From assembly GCF_019050325.1 (NCBI RefSeq), contig NZ_VOMB01000016.1, positions 62,001-126,000 on the forward strand: 64,000 bases of DNA, written 5' to 3'. Positions 1 through 64,000 of this stretch are shown piece after piece. The notes below the pieces were generated by a model, which searched no databases, had not been told where the DNA came from, and saw nothing but the letters and a program-made list of their open reading frames with translations. The translations under genes were made by a program, and so were the position numbers. The number at the start of each line of letters is the position of its first letter. Position 1 is the stretch's first letter. The stretch comes from [Mycobacterium] fortunisiensis. Its GTDB lineage: Bacteria > Actinomycetota > Actinomycetes > Mycobacteriales > Mycobacteriaceae.

Positions 1-247
1 CGAACCCGACGAGCGTCCGGAACTGGCGCCCTCGGCCTTCGTGTTCATGGCAGAGGAGGCCGCCAAGGCCGCCACCATGGCCGTGCACGTCCAGGGTGGG
101 CTGGGGGTGTCCGCGGAGGCTGCGGCCACCGCGTACCTGGTGCGGGCCCGCGGCTGGGCGCTGGCCGGTGGCGATCCGGGTGCCACCGCAGTGCGTATCG
201 GTCAGATCGTCGCGGCTCGTGAGAGCCGGGAAGTCACAAAGGTTTAG
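1..247 (+). CDS. Acyl-CoA dehydrogenase, C-terminal fragment (cut by window start)
   Basis: The reading frame is open from base 2 and ends with TAG at 245-247, giving about 81 residues. It has the C-terminal helix pattern of acyl-CoA dehydrogenases: a long Ala-rich helix, then HVQGGLGVSAEAAATAY, where family members usually show a Gly-rich stretch near the FAD/substrate site. The N-terminal part lies outside the window. The next acyl-CoA dehydrogenase gene starts 11 bases later, so the two are probably one operon and may form an alpha2beta2 heterotetramer, as known for mycobacterial FadE pairs. That pairing is inference from adjacency. Substrate unknown. Confidence 0.85.
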   Translation, partial: EPDERPELAPSAFVFMAEEAAKAATMAVHVQGGLGVSAEAAATAYLVRARGWALAGGDPGATAVRIGQIVAARESREVTKV

Positions 248-257
248 GGGAACAAGC

Positions 258-1439
258 GTGGATTTCTCAGTAGTTGAGCTGTCGGCCGAGGACGAGGCGT
301 TCCGCACCGAGGTCCGGGAATTCCTGTCCAGCGTGGTGACCGAGGACGTCATCCGCCGTGATCGCGAAACCGGTGACAACTTCGACGAGGGCGTGCACCT
401 GGCCTTGGCGGCCCGCGGGTATCTGGAGAAAGAATGGAAGACCGAGGCCGACGGTGGCTTCTCCCGGGTACGCCGGCGGATCTGGGAGCTGGAGAAGCGG
501 CGCGCCGAGGTGCCCTGGGTGACGTGGGGGACCACCTCGATGGTGGCCCGATCGGTGGCGAAGTTCGCCGCGCCGGAGATCCGTGACGACGTACTGCGTG
601 GGGTGTTCGACGGCACTGTGCGGCTGTGCCTGGGCTACACCGAACCCGAGGGCGGCTCCGACGTGGCCACCTGTAAGACGCGTGCTGTTCGGGAAGCGGA
701 TGGGGCGAGCTGGATCATTAATGGCTCCAAGATGTTCACCACCGGTGCGCACAACTGCAAGTACGTCTTCCTGATCACCAACACCGATCCGGACGCACCG
801 AAGCACAAGAGTCTCACCATGTTCCTGGTGCCGCTGGACCTCCCGGGCATCGAGATCCAGGGCATCCGCACCGTCGACGGTGACCGCACCAACATCGTCT
901 ACTACTCCGACGTGCGGGTGGACGACAAGTACCGCCTCGGCGACGTCAACGGTGGGTGGACCGTGGTGCGCGAACCACTGGATGCCGAGCACGGGGCCGT
1001 CGCGGCCGCCGACGACGGACTCGCCGATGTCGCGATCATGATGCATCAGGCCGGATTCATGGCCGAGGCCACCGACAACGTCGCGGCGTTGGTGGGCCGG
1101 GCGGGCGCCATCGACGACGGGTCCGTGGCATATCGGTTGGGACGCAGCGTGGCCCGGCTTGAGGCGTCACTGTCGTCACCGAGCATCTTCGGTCGGGTGG
1201 CCCTGGCGCAGACCATGCGTGACGTCGCACCGGATCTGATGGACATCGCGGGATCGATTGCTGCACTGCCGGTCGGGGCCGACGGGGGAGCCGACGACCG
1301 CAGTGAGTACGTGTACCGGTTTGCCCCGCTGGTCGGCATCTACGGCGGCACGCTCGAGGTGTTCCGCAACATGATCGCCCAGCACGTGCTCGGGCTGGGC
1401 AAGCCGAATTATTCGGCGCCCAAGGCGAAGGCGTCCTGA
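258..1439 (+). CDS. Acyl-CoA dehydrogenase (FadE family)
   Basis: Predicted 393-residue FAD-dependent acyl-CoA dehydrogenase catalysing alpha,beta-desaturation of an acyl-CoA. Visible family signatures are GYTEPEGGSDVA in the middle domain (FAD/substrate binding), a following INGSKMFTTGA segment, and near the C terminus YGGTLEVFRNMIAQHVLGLG, typical of the last helices. The frame is open upstream, but GTG at 258 is preferred: AGGGGAA lies 7 bases before it and the protein then begins with the usual N-terminal helix. It follows the truncated dehydrogenase with an 11-base gap. Natural substrate cannot be assigned; the catabolic island beginning at 5 kb makes a ring- or side-chain-derived CoA ester plausible. 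Confidence 0.88.
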   Translation: MDFSVVELSAEDEAFRTEVREFLSSVVTEDVIRRDRETGDNFDEGVHLALAARGYLEKEWKTEADGGFSRVRRRIWELEKRRAEVPWVTWGTTSMVARSVAKFAAPEIRDDVLRGVFDGTVRLCLGYTEPEGGSDVATCKTRAVREADGASWIINGSKMFTTGAHNCKYVFLITNTDPDAPKHKSLTMFLVPLDLPGIEIQGIRTVDGDRTNIVYYSDVRVDDKYRLGDVNGGWTVVREPLDAEHGAVAAADDGLADVAIMMHQAGFMAEATDNVAALVGRAGAIDDGSVAYRLGRSVARLEASLSSPSIFGRVALAQTMRDVAPDLMDIAGSIAALPVGADGGADDRSEYVYRFAPLVGIYGGTLEVFRNMIAQHVLGLGKPNYSAPKAKAS

Positions 1440-1462
1440 GTCGGGAACCACCCCTTGACCAA

Positions 1463-1527
1463 CCGCCGAAACGGCATTCCGGCAGCAAAAGTGCGAGTAG
1501 CGGGCTGCTGGAATGCCGTTTCGGCGG
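1463..1527. repeat. Intergenic hairpin repeat, family A, copy 1
   Basis: A 65-base element lies between the convergent dehydrogenase and MMPL genes. Its ends are perfect 18-base inverted arms (CCGCCGAAACGGCATTCC and its complement), and the stem continues imperfectly inwards through GGCAGC / GCTGCT. The loop contains GTGCGAG. A second copy at 11354-11417 is in the opposite orientation, including the loop. The position between two convergent stop codons fits a bidirectional terminator; the conserved loop fits a dispersed repeat. Confidence 0.85.
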
Positions 1528-1536
1528 AATGGGTGG

Positions 1537-3834
1537 TCAGACTTCGGTCAGTTGCTTGTTGAGCTGATCACCCTCGATGTCGAGGTTGGGCAGGACACGC
1601 TCCAGTCGCCTGGGCAGCCACCAGGCCTTCTCGCCCAGCATCGACATCACGGCCGGCACGATGGCCATCCGCACCACGAAGGCATCGATCAGCACACCGA
1701 AGGCCAGGGCGAAGCCGATCTGCTTGATCATCGGATCGCCGTTGAAGACGAACCCGGCGAACACCGACATCATGATCACCGCGGCGGCCACCACCACCCG
1801 ACTGGCCTGGGTGAAGCCATGGGTCACGGCGTCATCGCCGCGATGACCGTGCACATGTGCCTCCTTCATCGAGGACACCAGGAACACCTGATAGTCCATC
1901 GCGAGGCCGTACAGCACACCGATCACGATGATCGGCAGCAGGCTCAGGATCGGTCCCGTCGCGCTCAAGCCGAACAGTTGCTGGAACCAACCCCATTGGA
2001 ACAGTGCGGTGGTGGCACCGAAGGTAGCCAGCACGCTGAGCAGGAACCCGACGGTGGCCTTGACCGGCACCGCGATCGACCGGAACACCACCAACAGCAC
2101 CAGCAGGGACAGTCCGACGACCACGCCGATGTAGAGCGGCACCGCCTGTGCGAGCCGGTCGGTGGTGTCGACACCCATCGCGGTGATACCGGTGACCCCG
2201 AGGTCGACGTTGTGCAGTTCGGTCAGCGGGCCGGCATGGGCCCGGATGTCGCGGACCAGCTGAGCCGTCGCGTCATCGGTGGGACCGGTGCTGGGCACCA
2301 CCGAGAACAGGGCGAATTCCTCGTTGTCGCTGACCTTTTGCAGGCTCACCGATTCCACACCGGACAGCCGTCGCAGATCGTTGTTGGTGTCCACCAGGTC
2401 AGCCGTGGTGAGCTTGCCGTGACCGGCCGCGGGTTCGGCGACCACCACCAGCGGCCCGTTGTAGCCGTCGCCGTAATGGGTGGCGACCAGGTCGTAGCTC
2501 TCCCGCTGCGGTGTGCCCTGGTTGTAGCTGGCGCCGGCGGGCAGCCCCATCGACATGTTCAGCGCCGGCAACGCCAGCAGCGCGGCGATCAGCACACCGC
2601 CGATCGCGACCGGGACCCGGTGGCGCAACACCGCGCCCACCCATGCGGTCGCAAAACGGTGGTTTGTTCCGTTTTCGGTGGCTTGTGCACTGCGGGCCTT
2701 GTCCGAGCAGATGCGCTCACCGACCAGGCCGAGCAGTGCGGGTAGCAGCGTGAGCGCGGCGGCCACGGCCATCACCACGGTGGCAGCGGCAGCCAGTGCC
2801 ATCGGTGTGAGCAGCGAGATGCCGACCACTGTCAGCGCCACCAGTGCGATCACCACGGTGGTGCCGGCGAAAATCACTGCGCTACCGGCTGTTCCGAGGG
2901 CGCGTCCGGTGGCCTCGGCGGCGCTGAGGCCATTGTCGATGATCAGCCGGCGTTGGCGGTTGACGATGAACATCGCGTAGTCGATGCCGACCGCCAGGCC
3001 CAGCATCAACGCCAGCACGGCAGTCATCGACTGCATGTTGACCAGGTGCGAGAACAGGAAGGTGCCGCCCACTCCCACCGCCACCGAGCTCAGTGCGGTG
3101 GCCAGCGGCAAACCGGCGGCCACCAGCGAGCCGAGCGTGACCACCAGCACCATGGCGGCGACGGCAAGACCGACAACCTCACCGACACCGACGATCTCGG
3201 GCATCTCGACCATGCTGGCCGAGGGCAGCACGCTGACGCCGGTGGTGGACACCGCCTCGCGCGCCGCGTCGACGGCGGCTTCGACGGTGCCCGTCGGCAG
3301 TTCGGCAGTCTGCTTGTCGAACTGGAATTGGTAGAGCGCGGCCGCGCCGTCACCGGAAATCAACACTCCGGGAACGGGTTGGCCGTTGACGATCAGAGGT
3401 TTCGGGGTGTCGGGCCGGCTGGTCGCGGCCTCGGCCCGGGCGACCGCGGCCGCGGCGGTCAGCGTCGGGCTGGCCGGGCCTTTGGCCAGCTCGGCCTGGG
3501 CGAGGGCGCGCGGGTCCAGCACGTGATCGGAACGTGAGATCGAATCCACGGCGCGCAGCAGTCCGTCGCGGTTGGCGCCGTCGTCCATGCGTTGACCGGC
3601 GGGCGCGGCGAAGGCGATCAGTCCCTGGCCGCCCGAGGATTCCGGCAGCCGCTGCGCGAGGTCGTCGATGACTTCTTGCGCCGGCGTGCCGTTGATGCGC
3701 ATCTCGTTCGAGATCTTCGGCGGGTTGGTCACGAGCAGACCCGCCACGATGGCGATCAGCGCGAGCCAACCGCCGATCACGAGCCAGGGCCGGCCGAACG
3801 CAAACCGCCCCAGCCGATACAGATAGGTGGACAT
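1537..3834 (-). CDS. MMPL-family RND transporter
   Basis: A 765-residue inner-membrane transporter of the MMPL branch of the RND superfamily. The layout is an N-terminal membrane helix (about residues 17-37), a periplasmic domain, a block of helices, a second periplasmic domain and a second block. The two family signatures are visible as GLAVGIDYAMFIVNRQRR in the first block and YGLAMDYQVFLVSSMKEAH in the second; their Asp-Tyr pairs carry the proton relay in characterised MmpL proteins. ATG at 3834 gives the expected short cytoplasmic N terminus. A TetR gene diverges from it across a candidate operator, so export of a lipid or drug under TetR control is likely. The cargo is unknown. Confidence 0.92.
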   Translation of the reverse strand: MSTYLYRLGRFAFGRPWLVIGGWLALIAIVAGLLVTNPPKISNEMRINGTPAQEVIDDLAQRLPESSGGQGLIAFAAPAGQRMDDGANRDGLLRAVDSISRSDHVLDPRALAQAELAKGPASPTLTAAAAVARAEAATSRPDTPKPLIVNGQPVPGVLISGDGAAALYQFQFDKQTAELPTGTVEAAVDAAREAVSTTGVSVLPSASMVEMPEIVGVGEVVGLAVAAMVLVVTLGSLVAAGLPLATALSSVAVGVGGTFLFSHLVNMQSMTAVLALMLGLAVGIDYAMFIVNRQRRLIIDNGLSAAEATGRALGTAGSAVIFAGTTVVIALVALTVVGISLLTPMALAAAATVVMAVAAALTLLPALLGLVGERICSDKARSAQATENGTNHRFATAWVGAVLRHRVPVAIGGVLIAALLALPALNMSMGLPAGASYNQGTPQRESYDLVATHYGDGYNGPLVVVAEPAAGHGKLTTADLVDTNNDLRRLSGVESVSLQKVSDNEEFALFSVVPSTGPTDDATAQLVRDIRAHAGPLTELHNVDLGVTGITAMGVDTTDRLAQAVPLYIGVVVGLSLLVLLVVFRSIAVPVKATVGFLLSVLATFGATTALFQWGWFQQLFGLSATGPILSLLPIIVIGVLYGLAMDYQVFLVSSMKEAHVHGHRGDDAVTHGFTQASRVVVAAAVIMMSVFAGFVFNGDPMIKQIGFALAFGVLIDAFVVRMAIVPAVMSMLGEKAWWLPRRLERVLPNLDIEGDQLNKQLTEV

Positions 3835-3840
3835 GTAAAT

Positions 3841-3873
3841 GAGAGTAGGCTCTCAATATGGGAGTAGGCTATC
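3841..3873. promoter_or_regulatory. Tandem operator-like repeats between MMPL and TetR genes
   Basis: GAGAGTAGGCTCTC (3841-3854, arms GAGAG/CTCTC) is followed 19 bases later by GGGAGTAGGCTATC (3860-3873), a degenerate second copy. It sits directly upstream of the minus-strand MMPL start at 3834 and before the plus-strand TetR start at 3932. TetR dimers commonly bind such pairs, so this is the best candidate for autoregulation and MMPL repression. Confidence 0.6.
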
Positions 3874-3931
3874 GTTTGTAGCGAACCCCATCCGCGGTGC
3901 ACCGACATGACCTGCGCCACGTCCCCCCGGA

Positions 3932-4531
3932 ATGGATATGCCTGCGAAACCCAGCCGCCGCCGCACCGACGCCTATGCCAACGAGAGCCGTATCGTCGCG
4001 GCGGCCCGCGAAGTCTTCGCCGCGCTGGGCGCGGCCGCCACATTGGCCCAGGTGGCTGCCCGTGCCGGGGTAGGCAACGCGACGTTGTACCGGCATTTTC
4101 CCAACCGTCAGGCCCTGGCGGCCGCGGTCTACGAGGACGCGTTCGCTACCGAGGTGGAGCCGGTGATCCTGGCGCTGATCGACAGCGATGCCCCCCGAGA
4201 GGCGTTCATCGACGTGATCGAACGGTTGGCCGAGCTGATGTACCGACAGCGCCCGCTGGTGCCGTCACTGGACCACCTCACCGAGTTGACGGCCCGGCTG
4301 TTCAGCCGCAAGCACGACCTGCTCGAAACACTGGTGACACAGGGACAAGCAGCCGGGGATCTGCGGTCCGATCTCACCGTCGACGACGTGCCCACGTTCG
4401 TCGCCATGGTCACCGCGGCATCGGTGGCCCTCGACCAACCGCCGCAGCTGCGGCGGCGGTACCTCAGTCTGATGCTCGACGCGCTCAATCCCGCTGACGC
4501 CCAGCCGCTTCCGCCGCTGCCGGAGGTCTAG
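3932..4531 (+). CDS. TetR-family transcriptional regulator
   Basis: A 199-residue TetR-type repressor. Residues about 15-60 form the DNA-binding domain: helix 1 (IVAAAREVFAALGAAATL), then the helix-turn-helix AQVAARAGVGNATLYRHFPNR, which is the classic TetR recognition motif. The remainder is a helical ligand-binding domain with no recognisable specificity. ATG 3932 is used; ATG 3938 is equally possible. It diverges from the MMPL transporter and probably controls it. The last four bases overlap the convergent secreted-protein gene. Confidence 0.9.
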   Translation: MDMPAKPSRRRTDAYANESRIVAAAREVFAALGAAATLAQVAARAGVGNATLYRHFPNRQALAAAVYEDAFATEVEPVILALIDSDAPREAFIDVIERLAELMYRQRPLVPSLDHLTELTARLFSRKHDLLETLVTQGQAAGDLRSDLTVDDVPTFVAMVTAASVALDQPPQLRRRYLSLMLDALNPADAQPLPPLPEV

Positions 4532-4917
4532 CCGGACGGCGCCAGGGTGGGCTGCACCGGAACCAATACCGGCGGTGGCGGATTCGACGGCGCCACCTGC
4601 AGATCGCCGCGGGGCACCAGGCCTTCGGGGACGCGACCGGCCCCGGCGGCCTCACCCGGTGGCGCCTCACACTTCTGCTGGCCTTCGTTCCACACCCCGC
4701 CGCTGTGCCGGCAGCAACCCTTGGTGTCGTCGATCTTTTCCTGCATCGACTCATCGAGCCCGTCGTTGAGCATTTCGGTGCAGGTATCGAAGTCCTCGAT
4801 ATCCCAGACGCCGGGCTCGGCCTGCGCGCCCGGCGGTGTCACGATGACGAACATCGCCGCGGCGGCCATCGTCGCCGCCAACCGCACTGTCCGCCGTACC
4901 AGAGTGGTGATTGCCAT
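4528..4917 (-). CDS. Small secreted protein with conserved-looking cysteines
   Basis: A 129-residue protein with a clear Sec signal peptide: RR near residues 8-9, a hydrophobic stretch and the cleavage site PPGAQA before EPGVWD. The mature part has a Cys in DTCTEML, a CC pair and a further Cys, enough for two disulfides, and ends in a Pro-rich tail. The frame also allows ATG 4944, but ATG 4917 gives a well-formed signal peptide and is preceded by GGGGGCAAG. No function can be assigned. It is probably exported to the cell envelope or medium. Confidence 0.75.
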   Translation of the reverse strand: MAITTLVRRTVRLAATMAAAAMFVIVTPPGAQAEPGVWDIEDFDTCTEMLNDGLDESMQEKIDDTKGCCRHSGGVWNEGQQKCEAPPGEAAGAGRVPEGLVPRGDLQVAPSNPPPPVLVPVQPTLAPSG

Positions 4918-5090
4918 CTTGCCCCCAATGGGCCAGACGCCCATGGCCGAACCCCGTGTCGGGCACAGGCGCAGTTACCGGTATTGAATGCAAATAGTCT
5001 GCGCTCGATACGTCACGGGTACAACCTCGGGCACCGCACGTGTTTGCCGTGGCAAGGTTTCGGCGGATGGGGTTTGACGGCGGCCGAAAT

Positions 5091-6089
5091 CTACAGACGG
5101 AGCAGAGCTTCCACGTTGCCGTGTGCGATGGCGTGCATCTGTTTCTCGGAAAGTGTTGAACCGGTGAGGAACTCGGTGACGTTGTCGCGCTTGACGTAAG
5201 GGTAGTCCTCGGAGTGGATGATTCGGTCGGCACCGAGCTCGGCCACCACATGTGCGAGCTGATGCTGACTGAACATTCCGGATGGCGTCACCCAGATCTG
5301 TTCCCGGTAGTAGTCGCTGACGGCGCGGTCCCGGCCGGGGTTGACGAGCGCAAATGTCTCGTCGAGCCGGTCGAGCCAGAACGCCATCACCTCGCCCCAA
5401 TGTCCGCTGAGCAACTTCAACCCCGGGTGGCGGTCCAACGCGCCGGCCAGGATCAGCCGGACGACGTGGATGCCCGCTTCGGCGTGCCAGCCGAACGCCG
5501 GGCCGGAGAACATCACCGAGACAGCCGCCGGCCAGTCGCCGAAGTAATAGGGCTGTGATACCTGGGGATGAGGCAGGCCGGGGTGCACGTAGATCGGCAG
5601 ATCGACGGCTTCGGCCGCGGCCAGGATCGGCTCGAAACGGGCGTCGTCGAGGAAGAGGCCGTCGAAGGTACCGGCGATCAACGCCCCGACGAAGCCCAGC
5701 TCGCCGACACAGCGACGCAGTTCCTCGGCCGCGGCCCCCGGATCGTAGAGCGGCAGCGTGGCGAAACCCCGAAACCGGTCGGGATGTTCGGAGATCTGTT
5801 GTGCCAGATCATCGTTCACCTGACGGCACAGCTCCACGGACTCGGGTGCGGCCAAGGTGCTGGGGCTGCCGTTGCCATGCGAAACCACCTGGACATCGAT
5901 GCCGACGGCGTCCATGTGGGCCAGCCGGTGACCGCCCAGTCGGGTGGCCGCGTCGCGGTCGTCGTTGAATATCGAACCGAACTCGGCCAGGGCGTCGAGC
6001 GGCAAGCCGCTCGGCGCGCCGCCCAACTGGAGAACCCGCCGGCTCACCTCGGGGTGCTCATAGTGCTCTTCGACGGTGATGATGCGCAT
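5091..6089 (-). CDS. Amidohydrolase, ACMSD / dihydroxybenzoate-decarboxylase type
   Basis: A protein of about 332 residues in the amidohydrolase-2 family (PF04909 type). It opens with MRIITVEEHYEHP, where the usual HxH is ExH, as in resorcylate and dihydroxybenzoate decarboxylases. Later metal-site candidates are His in PIYVHPGLPHP and Asp in IIHSEDYPY. This suggests non-oxidative decarboxylation or hydrolysis of a ring-derived acid rather than amide hydrolysis. ATG 6113 would add eight residues; the start at 6089 matches the family N terminus, but neither has a strong ribosome binding site. It lies just downstream of a second amidohydrolase on the same strand. Substrate unknown. Confidence 0.85.
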   Translation of the reverse strand: MRIITVEEHYEHPEVSRRVLQLGGAPSGLPLDALAEFGSIFNDDRDAATRLGGHRLAHMDAVGIDVQVVSHGNGSPSTLAAPESVELCRQVNDDLAQQISEHPDRFRGFATLPLYDPGAAAEELRRCVGELGFVGALIAGTFDGLFLDDARFEPILAAAEAVDLPIYVHPGLPHPQVSQPYYFGDWPAAVSVMFSGPAFGWHAEAGIHVVRLILAGALDRHPGLKLLSGHWGEVMAFWLDRLDETFALVNPGRDRAVSDYYREQIWVTPSGMFSQHQLAHVVAELGADRIIHSEDYPYVKRDNVTEFLTGSTLSEKQMHAIAHGNVEALLRL

Positions 6090-6157
6090 CCGGCCGGCTT
6101 TTTCCGCGGGCATGGTCGAACGGTACCGCCGATGTCGAAGCGCCGGCGACGAACAGA

Positions 6158-7402
6158 TCAGACCTCGGCGAGCGCAGGCGGGTTGACCGCGTCCGGATCA
6201 GGATTGGCGAGCGGCAGGCCCATGAACCGTCGGGCGTTGTCGCCCATGAAGTCATAGGTGCGCCGGACGCTCATGCCCTCGGCGTACTTCCAGAACCCCT
6301 TGGGTTCGGCCAGCCCTTCGGGATGCGGATAGTCCGAGCCGAACAGCACCTTGTCCCAGCCGACCGTCTCGACCACGTCGGACACACAGCCTTCCCAGAA
6401 CGGGCTGACCCAGACGTTGCGTCGGAACACGTCGTGCGGGTGCTCGGGGAAGTTCTGCGGCATCTTCTTGTACAGGTCTGCGAAATCGTGGAACAGCGGG
6501 AAGATCCAGCTGCTGCCGTTCTCCACGCTGGCGATACGCAGCTTCGGGAACCGGGTCAGGGTGCCGTGACAGATCAGCGCGGTCAGCATGTCGGCGATCT
6601 CGCGGTGCCCGAGCACCATCCAGCGGAATGCGCTCTGCGCCATGAAGTTCTGGGTGTAGGGCGGTTCCCACTTGTTGACGTACTCATCGAGCGGGGGATA
6701 GCTGGCGTGCAGGACGATCGGCAGGCCGGCGGCCTCGACATCACGCCAGAACGGGTCGAACTCCGGCAGGGCAGGGGAGCGCCAGCCGTGCAGCCCGTTG
6801 ACCGGGCCCGGCTTGATCAGGGCGACCTTCGCGCCGTGATCGAGGATCCATTCCAGTTCCCGTTGGGCCGCATCGACTTCGGAGAGGTTGATGATCGGTG
6901 TGGAGAACACCCGGTTCTGGTAGTCGAACGTCCAGTGCTCCAGGATCCACTCGTTGAGCGCATGCACGATCGCCAGGGTCAGCTGCGGGTCGTCGGCACT
7001 GGAGTGCTCGACCAGGCTGCCCAGGGTGGGATAGTTCAACGCCTCGACCACACCCTGGCGGTCCAGTTCCTTGACCCGGGCCTCCGGGTTGCGGGTGGCC
7101 TCGGGCGCGTCGATGGCCCTGCCCTGCATCTCGCGCAGGGTCAGGCCCTCGGTGTTCTCCCCGGCGAAGAACTTCTCGTGCGCGCCGGGTGCGGCCACCC
7201 GTTCGAACGTCGGGTTGGGGATGAAGTCGGTGACCCGGTTGTTGATCACCACCCGGGTCTGACGGCCGATCTGGGCGTACTGCACCGCGCGTGCGTACTT
7301 CTCCGGCAGGAATTTGGTCAGCGCGTCGCCAGTTTCGTACATGTGCTGGTCGGCATCGAAAATCGGTGCGTCACGGAACTGTTCGGTGGCTTGGTCAGAC
7401 AT
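6158..7402 (-). CDS. Amidohydrolase family protein (metal-dependent)
   Basis: A 414-residue amidohydrolase-2 protein. The N terminus contains IFDADQHMYE, with Asp and His at the first metal-binding position, followed by His in PIVLHASYPP, His in LICHGTL and Asp in LFGSDYPHPEG near the C-terminal barrel end. Such long relatives are common in mycobacterial catabolic clusters next to thiolase/DUF35 genes. It follows the thiolase gene by about 90 bases, across a hairpin that could partly terminate transcription. Together with the smaller amidohydrolase downstream it may process a decarboxylated or ring-opened intermediate, which is inference. Confidence 0.87.
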   Translation of the reverse strand: MSDQATEQFRDAPIFDADQHMYETGDALTKFLPEKYARAVQYAQIGRQTRVVINNRVTDFIPNPTFERVAAPGAHEKFFAGENTEGLTLREMQGRAIDAPEATRNPEARVKELDRQGVVEALNYPTLGSLVEHSSADDPQLTLAIVHALNEWILEHWTFDYQNRVFSTPIINLSEVDAAQRELEWILDHGAKVALIKPGPVNGLHGWRSPALPEFDPFWRDVEAAGLPIVLHASYPPLDEYVNKWEPPYTQNFMAQSAFRWMVLGHREIADMLTALICHGTLTRFPKLRIASVENGSSWIFPLFHDFADLYKKMPQNFPEHPHDVFRRNVWVSPFWEGCVSDVVETVGWDKVLFGSDYPHPEGLAEPKGFWKYAEGMSVRRTYDFMGDNARRFMGLPLANPDPDAVNPPALAEV

Positions 7403-7424
7403 GGTGGTGGTTCCTTTTCTCCCG

Positions 7425-7482
7425 CGAGCAGACAGTTAGGCACCCCAAATGGGGCTCGGGAGGGTACCTAAGTGTCTGCTCG
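7425..7482. repeat. Intergenic hairpin repeat, family B, copy 1
   Basis: Outer arms CGAGCAGACAGTTAGGCACC and a complement ending TGTCTGCTCG pair over about 20 positions with two mismatches, enclosing an inner CCCC-AAAT-GGGG hairpin. It lies between the thiolase and amidohydrolase genes. Related elements with the same CGAGCAGAC ends are at 33412-33469 and 45357-45416. Intergenic terminator or mRNA-processing hairpin is likely. Confidence 0.75.
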
Positions 7483-7492
7483 GCCATGAAAG

Positions 7493-8638
7493 TCAGAGGG
7501 TCAGAACGGTGGCTCCGGCAGTGCCGGGAGCGCCGTAGAGCTGGGCGAAGCCGACGCGCGGGTTGCCGGGCACCTGCCGGTCGCCGGCCTCGCCGCGCAA
7601 TTGCCGTACCAGTTCGTGGATCTGGCGCAGACCGGAGGCGCCGATCGGTTCGCCGTTGGCGATCAGGCCGCCGTCGGTGTTGACCGGCAGCGAGCCGCCG
7701 ATCTCGGTGGCGCCGTCGGCCAGCAGCTTCTCCTGGTCGCCGTCGGCGCAGAATCCGCATTCGGCCATGTGGATGATCTCGGCCCCCGCGTCGGTGTCCT
7801 GCAACTGCACGACATCGACGTCTTCCGGTGCCACCCCGGCCTTTTCGAACGCGGCGCGCGCGGCATACACCGTCGGAGCGACGTCTTCCTCCACCGGGGC
7901 GCAGGTGGTATTGACCTCGTACGCGCCGTAACGGCGAGTCCTGACTTCGACCGCCTTCAGGTACACCGGCTTGTCGGTGTAGCGGTGGGCGATGTCGGCC
8001 CGGCACATCACCACCGCGGCCGCACCCTCGTCGGGAGCGCAGAACATGTACTGCGTCAGCGGGTAGTTCAGCATGGTCGAGTTGAGGATGTCGTCCTCGG
8101 AGATCGGCTTGCGCCGGAACGCATTCGGGTTCAGCGCGCCGTTGCGGAAGTTCTTGTTGGCCACCTTGGCCAGCGTGCGCGCCGAGATGTTGTGCTCGTG
8201 CAGGTAGCGGTTCGCCTTCATCCCGAAGAACTGCGTGGTGAGGTACTGGCCGTTCTCCGCGTACCAGCTGGGCATCCCCACCAGGGCCGGATCCTCGGTG
8301 AATGCGCCACGGGGGTGCTTGTCCAGGCCGACGGCGATGCCGATGTCGTAGTCGCCCAGCCGGATCCCGTCGGCGCAGGCCTTGGTGGCACTTGCCGCGG
8401 TGGCACACGCGTTGAACACGTTGGTGAACGGGATACCGGTCAGCCCGACCATGCCGACGATGGCGTCCGGGTTGGCCACCGTCCAGCTGCCACCGGCCGC
8501 CGCGCCGATGTCCTTCCATTCCACGCCGGCGTCGGCCACCGCGGAAAAGATGGCGTCGACACCCATCTGCATCGCGGTCTTGCCCTCGAAGCGGCCGAAC
8601 GGGTGGATGCCGACACCGATGATGGCTACGTCGTTCAT
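7493..8638 (-). CDS. Thiolase-superfamily lipid-transfer protein (Ltp-type, probable retro-aldolase subunit)
   Basis: A 381-residue thiolase-fold protein. The nucleophile position is kept as Cys78 in NVFNACATAAS, and GGLIANGEPIGASG marks the second half. The usual His-containing HDxF motif is QDTDAGAE, and the C-terminal catalytic Cys-Gly motif reads QLYGAPGTAG with no cysteine. These changes are seen in Ltp-type proteins that cleave side-chain beta-hydroxyacyl-CoAs with a DUF35 partner rather than acting as thiolases. That partner is encoded 8 bases upstream (8647-9087). A retro-aldol or C-C cleavage role in the island is therefore preferred over plain acetyl-CoA acetyltransferase. Substrate unknown. 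Confidence 0.85.
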   Translation of the reverse strand: MNDVAIIGVGIHPFGRFEGKTAMQMGVDAIFSAVADAGVEWKDIGAAAGGSWTVANPDAIVGMVGLTGIPFTNVFNACATAASATKACADGIRLGDYDIGIAVGLDKHPRGAFTEDPALVGMPSWYAENGQYLTTQFFGMKANRYLHEHNISARTLAKVANKNFRNGALNPNAFRRKPISEDDILNSTMLNYPLTQYMFCAPDEGAAAVVMCRADIAHRYTDKPVYLKAVEVRTRRYGAYEVNTTCAPVEEDVAPTVYAARAAFEKAGVAPEDVDVVQLQDTDAGAEIIHMAECGFCADGDQEKLLADGATEIGGSLPVNTDGGLIANGEPIGASGLRQIHELVRQLRGEAGDRQVPGNPRVGFAQLYGAPGTAGATVLTL

Positions 8639-8646
8639 ATGGCTCC

Positions 8647-9087
8647 TCAGGCGGGTTGGAAGGCGAAGGTGACGAGTTCGACGGTGTCGCCGTTGTCATC
8701 TTCTGCCGTGGCGAACGGGACCATGGTGAGTTCGACATTCATGCCGAATCGCAGTTTGGCGGGGTCGTTTTCGGTGAGCCGGCCTTCGACGCGGAGCACG
8801 CCGTTGCCGTCGTCGTCGACGAGCTCGACCAGGCCCACGCCGAAGGGGACGAAATCCTTGCCGGTCGGCCCTTTGTAGGGGGCTCCCGGCGGGAAGCCCT
8901 GGGTGGTCCAGGCGATCACCGTGCCGCGCCTCGGCAGGCGCACTTCTTCGGTGTCGGCCCCGGAACATCTCGGGCAACGGGGTTGGGCCGGGAACGTGGT
9001 GGCCGCGCAGTCGCCGCAGCGGCTGCCGATCAGCTGCGGATCTGCATCGGGCCAGGTCGAAATCTCAGGCGCCAGCGCCTTCTGCAT
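8647..9087 (-). CDS. Zn-ribbon / OB-fold DUF35 protein, partner of the thiolase
   Basis: A 146-residue DUF35 protein. A rubredoxin-like zinc ribbon is visible as CGDC then CPRC (residues about 24-41), followed by an OB-fold domain with the family-typical GTVIAWTTQGFPPGAPYKGP and FVPFGVGLVEL. DUF35 proteins bind Ltp-type thiolases and acyl-CoA substrates, for example the DUF35 part of ChsH2 with Ltp2. It is the first gene of the minus-strand run DUF35-thiolase-amidohydrolase-amidohydrolase. GGAGGATC precedes the ATG at 9087. The promoter region is shared with the divergent molybdopterin enzyme and contains a perfect ACTGTAA-type palindrome. Confidence 0.88.
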   Translation of the reverse strand: MQKALAPEISTWPDADPQLIGSRCGDCAATTFPAQPRCPRCSGADTEEVRLPRRGTVIAWTTQGFPPGAPYKGPTGKDFVPFGVGLVELVDDDGNGVLRVEGRLTENDPAKLRFGMNVELTMVPFATAEDDNGDTVELVTFAFQPA

Positions 9088-9124
9088 ACGTCTGATCCTC
9101 CGTCTCGGTCAAAAAACCCTACCA

Positions 9125-9141
9125 ACTGTAACTCTTACAGT
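9125..9141. promoter_or_regulatory. ACTGTAA-type palindromic operator, site 1
   Basis: Perfect palindrome ACTGTAA-CTC-TTACAGT between the divergent DUF35 operon and the molybdopterin oxidoreductase gene. On the plus strand it overlaps TACAGT and TAACGT, the second a good -10 box exactly 7 bases before GTG 9154. Bound repressor would block this promoter. Confidence 0.8.
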
Positions 9142-9153
9142 AACGTAGACCAA

Positions 9154-11337
9154 GTGACCGGGTGCAAGGCTGAGAACAAGGTGACGTTCTGCCGGATCTG
9201 CGAACCGCTGTGCGGCATGATCGCCACGGTCGAGGATGGCAGGTTGACCGCGCTGCGGCCCGACAAAGAGCACCCACTGTCGGCGGGATTCGCCTGTCAG
9301 AAAGGTATCGCGTTCGCCGAGGTGGTCAACGACCCGGACCGGGTGACCACGCCCCTGCGCCGCACCGGAGCCGGTTTCGAACCGGTCACCTGGGACGAAG
9401 CGCTCGACGATATCGCCGCCCGGCTCACCGCCATCTACCGGCGCCACGGCGCCGGCGCGCTGGGCTGGTACATGGGTAACCCCGCCGCGTTCAGCTACTC
9501 GCATCTGTTCGCCGCGATGACCTTCGCCAAGGGCATCGGCGGCGCGAGCCACTTCTTCTCCTCGTCCACCCAGGACACCAGCAGCCGACTGCTGGCCAAC
9601 CAATTCCTTTACGGCGCACCGTTTCCGGTGCCCATCCCGGATCTGCTCCGTACCGATCTGCTGGTCATGCTCGGGGCAAACCCCGTGGTTTCGCACGGCA
9701 GCTTTCTGACCGCGCCGCGGATCAAGGACCGGATGCACGACATCGTCAAACGGGGCGGGCGGGTCGTTGTCGTCGATCCCCGGCGCAGCGAGACCGCCGC
9801 GCAGTTCGAATGGCTCGGCATCAGCCCCGACACGGACGCCTACTTCCTGCTTGCGCTGTTGCAGGTGATGTTCGACGAGGATCTGGTCAGCGCCCGCGCC
9901 AGGACCCAGGCCGACGGGTTGGCCTGGCTCCAGGCGCAATGCGCACCGTTCACGCCGGAGCACACGCAACGACACACCGGGGTCGAGCCGGACACGGTGC
10001 GCGAGTTGGCCCGCGCTCTGGTCGCCACCCCGCGCGCCGCGGTCTACGGCCGCCTGGGCACGTGCGTCGGGCGCAACGGCACGTTGACCACCTACTTGCT
10101 CGATGCGGTCAACCTCGTCGCCGGAAATCTGGACACCTCGGGCGGCAGTGTGTTCAGCACCCTCGGCATCCCCGGACAGAAGTGGGGTTCGATGGCGATG
10201 GGCGCCTCGCTGCGTCGTAGCTATCGCACCAAACGGACCCGCGTCGGCGGATTCCCGTTGGTGATCGGGGCCGAGCCCGCCGCCTTCATGGCGAAGGAGA
10301 TGACCACGCCAGGCCGGGGTCAGGTCAAGGCGATGTTCATCGGCGCGGGCAACCCGGTGTTGTCGGTGCCGAACGGCCTGGAGTTGGAGGACGCCCTGGA
10401 AGCCACCGACCTGTCGGTCGGCCTCGACCTCTACGTCAACGAAACCACCGCGCACTGCGACTACGTGCTGCCGGTCACCACGATGTACGAGCGAGATGAC
10501 TTCGCCGTCACGTTCCAGATGTTCCAGGCCACACCGTTCCGGCAGGCCACCGATGCGGTGGTGGCACCCCGGGGTCAGGCCCGCGCCGAGTGGGACATCG
10601 TCGTCGACCTGATCGGCCGGATGGCAGTGCGCACACCGGTGTTCGCCGCGATCCGGATGGCGGCCCGGCGTGCGGCGCGGCGCGGGAAGAAACTCAGTCC
10701 TCGTCCGATGATCGACATGATGATCCGGATGGCAGACGGCGGTGACCGGTTCGGGCTGCGCCGTGACGGGTTGACGTTCGACCGGCTGGCGCAACATCAT
10801 CCGCACGGTGTGGTGGTGGCACCGAACATCCGCACCGGAGTGCTCGGCGAGGTGGTGGTGTACCGCAACGGCCGGGTCCGGTTGGCGCACGACGAGATCG
10901 CGGCTGAGATTTCCGCCATGTCGCAGCGCGCCCAGCCTGAAGGGTTCCCGCTACGGATGATCGGTATGCGTGAGCCGCGCTCGGAGAACTCCTGGCTGCA
11001 CAATTCGCCATTGTTGATGCGGGGCAAGCGCATCAACAAGGCGCTCATGCACACTGAGGATGCTGCGATGCGTCGCCTCGCCGACGGTGACGAAGTGCGG
11101 GTCCGCTCGCCATATGGCGCGATCGACATCGCGGTGACGCTGACCGACGACATCGTCCCGGGCACCATCGCGATCCCGCACGGCTGGGGTCACAAGGGGA
11201 CGGGCGGCTGGAAGCTCGCGAACCAGGCCGGCGGATCCAACGTCAACCAACTGATGTCGAGCGATCCCGCCGACATCGAGGCACTGGCCGGGATGTCCTG
11301 GCTGACCGGGGTGCCGGTGCAGGTGGAACCCTGCTGA
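9154..11337 (+). CDS. Molybdopterin-dependent oxidoreductase (DMSO-reductase superfamily)
   Basis: A 727-residue protein. The N-terminal [4Fe-4S] motif is C13-x2-C16-x3-C20-x27-C48, followed by the large molybdopterin-guanine-dinucleotide domains and a C-terminal cofactor-binding domain (about residues 590-720, starting near PLRMIGMREPRSENSWLHN). No Tat signal is seen, so it is probably cytoplasmic. In the segment DTSSRLLANQ (about 141-150) the residue that aligns with the Cys/Sec/Ser metal ligand of many relatives appears to be Leu. GTG 9154 is chosen because a -10-like TAACGT lies 7 bases upstream, suggesting a leaderless mRNA; GTG 9181 is possible. Its reaction is unknown; oxygen-independent hydroxylation or redox conversion of the island substrate is a guess. 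Confidence 0.85.
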   Translation: MTGCKAENKVTFCRICEPLCGMIATVEDGRLTALRPDKEHPLSAGFACQKGIAFAEVVNDPDRVTTPLRRTGAGFEPVTWDEALDDIAARLTAIYRRHGAGALGWYMGNPAAFSYSHLFAAMTFAKGIGGASHFFSSSTQDTSSRLLANQFLYGAPFPVPIPDLLRTDLLVMLGANPVVSHGSFLTAPRIKDRMHDIVKRGGRVVVVDPRRSETAAQFEWLGISPDTDAYFLLALLQVMFDEDLVSARARTQADGLAWLQAQCAPFTPEHTQRHTGVEPDTVRELARALVATPRAAVYGRLGTCVGRNGTLTTYLLDAVNLVAGNLDTSGGSVFSTLGIPGQKWGSMAMGASLRRSYRTKRTRVGGFPLVIGAEPAAFMAKEMTTPGRGQVKAMFIGAGNPVLSVPNGLELEDALEATDLSVGLDLYVNETTAHCDYVLPVTTMYERDDFAVTFQMFQATPFRQATDAVVAPRGQARAEWDIVVDLIGRMAVRTPVFAAIRMAARRAARRGKKLSPRPMIDMMIRMADGGDRFGLRRDGLTFDRLAQHHPHGVVVAPNIRTGVLGEVVVYRNGRVRLAHDEIAAEISAMSQRAQPEGFPLRMIGMREPRSENSWLHNSPLLMRGKRINKALMHTEDAAMRRLADGDEVRVRSPYGAIDIAVTLTDDIVPGTIAIPHGWGHKGTGGWKLANQAGGSNVNQLMSSDPADIEALAGMSWLTGVPVQVEPC

Positions 11338-11353
11338 CCTTCCCCGCCTTCCG

Positions 11354-11417
11354 CGCCGAAACGGCATTCCGGCAGGCTGGTACTCGCACTTTCTCTGCTG
11401 GAATGCGATTTCGGCGG
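11354..11417. repeat. Intergenic hairpin repeat, family A, copy 2 (inverted)
   Basis: This 64-base element begins GCGCCGAAACGGCATTCC and ends ATTTCGGCGG. Aligned with the reverse complement of 1463-1527 it matches through both arms and the loop (TACTCGCACTTT), with only scattered changes. It lies 16 bases after the stop of the molybdopterin gene, where it could act as a terminator. Confidence 0.82.
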
Positions 11418-11428
11418 TGGTGGGGATT

Positions 11429-11445
11429 ACTGTAAGTGTTACAGT
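11429..11445. promoter_or_regulatory. ACTGTAA-type palindromic operator, site 2
   Basis: Perfect palindrome ACTGTAA-GTG-TTACAGT. Its right arm contains TACAGT (11440-11445), a -10-like hexamer 7 bases before ATG 11453. There is no room for a Shine-Dalgarno sequence, so the aldehyde dehydrogenase mRNA is probably leaderless and directly blocked when the site is occupied. Confidence 0.82.
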
Positions 11446-11452
11446 TGCGCGC

Positions 11453-12988
11453 ATGAGCGAAGTCGTGGACCAGGCCGTCACGAGTGTGGAGATCGGCCGA
11501 CGCGCGGCCGGCCGGGCCGAGAAGCGCATGCTGATCGACGGCGAGCTGGTGGCGGCGGTGTCCGGCGCCGAGTTCGACAACCTCAGCCCGGCCACCGGCC
11601 TGCTACTGGGGACGACCGCGGCGGCGGGATCCGAAGACATGGACCGCGCGATCGGCGCGGCCCGGCGTGCCTTCGACGAATCCGACTGGTCGACCAACCG
11701 TGAATTGCGCAAGCGCGTGCTGGCCCAACTGCAGGACGCCATCGAGGCGGAAAAAGACGACCTGCGTGAGGAATTGATCGCCGAGGTCGGCTGCCCGGCG
11801 ATGACGACGGAGAACGCCCAACTGGACTGGCCGCTGGCCGACGGGCTGCGCTACCCGGCCCGCCTCATCGACGAGTTCGAATGGGAACGCACCCTCGACG
11901 GTGGTGGGCTGTTCGGTGAGCGCAACGCCCGCACCGTGGTCAAGGAGGCCGTCGGAGTGGTCGCGGCGATCACCCCGTCGAACTTCCCGATCGAGGTGAT
12001 CGTCAACAAGCTGGGGCCGGCGCTGGCGGCGGGCAATACCGTTGTCCTCAAACCCGATCCGAATACACCCTGGAACGCCACCCGGTTGGGACGGCTGGTC
12101 GCCGAGCGCACCGACATGCCACCGGGGGTGCTCAACGTGGTCCCGACCCCGTCCAACGAGGTGGCCGGACGGCTGGGCACCGATCCGCGGGTGGACATGG
12201 TGTCGTTCACCGGGTCGACGGCCGTCGGCAGACATCTGATGCGCGTCGGGGCCGACACCATGAAGCGAACCTTCCTGGAACTCGGCGGCAAGTCGGCGAT
12301 GATCGTGCTCGACGATGCCAAGCCCGGCCACATCATCCCCGGGGCGATCGGCGCGTGCGTGCACGCCGGTCAGGCCTGTGCGGCCAACACCCGAATGTTG
12401 GTGCACCGCAGCCTGTTCGACGAAGCCGTTGCCAATGTGACGATGGCATTCGGTGCGGTCCCGGTGGGTGATCCGGCGTTGCCGACCACCCTGGTCGGTC
12501 CCTTGATCAGCGCGGCGGCCAAGCAGCGCGTTCTCGATGCCATCGACGGTGCCCGCCGCGACGGCGCCGATGTCGCGGTGGGCGGGGACGTGCCCGAGGG
12601 CTTGCCCGCTCATCTGGCCGACGGACATTTCGTCGCGCCCACCGTCATCGTCGGAGCCGATCCGGGATCGGCGATCGCCCAGGACGAGGTGTTCGGACCG
12701 GTTGTGGTGATGCTGCCGTTCGACGATGACGACGAGGCGGTGCGCATCGCCAACCACAGCGCCTTCGGTTTGGCCGGTGCGGTGATGTCGGCCTCCCCGG
12801 AACGGGCGATGGGGATCGCGCGGCGGATCAGGACCGGCGCAATCGGTGTCAATGGCGGGATGTACTACGGAGCGGACGCTCCGTTCGGTGGCTACAAGAA
12901 CAGTGGTGTCGGAAGGCAGTGCGGCATCGAAGGGTTCGCGCAGTACACCGAGACCAAGACGATCGGGTGGCGGCTACCGCGCCAGTGA
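11453..12988 (+). CDS. Aldehyde dehydrogenase (NAD(P)+-dependent)
   Basis: A 511-residue aldehyde dehydrogenase. Recognisable elements are the PSNFPIEV segment (substrate/cofactor channel), the Rossmann-type SFTGSTAVGR, the general-base Glu in LELGGKSA and the catalytic Cys in HAGQACAANTR. The C-terminal FGGYKNSGVGRQCG motif is also present. It oxidises an aldehyde to the acid. The operator abutting the start codon makes it a direct regulon member. The frame stays open to 11417, but ATG 11453 fits the promoter geometry and the family N terminus. Substrate unknown; an aldehyde produced by the P450 or another oxygenase is the obvious candidate. Confidence 0.92.
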   Translation: MSEVVDQAVTSVEIGRRAAGRAEKRMLIDGELVAAVSGAEFDNLSPATGLLLGTTAAAGSEDMDRAIGAARRAFDESDWSTNRELRKRVLAQLQDAIEAEKDDLREELIAEVGCPAMTTENAQLDWPLADGLRYPARLIDEFEWERTLDGGGLFGERNARTVVKEAVGVVAAITPSNFPIEVIVNKLGPALAAGNTVVLKPDPNTPWNATRLGRLVAERTDMPPGVLNVVPTPSNEVAGRLGTDPRVDMVSFTGSTAVGRHLMRVGADTMKRTFLELGGKSAMIVLDDAKPGHIIPGAIGACVHAGQACAANTRMLVHRSLFDEAVANVTMAFGAVPVGDPALPTTLVGPLISAAAKQRVLDAIDGARRDGADVAVGGDVPEGLPAHLADGHFVAPTVIVGADPGSAIAQDEVFGPVVVMLPFDDDDEAVRIANHSAFGLAGAVMSASPERAMGIARRIRTGAIGVNGGMYYGADAPFGGYKNSGVGRQCGIEGFAQYTETKTIGWRLPRQ

Positions 12989-13014
12989 CTTTTCCTCGCC
13001 GACAGTTTCCTTGG

Positions 13015-13710
13015 TCAGGAATTGTGGCAGAACGCCTCCGCGCGATCGAGGATGCTGTCCAGGATGTGGTCGAAGTTGCCGTCGTCGGCCATGCCGATCC
13101 GGTAGCCACGCCCGGGGATCGAGGCGATCAGTGGCATCGCCTCGGCGTCGATCACCTGTTCCCAGTATTCGCGCGGGAAATGCACCTCGGCTGAGCGGCT
13201 CTGCAGCCGCTGCAGCACTGCGGAACTCCGCACCAGCACCGCGACGGACGTATAGGTGTCGAAGGCCTGCTTGGCGGTGAGGCCGGCCGCCACCAGCGCG
13301 GCCACCGGCTGTTCGATCTTCTCCAGCGCGGTGCGCGCGGCCGGGATGTTCTTGGTGCCGCGGATCAGGATGAGATCGCACACGATCGGATTGCTCTTGA
13401 ACATCTCGCGCATGCGGTGGGCATGGGCGCGGAGGGATTCGCGCCAGGTGCCGGCGTCGATGGCCAGGACGCTCATGTCGTACTCGAGCAGGACGCGTTC
13501 GGTCATCGCGTCGAGCAGCTCGTCCTTGCGCCGGAAATACCAGTAGATGCTGGTGACTCCGACGTCGAGATGACGGGCCAGCTGCGGCATGCTCAGGTTC
13601 TCGATCGACACCTCGTCGGCGACTTCGAAAGCACCACGCAGGATTTCGTCGACGCTGATCGACCCGCGTTCACGGCGCTGACGACCACGGGCGCTCGCGG
13701 GCCTGACCAT
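13015..13710 (-). CDS. TetR-family regulator, candidate master regulator of the ACTGTAA regulon
   Basis: A 231-residue TetR-type regulator. After an Arg-rich N terminus, the DNA-binding domain runs from about residue 20 to 65, with the helix-turn-helix MPQLARHLDVGVTSIYWYFRRKDEL. The C-terminal domain includes a TetR-C-like helical bundle. It lies 10 bases downstream of the P450 gene and is probably cotranscribed from a promoter with a perfect ACTGTAA palindrome (15003-15019), which would give autoregulation. It is the only TetR gene inside the span of these operators whose own promoter carries one; the TetR at 26126 has a different palindrome. The assignment as regulator of the island is inference. 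Ligand unknown. Confidence 0.88.
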   Translation of the reverse strand: MVRPASARGRQRRERGSISVDEILRGAFEVADEVSIENLSMPQLARHLDVGVTSIYWYFRRKDELLDAMTERVLLEYDMSVLAIDAGTWRESLRAHAHRMREMFKSNPIVCDLILIRGTKNIPAARTALEKIEQPVAALVAAGLTAKQAFDTYTSVAVLVRSSAVLQRLQSRSAEVHFPREYWEQVIDAEAMPLIASIPGRGYRIGMADDGNFDHILDSILDRAEAFCHNS

Positions 13711-13720
13711 GACTGTATCC

Positions 13721-14953
13721 CTATCGGATCGGCTCGAAGGTGACCGGGATGGCAGTGGGGGAGCGGAACGGCTGACCGAAGATGTGTGGATCGTCGTCGG
13801 TGACCAGCTTCAGATTGCGCACCCGCGACAGCAGGCTCTCCATGGCGACCCGGGTTTCCATCCGGGCCAGGTGCAGGCCCATGCAGGTGTGTTCGCCGGC
13901 GGCAAAGGTGATGTGCGGTACCCGTTTCCGGAAGATGTCGAACTCCTCGGGGCGCTCCCAACGGTTCTCGTCGCGATTGGCCGAACCTATGCAGACGTCG
14001 ATCACCGCACCGGCGGGCAGCGCCACACCGTCGAGTTCGGTGTCGCGCGTGGTGGAGCGCTGCACGGTGGTCAGGGGCGTTTCGTAGCGCAGCCCCTCCT
14101 CGATGGCCGGCCCGATCAGCTCATGATCGGCGTGCACTGCGGCGAACTGCTCGGGGTGGGTGAGCAGCAGGTAGATCAGGTTGCCCGAAGACCGGTAGGT
14201 GGTCTCCAGGCCGGCCGGCAACAGCAGCCGCAGGAACGAGTAGATGGCCCCGTCGGTCAGCTTTTCACCGTCGATCTCAGCGGTGACCAGATCGCCGATG
14301 ATGTCCTCGGTGGGCTTGGACCGGCGCAGGTCGATCTGGGCCAGGAAGTAGTCTTTCAGCGCTGCGGAGGCCTCAAAAGCACGCTTGTACTTGACGGTGT
14401 AGCTGATCAGCTCGACCGCGCGTTGACGGAACCACGGCAGATCTTCCTCGGGAAGCCCGAGCAGCGTGGAGATGACACGGGTGGGGAACTCGAAGGTGAA
14501 GTCGCGCACGAGATCGGCGCTGCCGGCGTCGATGAACTCGTCGACGAGTGACTCGCAGATCGGTCGGACGATCTCGGGTTCCCAGCGCTGCAGCGAACGC
14601 GACTTGAACGCGGCCGACACCAGGTTGCGGTGGTCGCGGTGGGTTTTGCCCTCCATCGCCAAGATGGTGGGACCGATGAACAGACCGATGGTGTGGTCGT
14701 AGATCTTCGAGTTGAACGACTTGCCGTCCCGGAACACGGTATTGACCGCGTCGTACGAAACGGCGGCGAATTGGTGTTCCGGCAGAAGGGATTCCGGTGT
14801 CTTGGACCAATCCATCACCGAGCCGCGGAACACGCCGTGCCTGGCCCGGTGCTGGGCGAAGAACGGGTACGGGTCACGGAGCAGGGTGGCGGTGTCCACG
14901 ACGGGCTCGCCGACCGTTCCCTGCGATGCGAATTCCTGTACCTGGTTATCCAC
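13721..14953 (-). CDS. Cytochrome P450
   Basis: A 410-residue soluble class I-type bacterial P450. The heme-binding loop is FAAGEHTCMGLHLARME, with Cys as thiolate ligand; EGLRYE supplies the ExxR motif. The I-helix reads LPAGLETTYRS, so the usual AGxDT is AGLET, with Glu in place of Asp in the acid-alcohol pair. GTG 14953 is used (GGGG upstream). It is the first gene of the P450-TetR transcription unit and has an ACTGTAA operator about 50 bases upstream. It probably hydroxylates the island substrate and needs a ferredoxin and reductase, neither of which is encoded nearby. Its CYP family was not assigned. Confidence 0.92.
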   Translation of the reverse strand: MDNQVQEFASQGTVGEPVVDTATLLRDPYPFFAQHRARHGVFRGSVMDWSKTPESLLPEHQFAAVSYDAVNTVFRDGKSFNSKIYDHTIGLFIGPTILAMEGKTHRDHRNLVSAAFKSRSLQRWEPEIVRPICESLVDEFIDAGSADLVRDFTFEFPTRVISTLLGLPEEDLPWFRQRAVELISYTVKYKRAFEASAALKDYFLAQIDLRRSKPTEDIIGDLVTAEIDGEKLTDGAIYSFLRLLLPAGLETTYRSSGNLIYLLLTHPEQFAAVHADHELIGPAIEEGLRYETPLTTVQRSTTRDTELDGVALPAGAVIDVCIGSANRDENRWERPEEFDIFRKRVPHITFAAGEHTCMGLHLARMETRVAMESLLSRVRNLKLVTDDDPHIFGQPFRSPTAIPVTFEPIR

Positions 14954-15002
14954 GGCTCACCCCATCACCATTTGCAACGGCACACTCACACTGATGAATA
15001 TT

Positions 15003-15019
15003 ACTGTAAATATTACAGT
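15003..15019. promoter_or_regulatory. ACTGTAA-type palindromic operator, site 3
   Basis: ACTGTAA-ATA-TTACAGT, within TTACTGTAAATATTACAGTAA (15001-15021), the longest and cleanest copy in the window. It lies between the SDR stop (15048) and the P450 start (14953), both on the minus strand, so it controls the P450-TetR unit. Confidence 0.82.
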
Positions 15020-15047
15020 AACGAAATCTGCGCAGCTCTCACCCGTA

Positions 15048-15833
15048 TCAGAGCGGGATCGGCGCACCATTGCTCATCGCCGCGATGAAGCCCCCGTCCA
15101 CCTGGATGTCCTGTCCGTTGACCCAGCGCGCCTCGGGGGAGGCCAGGAAGGCGATCAGTGGCACCACGTCGTCGACGGTGGCGTGCCGCCCCACCGTGGA
15201 GCGCACCATGTCGAGCACGTCCTTGCCCATGGTCTCCTCGAAATCGGACAGGATCGGCGTCTCGACCGGACCGGGGCTGACGGTGTTCACCCGCACGCCG
15301 TACTTGCTCCAGGCCGGCCCCGCGATGCGTTTGACGAACAGGATCGCGGCCTGCTTGGAGGTGGTGTACACCGGGAACTGCGGATCCTGCCCGTCCTGCC
15401 ACCGTGCCACCGCGTCGCCGTCGGTGAGTTCCAGTAAGCCGTCGAGGATGTCGAGGCGTTGTTGCCAGCCCAGCGCCGCTGTCGACGCCACCGTGACAAT
15501 CGAGCCGCCGTGCCGCAGCAGCGGCAACATGCCCTCGGCCATCAGGCGCATGCCCAGGTAGTTCACCTTGAGCACGTCGGCCGCCGGCGCGGTGCCCGGC
15601 ACCCCGGCGACGTGGGCGAGCATGTCCCAACCGTCACCGATCTCGCTCAGCAACCGGGCGATGTCGGCGGCGTCGCGCAGGTCGCACGTGGCGTGTTCGG
15701 AGGCCGGGGTGTCGCCGGCGAGCAGATCGACGGCGAGTACGTGATCGCCGCGCTCGTGAAAGTGCGCCGCGGTGGCCGCTCCGATGCCGGACCCGGCTCC
15801 GACGACGACGATTCTGCGTGAGCTTTCCGACAT
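15048..15833 (-). CDS. Short-chain dehydrogenase/reductase
   Basis: A 261-residue classical SDR. Features are the nucleotide-binding GAGSGIG (about residues 12-18), the catalytic Tyr-Lys in YTTSKQA, a preceding Ser in TVASTAA and the C-terminal NGQDIQVDGGF. It interconverts a hydroxyl and a ketone with NAD(P)(H). The frame is open much further upstream, but ATG 15833 gives the normal SDR N terminus, and two degenerate ACTGTAA-type sites lie 14-54 bases upstream. Likely role: oxidation of an alcohol made by one of the oxygenases, which is inference. Confidence 0.92.
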   Translation of the reverse strand: MSESSRRIVVVGAGSGIGAATAAHFHERGDHVLAVDLLAGDTPASEHATCDLRDAADIARLLSEIGDGWDMLAHVAGVPGTAPAADVLKVNYLGMRLMAEGMLPLLRHGGSIVTVASTAALGWQQRLDILDGLLELTDGDAVARWQDGQDPQFPVYTTSKQAAILFVKRIAGPAWSKYGVRVNTVSPGPVETPILSDFEETMGKDVLDMVRSTVGRHATVDDVVPLIAFLASPEARWVNGQDIQVDGGFIAAMSNGAPIPL

Positions 15834-15846
15834 GTCCCGACCTCTC

Positions 15847-15887
15847 ACTGAATTAACGACAGTAAGGACGACTGTAAACAATTCAGG
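15847..15887. promoter_or_regulatory. Two degenerate ACTGTAA-type operators, site 4
   Basis: ACTGAAT-TAA-CGACAGT (15847-15863) and ACTGTAA-ACA-ATTCAGG (15871-15887) each match the consensus well in one arm and poorly in the other. They lie just upstream of the SDR start (15833, minus strand) and about 105 bases before the divergent aldehyde dehydrogenase (15994). A still weaker match is at 15927-15943 (ACCGTTA-GCC-TTACCGG). Confidence 0.55.
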
Positions 15888-15993
15888 CGGGCCGGACAAT
15901 CGGCTTCGGCGTGCCTGGAGGGTGCTACCGTTAGCCTTACCGGAGGGACCTTCGGGATGTAGGTGAGGCGCGCCTGAGGACGGGACGGAATCG

Positions 15994-17481
15994 ATGAGTG
16001 CGATCGAGGAGCGCGCGGCGGCGCCGCTGCAGCGCGACGAGTTGGATGAGCTGCTGAGTGCCCAGCGCCGGTCGTTCATCGCCGACGGCCCGCCCGATGT
16101 CGCGTTGCGCCGCAACCGGATCGACCGGCTGCTGGCCATGGTGCTGGACAACTCCGAGGACTTCGTCGCGGCCACCGCCGCGGACTACGGGTCACGTTCG
16201 CACTCGGCGGCGTTCTTCGCCGAGATCCTGGGCATGCTGTCGGTCATCGAGCACACCAGGGCCCATGTGCCGCAATGGATGCGTGCCACGAAGCTGATGC
16301 GCGCGGCCCAATTCGCGGGGTTACGCGCCGAGGTGCTGCCCAGCCCGCTCGGTGTCATCGGGGTGATCGGGCCCTGGAACTTCCCGATCCAGTTGACGGT
16401 GTTGCCGGCCGCGGCCGCGTTCGCCGCGGGCAACCGGGTGATGATCAAGATGTCCGAAGTCACCCCGCGCACCGCGGAGCTGATGGCCGCGACCGCGCCG
16501 AAGTATTTCGACCCCACCGAACTGCAGGTGGTGACCGGCGGCCCAGAGGTGGCCGCGGCGTTCGCCGGCCTGCCTTTCGACCACCTGTTCTTCACCGGCT
16601 CGCCGTCGATCGGCGCGCTGGTGGCGCGGGCGGCCGCGGACAACCTGGTTCCGGTGACGCTGGAACTCGGCGGCAAGAATCCGGTCGTGGTGGCCCCCGG
16701 TGCCGACATCGAACGGGCGGCGAGTCGAATCGCCCAGGGGCGCATGGTGAACGGTGGTCAGGTGTGCGTGTGCCCGGACTATGTGTTCGTGCCGGACGCG
16801 CAGGTGGACCGTTTCGTGACGGTGGCCCGTAAAACCCTGACCACCATGTTTCCCACCATCATCGGCAATCCGGACTACTGCTCCTCGGTGAACCAGGCCA
16901 ACTTCGACCGGGTGGTCGGCCTGATCGCCGACGCCCGTGCGCACGGCGCCCGCATCGATTCCGTCGTACCGACCGGCGAGGTGCTCCCCGACCCGGCGTC
17001 GCGCAAGATCGCCCCGACCATCGTGCGTGACGTCGATGACCGGATGCAGATCGCCACCGAAGAGGTCTTCGGCCCGGTGCTCGCGGTGCGCGGCTACTCG
17101 GCCCTTGCCGAGGCCGTCGACCACATCAATGCCAACCCGTCACCGTTGGTGGCGTACTGGTTCGGTGCGGACGACACCGACTTCCGGTACTTCGTCAGTC
17201 ACACCCGCAGCGGCGGCGTGGCGCGCAATGACTTTGCCGCACACATGATCCCGTCCAGTGCCCCGTTCGGCGGGGTGGGTCGCAGCGGTACCGGCGCCTA
17301 CCACGGCAAAGCCGGCTTCGACGCATTCAGCCACTACCGCACGGTGGTCGGTACGGACCTGCCGTTCAGCATCACCGGCCGGGCGGCCTGGCCGTTCACC
17401 GGGTCGATGCGCCTCAGCGCGGACCTCAGCCTGCGGCGCGCCCGCAAGCGGACCGCCGCACGGCTCAAGAAATTTCGCTGA
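15994..17481 (+). CDS. Aldehyde dehydrogenase, coniferyl-aldehyde-dehydrogenase-like
   Basis: A 495-residue aldehyde dehydrogenase of the shorter, membrane-associated/coniferyl-type class. Motifs are IGPWNFPIQL, FFTGSPSIGA, the general-base Glu in LELGGKNP and the catalytic Cys in NGGQVCVCPDYVFV (two Cys; the first aligns with the nucleophile). The C-terminal stretch after about residue 450 is basic and partly hydrophobic (ITGRAAWPFTG), as in relatives that attach to membranes. It diverges from the SDR gene, and its 3' end overlaps the convergent acyl-CoA ligase gene by 17 bases. The likely reaction is oxidation of an aromatic or medium-chain aldehyde; the substrate is not determined. Confidence 0.9.
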   Translation: MSAIEERAAAPLQRDELDELLSAQRRSFIADGPPDVALRRNRIDRLLAMVLDNSEDFVAATAADYGSRSHSAAFFAEILGMLSVIEHTRAHVPQWMRATKLMRAAQFAGLRAEVLPSPLGVIGVIGPWNFPIQLTVLPAAAAFAAGNRVMIKMSEVTPRTAELMAATAPKYFDPTELQVVTGGPEVAAAFAGLPFDHLFFTGSPSIGALVARAAADNLVPVTLELGGKNPVVVAPGADIERAASRIAQGRMVNGGQVCVCPDYVFVPDAQVDRFVTVARKTLTTMFPTIIGNPDYCSSVNQANFDRVVGLIADARAHGARIDSVVPTGEVLPDPASRKIAPTIVRDVDDRMQIATEEVFGPVLAVRGYSALAEAVDHINANPSPLVAYWFGADDTDFRYFVSHTRSGGVARNDFAAHMIPSSAPFGGVGRSGTGAYHGKAGFDAFSHYRTVVGTDLPFSITGRAAWPFTGSMRLSADLSLRRARKRTAARLKKFR

Positions 17482-19111
17482 CCGCCTGCTCGCGGGCCCA
17501 GCGGTAGTCGGCCTTACCGGCCGGGCTGCGCTCGATCCGCGGCCGGAACACCACAGCCTTGGGCAACTTGTAACGGGCGATGGAGGATTCGGCGTGCCGG
17601 ATGAGTTCGTCGGCCTCCACTGCGGCGCCATCGGCCAACGCCACCACAGCCACGACTTCCTGCCCCCAACGCTCACTGGGACGGCCTGCCACCACAACGT
17701 CACTGACAGCGGGATGTGAGGCGATGGCCGATTCCACTTCCTCGGCAAAGATTTTCTCGCCACCGGAGTTGATGGTGACCGAGTCCCGGCCGAGCAGCTC
17801 GATGGCGCCGCTGTCCAGATGGCGGGCCCGGTCGCCCGGTGTCGCGTACCGCACGCCGTCGATCACCGGGAAGGTTGCCGCGGTCTTGGCGGCGTCGCCC
17901 TTGTAGCCCAGTGGCACGTAACCGCGTTGGGCCAGCCAGCCCAGCCCGTCGTGCCCGGGCGCGAGCACGGCCGTGAAATCCTCGGTGACAACACAGGTGT
18001 CGGGCCCGGCGTTGAACGTCCCGGTGGAGACGGCGCCCGGGGCCGACATGTGGCTCATCTGCGCGCCCGTCTCCGACGAACCGACCCCGTCGACCACCAT
18101 CAGATTGGGCTTCGAATCGATCAACTGCTGCTTGACGTAGGGCGTCAGCTGGGCGCCGCCGTTGGCGACGACCGCGAGTGACGAGACATCGGCGGCGCCG
18201 CTCGTGATGGCGGCAACCAGGGGCCGGGCCATCGCGTCGCCGACCACCGTGGCCACGAGGACCTGTTCGCGCGCGATCGTGCGCACGATGTCGCCGGTGT
18301 CGAATCGGTCCACCACACTGGGGAATACGAGCGTCTGACCCGTGGTGATGGCAGTCATCGCCGCCCACTGGGCCGCGCCGTGCATCAGGGGCGGCAGGAT
18401 CATCAGCTTGGTGCCGGGGTTCTCGGTTGCCCGGGTGGCGATCTCCTCGACCGAGGTGGCCTTGTCGCCGGTGACCATGTTGCGGCCGCCGAACGCGGTC
18501 ATGAAGATGTCGTGCTGACGCCACAACACACCCTTGGGCATCCCGGTGGTACCGCCGGTGTAGAGCACGTAGAGGTCATCCGGACAGGGCTCGACCGGGG
18601 CCACGGCCGGAGCCGAGGTGTCGGTCACGATCGTCTCGTAATCCACTGCACCGTCCAGTAACTCGTTACCAGAGTCGTCGGCGATCTGGATCAGTACCCG
18701 AAGCTGCGGAAGGTCGGGCCGGATCTCGGCCACCCGTGGGGCGAACGTGGCGTGGTAGACGAGCGCCGTTGCGCCGGAATCGGCCAGCAGATACTGCAAT
18801 TCGTTCTTGACGTAGCGGTAGTTCACGTTGAACGGGGCGACCCTGGCCCGGAACCCGCCGAGCATCGATTCGACATACTCCGGGCCGTTGAGGGCGTAGA
18901 TGCCCAGCAGGTCCTGTCCGACTTCGTGGCCGGCCAGCGCATCGCGTTCGGTCTGCACACCCAGCCCGCGCGAATGCAGGTACGCCGCCAGTCGATTCGA
19001 CCGGTCCACCACTTGGCGATAGGTGAGGCGACGGTCTCCCTGGACGATCAGCGGACGGTCACCGATCGTAGCGGCGACGGCTTCGGCGACAGCCGGGACG
19101 GTGAACTGCAC
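17465..19111 (-). CDS. Acyl-CoA synthetase (FadD family, FadD19-like)
   Basis: A 548-residue adenylate-forming acyl-CoA ligase. The P-loop-like AMP-binding motif is YTGGTTGMPKGVLWRQ, the adenine region is DGVGSSETGAQM, and the C-terminal hinge with catalytic Lys is SPAGKADYRWA near residue 535. The GMPKGVLWRQ form and overall length resemble FadD19, which activates steroid side-chain acids, so a bulky carboxylic acid is a reasonable guess. It is downstream of the Rieske oxygenase and isochorismatase-like genes on the same strand, with a 37-base gap, and is probably cotranscribed from the operator at 20841. It supplies the CoA thioester for later thiolase/aldolase steps. Confidence 0.9.
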   Translation of the reverse strand: MQFTVPAVAEAVAATIGDRPLIVQGDRRLTYRQVVDRSNRLAAYLHSRGLGVQTERDALAGHEVGQDLLGIYALNGPEYVESMLGGFRARVAPFNVNYRYVKNELQYLLADSGATALVYHATFAPRVAEIRPDLPQLRVLIQIADDSGNELLDGAVDYETIVTDTSAPAVAPVEPCPDDLYVLYTGGTTGMPKGVLWRQHDIFMTAFGGRNMVTGDKATSVEEIATRATENPGTKLMILPPLMHGAAQWAAMTAITTGQTLVFPSVVDRFDTGDIVRTIAREQVLVATVVGDAMARPLVAAITSGAADVSSLAVVANGGAQLTPYVKQQLIDSKPNLMVVDGVGSSETGAQMSHMSAPGAVSTGTFNAGPDTCVVTEDFTAVLAPGHDGLGWLAQRGYVPLGYKGDAAKTAATFPVIDGVRYATPGDRARHLDSGAIELLGRDSVTINSGGEKIFAEEVESAIASHPAVSDVVVAGRPSERWGQEVVAVVALADGAAVEADELIRHAESSIARYKLPKAVVFRPRIERSPAGKADYRWAREQAVSEIS

Positions 19112-19148
19112 GGGGCTCTCCTAAGGGGCGGGTGAGAAGGCGGTCGGG

Positions 19149-19766
19149 TCAGCGCTGCCAGGCGTGCAGCAGGTGGTCGGTGGTGGTGACGGTGGCCAGC
19201 AGGGACAGGGTGTTGTCGATGACCGCATCGGCATAGGCCGTCGGGATACCGGCCACTGCGTCGCGCGGCAGCACCACACGGTATCCGGCATTGACCGCGT
19301 CCATCACCAGATTGGTGATCGCGATGTTGACCGAGACGCCAACGGCCACAATGGTACTCACGCCGAGGTTGCGCAGGATGGCGTCCAGGTCGGTGCCGCC
19401 CATCGGGCCCAGCCCGTGCCAGCGGGCCAGCACCAGATCGTCGGGTTCCGGGCCCAATTCGGGAAGCAGGGTGGCGCCGGGGGTACCGGGCACGATGCCG
19501 ACGTCGTTGCGGCCGATCGCGAAGATCTTCGCGTTGTGGTTGGAGCCCAGCCCGTCCGGGCGCCGCTGCACCAGACAGTGCACCACGTGCACCGACGCCG
19601 CGCGCGCCGCCGGAAGCAACCGGACGATGTTGGGCAGCGCCTCGCGGCGGGCTTCATCGGCCAGTGCTGCCAGGCCGGCGTCGGGGCCGACGACGGCTCC
19701 CTGGCATTCCTGAGTGACGATCGCGGTGTGTCCGGGTGCGACGAGCTCGCTCAGATCGGGTTTCAT
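19149..19766 (-). CDS. Isochorismatase-like hydrolase with altered catalytic triad
   Basis: A 205-residue protein with the isochorismatase (cysteine hydrolase) fold. Length, the GGTDLDAILRNLG motif and the VMDAVNAGYRVVLPRDAVAG stretch fit the family. All three expected catalytic residues look changed: the N-terminal Asp of the DxQ motif is Glu (VTQECQ), the Lys position reads ARWHG, and the nucleophile region NxCVxxT reads NIAITN, with Ala for Cys. ATG 19766 overlaps the Rieske stop codon (ATGA), indicating translational coupling. It may be a non-hydrolytic or true isochorismatase-like enzyme, or a binding protein. Function unknown. Confidence 0.8.
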   Translation of the reverse strand: MKPDLSELVAPGHTAIVTQECQGAVVGPDAGLAALADEARREALPNIVRLLPAARAASVHVVHCLVQRRPDGLGSNHNAKIFAIGRNDVGIVPGTPGATLLPELGPEPDDLVLARWHGLGPMGGTDLDAILRNLGVSTIVAVGVSVNIAITNLVMDAVNAGYRVVLPRDAVAGIPTAYADAVIDNTLSLLATVTTTDHLLHAWQR

Positions 19767-20803
19767 ACGCCGGCGACAGCGCTCTCGTGCGGGGGGACTC
19801 CGCCGGGTGGGGTGGCGGGAACCTCGTAGAACTGCGTGGCCCATTTCCGCATGGCCATATAGGGTTTCGCGTCGATCTTGGCCAGCGGCGGACGTTCGAC
19901 ATACTTCTGGTAGCGCCAGATGTCGCAGTCCTCCCACACGGTCTTGAGGAACTGTTTCTCGACTTGCTTGCGGACCTGTTCGGGCGGGACATCGGAGGTC
20001 TCACCAGGGATTTTGGGCCACCAGATCGAATAGAACATGTCGGACACCTCGTCGTCGACCGGCGTGCAGGCGAAGATCAGCCGGTGGTTGGAGGATCCCT
20101 CGAACGCGCTCATGGCGAACCCGAGCCCGGAGAAGTGGCTGTGGATGCGCAGGGCCATCTTGTTCGGGTCGTCGCTGCGGGCGTCGGGCCAGCCGGTCAG
20201 GAAGCGCCATTCCTCGTCGACGTGTTCCCAGTGCAGGCACACCGGCGTCACGGTGGCCCCGTGCACGTAGCGGAAGTGCGAGCTGTCGGGCCCGTTCTCG
20301 GCCACGATCTGCGGGTGCACCGGGATCGCGTCGGCGCGACTGGAGAACTCCGGGTAGGGCCGGTAGTAGGCATTGGGATCGGTCTCGAACTGCGGGAACT
20401 TGTGGAAGATGTCGGGCAGCTCCCACTGCGGTTCTTTCCCGTCGGGCTGATACCACATGAAGATGCAGCCGTACTGTTCCTTGACCGGGTAGGACCGCAG
20501 CCGCAGACCGCGGTTGGGTTTGTCAGGCTGGTACGGGATGTAGGTGTTGTTGCCCTCGCCGCTCCAGCGCCAGCCGTGGAACGGGCACTCGATGCAGTCC
20601 CCGACCACTTTGCCGCCATGACCGATGTGGGCTCCCAGGTGCTTGCAGTGCGCCTCGAGTACATGCAGCTCGCCGGACTCGTCGCGGTAGGCCGCCAGAT
20701 CCTCGCCGAAGTACTTCAACGCTTTGACGTCACCGACCTCGTACTCGGCTGACCAACCGATCATGAACCAGCCGGTGACTTTCCAGGTGAACGGCACTTT
20801 CAT
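19763..20803 (-). CDS. Rieske non-heme iron oxygenase, KshA-like
   Basis: A 346-residue terminal oxygenase. The Rieske [2Fe-2S] site is C53-x-H55 then C73-P-F-H76, and the mononuclear iron site is D173, H176 and H181 in the segment GPDSSHFRYVH. Domain order and CPFHGWRWSGEGN resemble KshA, the 3-ketosteroid 9-alpha-hydroxylase oxygenase, although identity cannot be measured here. It needs a reductase such as KshB, which is not encoded in the window. ATG 20803 is preceded by GGGAGG. It heads the unit oxygenase, isochorismatase-like, acyl-CoA ligase, and has an ACTGTAA-type site 38 bases upstream. Hydroxylation of an alicyclic ring is the favoured role. Confidence 0.9.
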   Translation of the reverse strand: MKVPFTWKVTGWFMIGWSAEYEVGDVKALKYFGEDLAAYRDESGELHVLEAHCKHLGAHIGHGGKVVGDCIECPFHGWRWSGEGNNTYIPYQPDKPNRGLRLRSYPVKEQYGCIFMWYQPDGKEPQWELPDIFHKFPQFETDPNAYYRPYPEFSSRADAIPVHPQIVAENGPDSSHFRYVHGATVTPVCLHWEHVDEEWRFLTGWPDARSDDPNKMALRIHSHFSGLGFAMSAFEGSSNHRLIFACTPVDDEVSDMFYSIWWPKIPGETSDVPPEQVRKQVEKQFLKTVWEDCDIWRYQKYVERPPLAKIDAKPYMAMRKWATQFYEVPATPPGGVPPHESAVAGV

Positions 20804-20840
20804 GCCCCGCTGCCTCCCTTTTCGGCTTCTCGCCTACGTT

Positions 20841-20857
20841 ACGGAATAGCTTACAGT
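20841..20857. promoter_or_regulatory. ACTGTAA-type operator, site 5
   Basis: ACGGAAT-AGC-TTACAGT: the right arm is perfect and the left arm degenerate. It lies 38 bases upstream of the minus-strand Rieske oxygenase start and within the divergent promoter region shared with the SnoaL-like gene. Confidence 0.65.
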
Positions 20858-20910
20858 AGCTGTTTCTGGAGGGGAAGTGGGCAAGGGGTGGACGGTTCTG
20901 TCGGCTCGCA

Positions 20911-20927
20911 ACTGAGGTGCTTACCGT
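20911..20927. promoter_or_regulatory. ACTGTAA-type operator, site 6
   Basis: ACTGAGG-TGC-TTACCGT, 34 bases before the TTG start of the SnoaL-like gene. It resembles site 8 (ACTGAAT-TGC-TTACTGT) including the TGC spacer. With site 5 it gives the divergent region two operators, one per promoter. Confidence 0.6.
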
Positions 20928-20960
20928 ATAGTGCACCGCAGCCGACCAGGAGGTGACCCG

Positions 20961-21395
20961 TTGTCCGACGACATCGAGGCGATCAAGCAGCTCAAAGCGC
21001 GTTACTGCCGGTACCTGGACACCAAGGACATCGACGCGTGGCGGGCATTGTTCGTCGACGATGTGGTGGTGAAACTCGACATGGCCGTCTCGACCTGCGG
21101 TGCCGACCCGCAGACTGCCCCACCGCTGAACGGCTTCGATGAATTCTTCCCGGTGGTCTGGGGCGGAGTGGAAAACGCGGCCACAGTGCACCACTGCCAC
21201 ACCCCGGAGATCATGTTGACCTCCGACACCACGGCCACCGGGGTCTGGGCCATGGAGGACATGTTGTTCTTTTCCGACGGCGGTGAGCTGCACGGCGCCG
21301 GGCACTACCACGAAACCTACGAAAAGCGCGACGGCACATGGCAGATCACCAGCCTGCACCTGACCCGCACGTTGCTGAAGTTCAAGTCGGCCTGA
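20961..21395 (+). CDS. SnoaL-like / NTF2-fold protein
   Basis: A 144-residue protein of the SnoaL-like, NTF2-fold group (relatives include scytalone dehydratase and ketosteroid isomerase). The start IEAIKQLKARYCRYLDTKDIDAW and the end GTWQITSLHLTRT are typical. The frame extends back to 20931, but TTG 20961 is preceded by the strong ribosome binding site AGGAGGTGA and is preferred. It diverges from the Rieske oxygenase. Proteins of this kind act as small dehydratases, isomerases or cyclases on hydrophobic ring compounds; no reaction can be assigned here. Confidence 0.8.
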   Translation: MSDDIEAIKQLKARYCRYLDTKDIDAWRALFVDDVVVKLDMAVSTCGADPQTAPPLNGFDEFFPVVWGGVENAATVHHCHTPEIMLTSDTTATGVWAMEDMLFFSDGGELHGAGHYHETYEKRDGTWQITSLHLTRTLLKFKSA

Positions 21396-21415
21396 GCTGC
21401 GATACAAACGCGGCC

Positions 21416-22342
21416 CTAGATGCCGTGTGCTGCACCAAGATTCATGGTTTCGCCGAAAGCCTTGAGGTAGTCGAGTGCGGCCCGCGGGCTGGTGCCGTCC
21501 GTGTGGACCAAGGCCCAAGTGGCGCCGTATCCGGCCAGCTCGGCCAGTACCTCACGGGCATGCCGTAGCGACGCGTCGTCCGCGAGGTCAACCGGCGGGC
21601 ACACCACCTGGATGTCCACCGACGACGGGTCGCGGCCGGCATCGGCCAACCGCCGCCGGAGGCGCTGCACTGCGGCGCCGAATTGGTCAGTGTTCTCGAT
21701 GGTCGCGGTACGCATCGTCGCGGCCATATCGGTGGGCGCGACGATCGGCATCCACCCGTTGCCGTGCTCGACCACCCGGCGGATGGCGGCGGCGCCGTTT
21801 CCGCCGATCCAGATCGGCGGGTGTGGTCGTTGCTGGGGGCGTTGCAGCCAGACCGGCCCCACTGCAGCGAAATCCGCCCCGGTGACCGGTGTTTCAGGTT
21901 CAGACCAGATCGCGCGCAGCGTCGCCAGTGCCTCGTCGAGCAGTTCGGCGCGCCGGTCCATGCTGACACCGACCGCGGCGAACTCGGAGCGGAGATAGCC
22001 GGCCCCCACTCCGGCGATCAATCGGCCACCCGAGACCAGGTCCAGGCTGCCGAGCGCCTTGGCGGACAGATACGGGTTGCGGAAGGCCAGCACGTACAGA
22101 TTCGTCATCACGCGGATCCGCGAGGTTGCCGCGGCCATGAAACTGAGCGCCGCGATCGGGTCCAATGTGTTGTGTCCACCGTTGTGGCGCCACTTGACCG
22201 ACGGGGCCGGATGTTCGCTCAGTGCCACCGCCGAGAAGCCTGCCGCCTCGGCCTCGGTGGCGATGGCCCGGATGACCTCGGGTTGGAGGAAATCGTCAGG
22301 TGCGGTAGGTAGTTCGCTGGGATATTCCAGGGTGTACTTCAT
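21416..22342 (-). CDS. LLM-class F420/flavin-dependent oxidoreductase
   Basis: A 308-residue luciferase-like TIM-barrel oxidoreductase. Features include ALSEHPAP near the first strands, SGGRLIAGVGAGYLRSEF (cofactor phosphate loop) and RPHPPIWIGGNG. In mycobacteria this class commonly uses deazaflavin F420; FMN cannot be excluded. The ATG at 22342 has GGGAGA upstream, and an ACTGTAA-type site lies 24 bases further up. It is convergent with the SnoaL-like gene. A redox step on the island substrate is likely, with no specific reaction visible. Confidence 0.88.
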   Translation of the reverse strand: MKYTLEYPSELPTAPDDFLQPEVIRAIATEAEAAGFSAVALSEHPAPSVKWRHNGGHNTLDPIAALSFMAAATSRIRVMTNLYVLAFRNPYLSAKALGSLDLVSGGRLIAGVGAGYLRSEFAAVGVSMDRRAELLDEALATLRAIWSEPETPVTGADFAAVGPVWLQRPQQRPHPPIWIGGNGAAAIRRVVEHGNGWMPIVAPTDMAATMRTATIENTDQFGAAVQRLRRRLADAGRDPSSVDIQVVCPPVDLADDASLRHAREVLAELAGYGATWALVHTDGTSPRAALDYLKAFGETMNLGAAHGI

Positions 22343-22365
22343 CGATCTCCCGGTTTCGGCACCAT

Positions 22366-22382
22366 ACTGAAAGCTTTACCGT
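22366..22382. promoter_or_regulatory. ACTGTAA-type operator, site 7
   Basis: ACTGAAA-GCT-TTACCGT, between the divergent LLM gene (start 22342) and the epimerase/dehydratase gene (start 22421). It could control both transcription units. Confidence 0.65.
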
Positions 22383-22420
22383 AACATCCATAGCCGATCG
22401 TCAGACGGGATGGAGTTGCG

Positions 22421-23440
22421 ATGGATCGCCGGCGAAAAGTGCTCGTCATGGGTGCCAGCGGGAATGTGGGCGCGGGTGTGACCCGCCAGCTTGTCGAGCG
22501 CGGCGACGACGTGCGGGTACTGCTGCGCCGAAGTAGCTCGACCAAGGGGATCGACGGCCTCGATGTCGAGCGCTGTTACGGCGACATCTTCGACACCGAG
22601 GCGGTGGCCGCGGCGATGGCCGGACGCGACGTGGTCTTCTACTGCGTCGTCGACACCCGCGCGCATCTGTCCGACCCGGCGCCGCTGTTCTCCACCAACG
22701 TGGAAGGCCTGCGCAACGTGCTCGACGTGGCCGTGGACGCCGACCTGCAGCGGTTTGTGTTCCTGTCCACCATCGGCACGATCGCGATCAGCGACGACGG
22801 CACCACCGTGGACGAGGACACCCCGTTCAACTGGGCCGGCAAGGGTGGGCCGTATATCGAATCACGGCGCCGGGCCGAAGACCTGGTGCTGTCCTACGTC
22901 CGAGAGCGCGGACTGCCGGCCGTGGTGATGTGTGTGTCCAACCCGTACGGACCGCCGGACTGGCAGCCGCGTCAGGGCGCACTCGTCGCCATGGCGGCAT
23001 TCGGCCAGTTGCCCGTCTACGTGCGCGGCGTCGGCTCCGAGGTGGTCGGGATCGACGACGCGGCGCAAGCACTGGTCCTGGCCGCCGAGCACGGCCGGAT
23101 CGGCGAACGCTACATCGTGTCGGAAGGCTATATGTCTCAGCGGGACATGTTCACCACGGCCGCACAGGCCGTGGGTGCCCGGCCACCGCGGTTCGGAATC
23201 CCGATGGCCCCGTTGTATGTCGCGGGATGGTTGGCCGGCCTGTCCAATCGGTGGTTCGGCACCGATTTCCCGATGAATCTGACGGCAGCACGTCTGATGT
23301 GGCTCACCTCGCCGGCCGATCACGGCAAGGCGACCCGAGACCTCGGCTGGAAGCCGGCACCGACCGCTGAATCGATCGCCCGGGCCGCCCAGTTCTACGT
23401 CGACCGGAAAAACCGCAACGAGAAGGTCATCGATTTGTGA
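22421..23440 (+). CDS. NAD(P)-dependent epimerase/dehydratase-type (extended SDR)
   Basis: A 339-residue extended SDR, related to NAD-dependent epimerases and 3-beta-hydroxysteroid dehydrogenases. The cofactor motif GASGNVG lies near residues 11-17. The active-site Tyr is in GPYIESRRRAEDL, where the YxxxK lysine appears as Arg. The C-terminal half carries VRGVGSEVVGIDDAAQA and a segment that may touch membrane. GGAG precedes the ATG. Its stop overlaps the GTG of the flavin monooxygenase (GTGA), so the two are cotranscribed and coupled. A keto/hydroxy conversion feeding the monooxygenase is a reasonable guess. Confidence 0.87.
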   Translation: MDRRRKVLVMGASGNVGAGVTRQLVERGDDVRVLLRRSSSTKGIDGLDVERCYGDIFDTEAVAAAMAGRDVVFYCVVDTRAHLSDPAPLFSTNVEGLRNVLDVAVDADLQRFVFLSTIGTIAISDDGTTVDEDTPFNWAGKGGPYIESRRRAEDLVLSYVRERGLPAVVMCVSNPYGPPDWQPRQGALVAMAAFGQLPVYVRGVGSEVVGIDDAAQALVLAAEHGRIGERYIVSEGYMSQRDMFTTAAQAVGARPPRFGIPMAPLYVAGWLAGLSNRWFGTDFPMNLTAARLMWLTSPADHGKATRDLGWKPAPTAESIARAAQFYVDRKNRNEKVIDL

Positions 23441-25065
23441 GCGCCCAGGATTCAGACTTCGCCTTTGACGTCGTAGTCGTCGGTGCCGGGTTCTCCGGCC
23501 TGTACGCGCTGCACCGGCTGCGGGAAGCGGGCCTGCGGGTGCGGGTGCTGGAGAAGGCCGATGCCGTCGGCGGGACGTGGCTGGTCAACCGGTACCCGGG
23601 TGCGCGCTGCGACATCGAGAGCATCGAGTACTCCTACAGCTTCAGCGACGAGATCCAGCAAGAGTGGGTGTGGACCGAGACCATGCCGGCCCAACCGGAG
23701 ATCGAGGCCTACCTCAACTTCGTCGCCGACCGACTCGATCTGCGCCGAGACATCGAGTTCGGCACCGAAGTCGGGGCCATGACGTTCGACGAGTCCACCG
23801 CGCAGTGGGCGCTCGAGACCGTCGCGGGCCAGACATGGCACGCCCGGTTCGTGGTGGCGGCCACCGGCATCCTGTCCGTCCCGCTGGAACCCGACATTCC
23901 CGGGATGGGCAGCTTCGCGGGTACGTCTCTGTTCACCAGTCGCTGGCCTCGCGAGGGCGTCGACCTGACGGGCAAACGGGTCGGGGTGATCGGCACCGGC
24001 TCCACCGGCGTGCAGGTGATTCCGGTCGTTGCCCGAGAAGCGGCCCACCTCACGGTGTTTCAACGTTCCCCGGCATTCACCCTGCCGTGGCAGGTGCGGG
24101 CCTTCGAACCGGGCGAGCTCGACGCGCTCAAGGCCGACTACCCGCAGATCCGCGCGGCGCAGCGCGAGCATCCGGTGGGGGCGGCGCGGCTGAGTGCGTT
24201 CTCGGTGCTGCTGGAGATGCTGGCGCGGCCGCCGGTGAAAACGGCCACGCCCGAAGACAAACAGCGTGCGATCGAGGAGCACGGTGTGATGGGGGCACTC
24301 AACTGGGGTGACCTCTTCTTCGACATCGAAGCCAACCGGATGGCCACCGAGCTCTACGGGCAAGCCGTGGCCCGCATCGTCACCGATCCGCAGACCGCCG
24401 CATCGCTGACCCCCAGCCACCCGTTCGCCTGCAAGCGGCCGATCATCGATCAGGGCTACTACGAAACGTACAACCGGGACAACGTCACCCTCGTCGATCT
24501 GCGCAAGGGCGGCATCCGCGAAGTGACGGCCGCCGGAATCTCCACCGAGCAAGGCGATGTGGATCTCGACGTGGTCATCTACGCCACCGGGTTCGACGCC
24601 ATGACCGGCGCGCTGAGCCGGATCGACGTGCGTGGCCGTGACGGGCTGGTGTTGGGGGAGTACTGGGCCAAACAGGGAGCGCTGTCCTACCTGGGGCTGG
24701 CGGTGGCCGGCTTTCCCAACTTGTTCACCATCCAGGGCCCGGGAAGTCCTTCGGCGGCAACCAATTTCGTGGCGGCCATGGAGCAGCACGTGGACTGGAT
24801 CGCCGACTGCATCGGATACCTGAGGGACGGTGGGTACCGCAGCATCGAAGCGACGCCGCAGGCGCAGACCGAATGGATCGAGCACACCACGGAACTGGTG
24901 GCACCCACCGTCCTGGTGCACCCCAGCTGCAACTCCTGGTACAACGGCGGCAATGTGCCCGGCAAGAAGCGGATGTATCTGGGGTACACGGCCGGCATCC
25001 CCGAATACCGACGCCGCTGTGACGAGATCGCCGCCGACGGCTATGCCGGATTCGCTCTTGCCTAG
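23437..25065 (+). CDS. Flavin-containing monooxygenase, Baeyer-Villiger type
   Basis: A 542-residue class B flavoprotein monooxygenase. Two Rossmann motifs are visible: VVVGAGFSGLYALHRL (FAD) and GVIGTGSTGVQVIP (NADPH). GGTWLVNRYPGARCD and IYATGFDAM are also typical. The Baeyer-Villiger fingerprint FxGxxxHxxxWP reads FAGTSLFTSRWP, with Phe where His is expected. The enzyme would insert oxygen next to a ketone to form an ester or lactone. Its downstream neighbour encodes an alpha/beta hydrolase that could open the ester, and its upstream neighbour encodes a dehydrogenase that could make the ketone. Start is GTG 23437, coupled to the preceding stop. Confidence 0.9.
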   Translation: MSAQDSDFAFDVVVVGAGFSGLYALHRLREAGLRVRVLEKADAVGGTWLVNRYPGARCDIESIEYSYSFSDEIQQEWVWTETMPAQPEIEAYLNFVADRLDLRRDIEFGTEVGAMTFDESTAQWALETVAGQTWHARFVVAATGILSVPLEPDIPGMGSFAGTSLFTSRWPREGVDLTGKRVGVIGTGSTGVQVIPVVAREAAHLTVFQRSPAFTLPWQVRAFEPGELDALKADYPQIRAAQREHPVGAARLSAFSVLLEMLARPPVKTATPEDKQRAIEEHGVMGALNWGDLFFDIEANRMATELYGQAVARIVTDPQTAASLTPSHPFACKRPIIDQGYYETYNRDNVTLVDLRKGGIREVTAAGISTEQGDVDLDVVIYATGFDAMTGALSRIDVRGRDGLVLGEYWAKQGALSYLGLAVAGFPNLFTIQGPGSPSAATNFVAAMEQHVDWIADCIGYLRDGGYRSIEATPQAQTEWIEHTTELVAPTVLVHPSCNSWYNGGNVPGKKRMYLGYTAGIPEYRRRCDEIAADGYAGFALA

Positions 25066-26143
25066 GGCCGCCCGCATCGTCTGGGAGCTTGGTGGTGTGC
25101 TGCCCCGCTCGCTCGGTGCGCTCGTCGGAGCGGGGGACTGGCGTGCGTTGTCGGTGACGGGTCTGCGTCAGCTGGGCGAGGTCGCCCTCGACGAACTGGT
25201 GGTCACCGGAATGACCCTGGCGGGTCCACCGCCGCAGTTGCCGCGGCCGCTGAGTGAGTATGTACGGGCCGCCGACGAACTCGGCGCACTGGGTATCGAC
25301 GGGGCGCATCCGCGTCCGGAGGCCTTGCAGGTCACACACATCCGGCCGCGCCGGTTCGGTGCCCTGACTTTCGAAGAGCTCGTCTTCGACCATGAACCGA
25401 CGTTGCCGGACTCGATTCTGGCCGACGGCCACGGCGGTCCGGCGACGGCCCGGGTACGGCTGTATCGCAGCGGCGACGAGGTGCGGCCCTGGCTCATCTG
25501 GGTGCACGGCGCCGGGCAGGGCGATTCGATGGATCTCCTGGTCGCCCGGGTGCGGCAGTTACGTGAGCTCGGGTTCAACGTGGCACTGCCGGTGCAGCCC
25601 GGCCACGGGCCGCGGCGCCGGTCCTGGCCGGAGTACCCCGCTCGCGATCCGCTGGCCAACGTGGCCGGGATGATGCGGGCGGTCTCGGAGGTGCGGGCCC
25701 TGATCGGCTGGCTGGAACCGCAGGCATCGTCGATTGCAGTGGCTGGGCTGTCACTGGGCAGCGCTGTGGCGGCGCTGGTTTCGCATTTGGATTCGCGTGT
25801 GGGTGCGGTCGCGGTCTACACGCCGATCCTCGGTCTCAACACCATGATCGGTCTGCACCTGGGCCGCTGGGGCGCTGCCGGGCGGACCGCCGGGGCTCAG
25901 CTGCAATCGGAAACGGTGACGGCGTTGACCTCCGTGGTGGACCCGCTGGCCACTGTGCCGCGGGCCGAGCGACGGCTGATCGTCGGGGCCTGGCATGACC
26001 GGATGGCGATGCGGGACTCGGCGCTGGCATTGCATGAGCGCTGGGGCGGTGAATTGCACTGGCATGACGGCAGTCATGTCGGGCACCTGTTTTCCGGTGG
26101 GGTGCAAGAAGTCACCGAGCGGTTCTTAACGACCGTAGCTTGA
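25043..26143 (+). CDS. Alpha/beta-hydrolase fold esterase/lactonase
   Basis: A 366-residue alpha/beta hydrolase. The oxyanion-hole motif is IWVHGAGQGDS, the nucleophile elbow is AGLSLGSAVA (Ser), the acid is probably Asp in GAWHDRM, and the His is in GSHVGHLF. The first 150 residues form an N-terminal extension. ATG 25043 overlaps the monooxygenase gene by 23 bases; the open frame reaches further upstream but would overlap more. Gene order dehydrogenase, Baeyer-Villiger monooxygenase, hydrolase is a logical ketone-to-ester-to-acid plus alcohol sequence. The 3' end overlaps the convergent TetR gene by 18 bases. Confidence 0.85.
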   Translation: MPDSLLPRAARIVWELGGVLPRSLGALVGAGDWRALSVTGLRQLGEVALDELVVTGMTLAGPPPQLPRPLSEYVRAADELGALGIDGAHPRPEALQVTHIRPRRFGALTFEELVFDHEPTLPDSILADGHGGPATARVRLYRSGDEVRPWLIWVHGAGQGDSMDLLVARVRQLRELGFNVALPVQPGHGPRRRSWPEYPARDPLANVAGMMRAVSEVRALIGWLEPQASSIAVAGLSLGSAVAALVSHLDSRVGAVAVYTPILGLNTMIGLHLGRWGAAGRTAGAQLQSETVTALTSVVDPLATVPRAERRLIVGAWHDRMAMRDSALALHERWGGELHWHDGSHVGHLFSGGVQEVTERFLTTVA

Positions 26144-26734
26144 CGTGATACGGGCACGCACACAGTTGATCTCGAGGTCGAGATCGTGGTCTTCGGGTAG
26201 GACCACCCATTGGAAGGCGATGCCGAAGATCGATCCGGTGATGTCCCGCAGCGCGATGTCGACGTCGATGTCGGGCCGCAGAGAACCGTCGGCGATACCG
26301 GCGCGCAGACCGGCTTCGATCTTGACGGCGGCCCCGGCCAATTGGGCGCGCACGCCCTCGCGCAGTGGTGACGTGGTCTTCACCGCCTCGAATGCCGAGA
26401 CGAACATTGCGCGCGTCACGGCGGCATCCTCGTTGTGAATCTCCTGCACGCGGTCAAAATGCGCCAGGATCTGCTGCAACGCGGTGGCTCCCGGTTCGGG
26501 GTCGGGGTTCAGCCGCGCCACATAGACGGCCTGGAAGGCGTCGAGAATGGCGTCCTTGCTGCCGTATCGGGCGTGCACCATGGCCCGGCTGTATCCCGCC
26601 CGTCGTCCAATCTCAGCGGCAGTCGTTGCTTCCCAACCCTTCTCGACGATCAACTCGGCAGCGGCCTGCAGCAGTCTGCGCGACGACTGCTCTACGCGCT
26701 CTGGCTGAGTGAGGCCCTGGGCTGGAGAAGGCAC
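26126..26734 (-). CDS. TetR-family transcriptional regulator
   Basis: A 202-residue TetR-type regulator with helix-turn-helix AAEIGRRAGYSRAMVHARYGSKDAIL at about residues 37-62. The C-terminal domain is helical with no known specificity. It diverges from the phosphotransferase gene across a perfect 17-base palindrome that does not match the ACTGTAA motif, so this is probably a separate local circuit. Its 3' end overlaps the hydrolase gene. Confidence 0.88.
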   Translation of the reverse strand: MPSPAQGLTQPERVEQSSRRLLQAAAELIVEKGWEATTAAEIGRRAGYSRAMVHARYGSKDAILDAFQAVYVARLNPDPEPGATALQQILAHFDRVQEIHNEDAAVTRAMFVSAFEAVKTTSPLREGVRAQLAGAAVKIEAGLRAGIADGSLRPDIDVDIALRDITGSIFGIAFQWVVLPEDHDLDLEINCVRARITSSYGR

Positions 26735-26754
26735 CCTTGCATATTAGACGGTCG

Positions 26755-26771
26755 ACAACTAACTTAGTTGT
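26755..26771. promoter_or_regulatory. Palindromic operator ACAACTAA-C-TTAGTTGT
   Basis: A perfect 8-base inverted repeat with one central base lies between the TetR start (26734) and the phosphotransferase start (26803). It is the natural binding site for the adjacent TetR protein and differs from the ACTGTAA sites. Confidence 0.7.
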
Positions 26772-26802
26772 TCAGCGTCAAATTTCTCTGCGGAGGTCAA
26801 CG

Positions 26803-27849
26803 ATGACATCGGTCGCAGTACCTGTTTCCGAGCCGGTGCCCACGGGCATCGAGGAGGTCACCGCGCCCTGGCTCAGCGAAGCCCTGGGCATGCAGGTGAC
26901 GGCCGTACGGGCCGAGCGAATCGCCTTGGACACCGGTTTCTCTGCCGCGTTGTATCGGATCCATCTGAGTGGAACAGATGATGTGCCAAAGACTTTGGTC
27001 GTCAAGCTGCCCGCCGACTCGCTTGCGCGTGGCGGGATGGAAATGCTCGGAGGCTATCAGCGCGAGTTGCACTTCTACCGGCACGTCGCACCAAACGCGC
27101 CCATCGCCACGCCGCACTGCTACGTCTCGCGGATGTCCGGCCCGGATTTCGTACTTGTCCTCGAAGACCTGCAGGATTGGGAGAACGCCGATCACCTGGT
27201 CGGATTGTCGCTCCCGCAAGCCCGGCTCTGTATCCAGCAGTTGGCCGGTCTGCACAGGTGGTCGACGGGTATCGACGGTGCGGTATTGCAGGAATTCCCG
27301 AGCATCGACAGTTCCCTGACGCGAGAATTGTTCCTGCCTGCCTTCGCGCCCGGGTGGCAGCTCTACCGGGACCACACCGGACAACCGGTGCCCGACGCGG
27401 TCGCTGCGTTCGCCGAACGGTTCGCAGACCTGGCGCCCGCCGCGCTCACTGCGCTCTCGGCTCAGAACATGTTGTTGCACGGAGATATCCGCGCCGACAA
27501 CATGTTCTTCCGCGATGATGCACTCAAACTGGTCGACTTTCAGCTTTCGGTGCGGGGCGCGGGGGCAGCGGATATCGCCTACCTCGTCAGTCAGGGGCTG
27601 CCCGCCGATGTGCGCCGCGGCCACGATGAGGAACTGCTGCGCGAATACGTCGGCCAGGTCGACGGGTACTCGTTCGACGAGGCCTGGCGGCATTACCGGC
27701 TCGCGACTGCCCTGCTGATGTACATGCCGGTGGTCGCGCTGCTGACCTGGGACGCCGCCCCGGAACGATCCAGGCAACTATGTCTGACACTCATCGACCG
27801 GGCAATCGCAGCCATCGAAGACATCGACGCCCTGGAGGTATTTTCGTGA
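26803..27849 (+). CDS. Aminoglycoside-phosphotransferase-like kinase
   Basis: A 348-residue APH/choline-kinase-like protein. The catalytic loop is LLHGDIRADNMFF (Asp as base, Asn for Mg) and the metal-binding motif is LVDFQ. In actinomycetes many such proteins sit in lipid or xenobiotic pathways and are not resistance genes. ATG 26803 is chosen over 26737 because CGGAGG precedes it and the operator would otherwise lie inside the gene. It is followed by a coupled SnoaL-like gene (GTGA overlap). The phosphorylated substrate is unknown. Confidence 0.85.
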   Translation: MTSVAVPVSEPVPTGIEEVTAPWLSEALGMQVTAVRAERIALDTGFSAALYRIHLSGTDDVPKTLVVKLPADSLARGGMEMLGGYQRELHFYRHVAPNAPIATPHCYVSRMSGPDFVLVLEDLQDWENADHLVGLSLPQARLCIQQLAGLHRWSTGIDGAVLQEFPSIDSSLTRELFLPAFAPGWQLYRDHTGQPVPDAVAAFAERFADLAPAALTALSAQNMLLHGDIRADNMFFRDDALKLVDFQLSVRGAGAADIAYLVSQGLPADVRRGHDEELLREYVGQVDGYSFDEAWRHYRLATALLMYMPVVALLTWDAAPERSRQLCLTLIDRAIAAIEDIDALEVFS

Positions 27850-28217
27850 GGACCGCGCGCGAAGTGGTCGAGCAGTACAACTGGGTGGTCTGGAACGAGA
27901 AAGACTTCACCCTGGCCGATGAACTGTTGGGCGAGACCGTCACCCGCCATGATGTGGGCGAGGCGCAGGTACTCACCCATGAAGAGGCGGTCAACCGGGT
28001 GATCGATCACTGGGCGATGTTCGAGACCATCCGGTTCGACCTGAACCTGGTCGTCGCGGGTGACGACGGCGAGCACGTCGCGATCGTGTACGAATCCCCG
28101 ATGACGTTCCCCGACGGTAATGCCATGACGGTCAGCAGCATGGAGATCTTCCGCGTCGTCGACGGCCGCATCGTCGAAGTGTGGAACTGCGGTTACAAGC
28201 AAGGCGTATGGGAGTGA
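27846..28217 (+). CDS. SnoaL-like / NTF2-fold protein
   Basis: A 123-residue SnoaL-like protein: an N-terminal helix VVEQYNWVVWNEKDF, a TVTRHDVGE strand and the C-terminal FRVVDGRIVEVWN motif common in SnoaL and ketosteroid-isomerase-like proteins. GTG 27846 overlaps the stop of the kinase gene, indicating coupling. The role is undefined, likely a small isomerase or dehydratase or a ligand-binding protein. Confidence 0.8.
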   Translation: MRTAREVVEQYNWVVWNEKDFTLADELLGETVTRHDVGEAQVLTHEEAVNRVIDHWAMFETIRFDLNLVVAGDDGEHVAIVYESPMTFPDGNAMTVSSMEIFRVVDGRIVEVWNCGYKQGVWE

Positions 28218-28331
28218 GCCGGTTTCCAGGTCGGCCCGATCGGCTCCTCGCTGCGGGCCGGTCTTGCTACGTTGTTGCCGTTCAACACCGTGGTGCGACG
28301 ACTTAAGAGATTGTGAACAAAGGGGTTTCGA

Positions 28332-29390
28332 ATGTCAGAACCAGTTCTCGACGAACTCGGCTACTACCTGCTGGCGGGCGCCGGCGGCGAAGGCCCGGCA
28401 ACGCTGATGGATGAGGCTCGCCGCGGCGAAGAACTCGGCTTCGGCACCGCGTTCATCTCCGAACGGTGGAACGTCAAGGAAGCGTCCTCGCTGGTCGGCG
28501 CTGCCTGCGCGGTGACCGAGCGGATGCAGATCGCCACTGCGGCAACCAATCACAACACCCGTCATCCGCTGATCACCGGATCCTGGGCCACCACGATGCA
28601 CCGGCTGTCCCGGGGCCGCTTCACCTTGGGCATCGGCCGCGGCGTCGCCGCGATGTACAACGCATTCGGGGTGCCGGCGGTGACCACCGCCCAGATGGAG
28701 GATTTCGCGCAGGTCATGCGCAAGCTGTGGCACGGCGAGGTGGTCTTCAACCACGACGGGCCGATCGGCAAGTATCAAGTCCTGTTCCTCGACCCGGACT
28801 TCAACGAGGACATCCGGTTGGCGATCGTGGCGTTCGGCCCGCAGACCCTGGCGCTGGGCGGGCGCGAGTTCGACGAAGTCATCCTGCACACCTACTTCAC
28901 CCCCGAAACGCTGCAGCGCGCGGTGAAGACCGTCAAGGAGGCCGCTGAGCAGGCCGGCCGCGATCCCGACAGCGTGCGGGTCTGGTCCTGCTTCGCCACC
29001 GTCGGCGATCATCTGCCCGAGGAGCTGCGCCTGAAGAAGACCGTGGCCCGCCTCGCGACCTATCTACAAGGCTACGGCGACCTGCTGGTCAGCACCAACA
29101 ACTGGGATCCTGCTGTGCTGCAACGGTTCCGGGAGGATTCGGTTGTCACGTCGATTCCCGGAGGCATCGACCACAAGGCCAGTGCCGAGCAGATCGAGCA
29201 CATCGCCACCCTGATTCCCGACGAGTGGCTGGAACCGTCGGCCACCGGATCGGCCCGGCAGTGTGTGGACCGCATCCGCAAGGAGTTCGACTACGGGGCC
29301 GACGCGGTGATCATGCACGGGGCCACCCCCGACGAGCTCGAGCCGATCGTCACCGAATACCGGGCCACCCGGGCGTCGTCGGAAAGCTGA
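28332..29390 (+). CDS. LLM-class F420-dependent oxidoreductase
   Basis: A 352-residue LLM-family enzyme with AFISERWN (strand 1), TAATNHNTRHPLITGSWATT (typical cis-peptide region), LSRGRFTLGIGRGVAAMY (cofactor loop) and LAIVAFGPQTLALGG. Mycobacterial members with this N terminus generally use F420. No ACTGTAA site is visible in the 114-base upstream gap, so it may be expressed from its own promoter or by read-through from the kinase/SnoaL pair. Reaction unknown. Confidence 0.87.
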   Translation: MSEPVLDELGYYLLAGAGGEGPATLMDEARRGEELGFGTAFISERWNVKEASSLVGAACAVTERMQIATAATNHNTRHPLITGSWATTMHRLSRGRFTLGIGRGVAAMYNAFGVPAVTTAQMEDFAQVMRKLWHGEVVFNHDGPIGKYQVLFLDPDFNEDIRLAIVAFGPQTLALGGREFDEVILHTYFTPETLQRAVKTVKEAAEQAGRDPDSVRVWSCFATVGDHLPEELRLKKTVARLATYLQGYGDLLVSTNNWDPAVLQRFREDSVVTSIPGGIDHKASAEQIEHIATLIPDEWLEPSATGSARQCVDRIRKEFDYGADAVIMHGATPDELEPIVTEYRATRASSES

Positions 29391-29415
29391 TCTGGTAACG
29401 GCGCACACTCGATCG

Positions 29416-29482
29416 GCGTGAGCGTGCGGAAAATGCTGCCCGCGAGCGGCGTGTCGGGGGCAGACGCGCACGCTCGCGGTGC
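29416..29482. repeat. Intergenic hairpin repeat, family C, copy 1
   Basis: GTGAGCGTGCG pairs with CGCACGCTCGC around a 40-base loop that contains AAAATG and GCGTGTCGGGGGCAG. It lies between the convergent LLM and acyl-CoA carboxylase genes. A diverged copy with the same block order is at 39876-39941. Confidence 0.7.
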
Positions 29483-29487
29483 GGCGG

Positions 29488-30984
29488 CTAGGGCATGATC
29501 AGGGTGCGGGACACCGGTTCGGCGACCTCCTGGCGGCTGAAGATGCCGTGCTGCAGGGTAACCAGCAGCGCGTTGCGGGTTTCCTCCGGCGAGATGAGCT
29601 CGTCGAAACCGAGGTGGCCCGCCGACCGGAACGACGCCTCCAGTTCCATCCGCTTGAGCACCTCGGCATAGTCCTCGCCGGCGTGGGTGGCGGCGCTGAG
29701 CGCGGCCGCGCCCATCGCGCCCATGGTGGCACCGGGATAGGCGAACGTCGCCAGCTGGTCGTCAAACCCCAACAGCGACATGACCATCGAACCGAAACCG
29801 AACGCCTTGCGCAGCGTCACATGCAGTTTGAGCGTGGTCGCCGAGGTCTGGGCGGCGAACATCCGGGCACCGCTGCGCAGCACACCGCTGCGTTCGGACT
29901 GACTGCCCGGCAGCATGCCGGGATTGTCGGCCAGGAAGATGATGGGCAGGTGGAACGAATCGGCCACCGTGATGAAGTGGGCGGCCTTGTCGGCGGCGTC
30001 GGCGTCGATCGAACCGGCCAGCACCTGCGGTTGATTGGCCACCACCGCCACCGGATAGCCGCCGAGATGGGCGAGCGCGCAGATGATGGCCCGCCCGAAC
30101 TTCGGCTGCACCTCGAACCAGTCAGGCCGGTCGAAGATCTCGTCGAGGACTGCACGCATATCGTAGATGTGCCGGTTGTCCCGGGAGATGATGTCGAGGA
30201 TCTCCGGGGTCGGCCGGGGACCGGCGGTGTCGTCGGCCAGCCGGGTCGGCGGATAGGACCAGGCGCTCGACGGGAAATAGGACAGGTAGCGCCGGATGTC
30301 GTCGATCACCGTCTCGTCGTCCTCGGCGTAGTTGTGGATCACGCCACTGGGCAGCGCCACGCCCGGGCCACCCAGGTCCTCCTTCGAAATATCTTCTCCG
30401 GTGGACTCTTTCACCACCGGCGGCCCCGCAGTGAAGATGGCGCCCTGCCGGCTCATGATCGTGAAGTCACACACCGGGGCCACCAGGGCGCCGTGACCGG
30501 CCGACGGACCCAGTATCGCCGACACGGTCGGCACCTTGCCGGAGCACTTCGCCTGCGCGATGAGGTCGGTGGGGGTGCGTCCATAGTGCTCACCGCTGGG
30601 GCGAAAACCCGCCCCCTCCAACAACATCACCAGCGGGATCTTGTTGCGCAGCGCCAGCTCGGCGAGCCGGTACCGCTTGGCATTGCCGCCGGGGCCGATG
30701 CTGCCGGCCAGCGTGGTGAAATCCTCGGCGCCGACCATCACCGGGGTGCCGTCGATGCGTCCGGAACCGGCGACCAGACCGTCGGCGGCGATGTCGCCGC
30801 CCACCAGAGTGCCGAATTCCTGGAACGTGTCCGGGTCGAGCAGACGGGCGATGCGGGCGCGGGCGTCGAGCTTGCCCTTGCCATGGTGCTTGGCCAGGCG
30901 CTCGGGACCGCCCATGCCGAACGCATGCTCACGCCGACGGGTGAGGTCCTCGAGCGTTTCCTTCCACTCGGGGGCGTTCGTCAT
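29488..30984 (-). CDS. Acyl-CoA carboxylase beta subunit (carboxyltransferase)
   Basis: A 498-residue carboxyltransferase of the propionyl/acetyl-CoA carboxylase beta family. Two crotonase-like halves are visible: the first includes GPGGNAKRYRLAELAL and GPSAGHGALVAPVCDF, the second VVANQPQVLAGSID and FLADNPGMLPGSQSE. It transfers CO2 from carboxybiotin to an acyl-CoA. No biotin carboxylase/BCCP alpha subunit gene is present in the window, so it must use one encoded elsewhere or have a different role, such as handling a branched acyl-CoA. A TAGGCT box and an ACTGTAA-type site lie upstream, shared with the divergent LLM gene. Confidence 0.88.
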   Translation of the reverse strand: MTNAPEWKETLEDLTRRREHAFGMGGPERLAKHHGKGKLDARARIARLLDPDTFQEFGTLVGGDIAADGLVAGSGRIDGTPVMVGAEDFTTLAGSIGPGGNAKRYRLAELALRNKIPLVMLLEGAGFRPSGEHYGRTPTDLIAQAKCSGKVPTVSAILGPSAGHGALVAPVCDFTIMSRQGAIFTAGPPVVKESTGEDISKEDLGGPGVALPSGVIHNYAEDDETVIDDIRRYLSYFPSSAWSYPPTRLADDTAGPRPTPEILDIISRDNRHIYDMRAVLDEIFDRPDWFEVQPKFGRAIICALAHLGGYPVAVVANQPQVLAGSIDADAADKAAHFITVADSFHLPIIFLADNPGMLPGSQSERSGVLRSGARMFAAQTSATTLKLHVTLRKAFGFGSMVMSLLGFDDQLATFAYPGATMGAMGAAALSAATHAGEDYAEVLKRMELEASFRSAGHLGFDELISPEETRNALLVTLQHGIFSRQEVAEPVSRTLIMP

Positions 30985-31040
30985 AATCTCTCCACTTCTC
31001 GTGCCGACGGTTGGCTTGTAGCCTAACCCCCGTTGACCAT

Positions 31041-31057
31041 ACTGAATTGCTTACTGT
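31041..31057. promoter_or_regulatory. ACTGTAA-type operator, site 8
   Basis: ACTGAAT-TGC-TTACTGT between the divergent carboxyltransferase (start 30984) and LLM (start 31120) genes. The right arm contains TACTGT (31052-31057), a -10-like box for the plus strand 7 bases before an ATG at 31065. Confidence 0.68.
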
Positions 31058-31064
31058 AGCGTCG

Positions 31065-31133
31065 ATGGGGTGGTGCGGTTGTGCGTGGGCGGACGATTCG
31101 GCAAAGGCGTGCAAACGCGATGAGCAACTCTGA
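31065..31133 (+). CDS. Possible leaderless upstream ORF (22 codons, Cys-containing)
   Basis: ATG 31065 is 7 bases after the -10-like TACTGT and opens a 22-residue frame, MGWCGCAWADDSAKACKRDE plus two residues, ending TGA 31131-31133. It overlaps the ATG of the LLM gene at 31120 in another frame. Three Cys and two Trp codons recall mycobacterial leaderless short ORFs that modulate downstream genes. It may equally be chance; expression is not shown. Confidence 0.3.
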   Translation: MGWCGCAWADDSAKACKRDEQL

Positions 31134-32175
31134 TTGTCGCGGTCTCAAAATCGACCGTGGAATCCCCAGCCTGCTCACCGAGGTCGCCGACACAGCGCGT
31201 GAGCTCGAAGCTCAGGGCTACGACGGGTGCTTCACCGGCGAAATCAACCACGATCCGTTCCTGCCGTTGACCATCGCGGCCGAACACACCACCCGGATCC
31301 AACTCGGCACCAGCATCGCGGTCGCTTTTGCGCGCAGCCCGATGACCACCGCCCAACTGGGCTGGGATCTGCAGACCTTTTCCGGCGGACGTTTCATCCT
31401 CGGCCTGGGTACCCAGATCCAGCCGCACATCGAGAAGCGCTTCAGCATGCCGTGGAGCCATCCGGCCCGCCGAATGCGGGAGTACATCGAAGCGCTGCAC
31501 GCGATCTGGGGTTGTTGGCGCGACGGCACCAAGCTTCGGTTCGAGGGCGAGTTCTACACCCACAAGATCATGACGCCGATGTTCACCCCGGAGCCCTCGG
31601 ACCTGCCGCACCCGAAGGTGTTCCTGGCCGCGGTGGGTGAGTTGATGACCGAAGTGTGCGGTGAGGTCGCCGACGGCCTGCTGGCGCACGCCTTCACCAC
31701 CCGGCGCTATCTGGACGAGGTGACCCTGGCGGCGTTGCAGCGCGGGCTGGATCGCAGTGGGCGTGACCGCGGCGAAGTCGAACTGTCCTGCCCGGTGTTC
31801 ATCGTCACCGGTGCCGACGAGCAGGAGATGGCGGCCGCCTCGGTGGCCACCCGCAAACAACTTGCCTTCTACGGCTCGACGCCGGCCTACCGCAAGGTCC
31901 TGGACCTGCACGGCTGGGGTGAGCTGCACACCGAGTTGCACCGGCTGTCCCTGGCCGGCGAGTGGGACACCATGGGCACCCTGATCGACGACGAGGTGCT
32001 CGCCGCTTTCGCCGTGGTGGCACCGCTGGCCGAACTGGCCGGGGCCCTGCAGCGACGCTGCGCCGGCGTCATCGACCGTGTGCTACCCGGATTTCCGGCC
32101 GCCGTGTCCCCGCAGACCGTGAACGCGGTGCTGCGTGAACTTCGTGAATCCCCGCAGTTGAGGAGCAACGTATGA
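31120..32175 (+). CDS. LLM-class F420-dependent oxidoreductase
   Basis: A 351-residue LLM-family enzyme: GYDGCFTGEINHDPFLPL, LGTSIAVAFARSPMTTAQLG (typical of a mycobacterial subgroup), FSGGRFILGLGTQIQPHIEKRF and HPKVFLAAVG. The frame continues to GTG 31081; ATG 31120 is preferred on length. It overlaps the downstream P450 by ATGA (32172-32175), so the two are translationally coupled and probably act on the same compound. The promoter carries operator site 8. Confidence 0.87.
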   Translation: MSNSDCRGLKIDRGIPSLLTEVADTARELEAQGYDGCFTGEINHDPFLPLTIAAEHTTRIQLGTSIAVAFARSPMTTAQLGWDLQTFSGGRFILGLGTQIQPHIEKRFSMPWSHPARRMREYIEALHAIWGCWRDGTKLRFEGEFYTHKIMTPMFTPEPSDLPHPKVFLAAVGELMTEVCGEVADGLLAHAFTTRRYLDEVTLAALQRGLDRSGRDRGEVELSCPVFIVTGADEQEMAAASVATRKQLAFYGSTPAYRKVLDLHGWGELHTELHRLSLAGEWDTMGTLIDDEVLAAFAVVAPLAELAGALQRRCAGVIDRVLPGFPAAVSPQTVNAVLRELRESPQLRSNV

Positions 32176-33407
32176 CCGTCCGCACCATCGATGACGTCGC
32201 CAAGATGTTCGCTGATCCGTCGGCGTACACCGACGAGGCGACATTCCATCAGGCCCTGACCCACCTGCGCGCGAACGCCCCGGTGTCCTGGGTCGACGTG
32301 CCGGACTACGCGCCGTTCTGGGCAATCACCAAGCACGCCGACATCATGGAGATCGAGCGCGCCAACGACATCTTCACCAACTCGCCGCGCCCGGTGCTGG
32401 TCACCCGCGAGGCCGACGAGCAGCAGGCCGCCATCGGAATCCGGACCTTGATCCACACCGACGATCCGCTGCATCGCGACCTGCGGGCCATCGGTGCCAA
32501 CTGGTTCCGGCCGAAGGCCATGCGCGCGTTGAAGGATCGCGCCGATCAGCTGGCCAAGCGGTTCGTCGACAAAATGGTCGACGAAGGACCGGAATGCGAC
32601 TTCGTGCAGCAGGTCGCCGTGAACTATCCGCTCTACATGATCATGACGCTGCTCGGTGTACCCGAGTCCGACTTTGCGTTCATGCTCAAGCTCACCCAGG
32701 AGTTGTTCGGCAGCGACGACGACGAGTTCAAACGCGGCACCAGTATGGAAGAGCAGGGCATGGCGCTGCTCGAAATGTTCCAGTACTTCACCGAACTGAC
32801 CGCCTCGCGTCGGGCGAATCCGACCGACGACCTGGCGTCGACCATCGCCAACGCCACGCTCGACGGCGAGCCGCTCTCCGATATCGACACGGTCTCCTAT
32901 TACGCGATCGTCGCCGCGGCCGGCCACGACACCAGTAGCGCCAGCATTTCCGGGGGTATGCTCGCGCTGCTGCAGAACCCGGACCAACTGGCCCGGCTGC
33001 AGAACGACATGAGCCTGATGCCGCTGGCGGTCGAGGAAATGGTCCGCTGGACGACACCGGTCAAAGAGTTCATGCGTACCGCGCAGGAGGACTACGAGAT
33101 TCGCGGTGTCCGCATCGCGAAGGGCGAGTCGGTGCTCCTGTCCTATGTCTCGGGTAACCGCGACGAGGACGTCTTCGTCGATCCGTTCCGCTTCGACGTC
33201 GGGCGAGATCCCAACAAGCACATCGCATTCGGATACGGAGTGCATTTCTGTCTCGGCGCCGCGCTGGCCCGGATGGAGATCAACAGCTTCTTCTCCGAGC
33301 TGCTACCGCGGCTGCGCTCGGTAGAGCTCGCCGGCGTACCGGAGCACATGGCCACCACGTTCGTCGGCGGGCTCAAGCACCTGCCGGTGCGGTACTCCCT
33401 GCGTTAG
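32172..33407 (+). CDS. Cytochrome P450
   Basis: A 411-residue class I bacterial P450. The I-helix has AGHDTSSASISGG (canonical Asp-Thr), ExxR is in EEMVRW, and the heme loop is FGYGVHFCLGAALARME with Cys as ligand. The general appearance is that of terpene- or steroid-oxidising P450s such as the CYP108/CYP188 groups, but the family was not verified. It is coupled to the LLM gene upstream and is followed by a strong perfect hairpin (33412-33469), the probable end of this unit. No ferredoxin gene is adjacent. Confidence 0.92.
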   Translation: MTVRTIDDVAKMFADPSAYTDEATFHQALTHLRANAPVSWVDVPDYAPFWAITKHADIMEIERANDIFTNSPRPVLVTREADEQQAAIGIRTLIHTDDPLHRDLRAIGANWFRPKAMRALKDRADQLAKRFVDKMVDEGPECDFVQQVAVNYPLYMIMTLLGVPESDFAFMLKLTQELFGSDDDEFKRGTSMEEQGMALLEMFQYFTELTASRRANPTDDLASTIANATLDGEPLSDIDTVSYYAIVAAAGHDTSSASISGGMLALLQNPDQLARLQNDMSLMPLAVEEMVRWTTPVKEFMRTAQEDYEIRGVRIAKGESVLLSYVSGNRDEDVFVDPFRFDVGRDPNKHIAFGYGVHFCLGAALARMEINSFFSELLPRLRSVELAGVPEHMATTFVGGLKHLPVRYSLR

Positions 33408-33411
33408 ACGC

Positions 33412-33469
33412 CGAGCAGACGTAAAACTGCCCCTTTTCATGCGAAAAGGGGCAGTTTTACGTCTGCTCG
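33412..33469. terminator. Perfect 27-bp hairpin, repeat family B, copy 2
   Basis: CGAGCAGACGTAAAACTGCC... forms a 27-base stem without mismatch around a 4-base ATGC loop. It sits between the convergent P450 and amidohydrolase stops, 4 bases after the P450 stop. No U-tract follows. It is probably a bidirectional transcription end signal. The CGAGCAGAC ends match 7425-7482 and 45357-45416. Confidence 0.8.
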
Positions 33470-33482
33470 CGGTAGAAGGTGA

Positions 33483-34769
33483 CTATTCGGAACCCGAATT
33501 GGCCTTCGCCGCGGCCTGCAACGCATCGCCACGGGTGCCGTGCTCATGATGGCTCAACGCCTGGATCGAAACATCATGGCCCTCAGCGGCTTTGCGCAGC
33601 GCGCCGACGGTGGCCTGATCGCGTGAGATATGGGTGAACGGGTCGAACGAGTACCAGCGCATGGCGTTCTCGTACGTCATCTTGTTGATCTCGTCGTCCG
33701 GGACGTTGTTCTCGGTCAGCACGTCCCACAGCTCTTCCGGTGCGCCCGGCCACATCGAGTCGCTGTGCGGGTAGTCGGCTTCCCAACAGATGTTGTCGAT
33801 ACCGATCTTGTTGCGCAGCGTCACCCCGACCGGGTCGGAGATGAAGCAGGTCAGGAAGTGCTCCCGGAACACCTCCGACGGCAGCTTGCCGCCGAAGTTC
33901 TGATGTGTCCAGGTCGAGTGCATCTCGTAGGTACGGTCGACGCGCTCGAGGAAATAGGGAATCCAGCCGGTGCCACCCTCGGACAGCCCGATCTTCAGAT
34001 CCGGGTAATCCTTGATCGGCTTGGACCACAACAAGTCTGCCGCAGCCTGCACGATGTTCATCGGTTGCAGGGTGATCATCACGTCCAGCGGAGCATCGGG
34101 AGCGGTGATGGCCAGTTTGCCGGAGGATCCGATGTGCACGTTGAGCACGGTGTCGGTGTCGCACAACGCCTTCCACAGTGGGGCCCAGTAGTCGTCGTGG
34201 AAGCTCGGGTAACCCATCGCGGCCGGGTTCTCGGTGAACGTCAGCGCGTGCACGCCCTTCTTCGACACCCGGCGTACTTCCTCGGCGCAGGCTTCGGCAT
34301 CCCAGATCACCGGCAGCGCCATCGGGATGAAGCGGGCCGGGTAGGCGCCGCACCACTCATCGATGTGCCAGTCGTTGTAGGCCTGCACCAGCGCCAGGGA
34401 GAACTCGTGGTCCTCGGTGGCGAACAGTCGGCCGGCGAAGCCGGGGAACGACGGGAAGCAGATCGAGCCGAGGATGCCGCCGGCGTTCATGTCCTTGACC
34501 CGCTCGTCGACGTTGTAGCAACCCTTGCGGATCTCGTCGAGCCCCTGGGGTTCCAGGCCGTACTCCTCCTTCGGGCGGCCGGCCACCGCGTTGAGCGCGA
34601 CGTTGGGGATCACGATGTCGCGGAACTGCCAGGTATCGCTGCCGTCGGGGTTGTGGACCAGGCGCGGGGCCTCGTCGACGTACTTCTTCGGCAGGTGGTT
34701 CTTGAACATGTCAGGTGGTTCGACGATGTGATCGTCCACGCTGATCAGGATCATGTCGTCTTTATTCAC
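33483..34769 (-). CDS. Amidohydrolase family protein (metal-dependent)
   Basis: A 428-residue amidohydrolase-2 protein. The N terminus ISVDDHIVEPPDMF gives the metal-site Asp/His region; His in VLNVHIGSSG and Asp in WEADYPHSDSMWPG complete a plausible site. It is longer than the first amidohydrolase and resembles the one at 6158. Its start is 36 bases downstream of the SDR stop, and an ACTGTAA-type site (34796-34812) lies in that gap. A hydrolytic or decarboxylating step in the island is likely; substrate unknown. Confidence 0.87.
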   Translation of the reverse strand: MNKDDMILISVDDHIVEPPDMFKNHLPKKYVDEAPRLVHNPDGSDTWQFRDIVIPNVALNAVAGRPKEEYGLEPQGLDEIRKGCYNVDERVKDMNAGGILGSICFPSFPGFAGRLFATEDHEFSLALVQAYNDWHIDEWCGAYPARFIPMALPVIWDAEACAEEVRRVSKKGVHALTFTENPAAMGYPSFHDDYWAPLWKALCDTDTVLNVHIGSSGKLAITAPDAPLDVMITLQPMNIVQAAADLLWSKPIKDYPDLKIGLSEGGTGWIPYFLERVDRTYEMHSTWTHQNFGGKLPSEVFREHFLTCFISDPVGVTLRNKIGIDNICWEADYPHSDSMWPGAPEELWDVLTENNVPDDEINKMTYENAMRWYSFDPFTHISRDQATVGALRKAAEGHDVSIQALSHHEHGTRGDALQAAAKANSGSE

Positions 34770-34795
34770 GAACGCGCTCCATTCATGACCGCCTT

Positions 34796-34812
34796 ACGGT
34801 ATGGCTCACAGT
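34796..34812. promoter_or_regulatory. ACTGTAA-type operator, site 9
   Basis: ACGGTAT-GGC-TCACAGT, a degenerate site overlapping the last codons of the SDR gene and preceding the amidohydrolase start at 34769 (minus strand). The left arm resembles site 5 (ACGGAAT). Confidence 0.5.
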
Positions 34813-35690
34813 TTATCCTCGACACCGGACGGTTGACCCGTTGTTGGGCCGACATATCCGGGTGGATTGGGGGTATCGACCCACAGGTCGATCCGCAGAT
34901 CGGCGCCGGGCACGCAGTCGTACACCGACAGGTCGGTGACGCCGGCCTCGAGCAGCACGTCTTCACACAGCAGGCTGTGGCCGGTGTAGGACCCTGCCGG
35001 CCGGTTGAGCACCGCGTACGCGGCGTCGGAATACACCTCGGGCCGCCGCGAGCGCTTCATCGACTCCTCGCCGCCGCGCAGGTTGCGGATCGCGGCGGTG
35101 GCCACGGAGGTGCGTGGCCACAGTGTGTTGGAGGCAATCCCGAAGGGGCGCAGCTCTTCGGCAAGGGCCAACGCGCACAATGACATTCCATATTTGGCCA
35201 TCATGTAGGCCGTCGGCGTCAGCCACTTCGGTTCGAGCCGGATCGGCGGGGACAGGGTCAGGATGTGCGGATTCCGCCGGCCCTTCATGTGCGGGATGCA
35301 GGCCTGCGACACCGCGTAGGTGCCCCGGACCTGAATGCCGTTCATCAGGTCGAACCGCTTGAGCGGCACCTCCTCGATCGAGCCCGTGTTGATGGCTGAG
35401 GCGTTGTTGACGCAGATGTCGATCCCGCCGAACTGTGCCACCGACTTGGCCACCGCCTCGGCCACGGCGGCCCCGTCGCGGATGTCTCCGACGATCGGCA
35501 ACGCGTGGCCGCCCGCCTCCTCGATTTCTTTGGCCGCGGTGTAGACGGTGCCCGGCAGCTTGGGGTGCGGTTCCGCGGTTTTGGCGATCAGGGCGATGTT
35601 GGCCCCGTCGGCGGCAGCGCGTTTGGCGATGGCCAGGCCGACGCCGCGACTGCCGCCGGAGATGAACAGCGTCTTCCCGGAGAGCGACAT
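34806..35690 (-). CDS. Short-chain dehydrogenase, HSDL2-like
   Basis: A 294-residue SDR with the cofactor motif SGGSRGVG near residue 11, DICVNNASA, and the catalytic YMMAKYG (Tyr, Lys). The long insert after the first strands (HPKLPGTVYTAAKEIEEAGG) and the LWPRT motif are typical of hydroxysteroid-dehydrogenase-like protein 2. The frame extends to 35813, but ATG 35690 gives the SDR start; an operator (35691-35707) abuts this ATG with no ribosome binding site, so the mRNA is probably leaderless. Likely oxidises or reduces a hydroxyl/keto group of the island substrate. Confidence 0.9.
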   Translation of the reverse strand: MSLSGKTLFISGGSRGVGLAIAKRAAADGANIALIAKTAEPHPKLPGTVYTAAKEIEEAGGHALPIVGDIRDGAAVAEAVAKSVAQFGGIDICVNNASAINTGSIEEVPLKRFDLMNGIQVRGTYAVSQACIPHMKGRRNPHILTLSPPIRLEPKWLTPTAYMMAKYGMSLCALALAEELRPFGIASNTLWPRTSVATAAIRNLRGGEESMKRSRRPEVYSDAAYAVLNRPAGSYTGHSLLCEDVLLEAGVTDLSVYDCVPGADLRIDLWVDTPNPPGYVGPTTGQPSGVEDKL

Positions 35691-35707
35691 ACTGAAAAGC
35701 TTACAGT
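35691..35707. promoter_or_regulatory. ACTGTAA-type operator, site 10
   Basis: ACTGAAA-AGC-TTACAGT directly touches the SDR start codon (ATG 35690, minus strand). On that strand it reads TACTGTAAGCTTTTCAGT and then ATG, with TACTGT as a -10-like box. It marks the right-hand limit of the regulon, just before the YbdD/CstA genes. Confidence 0.72.
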
Positions 35708-35730
35708 ATGAGCATTGGGGCGCTGCCGGC

Positions 35731-35934
35731 TCAGCAGCAGTGAGCCCCCGGGTTGGCCTCGGCGGCGCGATGGCGCATCTTCCAGTACTCCCGCTCCGAC
35801 AGCACCGCTTCACCGGGGTGGGTCTGCTCCCGGTGTGTCACATAGCGCCGATAGTGGTTGTCTCCCATCAGGGATGAGCAGTACCAGCCGACGTGGCGTG
35901 CGGCCTGGAGTGTGCTCCGGGCAAGGCGTCCCAC
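35731..35934 (-). CDS. YbdD/YjiX-family small protein
   Basis: A 67-residue protein of the YbdD/DUF466 family. The family core CSSLMGDNHYRRYVTHREQ, a central HPGEAVLSEREYWKMRHR and the C-terminal Cys pair are present. YbdD partners of CstA/BtsT-type peptide and pyruvate transporters are known in other bacteria. It follows cstA on the same strand and overlaps its 3' end by 67 bases; a later start is possible but would remove conserved residues. Confidence 0.85.
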   Translation of the reverse strand: MGRLARSTLQAARHVGWYCSSLMGDNHYRRYVTHREQTHPGEAVLSEREYWKMRHRAAEANPGAHCC

Positions 35935-38195
35935 TGCTTCTGCACCTCCTTCTCAACTGGTGTGGCGATCAGGCCCGATGGTGCGAAGATGCGCGACGGC
36001 ACTTCCTCGTCGACCGCCAGCGGCCGCCCGGATCCGCGCAGCGCCCGCAGCGCGACCACGACACCGGCGACGAACACCACCAGCACCACCGCCGCGAACA
36101 CCACCGACAACGTGCCCTGGATGAAGGTGTTGCGGATGACCGCATCGAGCTGACCGGCATCCTTGGCCGCGCCGAACGCGGTCTGCCCGGCGTCGCGGGC
36201 GTTGCGGTACTGGAAATGTTGGGTCCAGTAGCCGACCTTGGGATCGCCCGAGAAGATCTTCTGCCACGACGCCGTCATGGTCACCACCAGATCCCACAGC
36301 AGCGGAATCCCGGGAATCCAGGCCCATTTCACCAACCCCCGCTTGATCACCACCACGGTGACCACCGTCAGCGCGATCGCGGCGAGCAACTGGTTGGCGA
36401 TACCGAACAGCGGGAACAGCGTGTTGATGCCGCCGAGAGGGTCGGTCACGCCCATGAGCAGGATCGAGCCCCACGCGGCGACCACGATCACGCTGCAGGT
36501 CCATGCGCCCACCCGCCAGCTCGGGTTGCGCAGCTTCTTCAGCGGCCCGCCGAGGTTGCTCAGCCCGTCCGACAGCATGAACCGGGCGACCCGGGTGCCG
36601 GCGTCGACGGTGGTGAGGATGAACAGCGCCTCGAACATGATCGCGAAGTGGTACCAGAAGGCCTTGAGACCGGCCCCGCCGAACACCTGGTGCAGCACCT
36701 CGGACATTCCGAAGGCCAGGGTGGGCGCGCCGCCGGTGCGCGACACGACCGACTGCTCACCTACCCCCTCGGCGGCGGCGGTGATCTCCTGCGCAGTGAT
36801 CGGCTCGCCCGACAGGCCCAGCCCGTTGACGTAATCGGCGGCCGTCTGGGCGGTGGTGCCGGTGGCTGCCGTCGGTGCGTTGATCGCAAAGTAGAGGTGC
36901 TGGTTGAGGATCGCCGCGGTGATCAGGGCCATGATGGCGACGAAGGATTCGGTGAGCATGCCGCCGTAACCGATCAGCCGCATCTGGCTTTCCTTCTCCA
37001 GCAGCTTGGGCGTGGTGCCCGAGGAAATCAGGGCGTGAAAGCCCGACAGGGCCCCGCAGGCGATGGTGATGAACAGGAACGGGAACAGCGAGCCGGCGAA
37101 CACCGGGCCGGTGCCACTGGCGGCGAACTGCGACAGCGCCGGCGCCTCCATCACCGGACGGGCGATCACGATGCCGATGGCCAGCAGCGCGATGGTGCCG
37201 ACCTTCATGAACGTCGACAGGTAGTCGCGCGGGGCCAGCAGCAGCCACACCGGCAGTACCGAGGCGGCCAGGCCGTACACGATCACGCACCATGACAGCG
37301 TGACCTTGGACAGCGTGAACCAGTCGGCGCCCCAAGAGGTTTCGGCTACCCAACCGCCGGAGATCACCGCGAGCAGCAGCAGGGCGACGCCGATCAGCGA
37401 CACCTCCGAGACCCGGCCGGGGCGGAAGAAGCGCAGATACAGGCCCATGAAGATGGCGATCGGGATCGTCATCGCGATCGAGAACACGCCCCACGGGCTC
37501 TCGGCCAGCGCGTTGACCACCACCAGGGCCAGCACCGCCAGCAGGATCACCATGATCACCAGCACGCCGACGATCGCCGCCACGCCGCCGACCGCGCCGA
37601 GCTCGTCACGCGCCATCTGGCCCAGCGAACGTCCGCGCCGGCGCACCGAGATCGACAGCACCAGGTAGTCCTGCACGCAGCCGGCCAGGACCGCGCCCAC
37701 GATGATCCAGATCGTTCCGGGCAGGTAGCCCATCTGCATGGCCAGCACCGGGCCGACCAGTGGACCCGCACCGGCGATGGCGGCGAAGTGGTGGCCGAAC
37801 AGCACCCGCCGATCGGTGGGCATGTAGTCGGTGCCGTTCTCGAAAAGCTCTGCCGGAGTGGCATTGTCGTCGCGAGGACGGACGATCTTCATCTCGATCA
37901 GCCGGGCGTAGAACCGGAAACCGATCACATAGGTGCAGATCGCGGCGATGACGAACCACACCGCGTTGACCGTCTCACCGCGAAAGAAGGCGATCACCGC
38001 CCAGGCCAGGGCACCCAGCACCGCGACGATCGCGAAGATCGCCTTGTGTTTGGCGGTGATCGGAGAGCGGTCGACGATCGCCACCGGCGGAAGCGCCGCG
38101 TCGGTGCGAATGTACGTGACGTCGCCGTCGTGCTCCTCGATGCGACCCGCTGGTGGGGCATCCGGTGTTGCCACGGTCTCTCCTCGCTCGTCCAC
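35868..38195 (-). CDS. cstA: Carbon starvation protein A, peptide/pyruvate transporter
   Basis: A protein of about 775 residues with many membrane helices. Typical CstA segments include GHHFAAIAGAGPLVGPVLAMQ (about residues 120-145) and LSGFHALISSGTTPKLLEKE. It is thought to import peptides or pyruvate during carbon limitation. The downstream YbdD-like gene is the usual partner. Start is uncertain: GTG 38195 is the longest, and an internal GTG (VATPDAPP) about 21 bases later is possible. Its neighbour ligB is also adjacent to cstA in M. tuberculosis (Rv3062-Rv3063). Confidence 0.93.
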   Translation of the reverse strand: MDERGETVATPDAPPAGRIEEHDGDVTYIRTDAALPPVAIVDRSPITAKHKAIFAIVAVLGALAWAVIAFFRGETVNAVWFVIAAICTYVIGFRFYARLIEMKIVRPRDDNATPAELFENGTDYMPTDRRVLFGHHFAAIAGAGPLVGPVLAMQMGYLPGTIWIIVGAVLAGCVQDYLVLSISVRRRGRSLGQMARDELGAVGGVAAIVGVLVIMVILLAVLALVVVNALAESPWGVFSIAMTIPIAIFMGLYLRFFRPGRVSEVSLIGVALLLLAVISGGWVAETSWGADWFTLSKVTLSWCVIVYGLAASVLPVWLLLAPRDYLSTFMKVGTIALLAIGIVIARPVMEAPALSQFAASGTGPVFAGSLFPFLFITIACGALSGFHALISSGTTPKLLEKESQMRLIGYGGMLTESFVAIMALITAAILNQHLYFAINAPTAATGTTAQTAADYVNGLGLSGEPITAQEITAAAEGVGEQSVVSRTGGAPTLAFGMSEVLHQVFGGAGLKAFWYHFAIMFEALFILTTVDAGTRVARFMLSDGLSNLGGPLKKLRNPSWRVGAWTCSVIVVAAWGSILLMGVTDPLGGINTLFPLFGIANQLLAAIALTVVTVVVIKRGLVKWAWIPGIPLLWDLVVTMTASWQKIFSGDPKVGYWTQHFQYRNARDAGQTAFGAAKDAGQLDAVIRNTFIQGTLSVVFAAVVLVVFVAGVVVALRALRGSGRPLAVDEEVPSRIFAPSGLIATPVEKEVQKQWDALPGAHSRPHATSAGTAHP

Positions 38196-38286
38196 GGTGC
38201 TCTGGTTTCTGCCGCGACGATCTTTTCATCGAGCCAATTCGCACGCCATCGAAACCCGGTTTCCGACCTCCGAACCCGAGGTCAGC

Positions 38287-39810
38287 TCAGGTGAGGAAGG
38301 CGCGCACGGTGTCGATTGTGTCCGCTTGCCCGGGCGGCTTGTCGTCGCGATAGCGCAGCACCCTGGCGAAGCGCAGCGCGACACCACCCGGGTACCGGCT
38401 GGACCGTTGGACCCCGTCGAACGCGATTTCGACGACCTGCTCGGGCCGGACCGTGACGACCCAGCCGTCGTCGGCGATCTGCAGTTCCCGGAACCGCTCG
38501 GTCTGCCAGGCCAACATGGCATCGGTCATGCCCTTGAACGTCTTGCCCAGCATCACGTACCCGCCGGAATCCGGATCCCGGGCGCCGAGATGGATGTTGG
38601 ACAGCTTGCCGGTGCGCCGGCCGGATCCGTGCTCGACGGCGAGCACCACCAGATCCAGCGTGTGCACCGGCTTGACCTTGAGCCACCCGGCGCCGCGGCG
38701 GCCGGCCTCATACGGGGCGCTCGGCGACTTGGCCATCACCCCCTCATGGCCGGCGGCCAGGGTGCGGTCCAGGAACTGCTGTGCGACGGCGGCGTCGGAG
38801 GTGACGACGCGATCGACGCGCCGGTGTCCGGGGACGAGCCGATCCAGGGCCGCCAGGCGTTGCTCGGTGGGCAGGTCGAGCAGGTCCTGGCCGTCCACGT
38901 GCAGCAGGTCGAAGTAGAACACCGACAGCGGTTCGAGGGTGTTGGGTGTCTTGCGACCGAATCGGGCCGCCGTGACCTGAAACGGGTGTGGTCGCCCATC
39001 AGGGCGCAGGGCAATGGCTTCGGCGTCGGCGATCAGATCGGTGGCCGGCAGGGCCAGGGTTGCCGCGACCACCTCGGGTAGTCGATGCGTGACCACCTCG
39101 AGGCTGCGGGTGTACACCGACACCTCCGGTCCCCGGCGGTGGATCTGAACCCGGGCCCCGTCGAGTTTGGCCTCCAGAATCGCTGTGCCGCCGAGCCGTT
39201 CGAGTGCGTCGGCAACGTCGGTTGCGGTCTGCGCCAGCATCGGCCCGACCGGGCGGGTGACCTGCAGGCTGAACTCGGCCAGGGCGTCGCGGCCACCGGT
39301 CAATGCCGCTGCGGACACCGCGGGCAGGTCGCCGGCCAACATGGCCGCGCGGCGAACCTCGGTGGCCGGGATGTCGGAGGCGCGGGCCACCGCGTCGGTC
39401 ATCACCCCGGCCAGCGCGCCCTGGCGAAGTTCGCCGCTGAGCAGCCGCCGCAGGAAGGTCTGCTCGTCTTTGGTGGCGGTACGGAACAACTCGTGGACGA
39501 GTTCGGCGCGCAACGCCTGCGAGCCTTTCCCGGCGACCGCGCCGATCCGGGTGAACCGCTCGTCCACCCCGTCGACCGTCAACTCCGGCGTCGCGGCCGG
39601 GGCCGGCAGCGAGCGCAACGTCGCCCAGCCCACCCCGATCTGGCGCTGGGGGAGTTCGCCGGACAGCCAGGACACCGCCACGATCACCGAGCGGGCGTCG
39701 CCCTCGGCGGCGATGAGGCTCAGCAGGTTGGCGATGCGGTCGACCTTGGCCAGCCGCGCCGATGCCTTCGCGATGTCGGCGGATGCGGCAGCGATGTCGG
39801 CGAGCAACAC
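38287..39810 (-). CDS. ligB: ATP-dependent DNA ligase LigB
   Basis: A 507-residue ATP-dependent DNA ligase. The nucleotidyltransferase motif I with the adenylated lysine is [13 protein letters not shown], preceded by an N-terminal DNA-binding domain ([30 protein letters not shown]); later motifs include HEGVMAKSP and [13 protein letters not shown]. The OB-fold C terminus contains [22 protein letters not shown]. The open frame extends to 39930, but GTG 39810 gives exactly the 507 residues of M. tuberculosis LigB and its N terminus. It seals nicks in DNA repair as a non-essential back-up ligase. Confidence 0.95.
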
Positions 39811-39875
39811 GTCGTCAGCCTGCCACGGGGTCCGGACATTCTTCGAGACGAAATTTTTCGCACGCTCGCCGGGCC

Positions 39876-39941
39876 GTGAGCGACGGCAAAATGTCGGTGA
39901 ACTGCGGCGCGTCGGGGGGCAGGCACGCACACTCGCGGTGC
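39876..39941. repeat. Intergenic repeat, family C, copy 2
   Basis: GTGAGCGACGGCAAAATG ... GCGCGTCGGGGGGCAG ... CACTCGCGGTGC follows the same block order as 29416-29482. Just before it, TTTTTCGCACGCTCGC (39855-39870) is a further partial, inverted fragment of the family. It lies upstream of the divergent ligB and SDR genes. Confidence 0.62.
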
Positions 39942-40035
39942 TGGGGGAGCAAAAGGTGGAACCCGAAAGGCTTACGGGAAGGGTTCATGGGTTAGGTTGC
40001 TTTACGATTTCGGTCATTTTTGGAAAGGAAGCTAG

Positions 40036-40803
40036 ATGGAGATCGAGGGCAAGAAGGCTGTCGTCGTCGGCGGTGCGTCGGGCTTCGGCCGGGCCACCGC
40101 TGAGGCATTGGCCAAGCGTGGCGCCAGCGTGGCGGTCCTGGACCGCCCCCAGTCGAAGGGCCGCGAAGTGGCCGACGAGATCGGTGGCTCGTTCTACGAG
40201 GTCGACGTCACCGACTTCGACGGCACCGAAAAGGTGCTCGACGAGGTCGTGAAGGCGCTGGGTGGGCTGCACATCGCGGTCACCACGGCCGGAGGTGGGA
40301 TCGGGGAGCGCACGGTCAAGAAGGACGGCCCGCACGACCTGGCCTCGTTCCGGTCCACCATCGACCTCAACCTGATCGGCACGTTCAACATCAGCCGGCT
40401 CGCCGCGTGGCACATGAGCAAGAACGAGCCGGTCGACGCCGAGGCCGAGGAGCGCGGCGTCATCATCAACACCGCCTCGATCGCGGCGTTCGAGGGCCAG
40501 ATCGGCCAGGTCGCCTACACCGCCTCCAAGGCCGCCATCGCCGGGATGTGCCTGACCATGGCGCGTGACCTGGGCAGCCTGGGCATCCGGGCGCTGGCCA
40601 TCGCCCCGAGCCTGTTCGCCACCGGTCTGACCGAGGGCATCCCCGACGAGTTCGCCAAGGTCCTGACCAAGGATGCGGCGTTCCCCAAGCGTCTGGGCAA
40701 GCCCGACGAGTACGCCAAGCTCGCGGTGGCGATCGTGGAGAACCCGATGCTCAACGGCCAGTGCATCCGCCTGGATGCCGGTCAGCGTTTCGCGCCCAAG
40801 TAG
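40036..40803 (+). CDS. Short-chain dehydrogenase, HSD10-like (3-hydroxyacyl-CoA dehydrogenase type)
   Basis: A 255-residue SDR resembling type 2 3-hydroxyacyl-CoA dehydrogenase / 17-beta-HSD10. Motifs are VGGASGFG for cofactor, TTAGGG, NTASIAAFEGQIGQVAYTASKAA with Tyr-Lys, and the HSD10-like end IAPSLFATGLTEGIPDEFAKVL. It probably oxidises 3-hydroxyacyl-CoAs. GGAAGC precedes the ATG. A hairpin at 40823-40869 follows. Confidence 0.9.
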   Translation: MEIEGKKAVVVGGASGFGRATAEALAKRGASVAVLDRPQSKGREVADEIGGSFYEVDVTDFDGTEKVLDEVVKALGGLHIAVTTAGGGIGERTVKKDGPHDLASFRSTIDLNLIGTFNISRLAAWHMSKNEPVDAEAEERGVIINTASIAAFEGQIGQVAYTASKAAIAGMCLTMARDLGSLGIRALAIAPSLFATGLTEGIPDEFAKVLTKDAAFPKRLGKPDEYAKLAVAIVENPMLNGQCIRLDAGQRFAPK

Positions 40804-40822
40804 ATTCGCCCCGACGTAAGGT

Positions 40823-40869
40823 GATCTAGGCGTGATCGGTCGCGTCAACGCGGCCCTCACGCCTAGATC
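40823..40869 (+). terminator. Hairpin after the HSD10-like gene
   Basis: Arms GATCTAGGCGTGA (40823-40835) and TCACGCCTAGATC (40857-40869) are perfectly complementary, with a 21-base loop containing its own short CGCG pairing. No U-run follows. It could end the SDR transcript or insulate poxB, which starts 18 bases later. Confidence 0.6.
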
Positions 40870-40887
40870 GCATACGGGGAGGCGTGC

Positions 40888-42624
40888 ATGGCGACCATTG
40901 CGGACCAGGTCATCTCGGTACTGTCACTCAGTGGCGTACAGCGGGTCTACGGACTCCCGGGCGACAGTCTCAACGGATTCACCGACGCCATCCGCCGCAA
41001 CGGCGAGATCACCTGGGAACACGTCCGTCACGAGGAGACCGCCGGATTCGCCGCGGCCGCCGACGCCGCGCTGACCGGCCAGCTGGCCGTGTGCGCGGGC
41101 AGTTGCGGCCCGGGCAACCTGCACCTGATCAACGGGCTGTTCGACGCGCATCGCAGCCGAGTTCCGGTGCTGGCCATCGCCGCCCACATTCCACGCGCCG
41201 AGATCGGGTCGGAGTACTTCCAGGAAACCCATCCGCAGGAACTGTTCCGCGAGTGCAGTGTGTACTGCGAACTCGTGAGCACCCCCGAGATGGCGCCCCG
41301 CATCCTGGAGATGGCCATGCGAGCGGCCGTCGAGGAGAACGGCGTCGCCGTCGTCGTCGTGCCCGGCGAGATCTTCCTGCAGCGCGCTGTCGAGACCGGG
41401 TGGGCCGCCCGGCCGGTGCGACCGACCCGGTCGATCGTGCGTCCCGACGACGAGTCGGTGCGCCGCGCCGCTGACATCCTCAATGCGGCCCAGCGCGTCA
41501 CCATTCTGGGTGGGGCCGGCGTCGCCGGTGCGCACGACGCCCTGGTCGAATTGGCCTCGACCCTGCAGGCGCCGGTCGTACATGCGTTGCGCGGCAAGGA
41601 ATTCATCGAGTACGACAACCCCTACGACGTCGGGATGACGGGGCTGCTCGGCTTCGCCTCCGGGTACAAGGCCATCAAGGAAGCCGACACCCTGCTGATG
41701 TTGGGCACCGACTTCCCCTACCAGCAATTCCTTCCCGAAGGCGCCACCATCGTCCAGGTCGATATCCGCGGACGTAACCTCGGCCGGCGAGTCCCGATCG
41801 ACCTGGGTCTGCGTGGCAGTGTCCGCGACACCCTGGCCGCGCTGCAGCCCTTACTGAAGGCCAAGACCGACCGCGAGCATCTGGATCGGTCACTGCGGCA
41901 CTACGCCAAGACCCGCTCGACACTGGACTCGTTGGCGGTCAACGATCGGGACAAGACCCCGATCCGACCGGAATACGTTGCCGGACTTGCCAACCGGCTT
42001 GCCACCGACGACGCGGTCTTCACCTGCGACGTCGGCTCCCCGGTGGTGTGGGCGGCGCGGTATCTGACCATGAACGGGCGGCGCCGGCTGGTCGGGTCGT
42101 TCAACCACGGCACCATGGCCAACGCGCTGCCGCACGCGATCGGTGCGCAGACGGCGTTCGGAGGCCGGCAGGTGGTCGCGCTGGCCGGTGACGGCGGCCT
42201 GACCATGCTCTTCGGTGAGCTGGTGACCCTGATCCAGAATCGATTGCCGGTCAAAGTCATCGTGTTCAACAATTCCTCGCTGAACTTCGTTGAGCTGGAG
42301 ATGAAAGCCGCGGGCATCGTCACGTTCGGCACCGATCTGGTGAACCCCGACTTCGCCGCGGTGGCCCAGTCCATGGGCATGTTCGGCCGCAGGGTCACCG
42401 AGCCGGCAGATCTCGAGCGCGCCATCGCCGACGCGTTCGCCCACGACGGACCCGCGGTCGTCGACGTCCTCACTGCGCGCCAGGAGATGTCGATCCCGCC
42501 GGCAATCACCGTCGAGCAAGCCAAGGGCTTCTCGCTGTATGCGATCCGCACCATCATGGCCGGGCGCGCCGACGAACTCCTCGACCTGGTCACCACCAAC
42601 GTCGCCCGCCGCATCCTGGACTGA
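40888..42624 (+). CDS. poxB: Pyruvate dehydrogenase (quinone), PoxB type
   Basis: A 578-residue ThDP/FAD enzyme that decarboxylates pyruvate to acetate and passes electrons to the quinone pool at the membrane. Long stretches follow E. coli PoxB: GDSLNGFTDAI, AVCAGSCGPGNLHLINGLFD, GSEYFQETHPQELFRECS. The activating Glu is in HEETAGF, and the ThDP motif is LAGDGGLTMLF ... FNNSSLNF. The C terminus AKGFSLYAIRTIMAGRADEL matches the lipid-binding tail of PoxB. It distinguishes this protein from acetolactate synthase. The gene appears to stand alone between the SDR and a convergent HxlR regulator. Confidence 0.92.
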   Translation: MATIADQVISVLSLSGVQRVYGLPGDSLNGFTDAIRRNGEITWEHVRHEETAGFAAAADAALTGQLAVCAGSCGPGNLHLINGLFDAHRSRVPVLAIAAHIPRAEIGSEYFQETHPQELFRECSVYCELVSTPEMAPRILEMAMRAAVEENGVAVVVVPGEIFLQRAVETGWAARPVRPTRSIVRPDDESVRRAADILNAAQRVTILGGAGVAGAHDALVELASTLQAPVVHALRGKEFIEYDNPYDVGMTGLLGFASGYKAIKEADTLLMLGTDFPYQQFLPEGATIVQVDIRGRNLGRRVPIDLGLRGSVRDTLAALQPLLKAKTDREHLDRSLRHYAKTRSTLDSLAVNDRDKTPIRPEYVAGLANRLATDDAVFTCDVGSPVVWAARYLTMNGRRRLVGSFNHGTMANALPHAIGAQTAFGGRQVVALAGDGGLTMLFGELVTLIQNRLPVKVIVFNNSSLNFVELEMKAAGIVTFGTDLVNPDFAAVAQSMGMFGRRVTEPADLERAIADAFAHDGPAVVDVLTARQEMSIPPAITVEQAKGFSLYAIRTIMAGRADELLDLVTTNVARRILD

Positions 42625-42632
42625 TTTGTCGA

Positions 42633-43307
42633 TCAGGCCGGGCGGGGGATGGCGGCTGCGGTGCTCTGTCCCAGCCATTTCGGGATGGCCCGCCGCACCT
42701 CGGCCGAACCCGACAGCGCGACGCTGCCGTCGAGCAGGGCCCGTGCCCAACTGACATCACCGCGCCAGATCTCGGTCAACGTGCGCAGGCTGGTCGAAAC
42801 GGTGCCGGCCACCTCATGACCCGGATCGAAATCGCAGACATCGGCCTGCCCGTCGGCCACCACCAGCCACCACCGCGACGCCTTGGCCGCCACGCCGTCG
42901 AGGATGAACGCCACGGTGGTGCGCGAACCCGGCCAGTTCTGCAGCGGAACAGTGCGGCGCATGTCCCACATCAGCAGGTGCGGATCGAGATCCTGCTCGC
43001 CGAGTTCGCCAATCCAGCGCACGCCCCACGTACCCAGCGCATCGACCACGCCGGCCAGCTCCTGGCCGCAGGCGGTGAGGGAATAGCTTGTCCGCCCGTC
43101 GATTTCGGAACGCTCGATCACCCCGGCCCGGCTCAGCGACTTCAGCCGCTTGGACAGCAGCGCCGGTGACATCTTGGGGAGCCCGCGCCGCAGATCGTTG
43201 AAGTGTGCACTGCCGCGCAGCAGTTCCCGGACCACCAGCAGGGTCCAGCGTTCGTCGAGCAGCTCCATGGCCTTGGCCACGGGACAGAACTGGCCATATG
43301 TCGACAT
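42633..43307 (-). CDS. HxlR-family regulator with C-terminal extra domain
   Basis: A 224-residue protein. Residues about 1-100 are an HxlR winged helix: FCPVAKAMELLDERWTLLVVRELL, with Cys8 at the position used for redox or aldehyde sensing in other HxlR proteins, and MSPALLSKRLKSL as recognition helix. Residues about 110-220 form a second domain that looks like an SCP2/sterol-carrier-like fold (GRGD-type WRGDVSWARALLDGSVALSG). It diverges from the methyltransferase gene. Direct target and ligand are unknown. Confidence 0.85.
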   Translation of the reverse strand: MSTYGQFCPVAKAMELLDERWTLLVVRELLRGSAHFNDLRRGLPKMSPALLSKRLKSLSRAGVIERSEIDGRTSYSLTACGQELAGVVDALGTWGVRWIGELGEQDLDPHLLMWDMRRTVPLQNWPGSRTTVAFILDGVAAKASRWWLVVADGQADVCDFDPGHEVAGTVSTSLRTLTEIWRGDVSWARALLDGSVALSGSAEVRRAIPKWLGQSTAAAIPRPA

Positions 43308-43443
43308 CGGCGATCTACCTCTCTAGCAGTGCCCGCAGTCTCCCAAGTACACCGCGCCCGGGGCGTCGAAGCCAGTACAGATCCGGTACTGGAACGGCCG
43401 GCCGCCCCGATCGACGATGGAGTCCTAGCAAAGGAGCGATGCC

Positions 43444-44259
43444 ATGAACGTCACGACTGCTGACGGTGAACTTGAGGCCAAACACCGGGCGCTGTGGGCG
43501 CTGGGTGACTACGCGGAGATCGCCGCGACCATCGTGCACCCGCTCGGACCGGTGCTGGTCGAGGCAGTCGGGATCGGGCCCGGTGACGGGGTGCTGGATG
43601 TGGCGGCCGGGACGGGCAACGTCGCCATCCCGGCCGCGGCGGCCGGGGCGCGGGTGTGCGCCGGCGACCTGTGCCCGGAACTGGTCGACCAGGGCCGCCG
43701 GCGGAGCGCGGAAGCCGGTCTGAGCATCGACTGGACCGAGGCCAACGCCGAAACGCTGCCCTACCCCGACGACTCGTTCGACGCGGTGCTGTCCTGCATC
43801 GGGGTGATGTTCGCCCCCCACCACCGGCGCGCCGCCGACGAACTCCTGCGGGTCACCCGCCCCGGTGGCTGGATCGGACTGATCTCTTGGACCCCAACGG
43901 GTTTCATCGGGCAACTGTTCGCCACGATGAAGCCGTATGTGCCCGCACCGCCGCCGGGGACCTCCCCGCCGCCGCTGTGGGGCGACGAGGATTACCTGCG
44001 GGCACTGTTGGGCGACCGGGTCGGTGACTGCACCTGTGAGCGGCGCGAACTCGACGTCTACGCGTATGCCGATGGCGCGGAGTTCCGCGACCACTTCAAG
44101 GCCACCTACGGCCCCACGATCTCGGCGTACCGGGCGATTGCGGCCGACGGTGAGCGGGTCGCGGCGCTGGACGCCGAGATCGCCGCGCTCGGCGACCGGT
44201 ACCGCACCCGATCCTCGATGCCGTGGGAATACCTGCTGACCGTGGCGAAGAAGCGTTGA
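43444..44259 (+). CDS. SAM-dependent methyltransferase (class I)
   Basis: A 271-residue methyltransferase. Motif I is VLDVAAGTGNVAIPAA (SAM-binding), followed by AGDLCPEL, then ANAETLPYPDDSFDAVLS and RVTRPGGWIGLISW. These are standard class I/UbiE-like motifs. AAAGGAGC lies before the ATG. It diverges from the HxlR gene, which may control it. Substrate unknown. Confidence 0.9.
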   Translation: MNVTTADGELEAKHRALWALGDYAEIAATIVHPLGPVLVEAVGIGPGDGVLDVAAGTGNVAIPAAAAGARVCAGDLCPELVDQGRRRSAEAGLSIDWTEANAETLPYPDDSFDAVLSCIGVMFAPHHRRAADELLRVTRPGGWIGLISWTPTGFIGQLFATMKPYVPAPPPGTSPPPLWGDEDYLRALLGDRVGDCTCERRELDVYAYADGAEFRDHFKATYGPTISAYRAIAADGERVAALDAEIAALGDRYRTRSSMPWEYLLTVAKKR

Positions 44260-44288
44260 GCTGACCGGGCAACTGGCACGATGGCTGC

Positions 44289-45353
44289 ATGTCCGACGAC
44301 GCAGCCCAGTTGCCCACACTCAGCGCCGGCGACCAGGAGGCCATCGGTAGCTGGCTACGGGCCCAGGGGATCGGGACCACCCTGACCGATGTGGCGCCGC
44401 TGACCGGTGGGACCCAGAACATCGTGGTGGGCATGAGCGTCGACGGACGCCGAATGGTGTTGCGGCGTCCACCTTTACACCCGCGACCGACCAGCGACAA
44501 GACCATGCTGCGTGAGATCGCGGTGCTGCGCACCCTGGCCGGCTCCGGCGTGCCGCACCCGGCTTTCATCGCGGCCTGCACCGACCTCGAGGTGATCGGC
44601 GTGGTGTTCTACCTGATGGAGGAGGTCGACGGATTCAACCCGGGCACCGAGGTGAGCCCGGCGTATGTGGCCGATGCCGGACTGCGCCACCGAGTCGGGC
44701 TGTCGTACGCGGGCAGCCTGGCCCAGTTGGGCAACGTGGCGTGGGAGGACAGCGAACTGGCCGCCATCCGCCGGCCTGGATCTTTTCTGGACCGCCAAGT
44801 TCCGCAATTCCTCGGGCTGCTCGACAGCTACCGCCACGAGCACTATTCGCCCGAGTCGCTGACCGGGGTGGGGGAGTTGGCGCAGTGGTTGGCCGACAAC
44901 CGTCCGCCGGATGCGCAGCCGGGCATCATGCACGGCGACGCCCACCTGAACAATGTGCTGTTGTGTTGGGACACACCGGAACTGGCGGCATTCATCGACT
45001 GGGAGATGTGCACCGTCGGCGATCCGTTGCTCGACCTCGGGTGGATGCTGGTCTGCTGGCCCGACGACCCCAACCCGATCAACGCGGGCTCGGCCCTGGC
45101 CGCGCTCGGTGGACTGGCCCGCCGCGGCGAACTCATCGAGGCCTATCGCGCGGCGGGCGGCCGGCGGACCGACCGGCTGGATTGGTATGTGGCGCTGGCC
45201 TGTTTCAAACTCGGCATCGTCATCGAGGGCACCTGGTCGCGGTACCTGGCCGGCCGGGCCAGCCGCGAAGCAGGTGAGCAGTTGCACGCGTCGGCGGAGA
45301 ATCTCGTCGCATTGGGGATCCGGGTCACCAAGGGCGACAACCCGTTCGACTAG
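44289..45353 (+). CDS. Phosphotransferase family protein (ACAD10/APH-like)
   Basis: A 354-residue APH-fold kinase: GGTQNIVVGM (nucleotide loop), IMHGDAHLNNVLL with catalytic Asp and Asn, and FIDWEMCTVGDPLLDLGW as metal motif. This form resembles the kinase domain of ACAD10-type proteins that phosphorylate 4-hydroxyacyl-CoAs. It starts 29 bases after the methyltransferase stop and is likely cotranscribed. A family B hairpin follows the stop. Confidence 0.87.
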   Translation: MSDDAAQLPTLSAGDQEAIGSWLRAQGIGTTLTDVAPLTGGTQNIVVGMSVDGRRMVLRRPPLHPRPTSDKTMLREIAVLRTLAGSGVPHPAFIAACTDLEVIGVVFYLMEEVDGFNPGTEVSPAYVADAGLRHRVGLSYAGSLAQLGNVAWEDSELAAIRRPGSFLDRQVPQFLGLLDSYRHEHYSPESLTGVGELAQWLADNRPPDAQPGIMHGDAHLNNVLLCWDTPELAAFIDWEMCTVGDPLLDLGWMLVCWPDDPNPINAGSALAALGGLARRGELIEAYRAAGGRRTDRLDWYVALACFKLGIVIEGTWSRYLAGRASREAGEQLHASAENLVALGIRVTKGDNPFD

Positions 45354-45356
45354 CCT

Positions 45357-45416
45357 GCGAGCAGACGCTCCGGCCCCCCGATTGGGGTGTTTTCGGGTGC
45401 CGGAGCGACTGCTCGC
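45357..45416. repeat. Intergenic hairpin repeat, family B, copy 3
   Basis: GCGAGCAGACGCTCCGGC pairs with GCCGGAGCGACTGCTCGC over 18 positions with one mismatch, around a loop with CCCCCCGATTGGGG. It separates the convergent kinase and TauE/SafE genes and probably serves as a bidirectional terminator. Confidence 0.75.
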
Positions 45417-45424
45417 CGGGGAAA

Positions 45425-46186
45425 TCAGTACGTGTCGAGGGCGAGCTTGACGGCCAGGGCGACGCCGGCCGCGCCGATCAGCCATCGCAGCGGAGTGGCC
45501 GGCGCATGCCGCACGATCACCGGGCCCAGACGTGAACCGATCAGGCACCCGAGGCCCAAGGGCAGCACCGCCGGCCAGTACACCGGGGCGACGACCATGA
45601 ACGCCACCGCTGCCACCGCATTGGCCACGCCGAGGATCACATTCTTGGCGGCGTTGGCATGCGCCAGCGTCGCACCACCGCTCCGCAGCAGCAGAGCCAG
45701 GAGTAGCACCCCGGCGGCGGCACCGAAATAGCCCCCGTAGATGGTGATCAGGAAGATGGCGCCGGCCTCCACGGCGGCCTTGATCCGATGCGCACGATGA
45801 TCGGCCACCCGGGCGGACTGCTGAGCCCGGCGCGGGAGCAGGATCGCCAACGCCGCGAACGCCAGCAGCACCGGCACCACCCGCTCGAAGCCCTCCGCCG
45901 GCGTACACAGCAGCAGGGCCGCGCCCGCCGCCCCACCGGCCACCGCGATGGGGATGACGCGTTTGATCCAGGCCCGCTGTCCGGCGAGCTCGGGGCGTGA
46001 CCCGAGGATCGAACCGACACCGTTGAACACCAGCGCCACGGTGTTGGTCACGTTCGCGGTGACCGGGGGCAGGCCGATCAGCAGCAACGCCGGATAGGTG
46101 GCCACCGAGGCCAGGCCGGCGATGCTGCCGGTGAGCCCCCCGCCGATCCCGGCCACCACAAGCAGGATGACCTCGCCGACGGTCAT
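45425..46186 (-). CDS. TauE/SafE-family permease
   Basis: A 253-residue integral membrane protein with about seven to eight hydrophobic segments. The family-typical GIGGGLTGSIAGLASVATYPAL is at the N terminus and GGYFGAAAGVLLLALLL near the middle. TauE/SafE proteins export sulfite or organosulfonates, but specificity is not predictable. ATG 46186 is used. It diverges from the LeuA-domain gene. Confidence 0.88.
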   Translation of the reverse strand: MTVGEVILLVVAGIGGGLTGSIAGLASVATYPALLLIGLPPVTANVTNTVALVFNGVGSILGSRPELAGQRAWIKRVIPIAVAGGAAGAALLLCTPAEGFERVVPVLLAFAALAILLPRRAQQSARVADHRAHRIKAAVEAGAIFLITIYGGYFGAAAGVLLLALLLRSGGATLAHANAAKNVILGVANAVAAVAFMVVAPVYWPAVLPLGLGCLIGSRLGPVIVRHAPATPLRWLIGAAGVALAVKLALDTY

Positions 46187-46248
46187 GACGCTTCCACCTC
46201 GCAGAGACTACGGAGTCAGAGCGTTTGCGCGACCTGCCGGGCTGCGTC

Positions 46249-46254
46249 TAGCAT
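46249..46254 (+). promoter_or_regulatory. -10-like box for leaderless leader peptide
   Basis: TAGCAT lies exactly 7 bases upstream of GTG 46262, the spacing expected when transcription starts at the first base of the leader peptide. No Shine-Dalgarno sequence precedes that GTG. Confidence 0.55.
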
Positions 46255-46261
46255 CGCCAAC

Positions 46262-46303
46262 GTGCCAAGGCGACTCGTAGTAGCAACCCGCAGCGGGGTC
46301 TGA
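46262..46303 (+). CDS. Candidate leader peptide of a leucine/BCAA attenuator
   Basis: A 13-codon frame, VPRRLVVATRSGV, then TGA at 46301. It contains one Leu and three internal or terminal Val codons among few residues. The TGA lies at the tip of a strong hairpin. Actinobacterial leuA genes are known to carry ribosome-dependent leader elements, so ribosome position in this peptide could decide folding. Evidence is positional and structural only. Confidence 0.55.
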   Translation: MPRRLVVATRSGV

Positions 46304-46327
46304 TCAGACCGACCCCTCGCTGTGGGT
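46286..46327 (+). promoter_or_regulatory. Attenuator-like hairpin upstream of LeuA-domain gene
   Basis: ACCCGCAGCGGGGTC pairs with GACCCCTCGCTGTGGGT (one mismatch, one bulge); between them GGTCTGATCAGACC forms the loop side and includes the leader stop codon. It lies 50 bases before the structural gene at 46377. No U-tract follows, so translational occlusion or Rho-dependent control is as likely as intrinsic termination. Confidence 0.6.
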
Positions 46328-46376
46328 CGTTCGCTACTTCGTCGGTCACTTCCTCTGAGCAAGAGACGGCCGGCAC

Positions 46377-46874
46377 ATGAACCACACTTCACCAGCACCG
46401 CACCCGGGTAATCCGACGTCGTTCGCGGCTCACTTCGCCACGCCGCTGCCCCGCGCCCTGCGCGCTGTCGGCGAGTCGGCATCCTGGGAACAGTTCCTCG
46501 GCGAGTACACCGCTGCCCCGGGGCCCGTCCGATTGGGCCAGTGGACCTGCACCGACGCCAATCGTCCGGCGGCCAGGTTGGGCCCCCAGGTCCGGCACTA
46601 CCAGGCCACGTTGGCCGTGGGCGACACGATCAACACATCGAGCGCCGCCGCCAGCGGACCCATCGCCGCCCTGACCGAGATGCTCCACGCATGCGGGATC
46701 ACGGTCGAAACGGTGTCCTTCCACCAATTGCCGACAGACGGCCAGACCGCCACCTTCATCGAAGGCTGCGACGGCTTGCGCAGTGAATGGGCGATGGGGC
46801 TGGCCGGCGACCCCGAACAGTCGGCGCTGCGGGCGGTGATCGCCTGCGCCAACCGGCTGATGGCGGCGGCCTGA
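46377..46874 (+). CDS. Free-standing LeuA regulatory (dimerisation) domain protein
   Basis: A 165-residue protein without the catalytic TIM barrel of 2-isopropylmalate synthase. The C-terminal hundred residues, for example YQATLAVGDTINTSSAAASG, GPIAALTEMLHACGITVET and ATFIEGCDG, follow the pattern of the LeuA allosteric domain, which binds leucine. It may be a decoy subunit, a leucine sensor, or a relic of a leuA duplication. Its leader peptide and hairpin support control by branched-chain amino acids and suggest the gene is functional. The paralog encoding full LeuA must lie elsewhere. Confidence 0.75.
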   Translation: MNHTSPAPHPGNPTSFAAHFATPLPRALRAVGESASWEQFLGEYTAAPGPVRLGQWTCTDANRPAARLGPQVRHYQATLAVGDTINTSSAAASGPIAALTEMLHACGITVETVSFHQLPTDGQTATFIEGCDGLRSEWAMGLAGDPEQSALRAVIACANRLMAAA

Positions 46875-46958
46875 GCGAACCACCCGCCTCGGTGCGGGCC
46901 GGGAAGTAGCGTCTCCGTAGGCTGTCCGCCGGGGCGGGGCAGATGGGGAGGGACTCTG

Positions 46959-48605
46959 GTGAGATCGGGATGGGCGCTCGTGGCGGCTGCCGCGGCGAGC
47001 TGCACGGTGGCGGCGGTCACGGCGACACAACTCTGGGTGGTGCCGAGCAACCGGTCCGCCGAGTTGCTGGCCAAGACGATCCTGGCGATGGGCGGCAATG
47101 GCAACGGCACCGGGCTGCTGATGCAGAACGAGCTCGACGGATACATCAATCCGGGGGATGCGAACTACGGGCTGTGCGCGACGGGGGCGGATTGCACGGG
47201 CGACCAGTTCCAGATCGCCACGTGGAACGCGACCGCCTGGACGCCGGCCTCGGACTTCGATCGCCAGCAGGCCGACGGTGTCGACAGCCTGGACCGCCAG
47301 CTACGTCAGGCGCTGGCCGCCGAGAAGGCGAAGGAGGACGGCGACGAACCAGACGGGGAGGCACGTGTCGTCGTGGTCGGCTACTCATCGAGCGCCGATG
47401 TCGTCCTGAAGGAAATACAGGCGCTGCAGGCGCAGCTTGATGCCGGCGACTCGAATGCGCTCAAACCCGACGAGGTCAGCTTCCTGGTGATGGGTAACCC
47501 CAATCGGCCCAACGGCGGGATCCTGGCCCGGTTTCCGGCGTTCACGCTGCCCATCGCCGGGGTGACGTTCGGCGGCAGCAGCCCCCACACCGACTATCAG
47601 ATCACCGACATCAGCTGGGAATACGACCTGGCCTCCGATGCGCCGGCCTATCTGAATCCGCTGTCGTTCGCCAACGGCGTGCTCGGCTTCTTTTACCAGC
47701 ACAGCTTCTACTTCGGGTTGGACCCCAACACCACCGACACCGACTCGGTGGTGTTCGACGGCTACGACGACAACGGAAATCGCTACATCACGATCTCCGC
47801 GCGACACCTGGCGCTGCTGCAACCGCTCTACGACATCGGTGTGCCCATCCGGATTCTCGACGCTGTCGAGCCCACGCTGAAAGTGCTCATCGACCTCGGC
47901 TACGACCGCGACACGAAGCCCTGGGAAACCAAGCGACTCGCGCTCGCGCCGCCACCCGCACAGGTCGCCGCTGCGATGCCCGAATTGCAGAAGGCGCTGA
48001 CCGAAGGTGCCCAGATTGCGCTGGGACTCAAGGAACCGCCGTCGGCTGACGACCCGGATACCGAGAACGCCACCCTGGCGGTCATCGAGAACGTGCTCGG
48101 TGGCTTCCTGAAGGAAGGGTCGTGGGACACCGTCAAGACCACGATCGAGAACACCTTCGGGATCTCGTTGCCCGATCTGCCCGGTGCCCCGGAGGGCCAG
48201 GCCGGTGCGCCTGCGGAGGCGACGCGCGGGGCGGTCGCGCCGACCCCGCAGGCCGACGATGCCGGCGCGCCGGCCGAGCTGCCGACCGCGCGTCGCGTGG
48301 CCGTACAGGATGAGGCGAGGCCGACCCGCGCCCAGGTCGTGCGCGGCACCGACCATCGTCACAGCAATCCGGTGGGGCGCAAGGGCGAACGGACGGTTGT
48401 TGCCGGGGTCGACGCGATGACCGAGGCATCAGACCGCCGGCCGGGCCGAAGCTCGGCACACTCAGCTCACAAGGTTGCCACGCGGTCACGGGTCGGGACC
48501 AAGTTCGGTCCGGCGAAGGACCAGACCGCGAAGGACCAGACCGCGAAGAACAAGGCGACCAGTCACAAGGCCGCGAGGAGCAAGGCCGCCGCATCGACCG
48601 ACTGA
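46959..48605 (+). CDS. Secreted PE-PPE-domain serine hydrolase-like protein
   Basis: A 548-residue protein. A signal/anchor segment (VAAAAAASCTVAAVTAT) is at residues 8-24. The PE-PPE domain (alpha/beta hydrolase, cutinase-like) runs from about 30 to 310: GGNGNGTG, then VVVGYSSSADVV with candidate nucleophile Ser143. Residues about 415-548 are low-complexity, becoming Lys/Arg/Ala-rich with near repeats AKDQTAKDQTAKNKA. It has no PE or PPE N-terminal domain. It probably acts as an envelope esterase or acyltransferase. GTG 46959 is used. The gene stops 8 bases before the convergent CYP136-like gene. Confidence 0.85.
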   Translation: MRSGWALVAAAAASCTVAAVTATQLWVVPSNRSAELLAKTILAMGGNGNGTGLLMQNELDGYINPGDANYGLCATGADCTGDQFQIATWNATAWTPASDFDRQQADGVDSLDRQLRQALAAEKAKEDGDEPDGEARVVVVGYSSSADVVLKEIQALQAQLDAGDSNALKPDEVSFLVMGNPNRPNGGILARFPAFTLPIAGVTFGGSSPHTDYQITDISWEYDLASDAPAYLNPLSFANGVLGFFYQHSFYFGLDPNTTDTDSVVFDGYDDNGNRYITISARHLALLQPLYDIGVPIRILDAVEPTLKVLIDLGYDRDTKPWETKRLALAPPPAQVAAAMPELQKALTEGAQIALGLKEPPSADDPDTENATLAVIENVLGGFLKEGSWDTVKTTIENTFGISLPDLPGAPEGQAGAPAEATRGAVAPTPQADDAGAPAELPTARRVAVQDEARPTRAQVVRGTDHRHSNPVGRKGERTVVAGVDAMTEASDRRPGRSSAHSAHKVATRSRVGTKFGPAKDQTAKDQTAKNKATSHKAARSKAAASTD

Positions 48606-48612
48606 CGGCAGC

Positions 48613-50094
48613 TCAACCCAAGGGGCGCAGCACGATCGGCATGCCGTCGATCGGCACCGGCATGCCGCCGTAGTCATAATGCGGCCAGTAATCCGGGCTG
48701 GCCAGCTCCAGCTTGTAGCGACGCAGCAGCCGGTGCATCACGGTCTTGATCTCCAACTGGCCGAACACCATGCCGATGCACTTGTGCGCACCCCCGCCGA
48801 ACGGGGCGAACGCGTAACGGTGGCGCTTGTGCTCACTGCGCGGTTCGGCGAAACGGTCCGGGTCGAACTTCTCCGGGTCCGTCCACAGCTCGGGCAGCAG
48901 GTGGTTGATCGACGGCCACGTCACCACGCTCATCCCGGCCGGGATGAAGTAGCCGAGCAGATCGGTATCGCGCACGGCCTGGCGGAAGTTGAACGGCAGC
49001 GGCGTCATCATTCGCAGTGCCTCGTTGATCACCAGGTCGTAGGTTTCCAGCTTGTCCAGCGCCTCGAAGTCCAGCGGCCCGTCGCCGATCCGGGCGGAAT
49101 CGTCGCGCAGCCGTTCCTGCCATTCCGGGTTGGCCGCCAGGTGATAGGCCATCGTCGTCATCGTCGAGGTGGACGTGTCGTGGGCGGCCATCATCAGGAA
49201 GATCATGTGGCTGATGATCTGGTCATCGGTGAAGCTCTGCCCGTCCTCGTCGGCGGAGTGACACAGCACGCTGAACATGTCGGTGCTCTCGGAGCGCCGC
49301 TTCTCGCTGATCCGGCTGGCGAAGTATTCCTCGAGGGTCTTGCGGGCCTGGATGCCGCGCCACCACTTCAGCGGCGGTACCGGCGTGCGCACGATCGCGT
49401 TGCCGGCCCGGGTGGTGGTGGTGAACGCGTTGTTGACGGTGGTGACAAGAGCGCGGTCAGTACCGGCCGGCACACCCATGAACACCTCCGACGCGATGTC
49501 GAGGGTGAGCTCCTTCATCGCCGGGTGCAGCAGGAAGCGCGGGTCGTTGGCGACCCAGTCGTTGGCCAGCACCGCCGACGCCACCGAATCGATGTGCGAG
49601 ATGTAACCGCTCAGCCGCGTGCGGGTGAACGCCTCCTGCATGATCCTGCGGTGGAACATGTGCTCATCGAAGTCGAGCAGCATCAGGCCACCCTCGAAGA
49701 ACGGCCCGATCACCGGGTCCCACGCGCGTTGCGAGAAGTCCTTGTTGCGGTTGGAGAACACCGCCTGGGTGGCATCGGGGCCGAGCGCCATCACCGACGA
49801 CAGTGCCGGCGACTCGATGAAGTACATCGGCCCGTGCTTGCGGTACATCTCCAGGACGAACTCGGGCCCGCCGCGGAAGATCTCGATCATGTGACCGATG
49901 ATCGGCAAACCGGAGTCGCCGAAGATCGGCTTGAGTCCGCTGCCGGCCGGTGGTTCGGCCAACACGAACTCGTCCCACTGCTTGGCCTTGAGGCGCTTTT
50001 CCAGCGCACCCATGCCGGGCAGCGTGTTGGGCGTCGGCGTGAACCGACGCCTTGCCTGGTCCAGCAGGTAGTTCGGGGTGCTGATGGTTGCCAT
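48613..50094 (-). CDS. cyp136: Cytochrome P450, CYP136-like
   Basis: A 493-residue P450, longer than the other two. Features: I-helix MAAHDTSTSTMTT, ExxR in NEALRMM, heme loop FAPFGGGAHKCIGMVFGQLE with Cys ligand. Length and the C-terminal neighbours (divergent TetR, then SDR) match M. tuberculosis cyp136 with Rv3058c and Rv3057c. The frame is open far upstream, but ATG 50094 gives the CYP136 length and leaves a divergent promoter with a palindrome. Substrate unknown; sterol-14-demethylase-like P450s are its nearest type. Confidence 0.9.
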   Translation of the reverse strand: MATISTPNYLLDQARRRFTPTPNTLPGMGALEKRLKAKQWDEFVLAEPPAGSGLKPIFGDSGLPIIGHMIEIFRGGPEFVLEMYRKHGPMYFIESPALSSVMALGPDATQAVFSNRNKDFSQRAWDPVIGPFFEGGLMLLDFDEHMFHRRIMQEAFTRTRLSGYISHIDSVASAVLANDWVANDPRFLLHPAMKELTLDIASEVFMGVPAGTDRALVTTVNNAFTTTTRAGNAIVRTPVPPLKWWRGIQARKTLEEYFASRISEKRRSESTDMFSVLCHSADEDGQSFTDDQIISHMIFLMMAAHDTSTSTMTTMAYHLAANPEWQERLRDDSARIGDGPLDFEALDKLETYDLVINEALRMMTPLPFNFRQAVRDTDLLGYFIPAGMSVVTWPSINHLLPELWTDPEKFDPDRFAEPRSEHKRHRYAFAPFGGGAHKCIGMVFGQLEIKTVMHRLLRRYKLELASPDYWPHYDYGGMPVPIDGMPIVLRPLG

Positions 50095-50167
50095 GGGCCG
50101 CTCCTGACCGTTCAGAGGCTGACGAGATGTGGTCGATGTCACCACTTGAGGCCATCCTGACTGCCAG

Positions 50168-50185
50168 ACTTGACGCATGTCAAGT
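50168..50185. promoter_or_regulatory. Palindromic operator ACTTGAC-GCAT-GTCAAGT
   Basis: Perfect 7-base arms separated by 4 bases, between the P450 start (50094, minus) and the TetR start (50224, plus). It is the likely binding site of the adjacent TetR regulator controlling cyp136 and itself. Confidence 0.72.
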
Positions 50186-50223
50186 TTTGATCTGGCGCGT
50201 CGCGAGTGCAAAGGTCTAATGCC

Positions 50224-50877
50224 ATGACCGCCGATTCGATACCGGGGAGCAACAGCAGCTCCACCGGGCGTCCGCAGGCTCGTCTCAGCCGGGGGGACCG
50301 GCAACGCGAGGCCATCGTGACGGCTGTGCGGGAACTGCTCGAAGAGGAATCGTTCGCCGATCTGTCGGTGAGCACCATCAGCGAGCGCGCCGGGGTGGCC
50401 CGGTCGGGTTTCTACTTCTACTTCGACTCCAAGTACGCCGTACTGGCCGTGATCCTGGCCGACGCGATGGAAGAACTGGCCGCGCTCACACACAACTACG
50501 CACCCCGTGAGGTCGACGAGACACCCCCCGCCTTCGCCAAGAGGATGGTCGGCAGCGCGGCCACCGTGTTCGCCACCAACGACCCGATCATGGCGGCCTG
50601 CACCATCGCGCAGAACACCGACGCCCAGATCCGCGATCTGATGAACGACTTCGAGGACGCCGTGATCGACAAGATCGTCGGGCTCATCGAGCAGGATCAC
50701 GGCGCCCACCCGATCTCCGACGATCTGCCCGCGTTGGTCCGCACGTTGGTGGCGACGACGGCGATGACGCTGTCGCACGACTCCGCCTTCGTCGGGCGGG
50801 TCACCGATCCGGCGCGGGCGCTCGACGTGGTGGAGCGACTGTGGCTCAACGCACTGTGGGGTGGCCAGGACGGCTAG
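50224..50877 (+). CDS. TetR-family regulator (Rv3058c-like)
   Basis: A 217-residue TetR/EthR-type regulator with helix-turn-helix VSTISERAGVARSGFYFYFDSK at about residues 46-67. The GFYFYF form and the larger ligand domain resemble EthR relatives. A GTG at 50206 could add six residues. It diverges from cyp136 and precedes the SDR gene, the same trio as in M. tuberculosis. It likely represses the P450/SDR pair in response to a lipid. Confidence 0.9.
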   Translation: MTADSIPGSNSSSTGRPQARLSRGDRQREAIVTAVRELLEEESFADLSVSTISERAGVARSGFYFYFDSKYAVLAVILADAMEELAALTHNYAPREVDETPPAFAKRMVGSAATVFATNDPIMAACTIAQNTDAQIRDLMNDFEDAVIDKIVGLIEQDHGAHPISDDLPALVRTLVATTAMTLSHDSAFVGRVTDPARALDVVERLWLNALWGGQDG

Positions 50878-50899
50878 CTTCACAGGTAAGGTCAGCGCC

Positions 50900-51781
50900 A
50901 TGGGGAGTGATACCGCGGGTAACGGTCGGGCGGGCTTTGCGGGTAAGAAGTGTCTGATCACCGGCGCGGCCAGCGGCATCGGCCGGGCCACCGCCCTCAC
51001 GCTGGCGGCCCAGGGCGCTGAGCTGTATCTGACCGACCGGGACGAAGTCGGACTGGCCCAGACGGTGGCCGACGCCAAGGCACTCGGCGCCGAGGTGCCC
51101 GCACACCGGGCGCTGGACATCGCTGATTACGACCAGGTGGCAGCTTTCGCCGCCGACATCCATGCCACGCATTCCTCGATGGATGTGGTGATGAACATCG
51201 CCGGGGTGTCGGCCTGGGGAACCGTCGACAAACTCACCCACCAACATTGGCGGTCGATGATCGACGTCAACTTGATGGGCCCGATCCATGTGATCGAGAC
51301 CTTCGTGCCGCCGATGGTGGCGGCCCGCCGTGGCGGGCACCTGGTGAACGTGTCCTCGGCCGCGGGCATCGTCGCACTGCCGTGGCACAGCGCCTACAGT
51401 GCCAGCAAGTACGGGCTGCGCGGGCTCAGCGAAGTGCTGCGCTTCGACCTGGCCCGGCACCGTATCGGGGTGTCGGTGGTGGTGCCGGGCGCCGTGAAAA
51501 CCGGTCTGGTACAGACGGTTCAGATCGCCGGCGTGGACCGCGACGATCCGAATGTGCAGAAGTGGGTGGACCGCTTCGCCGGGCACGCCATCTCCCCGGA
51601 GAAGGCCGCCGACAAGATCCTGGCCGGGGTGCAGCGCAACCGCTTCCTGATCTACACCTCCGCCGACATCCGCGCGCTGTACACCTTCAAGCGGGTGGCG
51701 TGGTGGCCCTACAGCGTGGCGATGCGTCAGGTCAACGTGATCTTCAGCCGGGCACTGCGGCCAAAAACCGTGCAGCGCTAA
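50900..51781 (+). CDS. Short-chain dehydrogenase (Rv3057c-like)
   Basis: A 293-residue SDR with TGAASGIG, NIAGVS, NVSSAAGIVALPWHSAYSASKYG (Tyr-Lys) and a long C-terminal segment after about residue 230. ATG 50900 is preferred; GTG 50861 would overlap the TetR gene. It is probably cotranscribed with TetR and works with CYP136 on a hydroxylated lipid or sterol. Confidence 0.9.
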   Translation: MGSDTAGNGRAGFAGKKCLITGAASGIGRATALTLAAQGAELYLTDRDEVGLAQTVADAKALGAEVPAHRALDIADYDQVAAFAADIHATHSSMDVVMNIAGVSAWGTVDKLTHQHWRSMIDVNLMGPIHVIETFVPPMVAARRGGHLVNVSSAAGIVALPWHSAYSASKYGLRGLSEVLRFDLARHRIGVSVVVPGAVKTGLVQTVQIAGVDRDDPNVQKWVDRFAGHAISPEKAADKILAGVQRNRFLIYTSADIRALYTFKRVAWWPYSVAMRQVNVIFSRALRPKTVQR

Positions 51782-52956
51782 CGTTTTCCCCAGTGCCACG
51801 ATGGGGTGTTGAGGCTGCCGAGCCCCTGCACCTTCGTCTCCCCCCACTGTTTGTAGAGCTCCACCTCGATCGCGGCGCCGCGCTCTTCGTCGCCGACCGG
51901 GGTGGTCTCCAGGAAGTCCAGCAGTGCACGCGAGTGGGTCACCACCACGACCTGCGTCTTCGTCGCTGCGGTGCGAATGAGGGTGGCCAATGGGCGGACC
52001 AGATCGGGGTGCAGTGACGTCTCCGGCTCGTTCAGCACCATCAGCGACGGTGGCCGAGGACTGGCCAGCGCCGTCGCCCACAGCAGGAAACGCAGTGTGC
52101 CATCGGATAGTTCGGCGGCGCGCAACGGCCTGAGCATGCCCTGCTGGCGCAGCTGCAGATCGAAGAGCCCGTCATTGACCGCCACCGAGATCGTGGCGCC
52201 TTCGAACGCCTCGGCCACTGCTCGGGCCAGGTCATCGAAGGTCGTCTCGACGATCGTCTGGATCGCCGCGGCCAGATCGGAGCCGTCATCGGAGAGCACG
52301 GGGGTGCGGGTGCCGACGTGGGGTTGGCGGGCCGGGGCCCCGGCGTCGACCCGGAAACCGTCGTAGAACCGCCAGTTGCGCAATCGCTGCGACACCGCCG
52401 ACAGTTCCGGAAGGGCGTGCGGATGGGCGTACTCGGCCAGCACGCTGTGGTAGCTGGGCAGCGAGCGGGTGAGCTCCTCGAAGCCTCTGCCGGTGTGCGA
52501 AGCCACCTCGGCGTATTCGCGGGTGCGGCGCACCAGTGCCGAGGCGGGACGCAGCACCGGCCCGGCGAACACCACCTCGCGCTTGATCTCCGGGTCGAGC
52601 GCGAACGCCGACGGTTCGCCGCCCGACCCGGCCATCTGCGGCAGACCCAGATCGACCAGATAACCGAAATCGTCGGCGGTGAAGCCGAGTTCGAGAGACA
52701 CCGGACGGTTTCGGGTCGTGCCCTGGGCGTACTCGGACGGCTGCTCAGGCCCCGCCCACAGCACTGACTGCAGGCCGCCTTCGCGGGCCAGTGACCCGAT
52801 CACCTGGCCTCGTCCGCAGTCGGCCAGCAGTCGCAGTGCGCGATAGATGGACGACTTGCCGGTGCCGTTGGCGCCGGTGACCACGGTGAGGTTGGCCAGC
52901 GGCAGGATCACCTCCCGCAGTGAGCGGTAGCCCCGAATCGCGATGGTCTGCAGCAT
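51778..52956 (-). CDS. AAA/ABC-type ATPase, RecF/OLD-like
   Basis: A 392-residue ATPase. Walker A is GANGTGKS (about residues 28-35), the ABC-like signature is LSDGTLRFLLWATAL and Walker B is LMVLNEPETSLHP; a His-switch-like VVVVTHSRALLDFLE follows. This split-ABC layout is seen in RecF, SMC-like and OLD-family proteins. No TOPRIM nuclease domain is visible, so the function may be DNA repair or simple defence; neither can be proven. GTG/ATG 52986 would add ten residues. It overlaps the convergent SDR by four bases and precedes dinB2 downstream by ten bases on the same strand. Confidence 0.85.
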   Translation of the reverse strand: MLQTIAIRGYRSLREVILPLANLTVVTGANGTGKSSIYRALRLLADCGRGQVIGSLAREGGLQSVLWAGPEQPSEYAQGTTRNRPVSLELGFTADDFGYLVDLGLPQMAGSGGEPSAFALDPEIKREVVFAGPVLRPASALVRRTREYAEVASHTGRGFEELTRSLPSYHSVLAEYAHPHALPELSAVSQRLRNWRFYDGFRVDAGAPARQPHVGTRTPVLSDDGSDLAAAIQTIVETTFDDLARAVAEAFEGATISVAVNDGLFDLQLRQQGMLRPLRAAELSDGTLRFLLWATALASPRPPSLMVLNEPETSLHPDLVRPLATLIRTAATKTQVVVVTHSRALLDFLETTPVGDEERGAAIEVELYKQWGETKVQGLGSLNTPSWHWGKR

Positions 52957-52966
52957 GGGGTCGAGG

Positions 52967-54031
52967 TTATTTGTGGGTCCCGACACTCGGGGCAGCGGGA
53001 AGCCCGTTCATGGCCAACTCCAGACGCACACCCAACAGCCGGATCGGCCGGTCGAGGTCGAATTGATCGAACACCGCCAGCGCGGTGTCGGTGATGACGC
53101 CGGCGTCGGTGCCGGGTGTGCCGAGCTTGCGGATCTTGGTGCGGGTGTAGAAGGTGCTGGTGCGTACCGTGACCGCCACCCGGGTGACGATGCGGCCCTG
53201 CTCGGCCACCTCGTCGAGGGTCCGCCGGGTGAGCTCGCGGATCGCGTCGTCCATCTCGGTGCGCTCGGTGAGGTCTTGCGGGAACGTGATGACGTGGCTG
53301 CGTGAGCGGGGGATCCACGGCTCGGAACTCACCTCGGTGTCACCGCCGCCTTTGGCCAGCAACAGGATCCACAGCCCGGTGCTCGGCCCGAAGGCGGCCG
53401 TGAGCACGGCGGCATCGGTTGACGCAAGGTCGGCCACCGTGGTGATCCCCAGTGCGGCAAGCTTTTGGGTGGTCTTGGGTCCGATGCCCCACAGCGCATC
53501 GGTGGGACGGTCACCCATCACCGACATCCAGTTGGCTTCGGTGAGCAGGTACACACCTGCGGGTTTCGCCAGCCCCGTCGCCACCTTGGCCCGCTGCTTG
53601 TTGTCACTGATACCCACCGAGCAGGACAGCCCCGTCTCGGCGGCGATGACGGTGCGGATGCGCTCGGCCAGCTCGACCGGATCGTTGACCTCCGCGCCCA
53701 GATAGGCCTCATCCCAGCCCCACACCTCCAGGGGATGGCCGAGATCACGCAGCAGACCCATCACCTGGTCCGAGGCCGCGTCGTAGGCGTCCGGATCCGA
53801 CGGTAGGAAGGTCGCCTCGGGGCACTTGCGTGCCGCGGTGCGCAACGGCATGCCGGCATGTACGCCGAACTCGCGGGCCTGATACGACGCGCAGGTGACC
53901 ACTTTGCGGGGCTCGGTGGGGTCACCGCTGCCGCCGACGATGACCGGCAGGCCTTCCAGTTCGGGATGGCGCCGCAGCTCCACCGAGGCCAGGAACTGGT
54001 CCAGGTCGACATGCAGCACCCAGGCGGTCAT
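52967..54031 (-). CDS. dinB2: DNA polymerase IV, DinB2 type
   Basis: A 354-residue Y-family translesion polymerase. Motifs: WVLHVDLDQFLASVELRRHPEL (metal Asp and steric region), CASYQAREFGVHAGMP, WGWDEAYLG (catalytic Asp-Glu), and the GIGPKTTQKLAALGI helix-hairpin-helix. The open frame extends into the TetR gene, but ATG 54031 yields the family N terminus. Position between the SDR/TetR group and the nrd operon matches dinP (Rv3056). No beta-clamp-binding end motif was identified with certainty. Confidence 0.93.
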   Translation of the reverse strand: MTAWVLHVDLDQFLASVELRRHPELEGLPVIVGGSGDPTEPRKVVTCASYQAREFGVHAGMPLRTAARKCPEATFLPSDPDAYDAASDQVMGLLRDLGHPLEVWGWDEAYLGAEVNDPVELAERIRTVIAAETGLSCSVGISDNKQRAKVATGLAKPAGVYLLTEANWMSVMGDRPTDALWGIGPKTTQKLAALGITTVADLASTDAAVLTAAFGPSTGLWILLLAKGGGDTEVSSEPWIPRSRSHVITFPQDLTERTEMDDAIRELTRRTLDEVAEQGRIVTRVAVTVRTSTFYTRTKIRKLGTPGTDAGVITDTALAVFDQFDLDRPIRLLGVRLELAMNGLPAAPSVGTHK

Positions 54032-54035
54032 GGCA

Positions 54036-54638
54036 CTAGTGACCGCACAGCTTGCGGGCGGTGTCCTGCCAGGCCGTCGAGAGCTCGTCGAGGCTGCGGC
54101 CGAGGCCGAGTTGGTGTGCCACGTAGTCGGGGTCCAGCAGTGCCAGCAGGGCATCGGCCTGGGCGTCGAGATTGCCGGTGGTCTCCGCGGTTTCGAGCAG
54201 CATCCGGATGTGTGTGCGATGCAGCGCGAACGGGCCGGTGTAGCGCAGGGCGGGGTCGCGGATGGCATCCGAGAGCAGGGCCTGGTGGCAGTGCACGAAC
54301 CGAAGCCGGTCCTCGCCATAGGCCAGCAGGCGTTCCAGCGGGGGTGCGCCGGGGCCGAGCGGCGGCGGACCGAACATGAAGGCGTTCTGTTCGGCGGTCT
54401 CGTCTTCGTCGAGCAGGACCATCATCAGCCCCGCCCGGCTGCCGAACCTGCGGAAGACGGTTCCTTTCCCGACGCCGGCGGCGACCGCGATATCGTCGGT
54501 GCTGACCGCGTCGGGTCCGCGTTCGGCGATCAGGCGGCGCGCGGCATCGAGGATCAGCACGCGGTTTCGGGCGGCATCGCCGCGTTCTGGTGGCGCCGGG
54601 TCGATACGCGCGAGCGGCGGGCGGTCAGTGGCTGCCAC
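54036..54638 (-). CDS. TetR-family regulator (Rv3055-like)
   Basis: A 200-residue TetR-type regulator; helix-turn-helix TDDIAVAAGVGKGTVFRRFGSRAGL at about residues 47-71. It sits just upstream of dinB2 (4-base gap) and diverges from the FMN reductase. The shared promoter has an operator-like palindrome, so it probably represses the reductase and may control dinB2 through cotranscription. Confidence 0.9.
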   Translation of the reverse strand: MAATDRPPLARIDPAPPERGDAARNRVLILDAARRLIAERGPDAVSTDDIAVAAGVGKGTVFRRFGSRAGLMMVLLDEDETAEQNAFMFGPPPLGPGAPPLERLLAYGEDRLRFVHCHQALLSDAIRDPALRYTGPFALHRTHIRMLLETAETTGNLDAQADALLALLDPDYVAHQLGLGRSLDELSTAWQDTARKLCGH

Positions 54639-54665
54639 AACTGCACTTTAACTCAGGCGGAATTA

Positions 54666-54683
54666 ATCGGACCACAGTCCGGT
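54666..54683. promoter_or_regulatory. Palindromic operator ATCGGAC-CACA-GTCCGGT
   Basis: Seven-base arms with one mismatch, between the divergent TetR (start 54638) and FMN reductase (start 54731) genes. A typical TetR target geometry. Confidence 0.6.
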
Positions 54684-54730
54684 TGATTGTTGCGAAACTG
54701 TGGGGCGGGGACGAACTCAAGGAGGGTCAT

Positions 54731-55273
54731 ATGGCTGATATCACGGTGCTGGTGTTGGTGGGAAGCCTGCGGAAAGCGTCGATCAATCGGCAGCTCGCCG
54801 AGTTGGCGATCGAACAGGCGCCGGACGGGGTGCAGCTGAAGCTGTTCGACCGGCTGGGGGAGTTGCCCTTCTATAACGAGGACATCGACACCGATGGTGT
54901 GGCCGAACCGGTGGTCGCGCTGCGCGCAGCGGCCGCCGAGGCCGACGCGACGCTCGTCGTCACCCCCGAGTACAACGGCAGCATCCCGGGTGTGCTGAAA
55001 AATGCCATCGACTGGCTGTCGCGGCCGTGGGGCAACGGCGCGCTCAAGGACAAGCCCCTGGCCGTAGTGGGCGCCGCGCTCGGCCAGTACGGCGGGGTCT
55101 GGGCGCACGACGAGACCCGCAAGTCGTTCGGCATCGCCGGGCCGCGGGTGGTCGAGGATCTCAAGCTGTCGGTGCCCTCCAAATCGCTCGACGGCAAGCA
55201 TCCGAGGGAGAACACGGAGGTCGCCGAGGCGCTGCGCGACATTGTGGGCAAGCTCACAGCCGAGGTCGGCTGA
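54731..55273 (+). CDS. NADPH-dependent FMN reductase (Rv3054c-like)
   Basis: A 180-residue flavodoxin-fold reductase. LVLVGSLRKASINRQLA is the FMN phosphate loop and VTPEYNGSIPGVLKNAIDWLSRP the second flavin-binding motif. It reduces quinones, chromate or azo compounds in related proteins. GGAGGGTC precedes ATG 54731. It is followed by three hairpins that separate it from the nrd operon. Confidence 0.92.
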   Translation: MADITVLVLVGSLRKASINRQLAELAIEQAPDGVQLKLFDRLGELPFYNEDIDTDGVAEPVVALRAAAAEADATLVVTPEYNGSIPGVLKNAIDWLSRPWGNGALKDKPLAVVGAALGQYGGVWAHDETRKSFGIAGPRVVEDLKLSVPSKSLDGKHPRENTEVAEALRDIVGKLTAEVG

Positions 55274-55357
55274 GACCTCGTCATCGCTTTTTGCCGTCCG
55301 CGAGGGTTTACGGCAAAATTCCTGCCGCCGATCGGGTCGTACGACCCGATCGGCGGC
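55261..55357 (+). terminator. Three stacked hairpins after the FMN reductase gene
   Basis: In order: CGAGGTC/GACCTCG around the stop codon (55261-55280); TTTTGCCGT/ACGGCAAAA (55289-55318); and a perfect 34-base palindrome of two 17-base arms (55324-55357, GCCGCCGATCGGGTCGT and complement) followed by TTT. The last has the look of an intrinsic terminator with a weak U-tract, rare and strong for mycobacteria. Confidence 0.75.
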
Positions 55358-55776
55358 TTTGCTATTGGGGGATCGGCGGTATCGCGTCCGGTCATCTTGT
55401 CGGTGGCTGGTGCTACATCTAGGGGTGCGGCGCGACACGGTCTGTCAAGTCGAGTGCGACACGCCGCGACAGTGGCGGCTGGCAAGCTTACGACCTGGGA
55501 ATTCCAGAAATGTTATTCAGAACATGTTGTATGGCTTCGAACCGTCGGCCACTAGGTGTAGTGTCTGTGAGACCGACAGGCCACCACAGTTCGGGAGCCG
55601 GCCGGAGCGCAGCGAATCCGGCCGAGTCGGTTTCAAGACCAGCCGGAGAGCGGCTTCGACCGGCAGGAATTTTGGCGGCCCGAAGGTCGCTGAACATCAG
55701 TGAAACGTCGTTACCCGATCAGTTGCCAGTCACCTGTCCAGTTTCTTCACTTTCCGCAAGAGGAGCCGTACCGAAG
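55358..55776 (+). other. Long leader of the nrdHIE operon (no gene)
   Basis: No convincing coding frame in this stretch. It holds an NrdR-like box (55549-55564) and a purine-rich region with several GCCGG/CCGGC inverted repeats between 55590 and 55665 that could fold in RNA. If transcription starts near the box, the nrdH leader would be about 200 bases. No B12 riboswitch motif was recognised. Confidence 0.55.
55549..55564. promoter_or_regulatory. NrdR-box-like palindrome
   Basis: CCACTAGGTGTAGTGT contains the palindrome CACTA-GGTG-TAGTG and resembles NrdR boxes (16 bases, CACTA-like ends) upstream of bacterial ribonucleotide reductase genes. NrdR normally binds two boxes; a clear second box was not found. 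Confidence 0.6.
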
Positions 55777-56016
55777 ATGACCGTCACCGTGTACACCAAG
55801 CCCGCATGCGTGCAGTGCAACGCCACCTACAAGGCGCTGGAAAAGCAGGGCATCGAGTTCGAGAAGGTCGACATCACCCTCGACAGTGAAGCCCGCGACT
55901 ACGTCATGGCGCTCGGTTACCTGCAGGCCCCGGTGGTGGTGGCCGGTAACGATCACTGGTCGGGCTTCCGGCCGGACCGGATCAAGGCCCTCAGCACAGT
56001 CTCGGCCAGCGCGTAA
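55777..56016 (+). CDS. nrdH: Glutaredoxin-like protein NrdH
   Basis: A 79-residue NrdH redoxin, the electron donor for the class Ib ribonucleotide reductase. The active site C11-V-Q-C14 and the C-terminal WSGFRPDRI motif are diagnostic. It is reduced by thioredoxin reductase. ATG 55777 with AAGAGGAGC upstream. First gene of nrdH-nrdI-nrdE; the size equals that of M. tuberculosis NrdH. Confidence 0.96.
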
Positions 56017-56053
56017 CGGAGGTCATCACAACGGGGAGAGGATGGGGGAAACG

Positions 56054-56506
56054 ATGAGCCATCTCGTCTACTTCTCCAGCGTCTCGGAGAACACCCACCG
56101 CTTCGTCCAGAAGCTCAAGTGGCCCGAGGAGCTTGTCACCCGGATTCCGCTGCACGGCCGCATCGAGGTGAACGAGCCCTATGTGCTGATCCTTCCCACC
56201 TACGGCGGCGGCCGGGCCACCCCCGACATCAACAACGGTGGCTACGTGCCCAAGCAGGTCATCGCGTTTCTCAACAACGAACACAATCGGTCGTTGATCC
56301 GCGGCGTCATCGCCGCGGGCAACAACAACTTCGGTGCGGAATTCGCCTACGCGGGCAATGTGGTCTCGCGGAAATGCGGTGTGCCGTACCTCTATCGCTT
56401 CGAACTCATGGGAACCCCGGACGATGTGGAAGCCGTCCGCGCGGGGTTGAAAGACTTTTGGAAGGACCAGACGTGCCACCAACCGTCACAGCTGCAGAGC
56501 CTGTAA
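56054..56506 (+). CDS. nrdI: Flavodoxin-like protein NrdI
   Basis: A 150-residue NrdI, the flavodoxin that helps assemble the di-manganese tyrosyl radical cofactor of Nrd[20 protein letters not shown] is the FMN phosphate loop, [20 protein letters not shown] follows, and [13 protein letters not shown] completes the flavin site. ATG 56054 (GGGGGAA upstream) gives the usual length; ATG 56042 is an alternative. Its end overlaps nrdE by 34 bases. Confidence 0.95.
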
Positions 56507-58641
56507 CCACTCCCGGGCACAGCCTGCCCGGCGAGACCGATTACCACGCGCTCAACGCGATGCTGAATCTGTACGACGCCGACGGCAAGATTCAGTTCGA
56601 CAAGGATGTGCTCGCCGCGCGCGAGTACTTCCTGCAGCATGTCAACCAGAACACGGTGTTCTTCCACAGTCAGGACGAGAAGCTCGACTACCTGATCGAG
56701 AAGGAGTACTACGAGCGCGAGGTGCTCGACCAGTACAGCCGCAACTTCGTCAAGGGCCTGCTCGATCGGGCCTACGCCAAGAAGTTCCGGTTCCCGACCT
56801 TCCTCGGCGCGTTCAAGTACTACACCTCCTACACGCTCAAGACCTTTGACGGGAAGCGCTACCTGGAGCGCTTCGAGGACCGGGTCGTGATGGTGGCGCT
56901 GACGCTGGCCGCGGGTGACACGGTGCTGGCCGAGCAGCTCGTCGACGAGATCATCGACGGCCGCTTCCAGCCGGCCACCCCGACCTTCCTCAACTCGGGC
57001 AAGAAACAGCGCGGTGAGCCAGTGAGCTGCTTCCTGCTGCGCATCGAGGACAACATGGAGTCCATCGGGCGCTCCATCAACTCGGCCCTGCAGCTGTCCA
57101 AGCGCGGTGGCGGAGTTGCCTTGCTGCTGACCAACATTCGTGAGCATGGCGCGCCGATCAAGAACATCGAGAACCAGTCCTCGGGTGTCATACCGATCAT
57201 GAAGCTGCTGGAGGATTCCTTCTCCTACGCCAACCAGCTGGGTGCCCGCCAGGGGGCCGGCGCGGTGTACCTGCATGCCCATCACCCCGATATCTACCGG
57301 TTCCTGGACACCAAGCGGGAGAACGCCGATGAGAAGATCCGGATCAAGACGCTGTCGCTGGGTGTGGTGATCCCCGACATCACCTTCGAGCTGGCCAAGA
57401 AGAACGAGGACATGTACCTGTTCTCGCCGTACGACGTCGAGAAGGTCTACGGGGTTCCGTTCGCCGACATCTCGGTGACCGAGAAGTACTACGAGATGGT
57501 CGACGACGCACGGATCCGCAAGACCAAGATCAAGGCGCGCGAGTTCTTCCAGACGCTGGCCGAGCTGCAGTTCGAATCGGGCTACCCATACATCATGTAC
57601 GAGGACACGGTGAACCGGGCCAACCCGATTGCTGGCAAGATCACCCACTCCAACCTGTGCTCGGAGATCCTGCAGGTTTCCACTGCCTCGGAGTTCAACG
57701 ACGATCTGTCCTATTCCAAGGTGGGCAAGGACATCTCGTGCAACCTCGGGTCGATGAACATCGCGAAGACGATGGACTCACCCGACTTCGCGCAGTCCAT
57801 CGAGGTGGCCATCCGGGCACTGACCGCGGTGAGCGATCAGACCCACATCTGGTCGGTGCCGTCGATCGAGCAGGGCAACAACAGCTCGCACGCGATCGGC
57901 CTGGGGCAGATGAACCTGCACGGCTACCTGGCCCGCGAGCGGATCCACTACGGCTCCGAAGAGGGCGTCGACTTCACCAACATCTACTTCTACACCGTGC
58001 TGTTCCACGCGCTGCGGGCCTCGAATCGCATTGCGATCGAACGGGGTACGCGGTTCGGCGGGTTCGAGGACTCGAAGTACGCGTCGGGGGAGTTCTTCGA
58101 CAAGTACACCGAGCAGGTGTGGGAGCCGGCCACCGACAAGGTGCGGCAGATCTTCGCCGACGCCGAGATCCACATCCCGACGCAGGATGACTGGCGCGCG
58201 CTGAAGGCCTCGGTGCAGGAGCACGGCATCTACAACCAGAACCTGCAGGCCGTCCCACCGACCGGGTCGATCTCCTACATCAACCACTCGACCTCGTCGA
58301 TCCACCCGGTGGCGAGCAAGATCGAGATCCGCAAGGAAGGCAAGATCGGCCGGGTCTACTACCCGGCGCCGTACCTGACCAACGACAACCTGGAGTACTA
58401 CCAGGACGCGTACGAGATCGGCTACGAGAAGATCATCGACACCTACGCCGCGGCCACTCAGCATGTGGACCAAGGGCTTTCGCTGACGTTGTTCTTCAAG
58501 GACACCGCCAACACCCGCGACGTCAACCGAGCGCAGATCTACGCCTGGCGCAAGGGAATCAAGACGCTGTACTACATCCGGTTGCGCCAGATGGCTTTGG
58601 AAGGCACCGAGGTGGAGGGTTGCGTCAGCTGCATGTTGTGA
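56473..58641 (+). CDS. nrdE: Ribonucleotide reductase class Ib alpha subunit NrdE
   Basis: A 722-residue large subunit that reduces ribonucleoside diphosphates. [16 protein letters not shown] carries one active-site Cys, SNLCSEI the radical Cys, and [11 protein letters not shown] the conserved region between. Other family stretches are [14 protein letters not shown] and [21 protein letters not shown]. The C-terminal redox Cys pair is CVSCML. As a class Ib enzyme it lacks the N-terminal ATP cone of class Ia. GTG 56473 overlaps nrdI. The radical subunit gene nrdF is not in the window, as is also the case for M. tuberculosis, where nrdF2 lies a few genes away. Confidence 0.96.
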
Positions 58642-58656
58642 CGCCCTGACTCCGAT

Positions 58657-58710
58657 TGGCCAGTTATGGCACGCGAATCACGAAAACGCGTGTCACAAGT
58701 GGCCATTCGG
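58657..58710. repeat. Hairpin repeat, family D, copy 1
   Basis: A 54-base element after nrdE: arms TGGCCAGTTATGGCACGCG and CGCGTGTCACAAGTGGCCA pair in 16 of 19 positions around an 11-base loop. It aligns without gaps to 61089-61142 (41 of 54 identical). Confidence 0.75.
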
Positions 58711-58774
58711 CTTGAGTGGGCCCACCGTGTTCGCGGATGCCGGCGACGTTCAGCCACTGACCCGTCACCGGTGT

Positions 58775-59656
58775 TCAACGGAAGGCGTACCGCACCACCA
58801 CGGGTGCGTGGTCGGATAGCCGCGCGCCGGGTGTGGGTCCCTTGTCGACGGTCACCGACGCGGCGGTCTTCGCGAGCCGCGGCGTGGCCAGGTGGTGATC
58901 GATCCGCCAGCCCACGTCCTTGACGAACGACTCGCCGGCCCAACTCCACCAGGACAATGGCCCGGGGCGGTCGCCGTGCACCGTCCGGACCACGTCGACG
59001 AGCGTGCGGGGCCCGATCTGTGCGTCCAGCCAGGCGCGTTCCTCGGGGAGGAAGCCCTCCATCTTCTGCGCGGGCCGCCAATTGGTCACGTCGTGCGGAA
59101 GATGGGCCAGGTTCAGGTCGCCGAGCAGCAGGAACTCGCGGCCTGCCCCGAGCGCCGCCCGGCGGTTCCGGCGCAGCTCGCGGGCGAACGCCCCCAGGAA
59201 GCGCATCTTCCGGTCGTACTTGGCGCCGCCGTCAGGTGTGTCGCGCATGTTGCCCGGCCGTTGCAGGTGTGCCGGCAGGCCGCCCTTCGGCAGGTAGAGG
59301 CACGCCACCGTGAGGGGAGTGTGCGCGAGGTCGACCTCGAGGTACCGGCCCTCGTGGGCGTAGACCCTGAGGTCCCGGGTGCGCGGTGGATGCGAGACCC
59401 AGGTCCGTACGGCCGCCGGTGCTTCGCGTGTCAGGATCGCGACGCCGTTGCGGCCCGGGACTGAGCCGCAGTCGATTGCCGCGTGATAACCGTCGAATGC
59501 GCCGACCTGCTCGGGTGCGCAGCGCAACTCTTGCAGGGCCACGACATCGAGCCTCCGCCCGGCGAGCCAGGACTCGAAGCCCCGACGGCGGGCCGCCCGG
59601 ATCCCGTTGACGTTGAAGGTGGCGATGCCCAGCGGAGGGCTTGGAGTGTCAGGCAT
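58775..59656 (-). CDS. Exonuclease III-family endonuclease/exonuclease
   Basis: A 293-residue EEP-fold nuclease of the exodeoxyribonuclease III (AP endonuclease) family. Motifs: IATFNVNGIRAARRRGF, VALQELRC (Glu metal ligand, usually LQET/LQEL), GDLNLAHLPHDVTNW (Asp/Asn) and LSDHAPVVV at the C terminus. It probably acts in base excision repair. ATG 59656 is preferred on family length; ATG 59689 adds eleven residues. It diverges from the Fic gene and lies after a family D hairpin. Confidence 0.9.
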   Translation of the reverse strand: MPDTPSPPLGIATFNVNGIRAARRRGFESWLAGRRLDVVALQELRCAPEQVGAFDGYHAAIDCGSVPGRNGVAILTREAPAAVRTWVSHPPRTRDLRVYAHEGRYLEVDLAHTPLTVACLYLPKGGLPAHLQRPGNMRDTPDGGAKYDRKMRFLGAFARELRRNRRAALGAGREFLLLGDLNLAHLPHDVTNWRPAQKMEGFLPEERAWLDAQIGPRTLVDVVRTVHGDRPGPLSWWSWAGESFVKDVGWRIDHHLATPRLAKTAASVTVDKGPTPGARLSDHAPVVVRYAFR

Positions 59657-59753
59657 CGGGTGCCGGCGGTTCCGTTCGGAATGCGTCATCGAGTCACTAT
59701 TTTCGCCCCATACGGTCACCAAAAGCGGCCAACACGGCGACGTCGTTGAGGCA

Positions 59754-59789
59754 TCTATTTTATATAGATGGCGTTCTGCATAAAATAGA
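59754..59789. promoter_or_regulatory. AT-rich inverted repeat upstream of Fic gene
   Basis: TCTATTTTAT and ATAAAATAGA are perfect 10-base arms with 16 bases between them; TCTAT-TTTAT-ATAGA inside adds a smaller repeat. The local AT content is the highest in the window. It lies about 65 bases before the Fic start at 59854 and could be promoter plus operator. Confidence 0.6.
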
Positions 59790-59853
59790 CGCAGGCGTTG
59801 CGCGCGACAGTGATGTAATCGTGGATCCAGATCAGTTGGGGAGGGTGCGAAGG

Positions 59854-61095
59854 ATGTCGTATCGCACGCTGAAGTCGATATTCCATCAGCGCGACGCTGC
59901 GGGCGCCGACACGGAAGAGCGCGCGCGTCGGGGGTCGCCATCGGCCATGACCTGGGATTTTCGTCTCGGTGGGCGTCAGATGTTCTGTATGACGACACCT
60001 AAAATATCCGTGCTGACAGAGCGGGTAATGATGCTCGACGCGCGGGCGCAGAATGTCTGGGCATCGCTGCCGCTGATTGCTCAATCTCACTACCTCCACT
60101 CGATGATCGTCGAAGAGATTCAGGCGACCAACGACATCGAGAACGTCAGGTCTACGCGGCGCGAGATCGCCGATGCCTTGAGATCATTGCAGGACGGCTC
60201 GACACAGAAGCGTCGGTTTCGTGAGTTGGTCCGTCTGTATGAGGCACTTGGCGACCGCACGGTGTCGCCGCCGGAGATTCTCGACGACATCCGGGCTCTG
60301 TATGACGCGGTGACCGCTGGCGAGGTGGCGCCGGGCGAAGAGCCGGACGGCATCCGGTTTCGCGCCGACACGGTGTCGATCACCTCGGGTCAGAAGGTTG
60401 TTCATGTCGGGATGACGCCGGAAAGTGCAATCGATGACGCGCTGACGGTGATGCTCGCTCAACGCCGCGATGAGGAGGTACCGCGGCTGATCCGGGCTGC
60501 TGTTTCGCATCTGATCTTCGAAGTCGTCCACCCGTTCTACGACGGCAACGGCCGGACGGGGCGCTATTTGATGGCCCTCGATATCGGCGAACTGCTGTCA
60601 CCGATCTCGTGGTTCTCGTTGTCGGCGACGATCTTCGACAACAAAGACAACTACTACCGCGCGTTTACGGAGGTCGAACACCCGCTGAACCGAGGGGATG
60701 CGACGCCGTTCGTCGAGGTGATGCTCGGGATCTTCAGCGAGGCGCAGCACCGCCTTGCGACTGATCTCGATGAGCGTCGGGAAGCACTCTCTGTGCTACA
60801 CCAGTGCATCCGCGACATTGGGCGCGTCGTCGACGCTCCGGCTGACATTGACGACGACGGTCGCGCAATCCTTTACCCACTTGGGCAGGCCGCCCTTTTC
60901 GGTCCTCGCGGTGTGCTGACGCTCGATGAGCTCACCGATTCGGGGACACGGTCCAAACAGTTCGTCCGATCCAGGGTGCAGAGTTTTGTCGATGCCGGGC
61001 TTGTCGATGTGATATCCCGAAAGCCGCTCCGCTTTCAGCTCAGTTCCGCGGGGCGCGCTCTCTGCGGCGTCGCGGTCACCCCGTCGACTGGCTAG
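59854..61095 (+). CDS. Class II Fic-domain protein (AMP transferase) with winged-helix end
   Basis: A 413-residue Fic protein. The inhibitory motif (S/T)xxxE(G/N) is present before the core as T92-N-D-I-E96-N97, making it a self-inhibited class II Fic. The catalytic loop is HPFYDGNGRTGR (H226 to R237), matching HxFx(D/E)GNGRxxR. The C-terminal part (about 345-413) resembles a winged-helix domain: LTLDELTDSGTRSKQFVRSRV. It should transfer AMP to target Ser/Thr/Tyr, or remove it. ATG 59854 with GAAGG fits; the open frame extends to 59641 but crosses the AT-rich operator. No toxin/antitoxin partner gene is adjacent. Confidence 0.88.
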   Translation: MSYRTLKSIFHQRDAAGADTEERARRGSPSAMTWDFRLGGRQMFCMTTPKISVLTERVMMLDARAQNVWASLPLIAQSHYLHSMIVEEIQATNDIENVRSTRREIADALRSLQDGSTQKRRFRELVRLYEALGDRTVSPPEILDDIRALYDAVTAGEVAPGEEPDGIRFRADTVSITSGQKVVHVGMTPESAIDDALTVMLAQRRDEEVPRLIRAAVSHLIFEVVHPFYDGNGRTGRYLMALDIGELLSPISWFSLSATIFDNKDNYYRAFTEVEHPLNRGDATPFVEVMLGIFSEAQHRLATDLDERREALSVLHQCIRDIGRVVDAPADIDDDGRAILYPLGQAALFGPRGVLTLDELTDSGTRSKQFVRSRVQSFVDAGLVDVISRKPLRFQLSSAGRALCGVAVTPSTG

Positions 61096-61142
61096 TTACT
61101 GCACGCAAATCGCGAAATTTCCTGCAATAAGTAGCCATTCGG
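61089..61142. repeat. Hairpin repeat, family D, copy 2, overlapping the Fic stop
   Basis: TGGCTAGTTACTGCA pairs with TGCAATAAGTAGCCA in 13 of 15 positions. The C-to-T change at position 5 and the matching G-to-A change in the other arm preserve the base pair seen in copy 1. The Fic stop codon TAG lies within the left arm. Confidence 0.75.
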
Positions 61143-61145
61143 CGT

Positions 61146-61517
61146 TTAGTCGCGCCGCGCCGCCTTGAGGCGCCGTTGCTCCTCCAGTACCTCCTGGTAG
61201 CTCTCACGTTCTGCGACGAGCCATTCCGGCTTCTCCGCGAGCAGGGCATCGATCTGCTCGGTGGTGAGCGCATTCCCGACGCCGCCGCGGGCCAACCCGG
61301 CGATCGAGATGCCCAGCTTGGCGGCCACCAGGTTCTTCGGGTGCGGGCCGTTCTTGCGCAGGTCTTTCAGCCACGGCGGCGGGTCGGCCTGCAGGGCGGC
61401 GAGCTCGTCGCGGGTGATCGGGTTCTCCTGGAACTCCGCAGGCGTCGCGGGCAGGTACACGTCCAGCTTCTTGGCCGCCGTGGCGGGTTTCATGGACTGC
61501 GCATTCGGCCTGCTCAT
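61146..61517 (-). CDS. DUF5997-family protein
   Basis: A 123-residue protein that looks like the DUF5997 family of actinomycetes: an N-terminal KLDVYLPATPAEFQENPITRDEL, the central LRKNGPHPKNLVAAKLGISIAGLARGG and a charged helical end. No catalytic motif is seen. TAGGCT lies 6 bases before ATG 61517, suggesting a leaderless mRNA. It diverges from the LysR-substrate-domain gene, and similar pairs occur in other actinomycetes (general recollection). Function unknown. Confidence 0.8.
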   Translation of the reverse strand: MSRPNAQSMKPATAAKKLDVYLPATPAEFQENPITRDELAALQADPPPWLKDLRKNGPHPKNLVAAKLGISIAGLARGGVGNALTTEQIDALLAEKPEWLVAERESYQEVLEEQRRLKAARRD

Positions 61518-61545
61518 GGATTCAGCCTATCGGTAACCTGAGGCG

Positions 61546-62259
61546 GTGACCTCGCAGTCCCTGACCCTCGGGTACGTCCCTGGCGGGACACCCGCGAAGT
61601 GGGCGCGGATCTGGGCGGAACGCCACCCCGGGGTCCCGCTGGAGTTGGTCGGTGTCGCCACGGCCGACGCGGCCGCCGCCGTGCGCGACGGCGACGTCGA
61701 CGTGGCCTTACTGCGGCTACCGGCCGACACGTCCGGGCTGGCCGTGATTCCGCTCTACGAGGAGACGACGGTGGTCGTGGTGCCCACCGATCACGTTCTC
61801 AGCGCCGCCGACGAGCTCACCACGGCAGACCTCGACGGCGAGCCGACGTTGCTCCCGCTCGACGATGTCGTCGCCTGGGTGGACGCCCCGGGTAATCCGG
61901 TCGATCACCGACCCGAAACCACCAAGGATGCAATAGAACTCGTCGCCGCCGGGATGGGTGCGCTCATCGTCCCCCAGTCACTGGCGCGGTTGTATCACCG
62001 TAAGGACCTGACCTACCGTCCGATCGTCGATGCGCCGACTTGTCCTGTGGTGCTTGCTTTCCCAGAGGGGCCGCAGCCGGAACTGGTCGAGGAGTTCATC
62101 GGAATCGTGCGCGGCCGCAAGCCCGGCTCGTCGCGGGGACAGGCCCAGCCGGCACCGAAACGCACGGCACGGGAGAAGACGCTCGCCAAGCAGGCCGCTC
62201 GCGCGGCCGCGGGCAAGGTTGCCCGTAAGCCGGGCCGGGCCCAGCGCGGCCGACGCTGA
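61546..62259 (+). CDS. LysR-type substrate-binding domain protein lacking the HTH
   Basis: A 237-residue protein made of a periplasmic-binding-protein-like effector domain as in LysR regulators (LTLGYVPGGTPAKWARIW, DVALLRLPADTSGLAVIPLYEETTVVVVPTDHVLS, ELVAAGMGALIVPQSLARL). The N-terminal winged helix is absent. A strongly basic tail after about residue 195 (KQAARAAAGKVARKPGRAQ) could touch nucleic acid. GTG 61546 has TAACCT 6 bases upstream, which fits leaderless expression. It may sense a small molecule together with the DUF5997 partner. Confidence 0.82.
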   Translation: MTSQSLTLGYVPGGTPAKWARIWAERHPGVPLELVGVATADAAAAVRDGDVDVALLRLPADTSGLAVIPLYEETTVVVVPTDHVLSAADELTTADLDGEPTLLPLDDVVAWVDAPGNPVDHRPETTKDAIELVAAGMGALIVPQSLARLYHRKDLTYRPIVDAPTCPVVLAFPEGPQPELVEEFIGIVRGRKPGSSRGQAQPAPKRTAREKTLAKQAARAAAGKVARKPGRAQRGRR

Positions 62260-62585
62260 CGCAGCCGGTGTTTGGTGACGCCGGCGGGACTGGAACCTGC
62301 AACGTCCGCCGTGAGAGGGCGGTGAGCTGACCAATTCCTCCACAGGACTCCGCAGATGCGGCCGCTTATGGGCAAATAGTCCGGTGTTGCGGGCGGATGA
62401 TGTGGGGTCTGCCTCCTTCTGTTTGTCGTGGACCTCTGGACGGTTGATACTTACGCGCATAAGCTCGGGGTGGTTTGCGGCATGCACCAATGCGCAGATC
62501 GACAGCTTGGGGAGTGGGGCTCCAGCGGTACCCGGCAGAGAATGCGCTCTCCACTCAGGCCGGTCCAACGAAAGGATGTAGGACA
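62260..62585. other. Intergenic region holding a tRNA-like sequence and the aldehyde dehydrogenase promoter
   Basis: Of these 326 bases the first 90 contain the tRNA-Glu-like sequence on the minus strand. The rest (62350-62585) shows no coding frame I would support; it ends with AAAGGATGTAGGAC before the GTG at 62586. No operator palindrome of the ACTGTAA type is present here. Confidence 0.6.
62273..62349 (-). tRNA. tRNA-Glu(CTC)-like sequence, acceptor stem unpaired (possible pseudogene)
   Basis: Minus strand. The anticodon arm CCGCC-CTCTCAC-GGCGG gives anticodon CTC; the D-arm has GAG/CTC with GGTCAG, the T-arm GCAGG-TTCCAGT-CCCGC (one mismatch), and CCA is encoded after CGGCGTCA. The 5' strand of the acceptor (about AGTCCTG) does not pair with CGGCGTC. 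It therefore lacks a normal acceptor stem and is probably degenerate or an unusual tRNA. Confidence 0.6.
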
Positions 62586-64000
62586 GTGAGTAGCACCATC
62601 GACGTCGATGCTGCAGTCGAGGACCGTATCGGCGGCGGAATCATCCCGGTCTTCAACCCGTCCAATGAGGAGCAGATCGCCGAGGTCCCGGATTCGGATC
62701 AGGCCGCCGTTGATGCGGCGGTGGCCCGGGCGCGGGAGACCTTCGAATCGGGGGTGTGGCGCAAGCTACCCGCCGCCCATCGTGCCGACGTGCTGTTTCG
62801 GGCTGCCGAGATCATCAAGGCGCGTACCGAAGAGCTCGCCGAGATCGAGGCGCGCGACAACGGCATGAATGCGATGGCTGCCCAGCAGATCATCAAGGTC
62901 GCCAACGAGATGTTGATCTACTACGCCGGCTGGGTCGGCAAGATTCACGGTGAATCGGCCAATCTGATCTCCGACGGTCTGCTGGGACATTTCGAGGAGT
63001 ACCACACCTTCACCCAGCTGGAACCGGTTGGGGTCGTCGGCCTGATCATCCCGTGGAACGGGCCGTTTTTCGTCGCGATGCTCAAGGTCGCCCCGGCGTT
63101 GGCAGCCGGTTGCAGTGCGGTGCTCAAGCCCGCCGAGGAAACCCCGCTGTCCGCGCTCAAGCTGGAGGAGATCTTCCGCGAGGCGGGGCTGCCCGATGGT
63201 GTCCTCAACGTCATCACCGGTTATGGCGAGACCACCGGTGCGGCGCTGACGGCGCACCCGGATGTCGACAAGATCGCCTTCACCGGATCGACAGAGGTTG
63301 GCCGCTTGATCGTCAAGGCTGCCGCGGGCAACTTGAAACGCCTGACCTTGGAGCTCGGCGGTAAGTCACCGCTGATCATGTTCGACGATGCCAATCTGGA
63401 CAAGGCGATCATGGGTGCGGGTATGGGGCTGCTCGCGGGGTCGGGGCAGAACTGCTCGTGTACCTCGCGGATCTATGTGCAGCGCAAGATCTATGACCAG
63501 GTGGTCGAGGGTCTGGCAGGTTTCGCCAAGATGCTGCCGATGGGCGGTTACGAGGACCCGACCTCGGTGCTGGGGCCGCTGATCAGCCAGAAGCAGCGCA
63601 CCCGGGTGGAGGGCATCGTCAACGACGGGGTGGCCGGTGGTGCCGAGGTGATCACCGGTGGCAAGCCGATGGACCGCAAGGGGTACTTCTACGAGGCCAC
63701 GATCATCACCAACACCACCCCGGACATGCGGCTGATCAAGGAAGAGATTTTCGGACCGGTGGGGTCGGTGATCCCCTTCGACGAAGAGGAAGAGGCGATC
63801 GCGGCGGCCAACGACACCGAGTACGGCCTGGCCGGAGCGATCTGGACCGAGAATCTGAGCCGGGCGCATCGAGTGGCCAATGCCCTTCGCGGCGGCCAGA
63901 TTTGGGTGAACTCCGCGTTGGCGGCCGACCCGTCGATGCCGATCTGCGGTCACAAGCAGTCCGGTTGGGGCGGCGAGCGTGGCAAGAAGGGGCTGGAGGC
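62586..64000 (+). CDS. Aldehyde dehydrogenase (runs off the window)
   Basis: At least 471 residues with no stop before the window end. Motifs: FNPSNEEQIAEVP, LEPVGVVGLIIPWNGPFF (substrate entry), IAFTGSTEVGRLI (Rossmann), LELGGKSPLIMFDD with general-base Glu, and GSGQNCSCTSRIYV with catalytic Cys. The end FGPVGSVIPFDEEEEA and KQSGWGGERG is complete enough to show that only some 20 or so residues are missing. GTG 62586 with AAAGGATG upstream. NAD-dependent oxidation of an aldehyde; substrate unknown. Confidence 0.9.
   Translation, partial: MSSTIDVDAAVEDRIGGGIIPVFNPSNEEQIAEVPDSDQAAVDAAVARARETFESGVWRKLPAAHRADVLFRAAEIIKARTEELAEIEARDNGMNAMAAQQIIKVANEMLIYYAGWVGKIHGESANLISDGLLGHFEEYHTFTQLEPVGVVGLIIPWNGPFFVAMLKVAPALAAGCSAVLKPAEETPLSALKLEEIFREAGLPDGVLNVITGYGETTGAALTAHPDVDKIAFTGSTEVGRLIVKAAAGNLKRLTLELGGKSPLIMFDDANLDKAIMGAGMGLLAGSGQNCSCTSRIYVQRKIYDQVVEGLAGFAKMLPMGGYEDPTSVLGPLISQKQRTRVEGIVNDGVAGGAEVITGGKPMDRKGYFYEATIITNTTPDMRLIKEEIFGPVGSVIPFDEEEEAIAAANDTEYGLAGAIWTENLSRAHRVANALRGGQIWVNSALAADPSMPICGHKQSGWGGERGKKGLE

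Follow-up and report, generated by a model that had tools for sequence, protein, structure and literature searches.

A valine-coded relative of the leuA leader upstream of a free-standing LeuA-type regulatory domain gene in mycobacteria

In the window (the whole 64,000-nucleotide stretch of DNA analyzed), our computational analysis identified a conserved leader ORF with a defined codon identity, which is homologous to the leuA leader and carries a hairpin (H1) and a pseudoknot helix, in front of a gene for a regulatory domain of the LeuA type (Table 1). The original prediction had placed here a leuA-type leader-peptide and hairpin control region ahead of a gene for the regulatory part of LeuA alone. 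Both parts hold: a covariance model built from leuA leaders only matches the leader, and fold and profile homology identify the 165-aa product as a LeuA-type domain devoid of the catalytic barrel. We favor, with a confidence somewhat above even, the reading that this valine-recoded, paralogous leuA leader controls the free-standing domain through a ribosome switch, and that the domain acts on LeuA/LeuA2.

Table 1. Leader, RNA and gene features identified in the window.
Feature	Position	Strand	Basis
-10 box TAGCAT, TANNNT type	46249..46254	+	Box-to-start spacing across orthologues
Leader ORF VPRRLVVATRSGV + TGA, 13 codons, predicted leaderless	46262..46303	+	Conserved frame in orthologues
Putative sensor codons GTA GTA (Val-Val)	46277..46282	+	73/73 in genus, rare codon, leuA-leader alignment
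Hairpin H1 (ACCCGCAGCGGGGTC / GACCCC-TC-GCTGTGGGT), stop codon in loop	46286..46327	+	Folding, pairing, covariation
GACCGAC, pseudoknot helix 5' strand	46307..46313	+	Pairing with GTCGGTC, covariation
GTCGGTC, pseudoknot helix 3' strand; alternative partner beside ribosome-binding site	46341..46347	+	Pairing, covariation
GGCCGGC by ribosome-binding site, mostly GACCGGC in orthologues; candidate sequestor pairing with GTCGGTC	46368..46374	+	
LeuA/CMS-type regulatory-domain protein, stand-alone, 165 aa	46377..46874	+	AlphaFold, Foldseek, hhalign, dN/dS

The stand-alone protein and its distribution

The AlphaFold model of the stand-alone protein reached a pLDDT of 91 and a pTM of 0.84. In the PDB, Foldseek matched the model best to the leucine-bound LeuA of M. 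tuberculosis (3fig, E 9.2e-9); a further match, at E 2e-5, was the regulatory domain of citramalate synthase from Leptospira in complex with isoleucine (3f6g). Searched alone against Pfam LeuA_dimer (PF08502), the window protein scored 16.3 bits (E 0.009), below the cut-off of 24.9, while 39 of 42 orthologues matched this family at E<=1, the best of them at 1.8e-5; a single-sequence PDB search with the protein returned chance matches only. Profile comparison with hhalign gave E 2.9e-11 for LeuA2 and E 3.7e-7 for LeuA, and the alignment with LeuA2 includes the LPR segment preceding the domain in that enzyme. By these comparisons the protein is nearest to LeuA2, and its gene most likely arose by loss of the barrel from a LeuA2-like ancestor. 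Since invariant residues lie in the segments starting the corresponding helices (G94-P95 and the segment after D145), ligand binding by the domain is plausible, judging from model and alignment.

Of the 199 genomes of the genus, 174 contain an orthologue (E <= 5e-31); the weaker matches are full-length LeuA. In the order-wide search, stand-alone frames of 157-200 aa occurred only in the GTDB family of the window, in several genera, and outside this family full-length LeuA alone was matched. The median pairwise dN/dS of 12 close orthologues is 0.20, and the gene is under purifying selection. In the window it lies between a TauE/SafE gene on the opposite strand (45425-46186) and a PE-PPE-domain gene (46959-48605), the latter separating it from a P450 gene that directly adjoins the stand-alone gene in relatives (e.g. 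L057, L100, L102). A tRNA-Gly/Cys/Val(GAC)/Gly/Val cluster is located near the gene in several sister genera (L156-L161, L164, L169, L173, L174), possibly representing the ancestral neighborhood; no tRNA genes were found in the window. An origin from a mobile element was considered and rejected, given that only one decayed plasmid fragment was found, a frame-broken, leaderless and unannotated copy on the M. chimaera plasmid NZ_CP012886.2 (L210 3001-3124).

The leader may work as we propose while the domain has a target other than LeuA, serving as an independent valine/leucine sensor, as a subunit of another enzyme or as an amino-acid buffer. Orthologue identity of only 51-77%, a capping loop that differs from that of LeuA, and a neighborhood in which no constant association with branched-chain genes was seen point in this direction. 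The leader type and the fold, however, are common to LeuA/LeuA2, with LeuA2 as the nearest relative, and no variation is seen in the glycine-proline turn or in parts of the C-terminal helix; we regard such a different target as rather unlikely, while giving it real weight.

The leader ORF and its valine codons

The TAGCAT box, the gap of seven bases and the 13-codon frame of the original prediction were all recovered on reading the sequence (46249-46303). The mini-ORF opens with GTG at 46262, 7 nt past the box, and reads GTG CCA AGG CGA CTC GTA GTA GCA ACC CGC AGC GGG GTC up to a TGA at 46301-46303, which opens the apical loop of H1. The distance from the TANNNT box is that expected if transcription begins at the start codon itself; this spacing indicates a leaderless mini-ORF, a point absent from the original prediction, with a predicted transcript start on the GTG. 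Leaderless transcripts, in which the start codon provides the first base, are a common mode in mycobacteria (PMC4633059).

Our sample within the genus comprised 74 distinct mycobacterial orthologues, 73 of which carry the leader core; the single exception (L093) has no leader of any kind and a shortened N-terminus. Comparison with these relatives bore the prediction out, as peptide frame, -10 box and hairpin are kept in 73/73 core-bearing orthologues. The mini-ORF, starting with ATG or GTG, is in every case in frame to the conserved TGA, a TANNNT box lies 6-10 nt upstream of its start (exactly 7 nt in 59), and GTA GTA is invariant. Since all 73 retain the frame, the -10 box and GTA GTA, the arrangement is far beyond chance, and a chance origin is excluded. 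The 5' part of the mini-ORF changes by whole codons, giving lengths of 13 codons in 49 orthologues, 14 in 13, 16 in 10 and 17 in one.

Across the GTDB family, 57 of 60 distinct leaders contain at least two consecutive Val codons, and internal Val codons are GTA in 111 of 141 instances; for 35 likely genes in the window the GTA share of Val codons is about 3%, a rough value, as a few of these frames may be wrong. Many family members have GTT as the second Val codon, a synonymous replacement that leaves valine in place. The residue before the Val run is not Leu in 18 of the 57 distinct Val-run leaders. Because Val runs and GTA are enriched and the preceding Leu is not invariant, the conserved sensor would be valine in the rare codon GTA, not leucine. 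Thus, of the Leu/Val frame initially claimed, the Val-Val part stood and the leucine part did not.

Leaders outside the genus include MKRVLVVHRRSGV, MTRILVVRRRSGV and MQRIQVVVHRRSGV. Among the family leaders, those of L116, L122, L123 and L216 hold LLV or just one Val, and therefore leucine, too, may count for sensing. In L113 (genus g7) the mini-ORF stops early, with MKRMKLVFRP followed by TAG and one GTA, and the H1/pseudoknot sequence is retained. The leaders of L117-L120 (genus g2) are 43-44 codons long, and T-runs 3' of H1 in L118-L120 hint at transcription termination in that genus.

A LEU element upstream of leuA was described in Actinobacteria by Seliverstov et al. in 2005 (PMC1262725), and in M. 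abscessus ribosomes protect the mini-ORF of leuA (PMC4974804). The genome of the window encodes two full-length paralogues, leuA and leuA2, of which leuA2 (G000:C9, L056 1370-3251) has its own LEU element. Their leaders, VQRVLLLGRRDGV and MTRVLLLSRRGGA, are both leaderless ORFs of 13 codons and share the stop position and downstream parts with the leader of the stand-alone gene. The suggested comparison with the full-length leuA leader thus revealed homology, with LLL at the sensor position in both leuA-type leaders; in the joint alignment, CTC-GTA-GTA of the stand-alone leader sits on CTC-CTT-CTC of the leuA type. Wherever leader and downstream frame are both readable, Leu runs precede full-length LeuA and Val precedes the stand-alone gene.

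A covariance model (R2) built from 10 leuA/leuA2 leaders, with stand-alone leaders left out, matched the stand-alone leader in the window at E 1.2e-8, aligning the sensor codons to the Leu codons. Genome-wide, the same leader was found at E 9.9e-7, behind only the two leuA-type leaders, with the next match at 0.198. A joint model of both leader kinds recovered three elements in this genome (E 2.5e-22, 2.1e-19 and 1.3e-15), followed by a match at 0.011 only. It also had matches in 97 of the 101 genomes from the family, with all 31 genera represented, and in 91 of the 121 from the order; some other family genomes have at least four matches. By alignment and covariance model, then, the stand-alone leader qualifies as a homologue (paralogue) of the leuA LEU element. 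The idea that the stand-alone protein is a general LEU-element-binding protein was discarded, as LEU elements are found throughout the order also where the stand-alone gene is absent.

The leader could instead be a protein-binding RNA element, a role proposed for the LEU element by Seliverstov et al. (PMC1262725), in which the mini-ORF would be of minor importance and the peptide conserved only through the RNA. Much of the leader core is conserved at the nucleotide level, and there is the mutational paradox of Streptomyces, in that codon mutations in S. coelicolor leuA did not behave as in classical attenuation (Craster 1999, as reported in PMC1262725). Nevertheless, start codon, frame and -10 spacing survive the whole-codon length changes, the strand opposite GTAGTA varies whereas GTAGTA does not, the GTA/GTT changes preserve Val, and the choice of Val or Leu codons follows the type of downstream gene, all of which makes this explanation unlikely. 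We consider it very improbable that the gene is a decaying, functionless leuA remnant with a leftover leader, as the decayed plasmid copy in M. chimaera and the missing leader in L093 might suggest, in view of its presence in most genomes of the genus and in several further family genera, its low dN/dS and its nearly invariant leader.

RNA structure and the proposed switch

The 128 bases at 46249-46376 fold at -56.1 kcal/mol (z = -3.3; 2 of 200 shuffles were equally stable), and the stop codon lies in the H1 loop, in agreement with the strong hairpin and the stop at its tip that had been claimed. Among 64 leaders, 98% of cells are paired in the lower part of H1, 99.5% in its upper part, 97.7% in the pseudoknot GACCGAC:GTCGGTC and 89% in GTCGGTC:GACCGGC beside the ribosome-binding site; slid controls gave 4-69% over these four helix parts, and 14-45% for the last of them. 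When leuA leaders are included, H1 covaries at two central pairs (AU/GC/UA and GC/AU), and one position of the pseudoknot helix alternates between AU (12 cases) and GC (10 cases). The corresponding covariation test covered 14 pairs, with 95% of cells paired and 24 cells changed on both sides. Its covariation score and double-changed cell count were reached by 0 of 500 shuffles, a comparison in which descent alone lets related sequences exceed shuffles, although the slid controls are also far lower.

Because both helices pair far above the slid controls, GTCGGTC appears to have two competing partners, GACCGAC on the loop side and GACCGGC. In each of the 65 leaders checked, 3-5 nt separate the TGA from the GACCG motif, and at this distance a terminating ribosome would cover GACCGAC, the first of these partners. 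Opposite GTAGTAGC lies a GCTAC segment located 5' of GTCGGTC, and the start region is instead paired by GTCGGTC/GACCGGC. We rejected GTAGTAGC:GCTAC as a conserved base stem, since its 3' side varies and 67% of cells are paired (a value from columns partly misaligned in longer leaders). No U-run characteristic of an intrinsic terminator was found by reading after H1 within the window, and an Rfam search on both strands, up to E 5, returned only a chance microRNA match.

In the mechanism that we favor, transcription would start on the GTG of the leaderless 13-codon ORF, and ribosomes on the two GUA (Val) codons would either pass to the stop at the tip of H1 or slow, and probably stall, when Val-tRNA is short. 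The position of the ribosome would then decide whether GUCGGUC pairs with the loop side of H1 or with the sequence by the ribosome-binding site. Pairing with GACCGAC (the pseudoknot) would leave the ribosome-binding site free, and pairing with GACCGGC would block the start; control would be translational rather than transcriptional. Ribosome states were modeled by removing the 5' part, as by a ribosome at GTA or at the stop. In pseudoknot-free folding, start-site accessibility was the same for the stalled and the terminated ribosome (0.36 v 0.35), being higher in the stalled state in 25 of 52 leaders. Nested folding, equal for both ribosome states, thus gives no support to the simple antisequestor scheme, and the switch, though plausible, is not reproduced by simple thermodynamics.

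The small product has the same fold as the domain by which LeuA and citramalate synthase bind leucine or isoleucine. Most economically, it would be produced under valine shortage and serve LeuA/LeuA2 as a regulatory subunit acting in trans. 2-Ketoisovalerate is the common precursor of valine, leucine and pantothenate, and under scarce valine a subunit restraining LeuA would let less of it drain towards leucine. More tentatively, and at odds we would place well below even, leader and regulatory domain may have been duplicated together, the barrel lost and the Leu codons replaced by rare Val codons, with valine setting leucine flux family-wide through a trans allosteric subunit of alpha-isopropylmalate synthase.

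If our reading is true, this system is a natural experiment, in which the amino acid sensed by a leader was changed while the RNA machinery was kept. The Val-recoded leader would offer a direct route to deciding if codons are read by the LEU element at all, a question that dates back to the 1999 Streptomyces results. A near-universal mycobacterial gene would gain a function that can be tested, at the point where the valine, leucine and pantothenate pathways branch, and valine supply may govern precursor flow to leucine in nearly all mycobacteria and close relatives.

Relation to known systems

Earlier work describes the LEU element, the mini-ORF of leuA and the regulatory domain of LeuA; for the Val-coded paralogous leader, its peptide or the stand-alone gene, no description was found in the open-access papers searched or in Rfam. 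Like the LEU element (PMC1262725), to which it is homologous, the stand-alone leader has a short leader ORF, a stop within a hairpin, a pseudoknot, and a ribosome-binding site in a paired region. Unlike the LEU element, it carries Val (GTA) sensor codons instead of a Leu run, the gene 3' of it encodes a barrel-less product of 165 aa rather than full-length leuA, and a separate GTCGGTC/GACCGGC stem is present in place of the base stem between sensor codons and ribosome-binding site. The protein, in turn, has fold and profile homology in common with M. tuberculosis LeuA (PDB 3FIG) and Leptospira citramalate synthase (PDB 3F6G), but in contrast to both it is a natural free-standing gene product without a barrel, with an identity to LeuA of about 22-24% in the structural alignment.

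Attenuation has been described for ilvB1 in M. tuberculosis (PMC13236596), and leader-peptide attenuators for ilvB/ilvBNC in Corynebacterium (PMC10272879). With these systems the stand-alone leader shares a short leader ORF that contains branched-chain codons and lies ahead of a branched-chain metabolism gene; it differs from them, for which a terminator hairpin is described, in that no U-run follows H1 and leader homology was not seen. Likewise, the hairpin plus U-run that marks the intrinsic terminator of a classical leader-peptide transcription attenuator was not found here.

A further parallel lies at the level of the protein. IlvN/IlvH are separate small amino-acid-binding regulatory subunits of acetohydroxyacid synthase. 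Full-length LeuA already has a regulatory domain of its own, and homology is not expected; the stand-alone protein would resemble IlvN/IlvH by functional analogy only, as a small protein exerting trans control over an enzyme of branched-chain metabolism.
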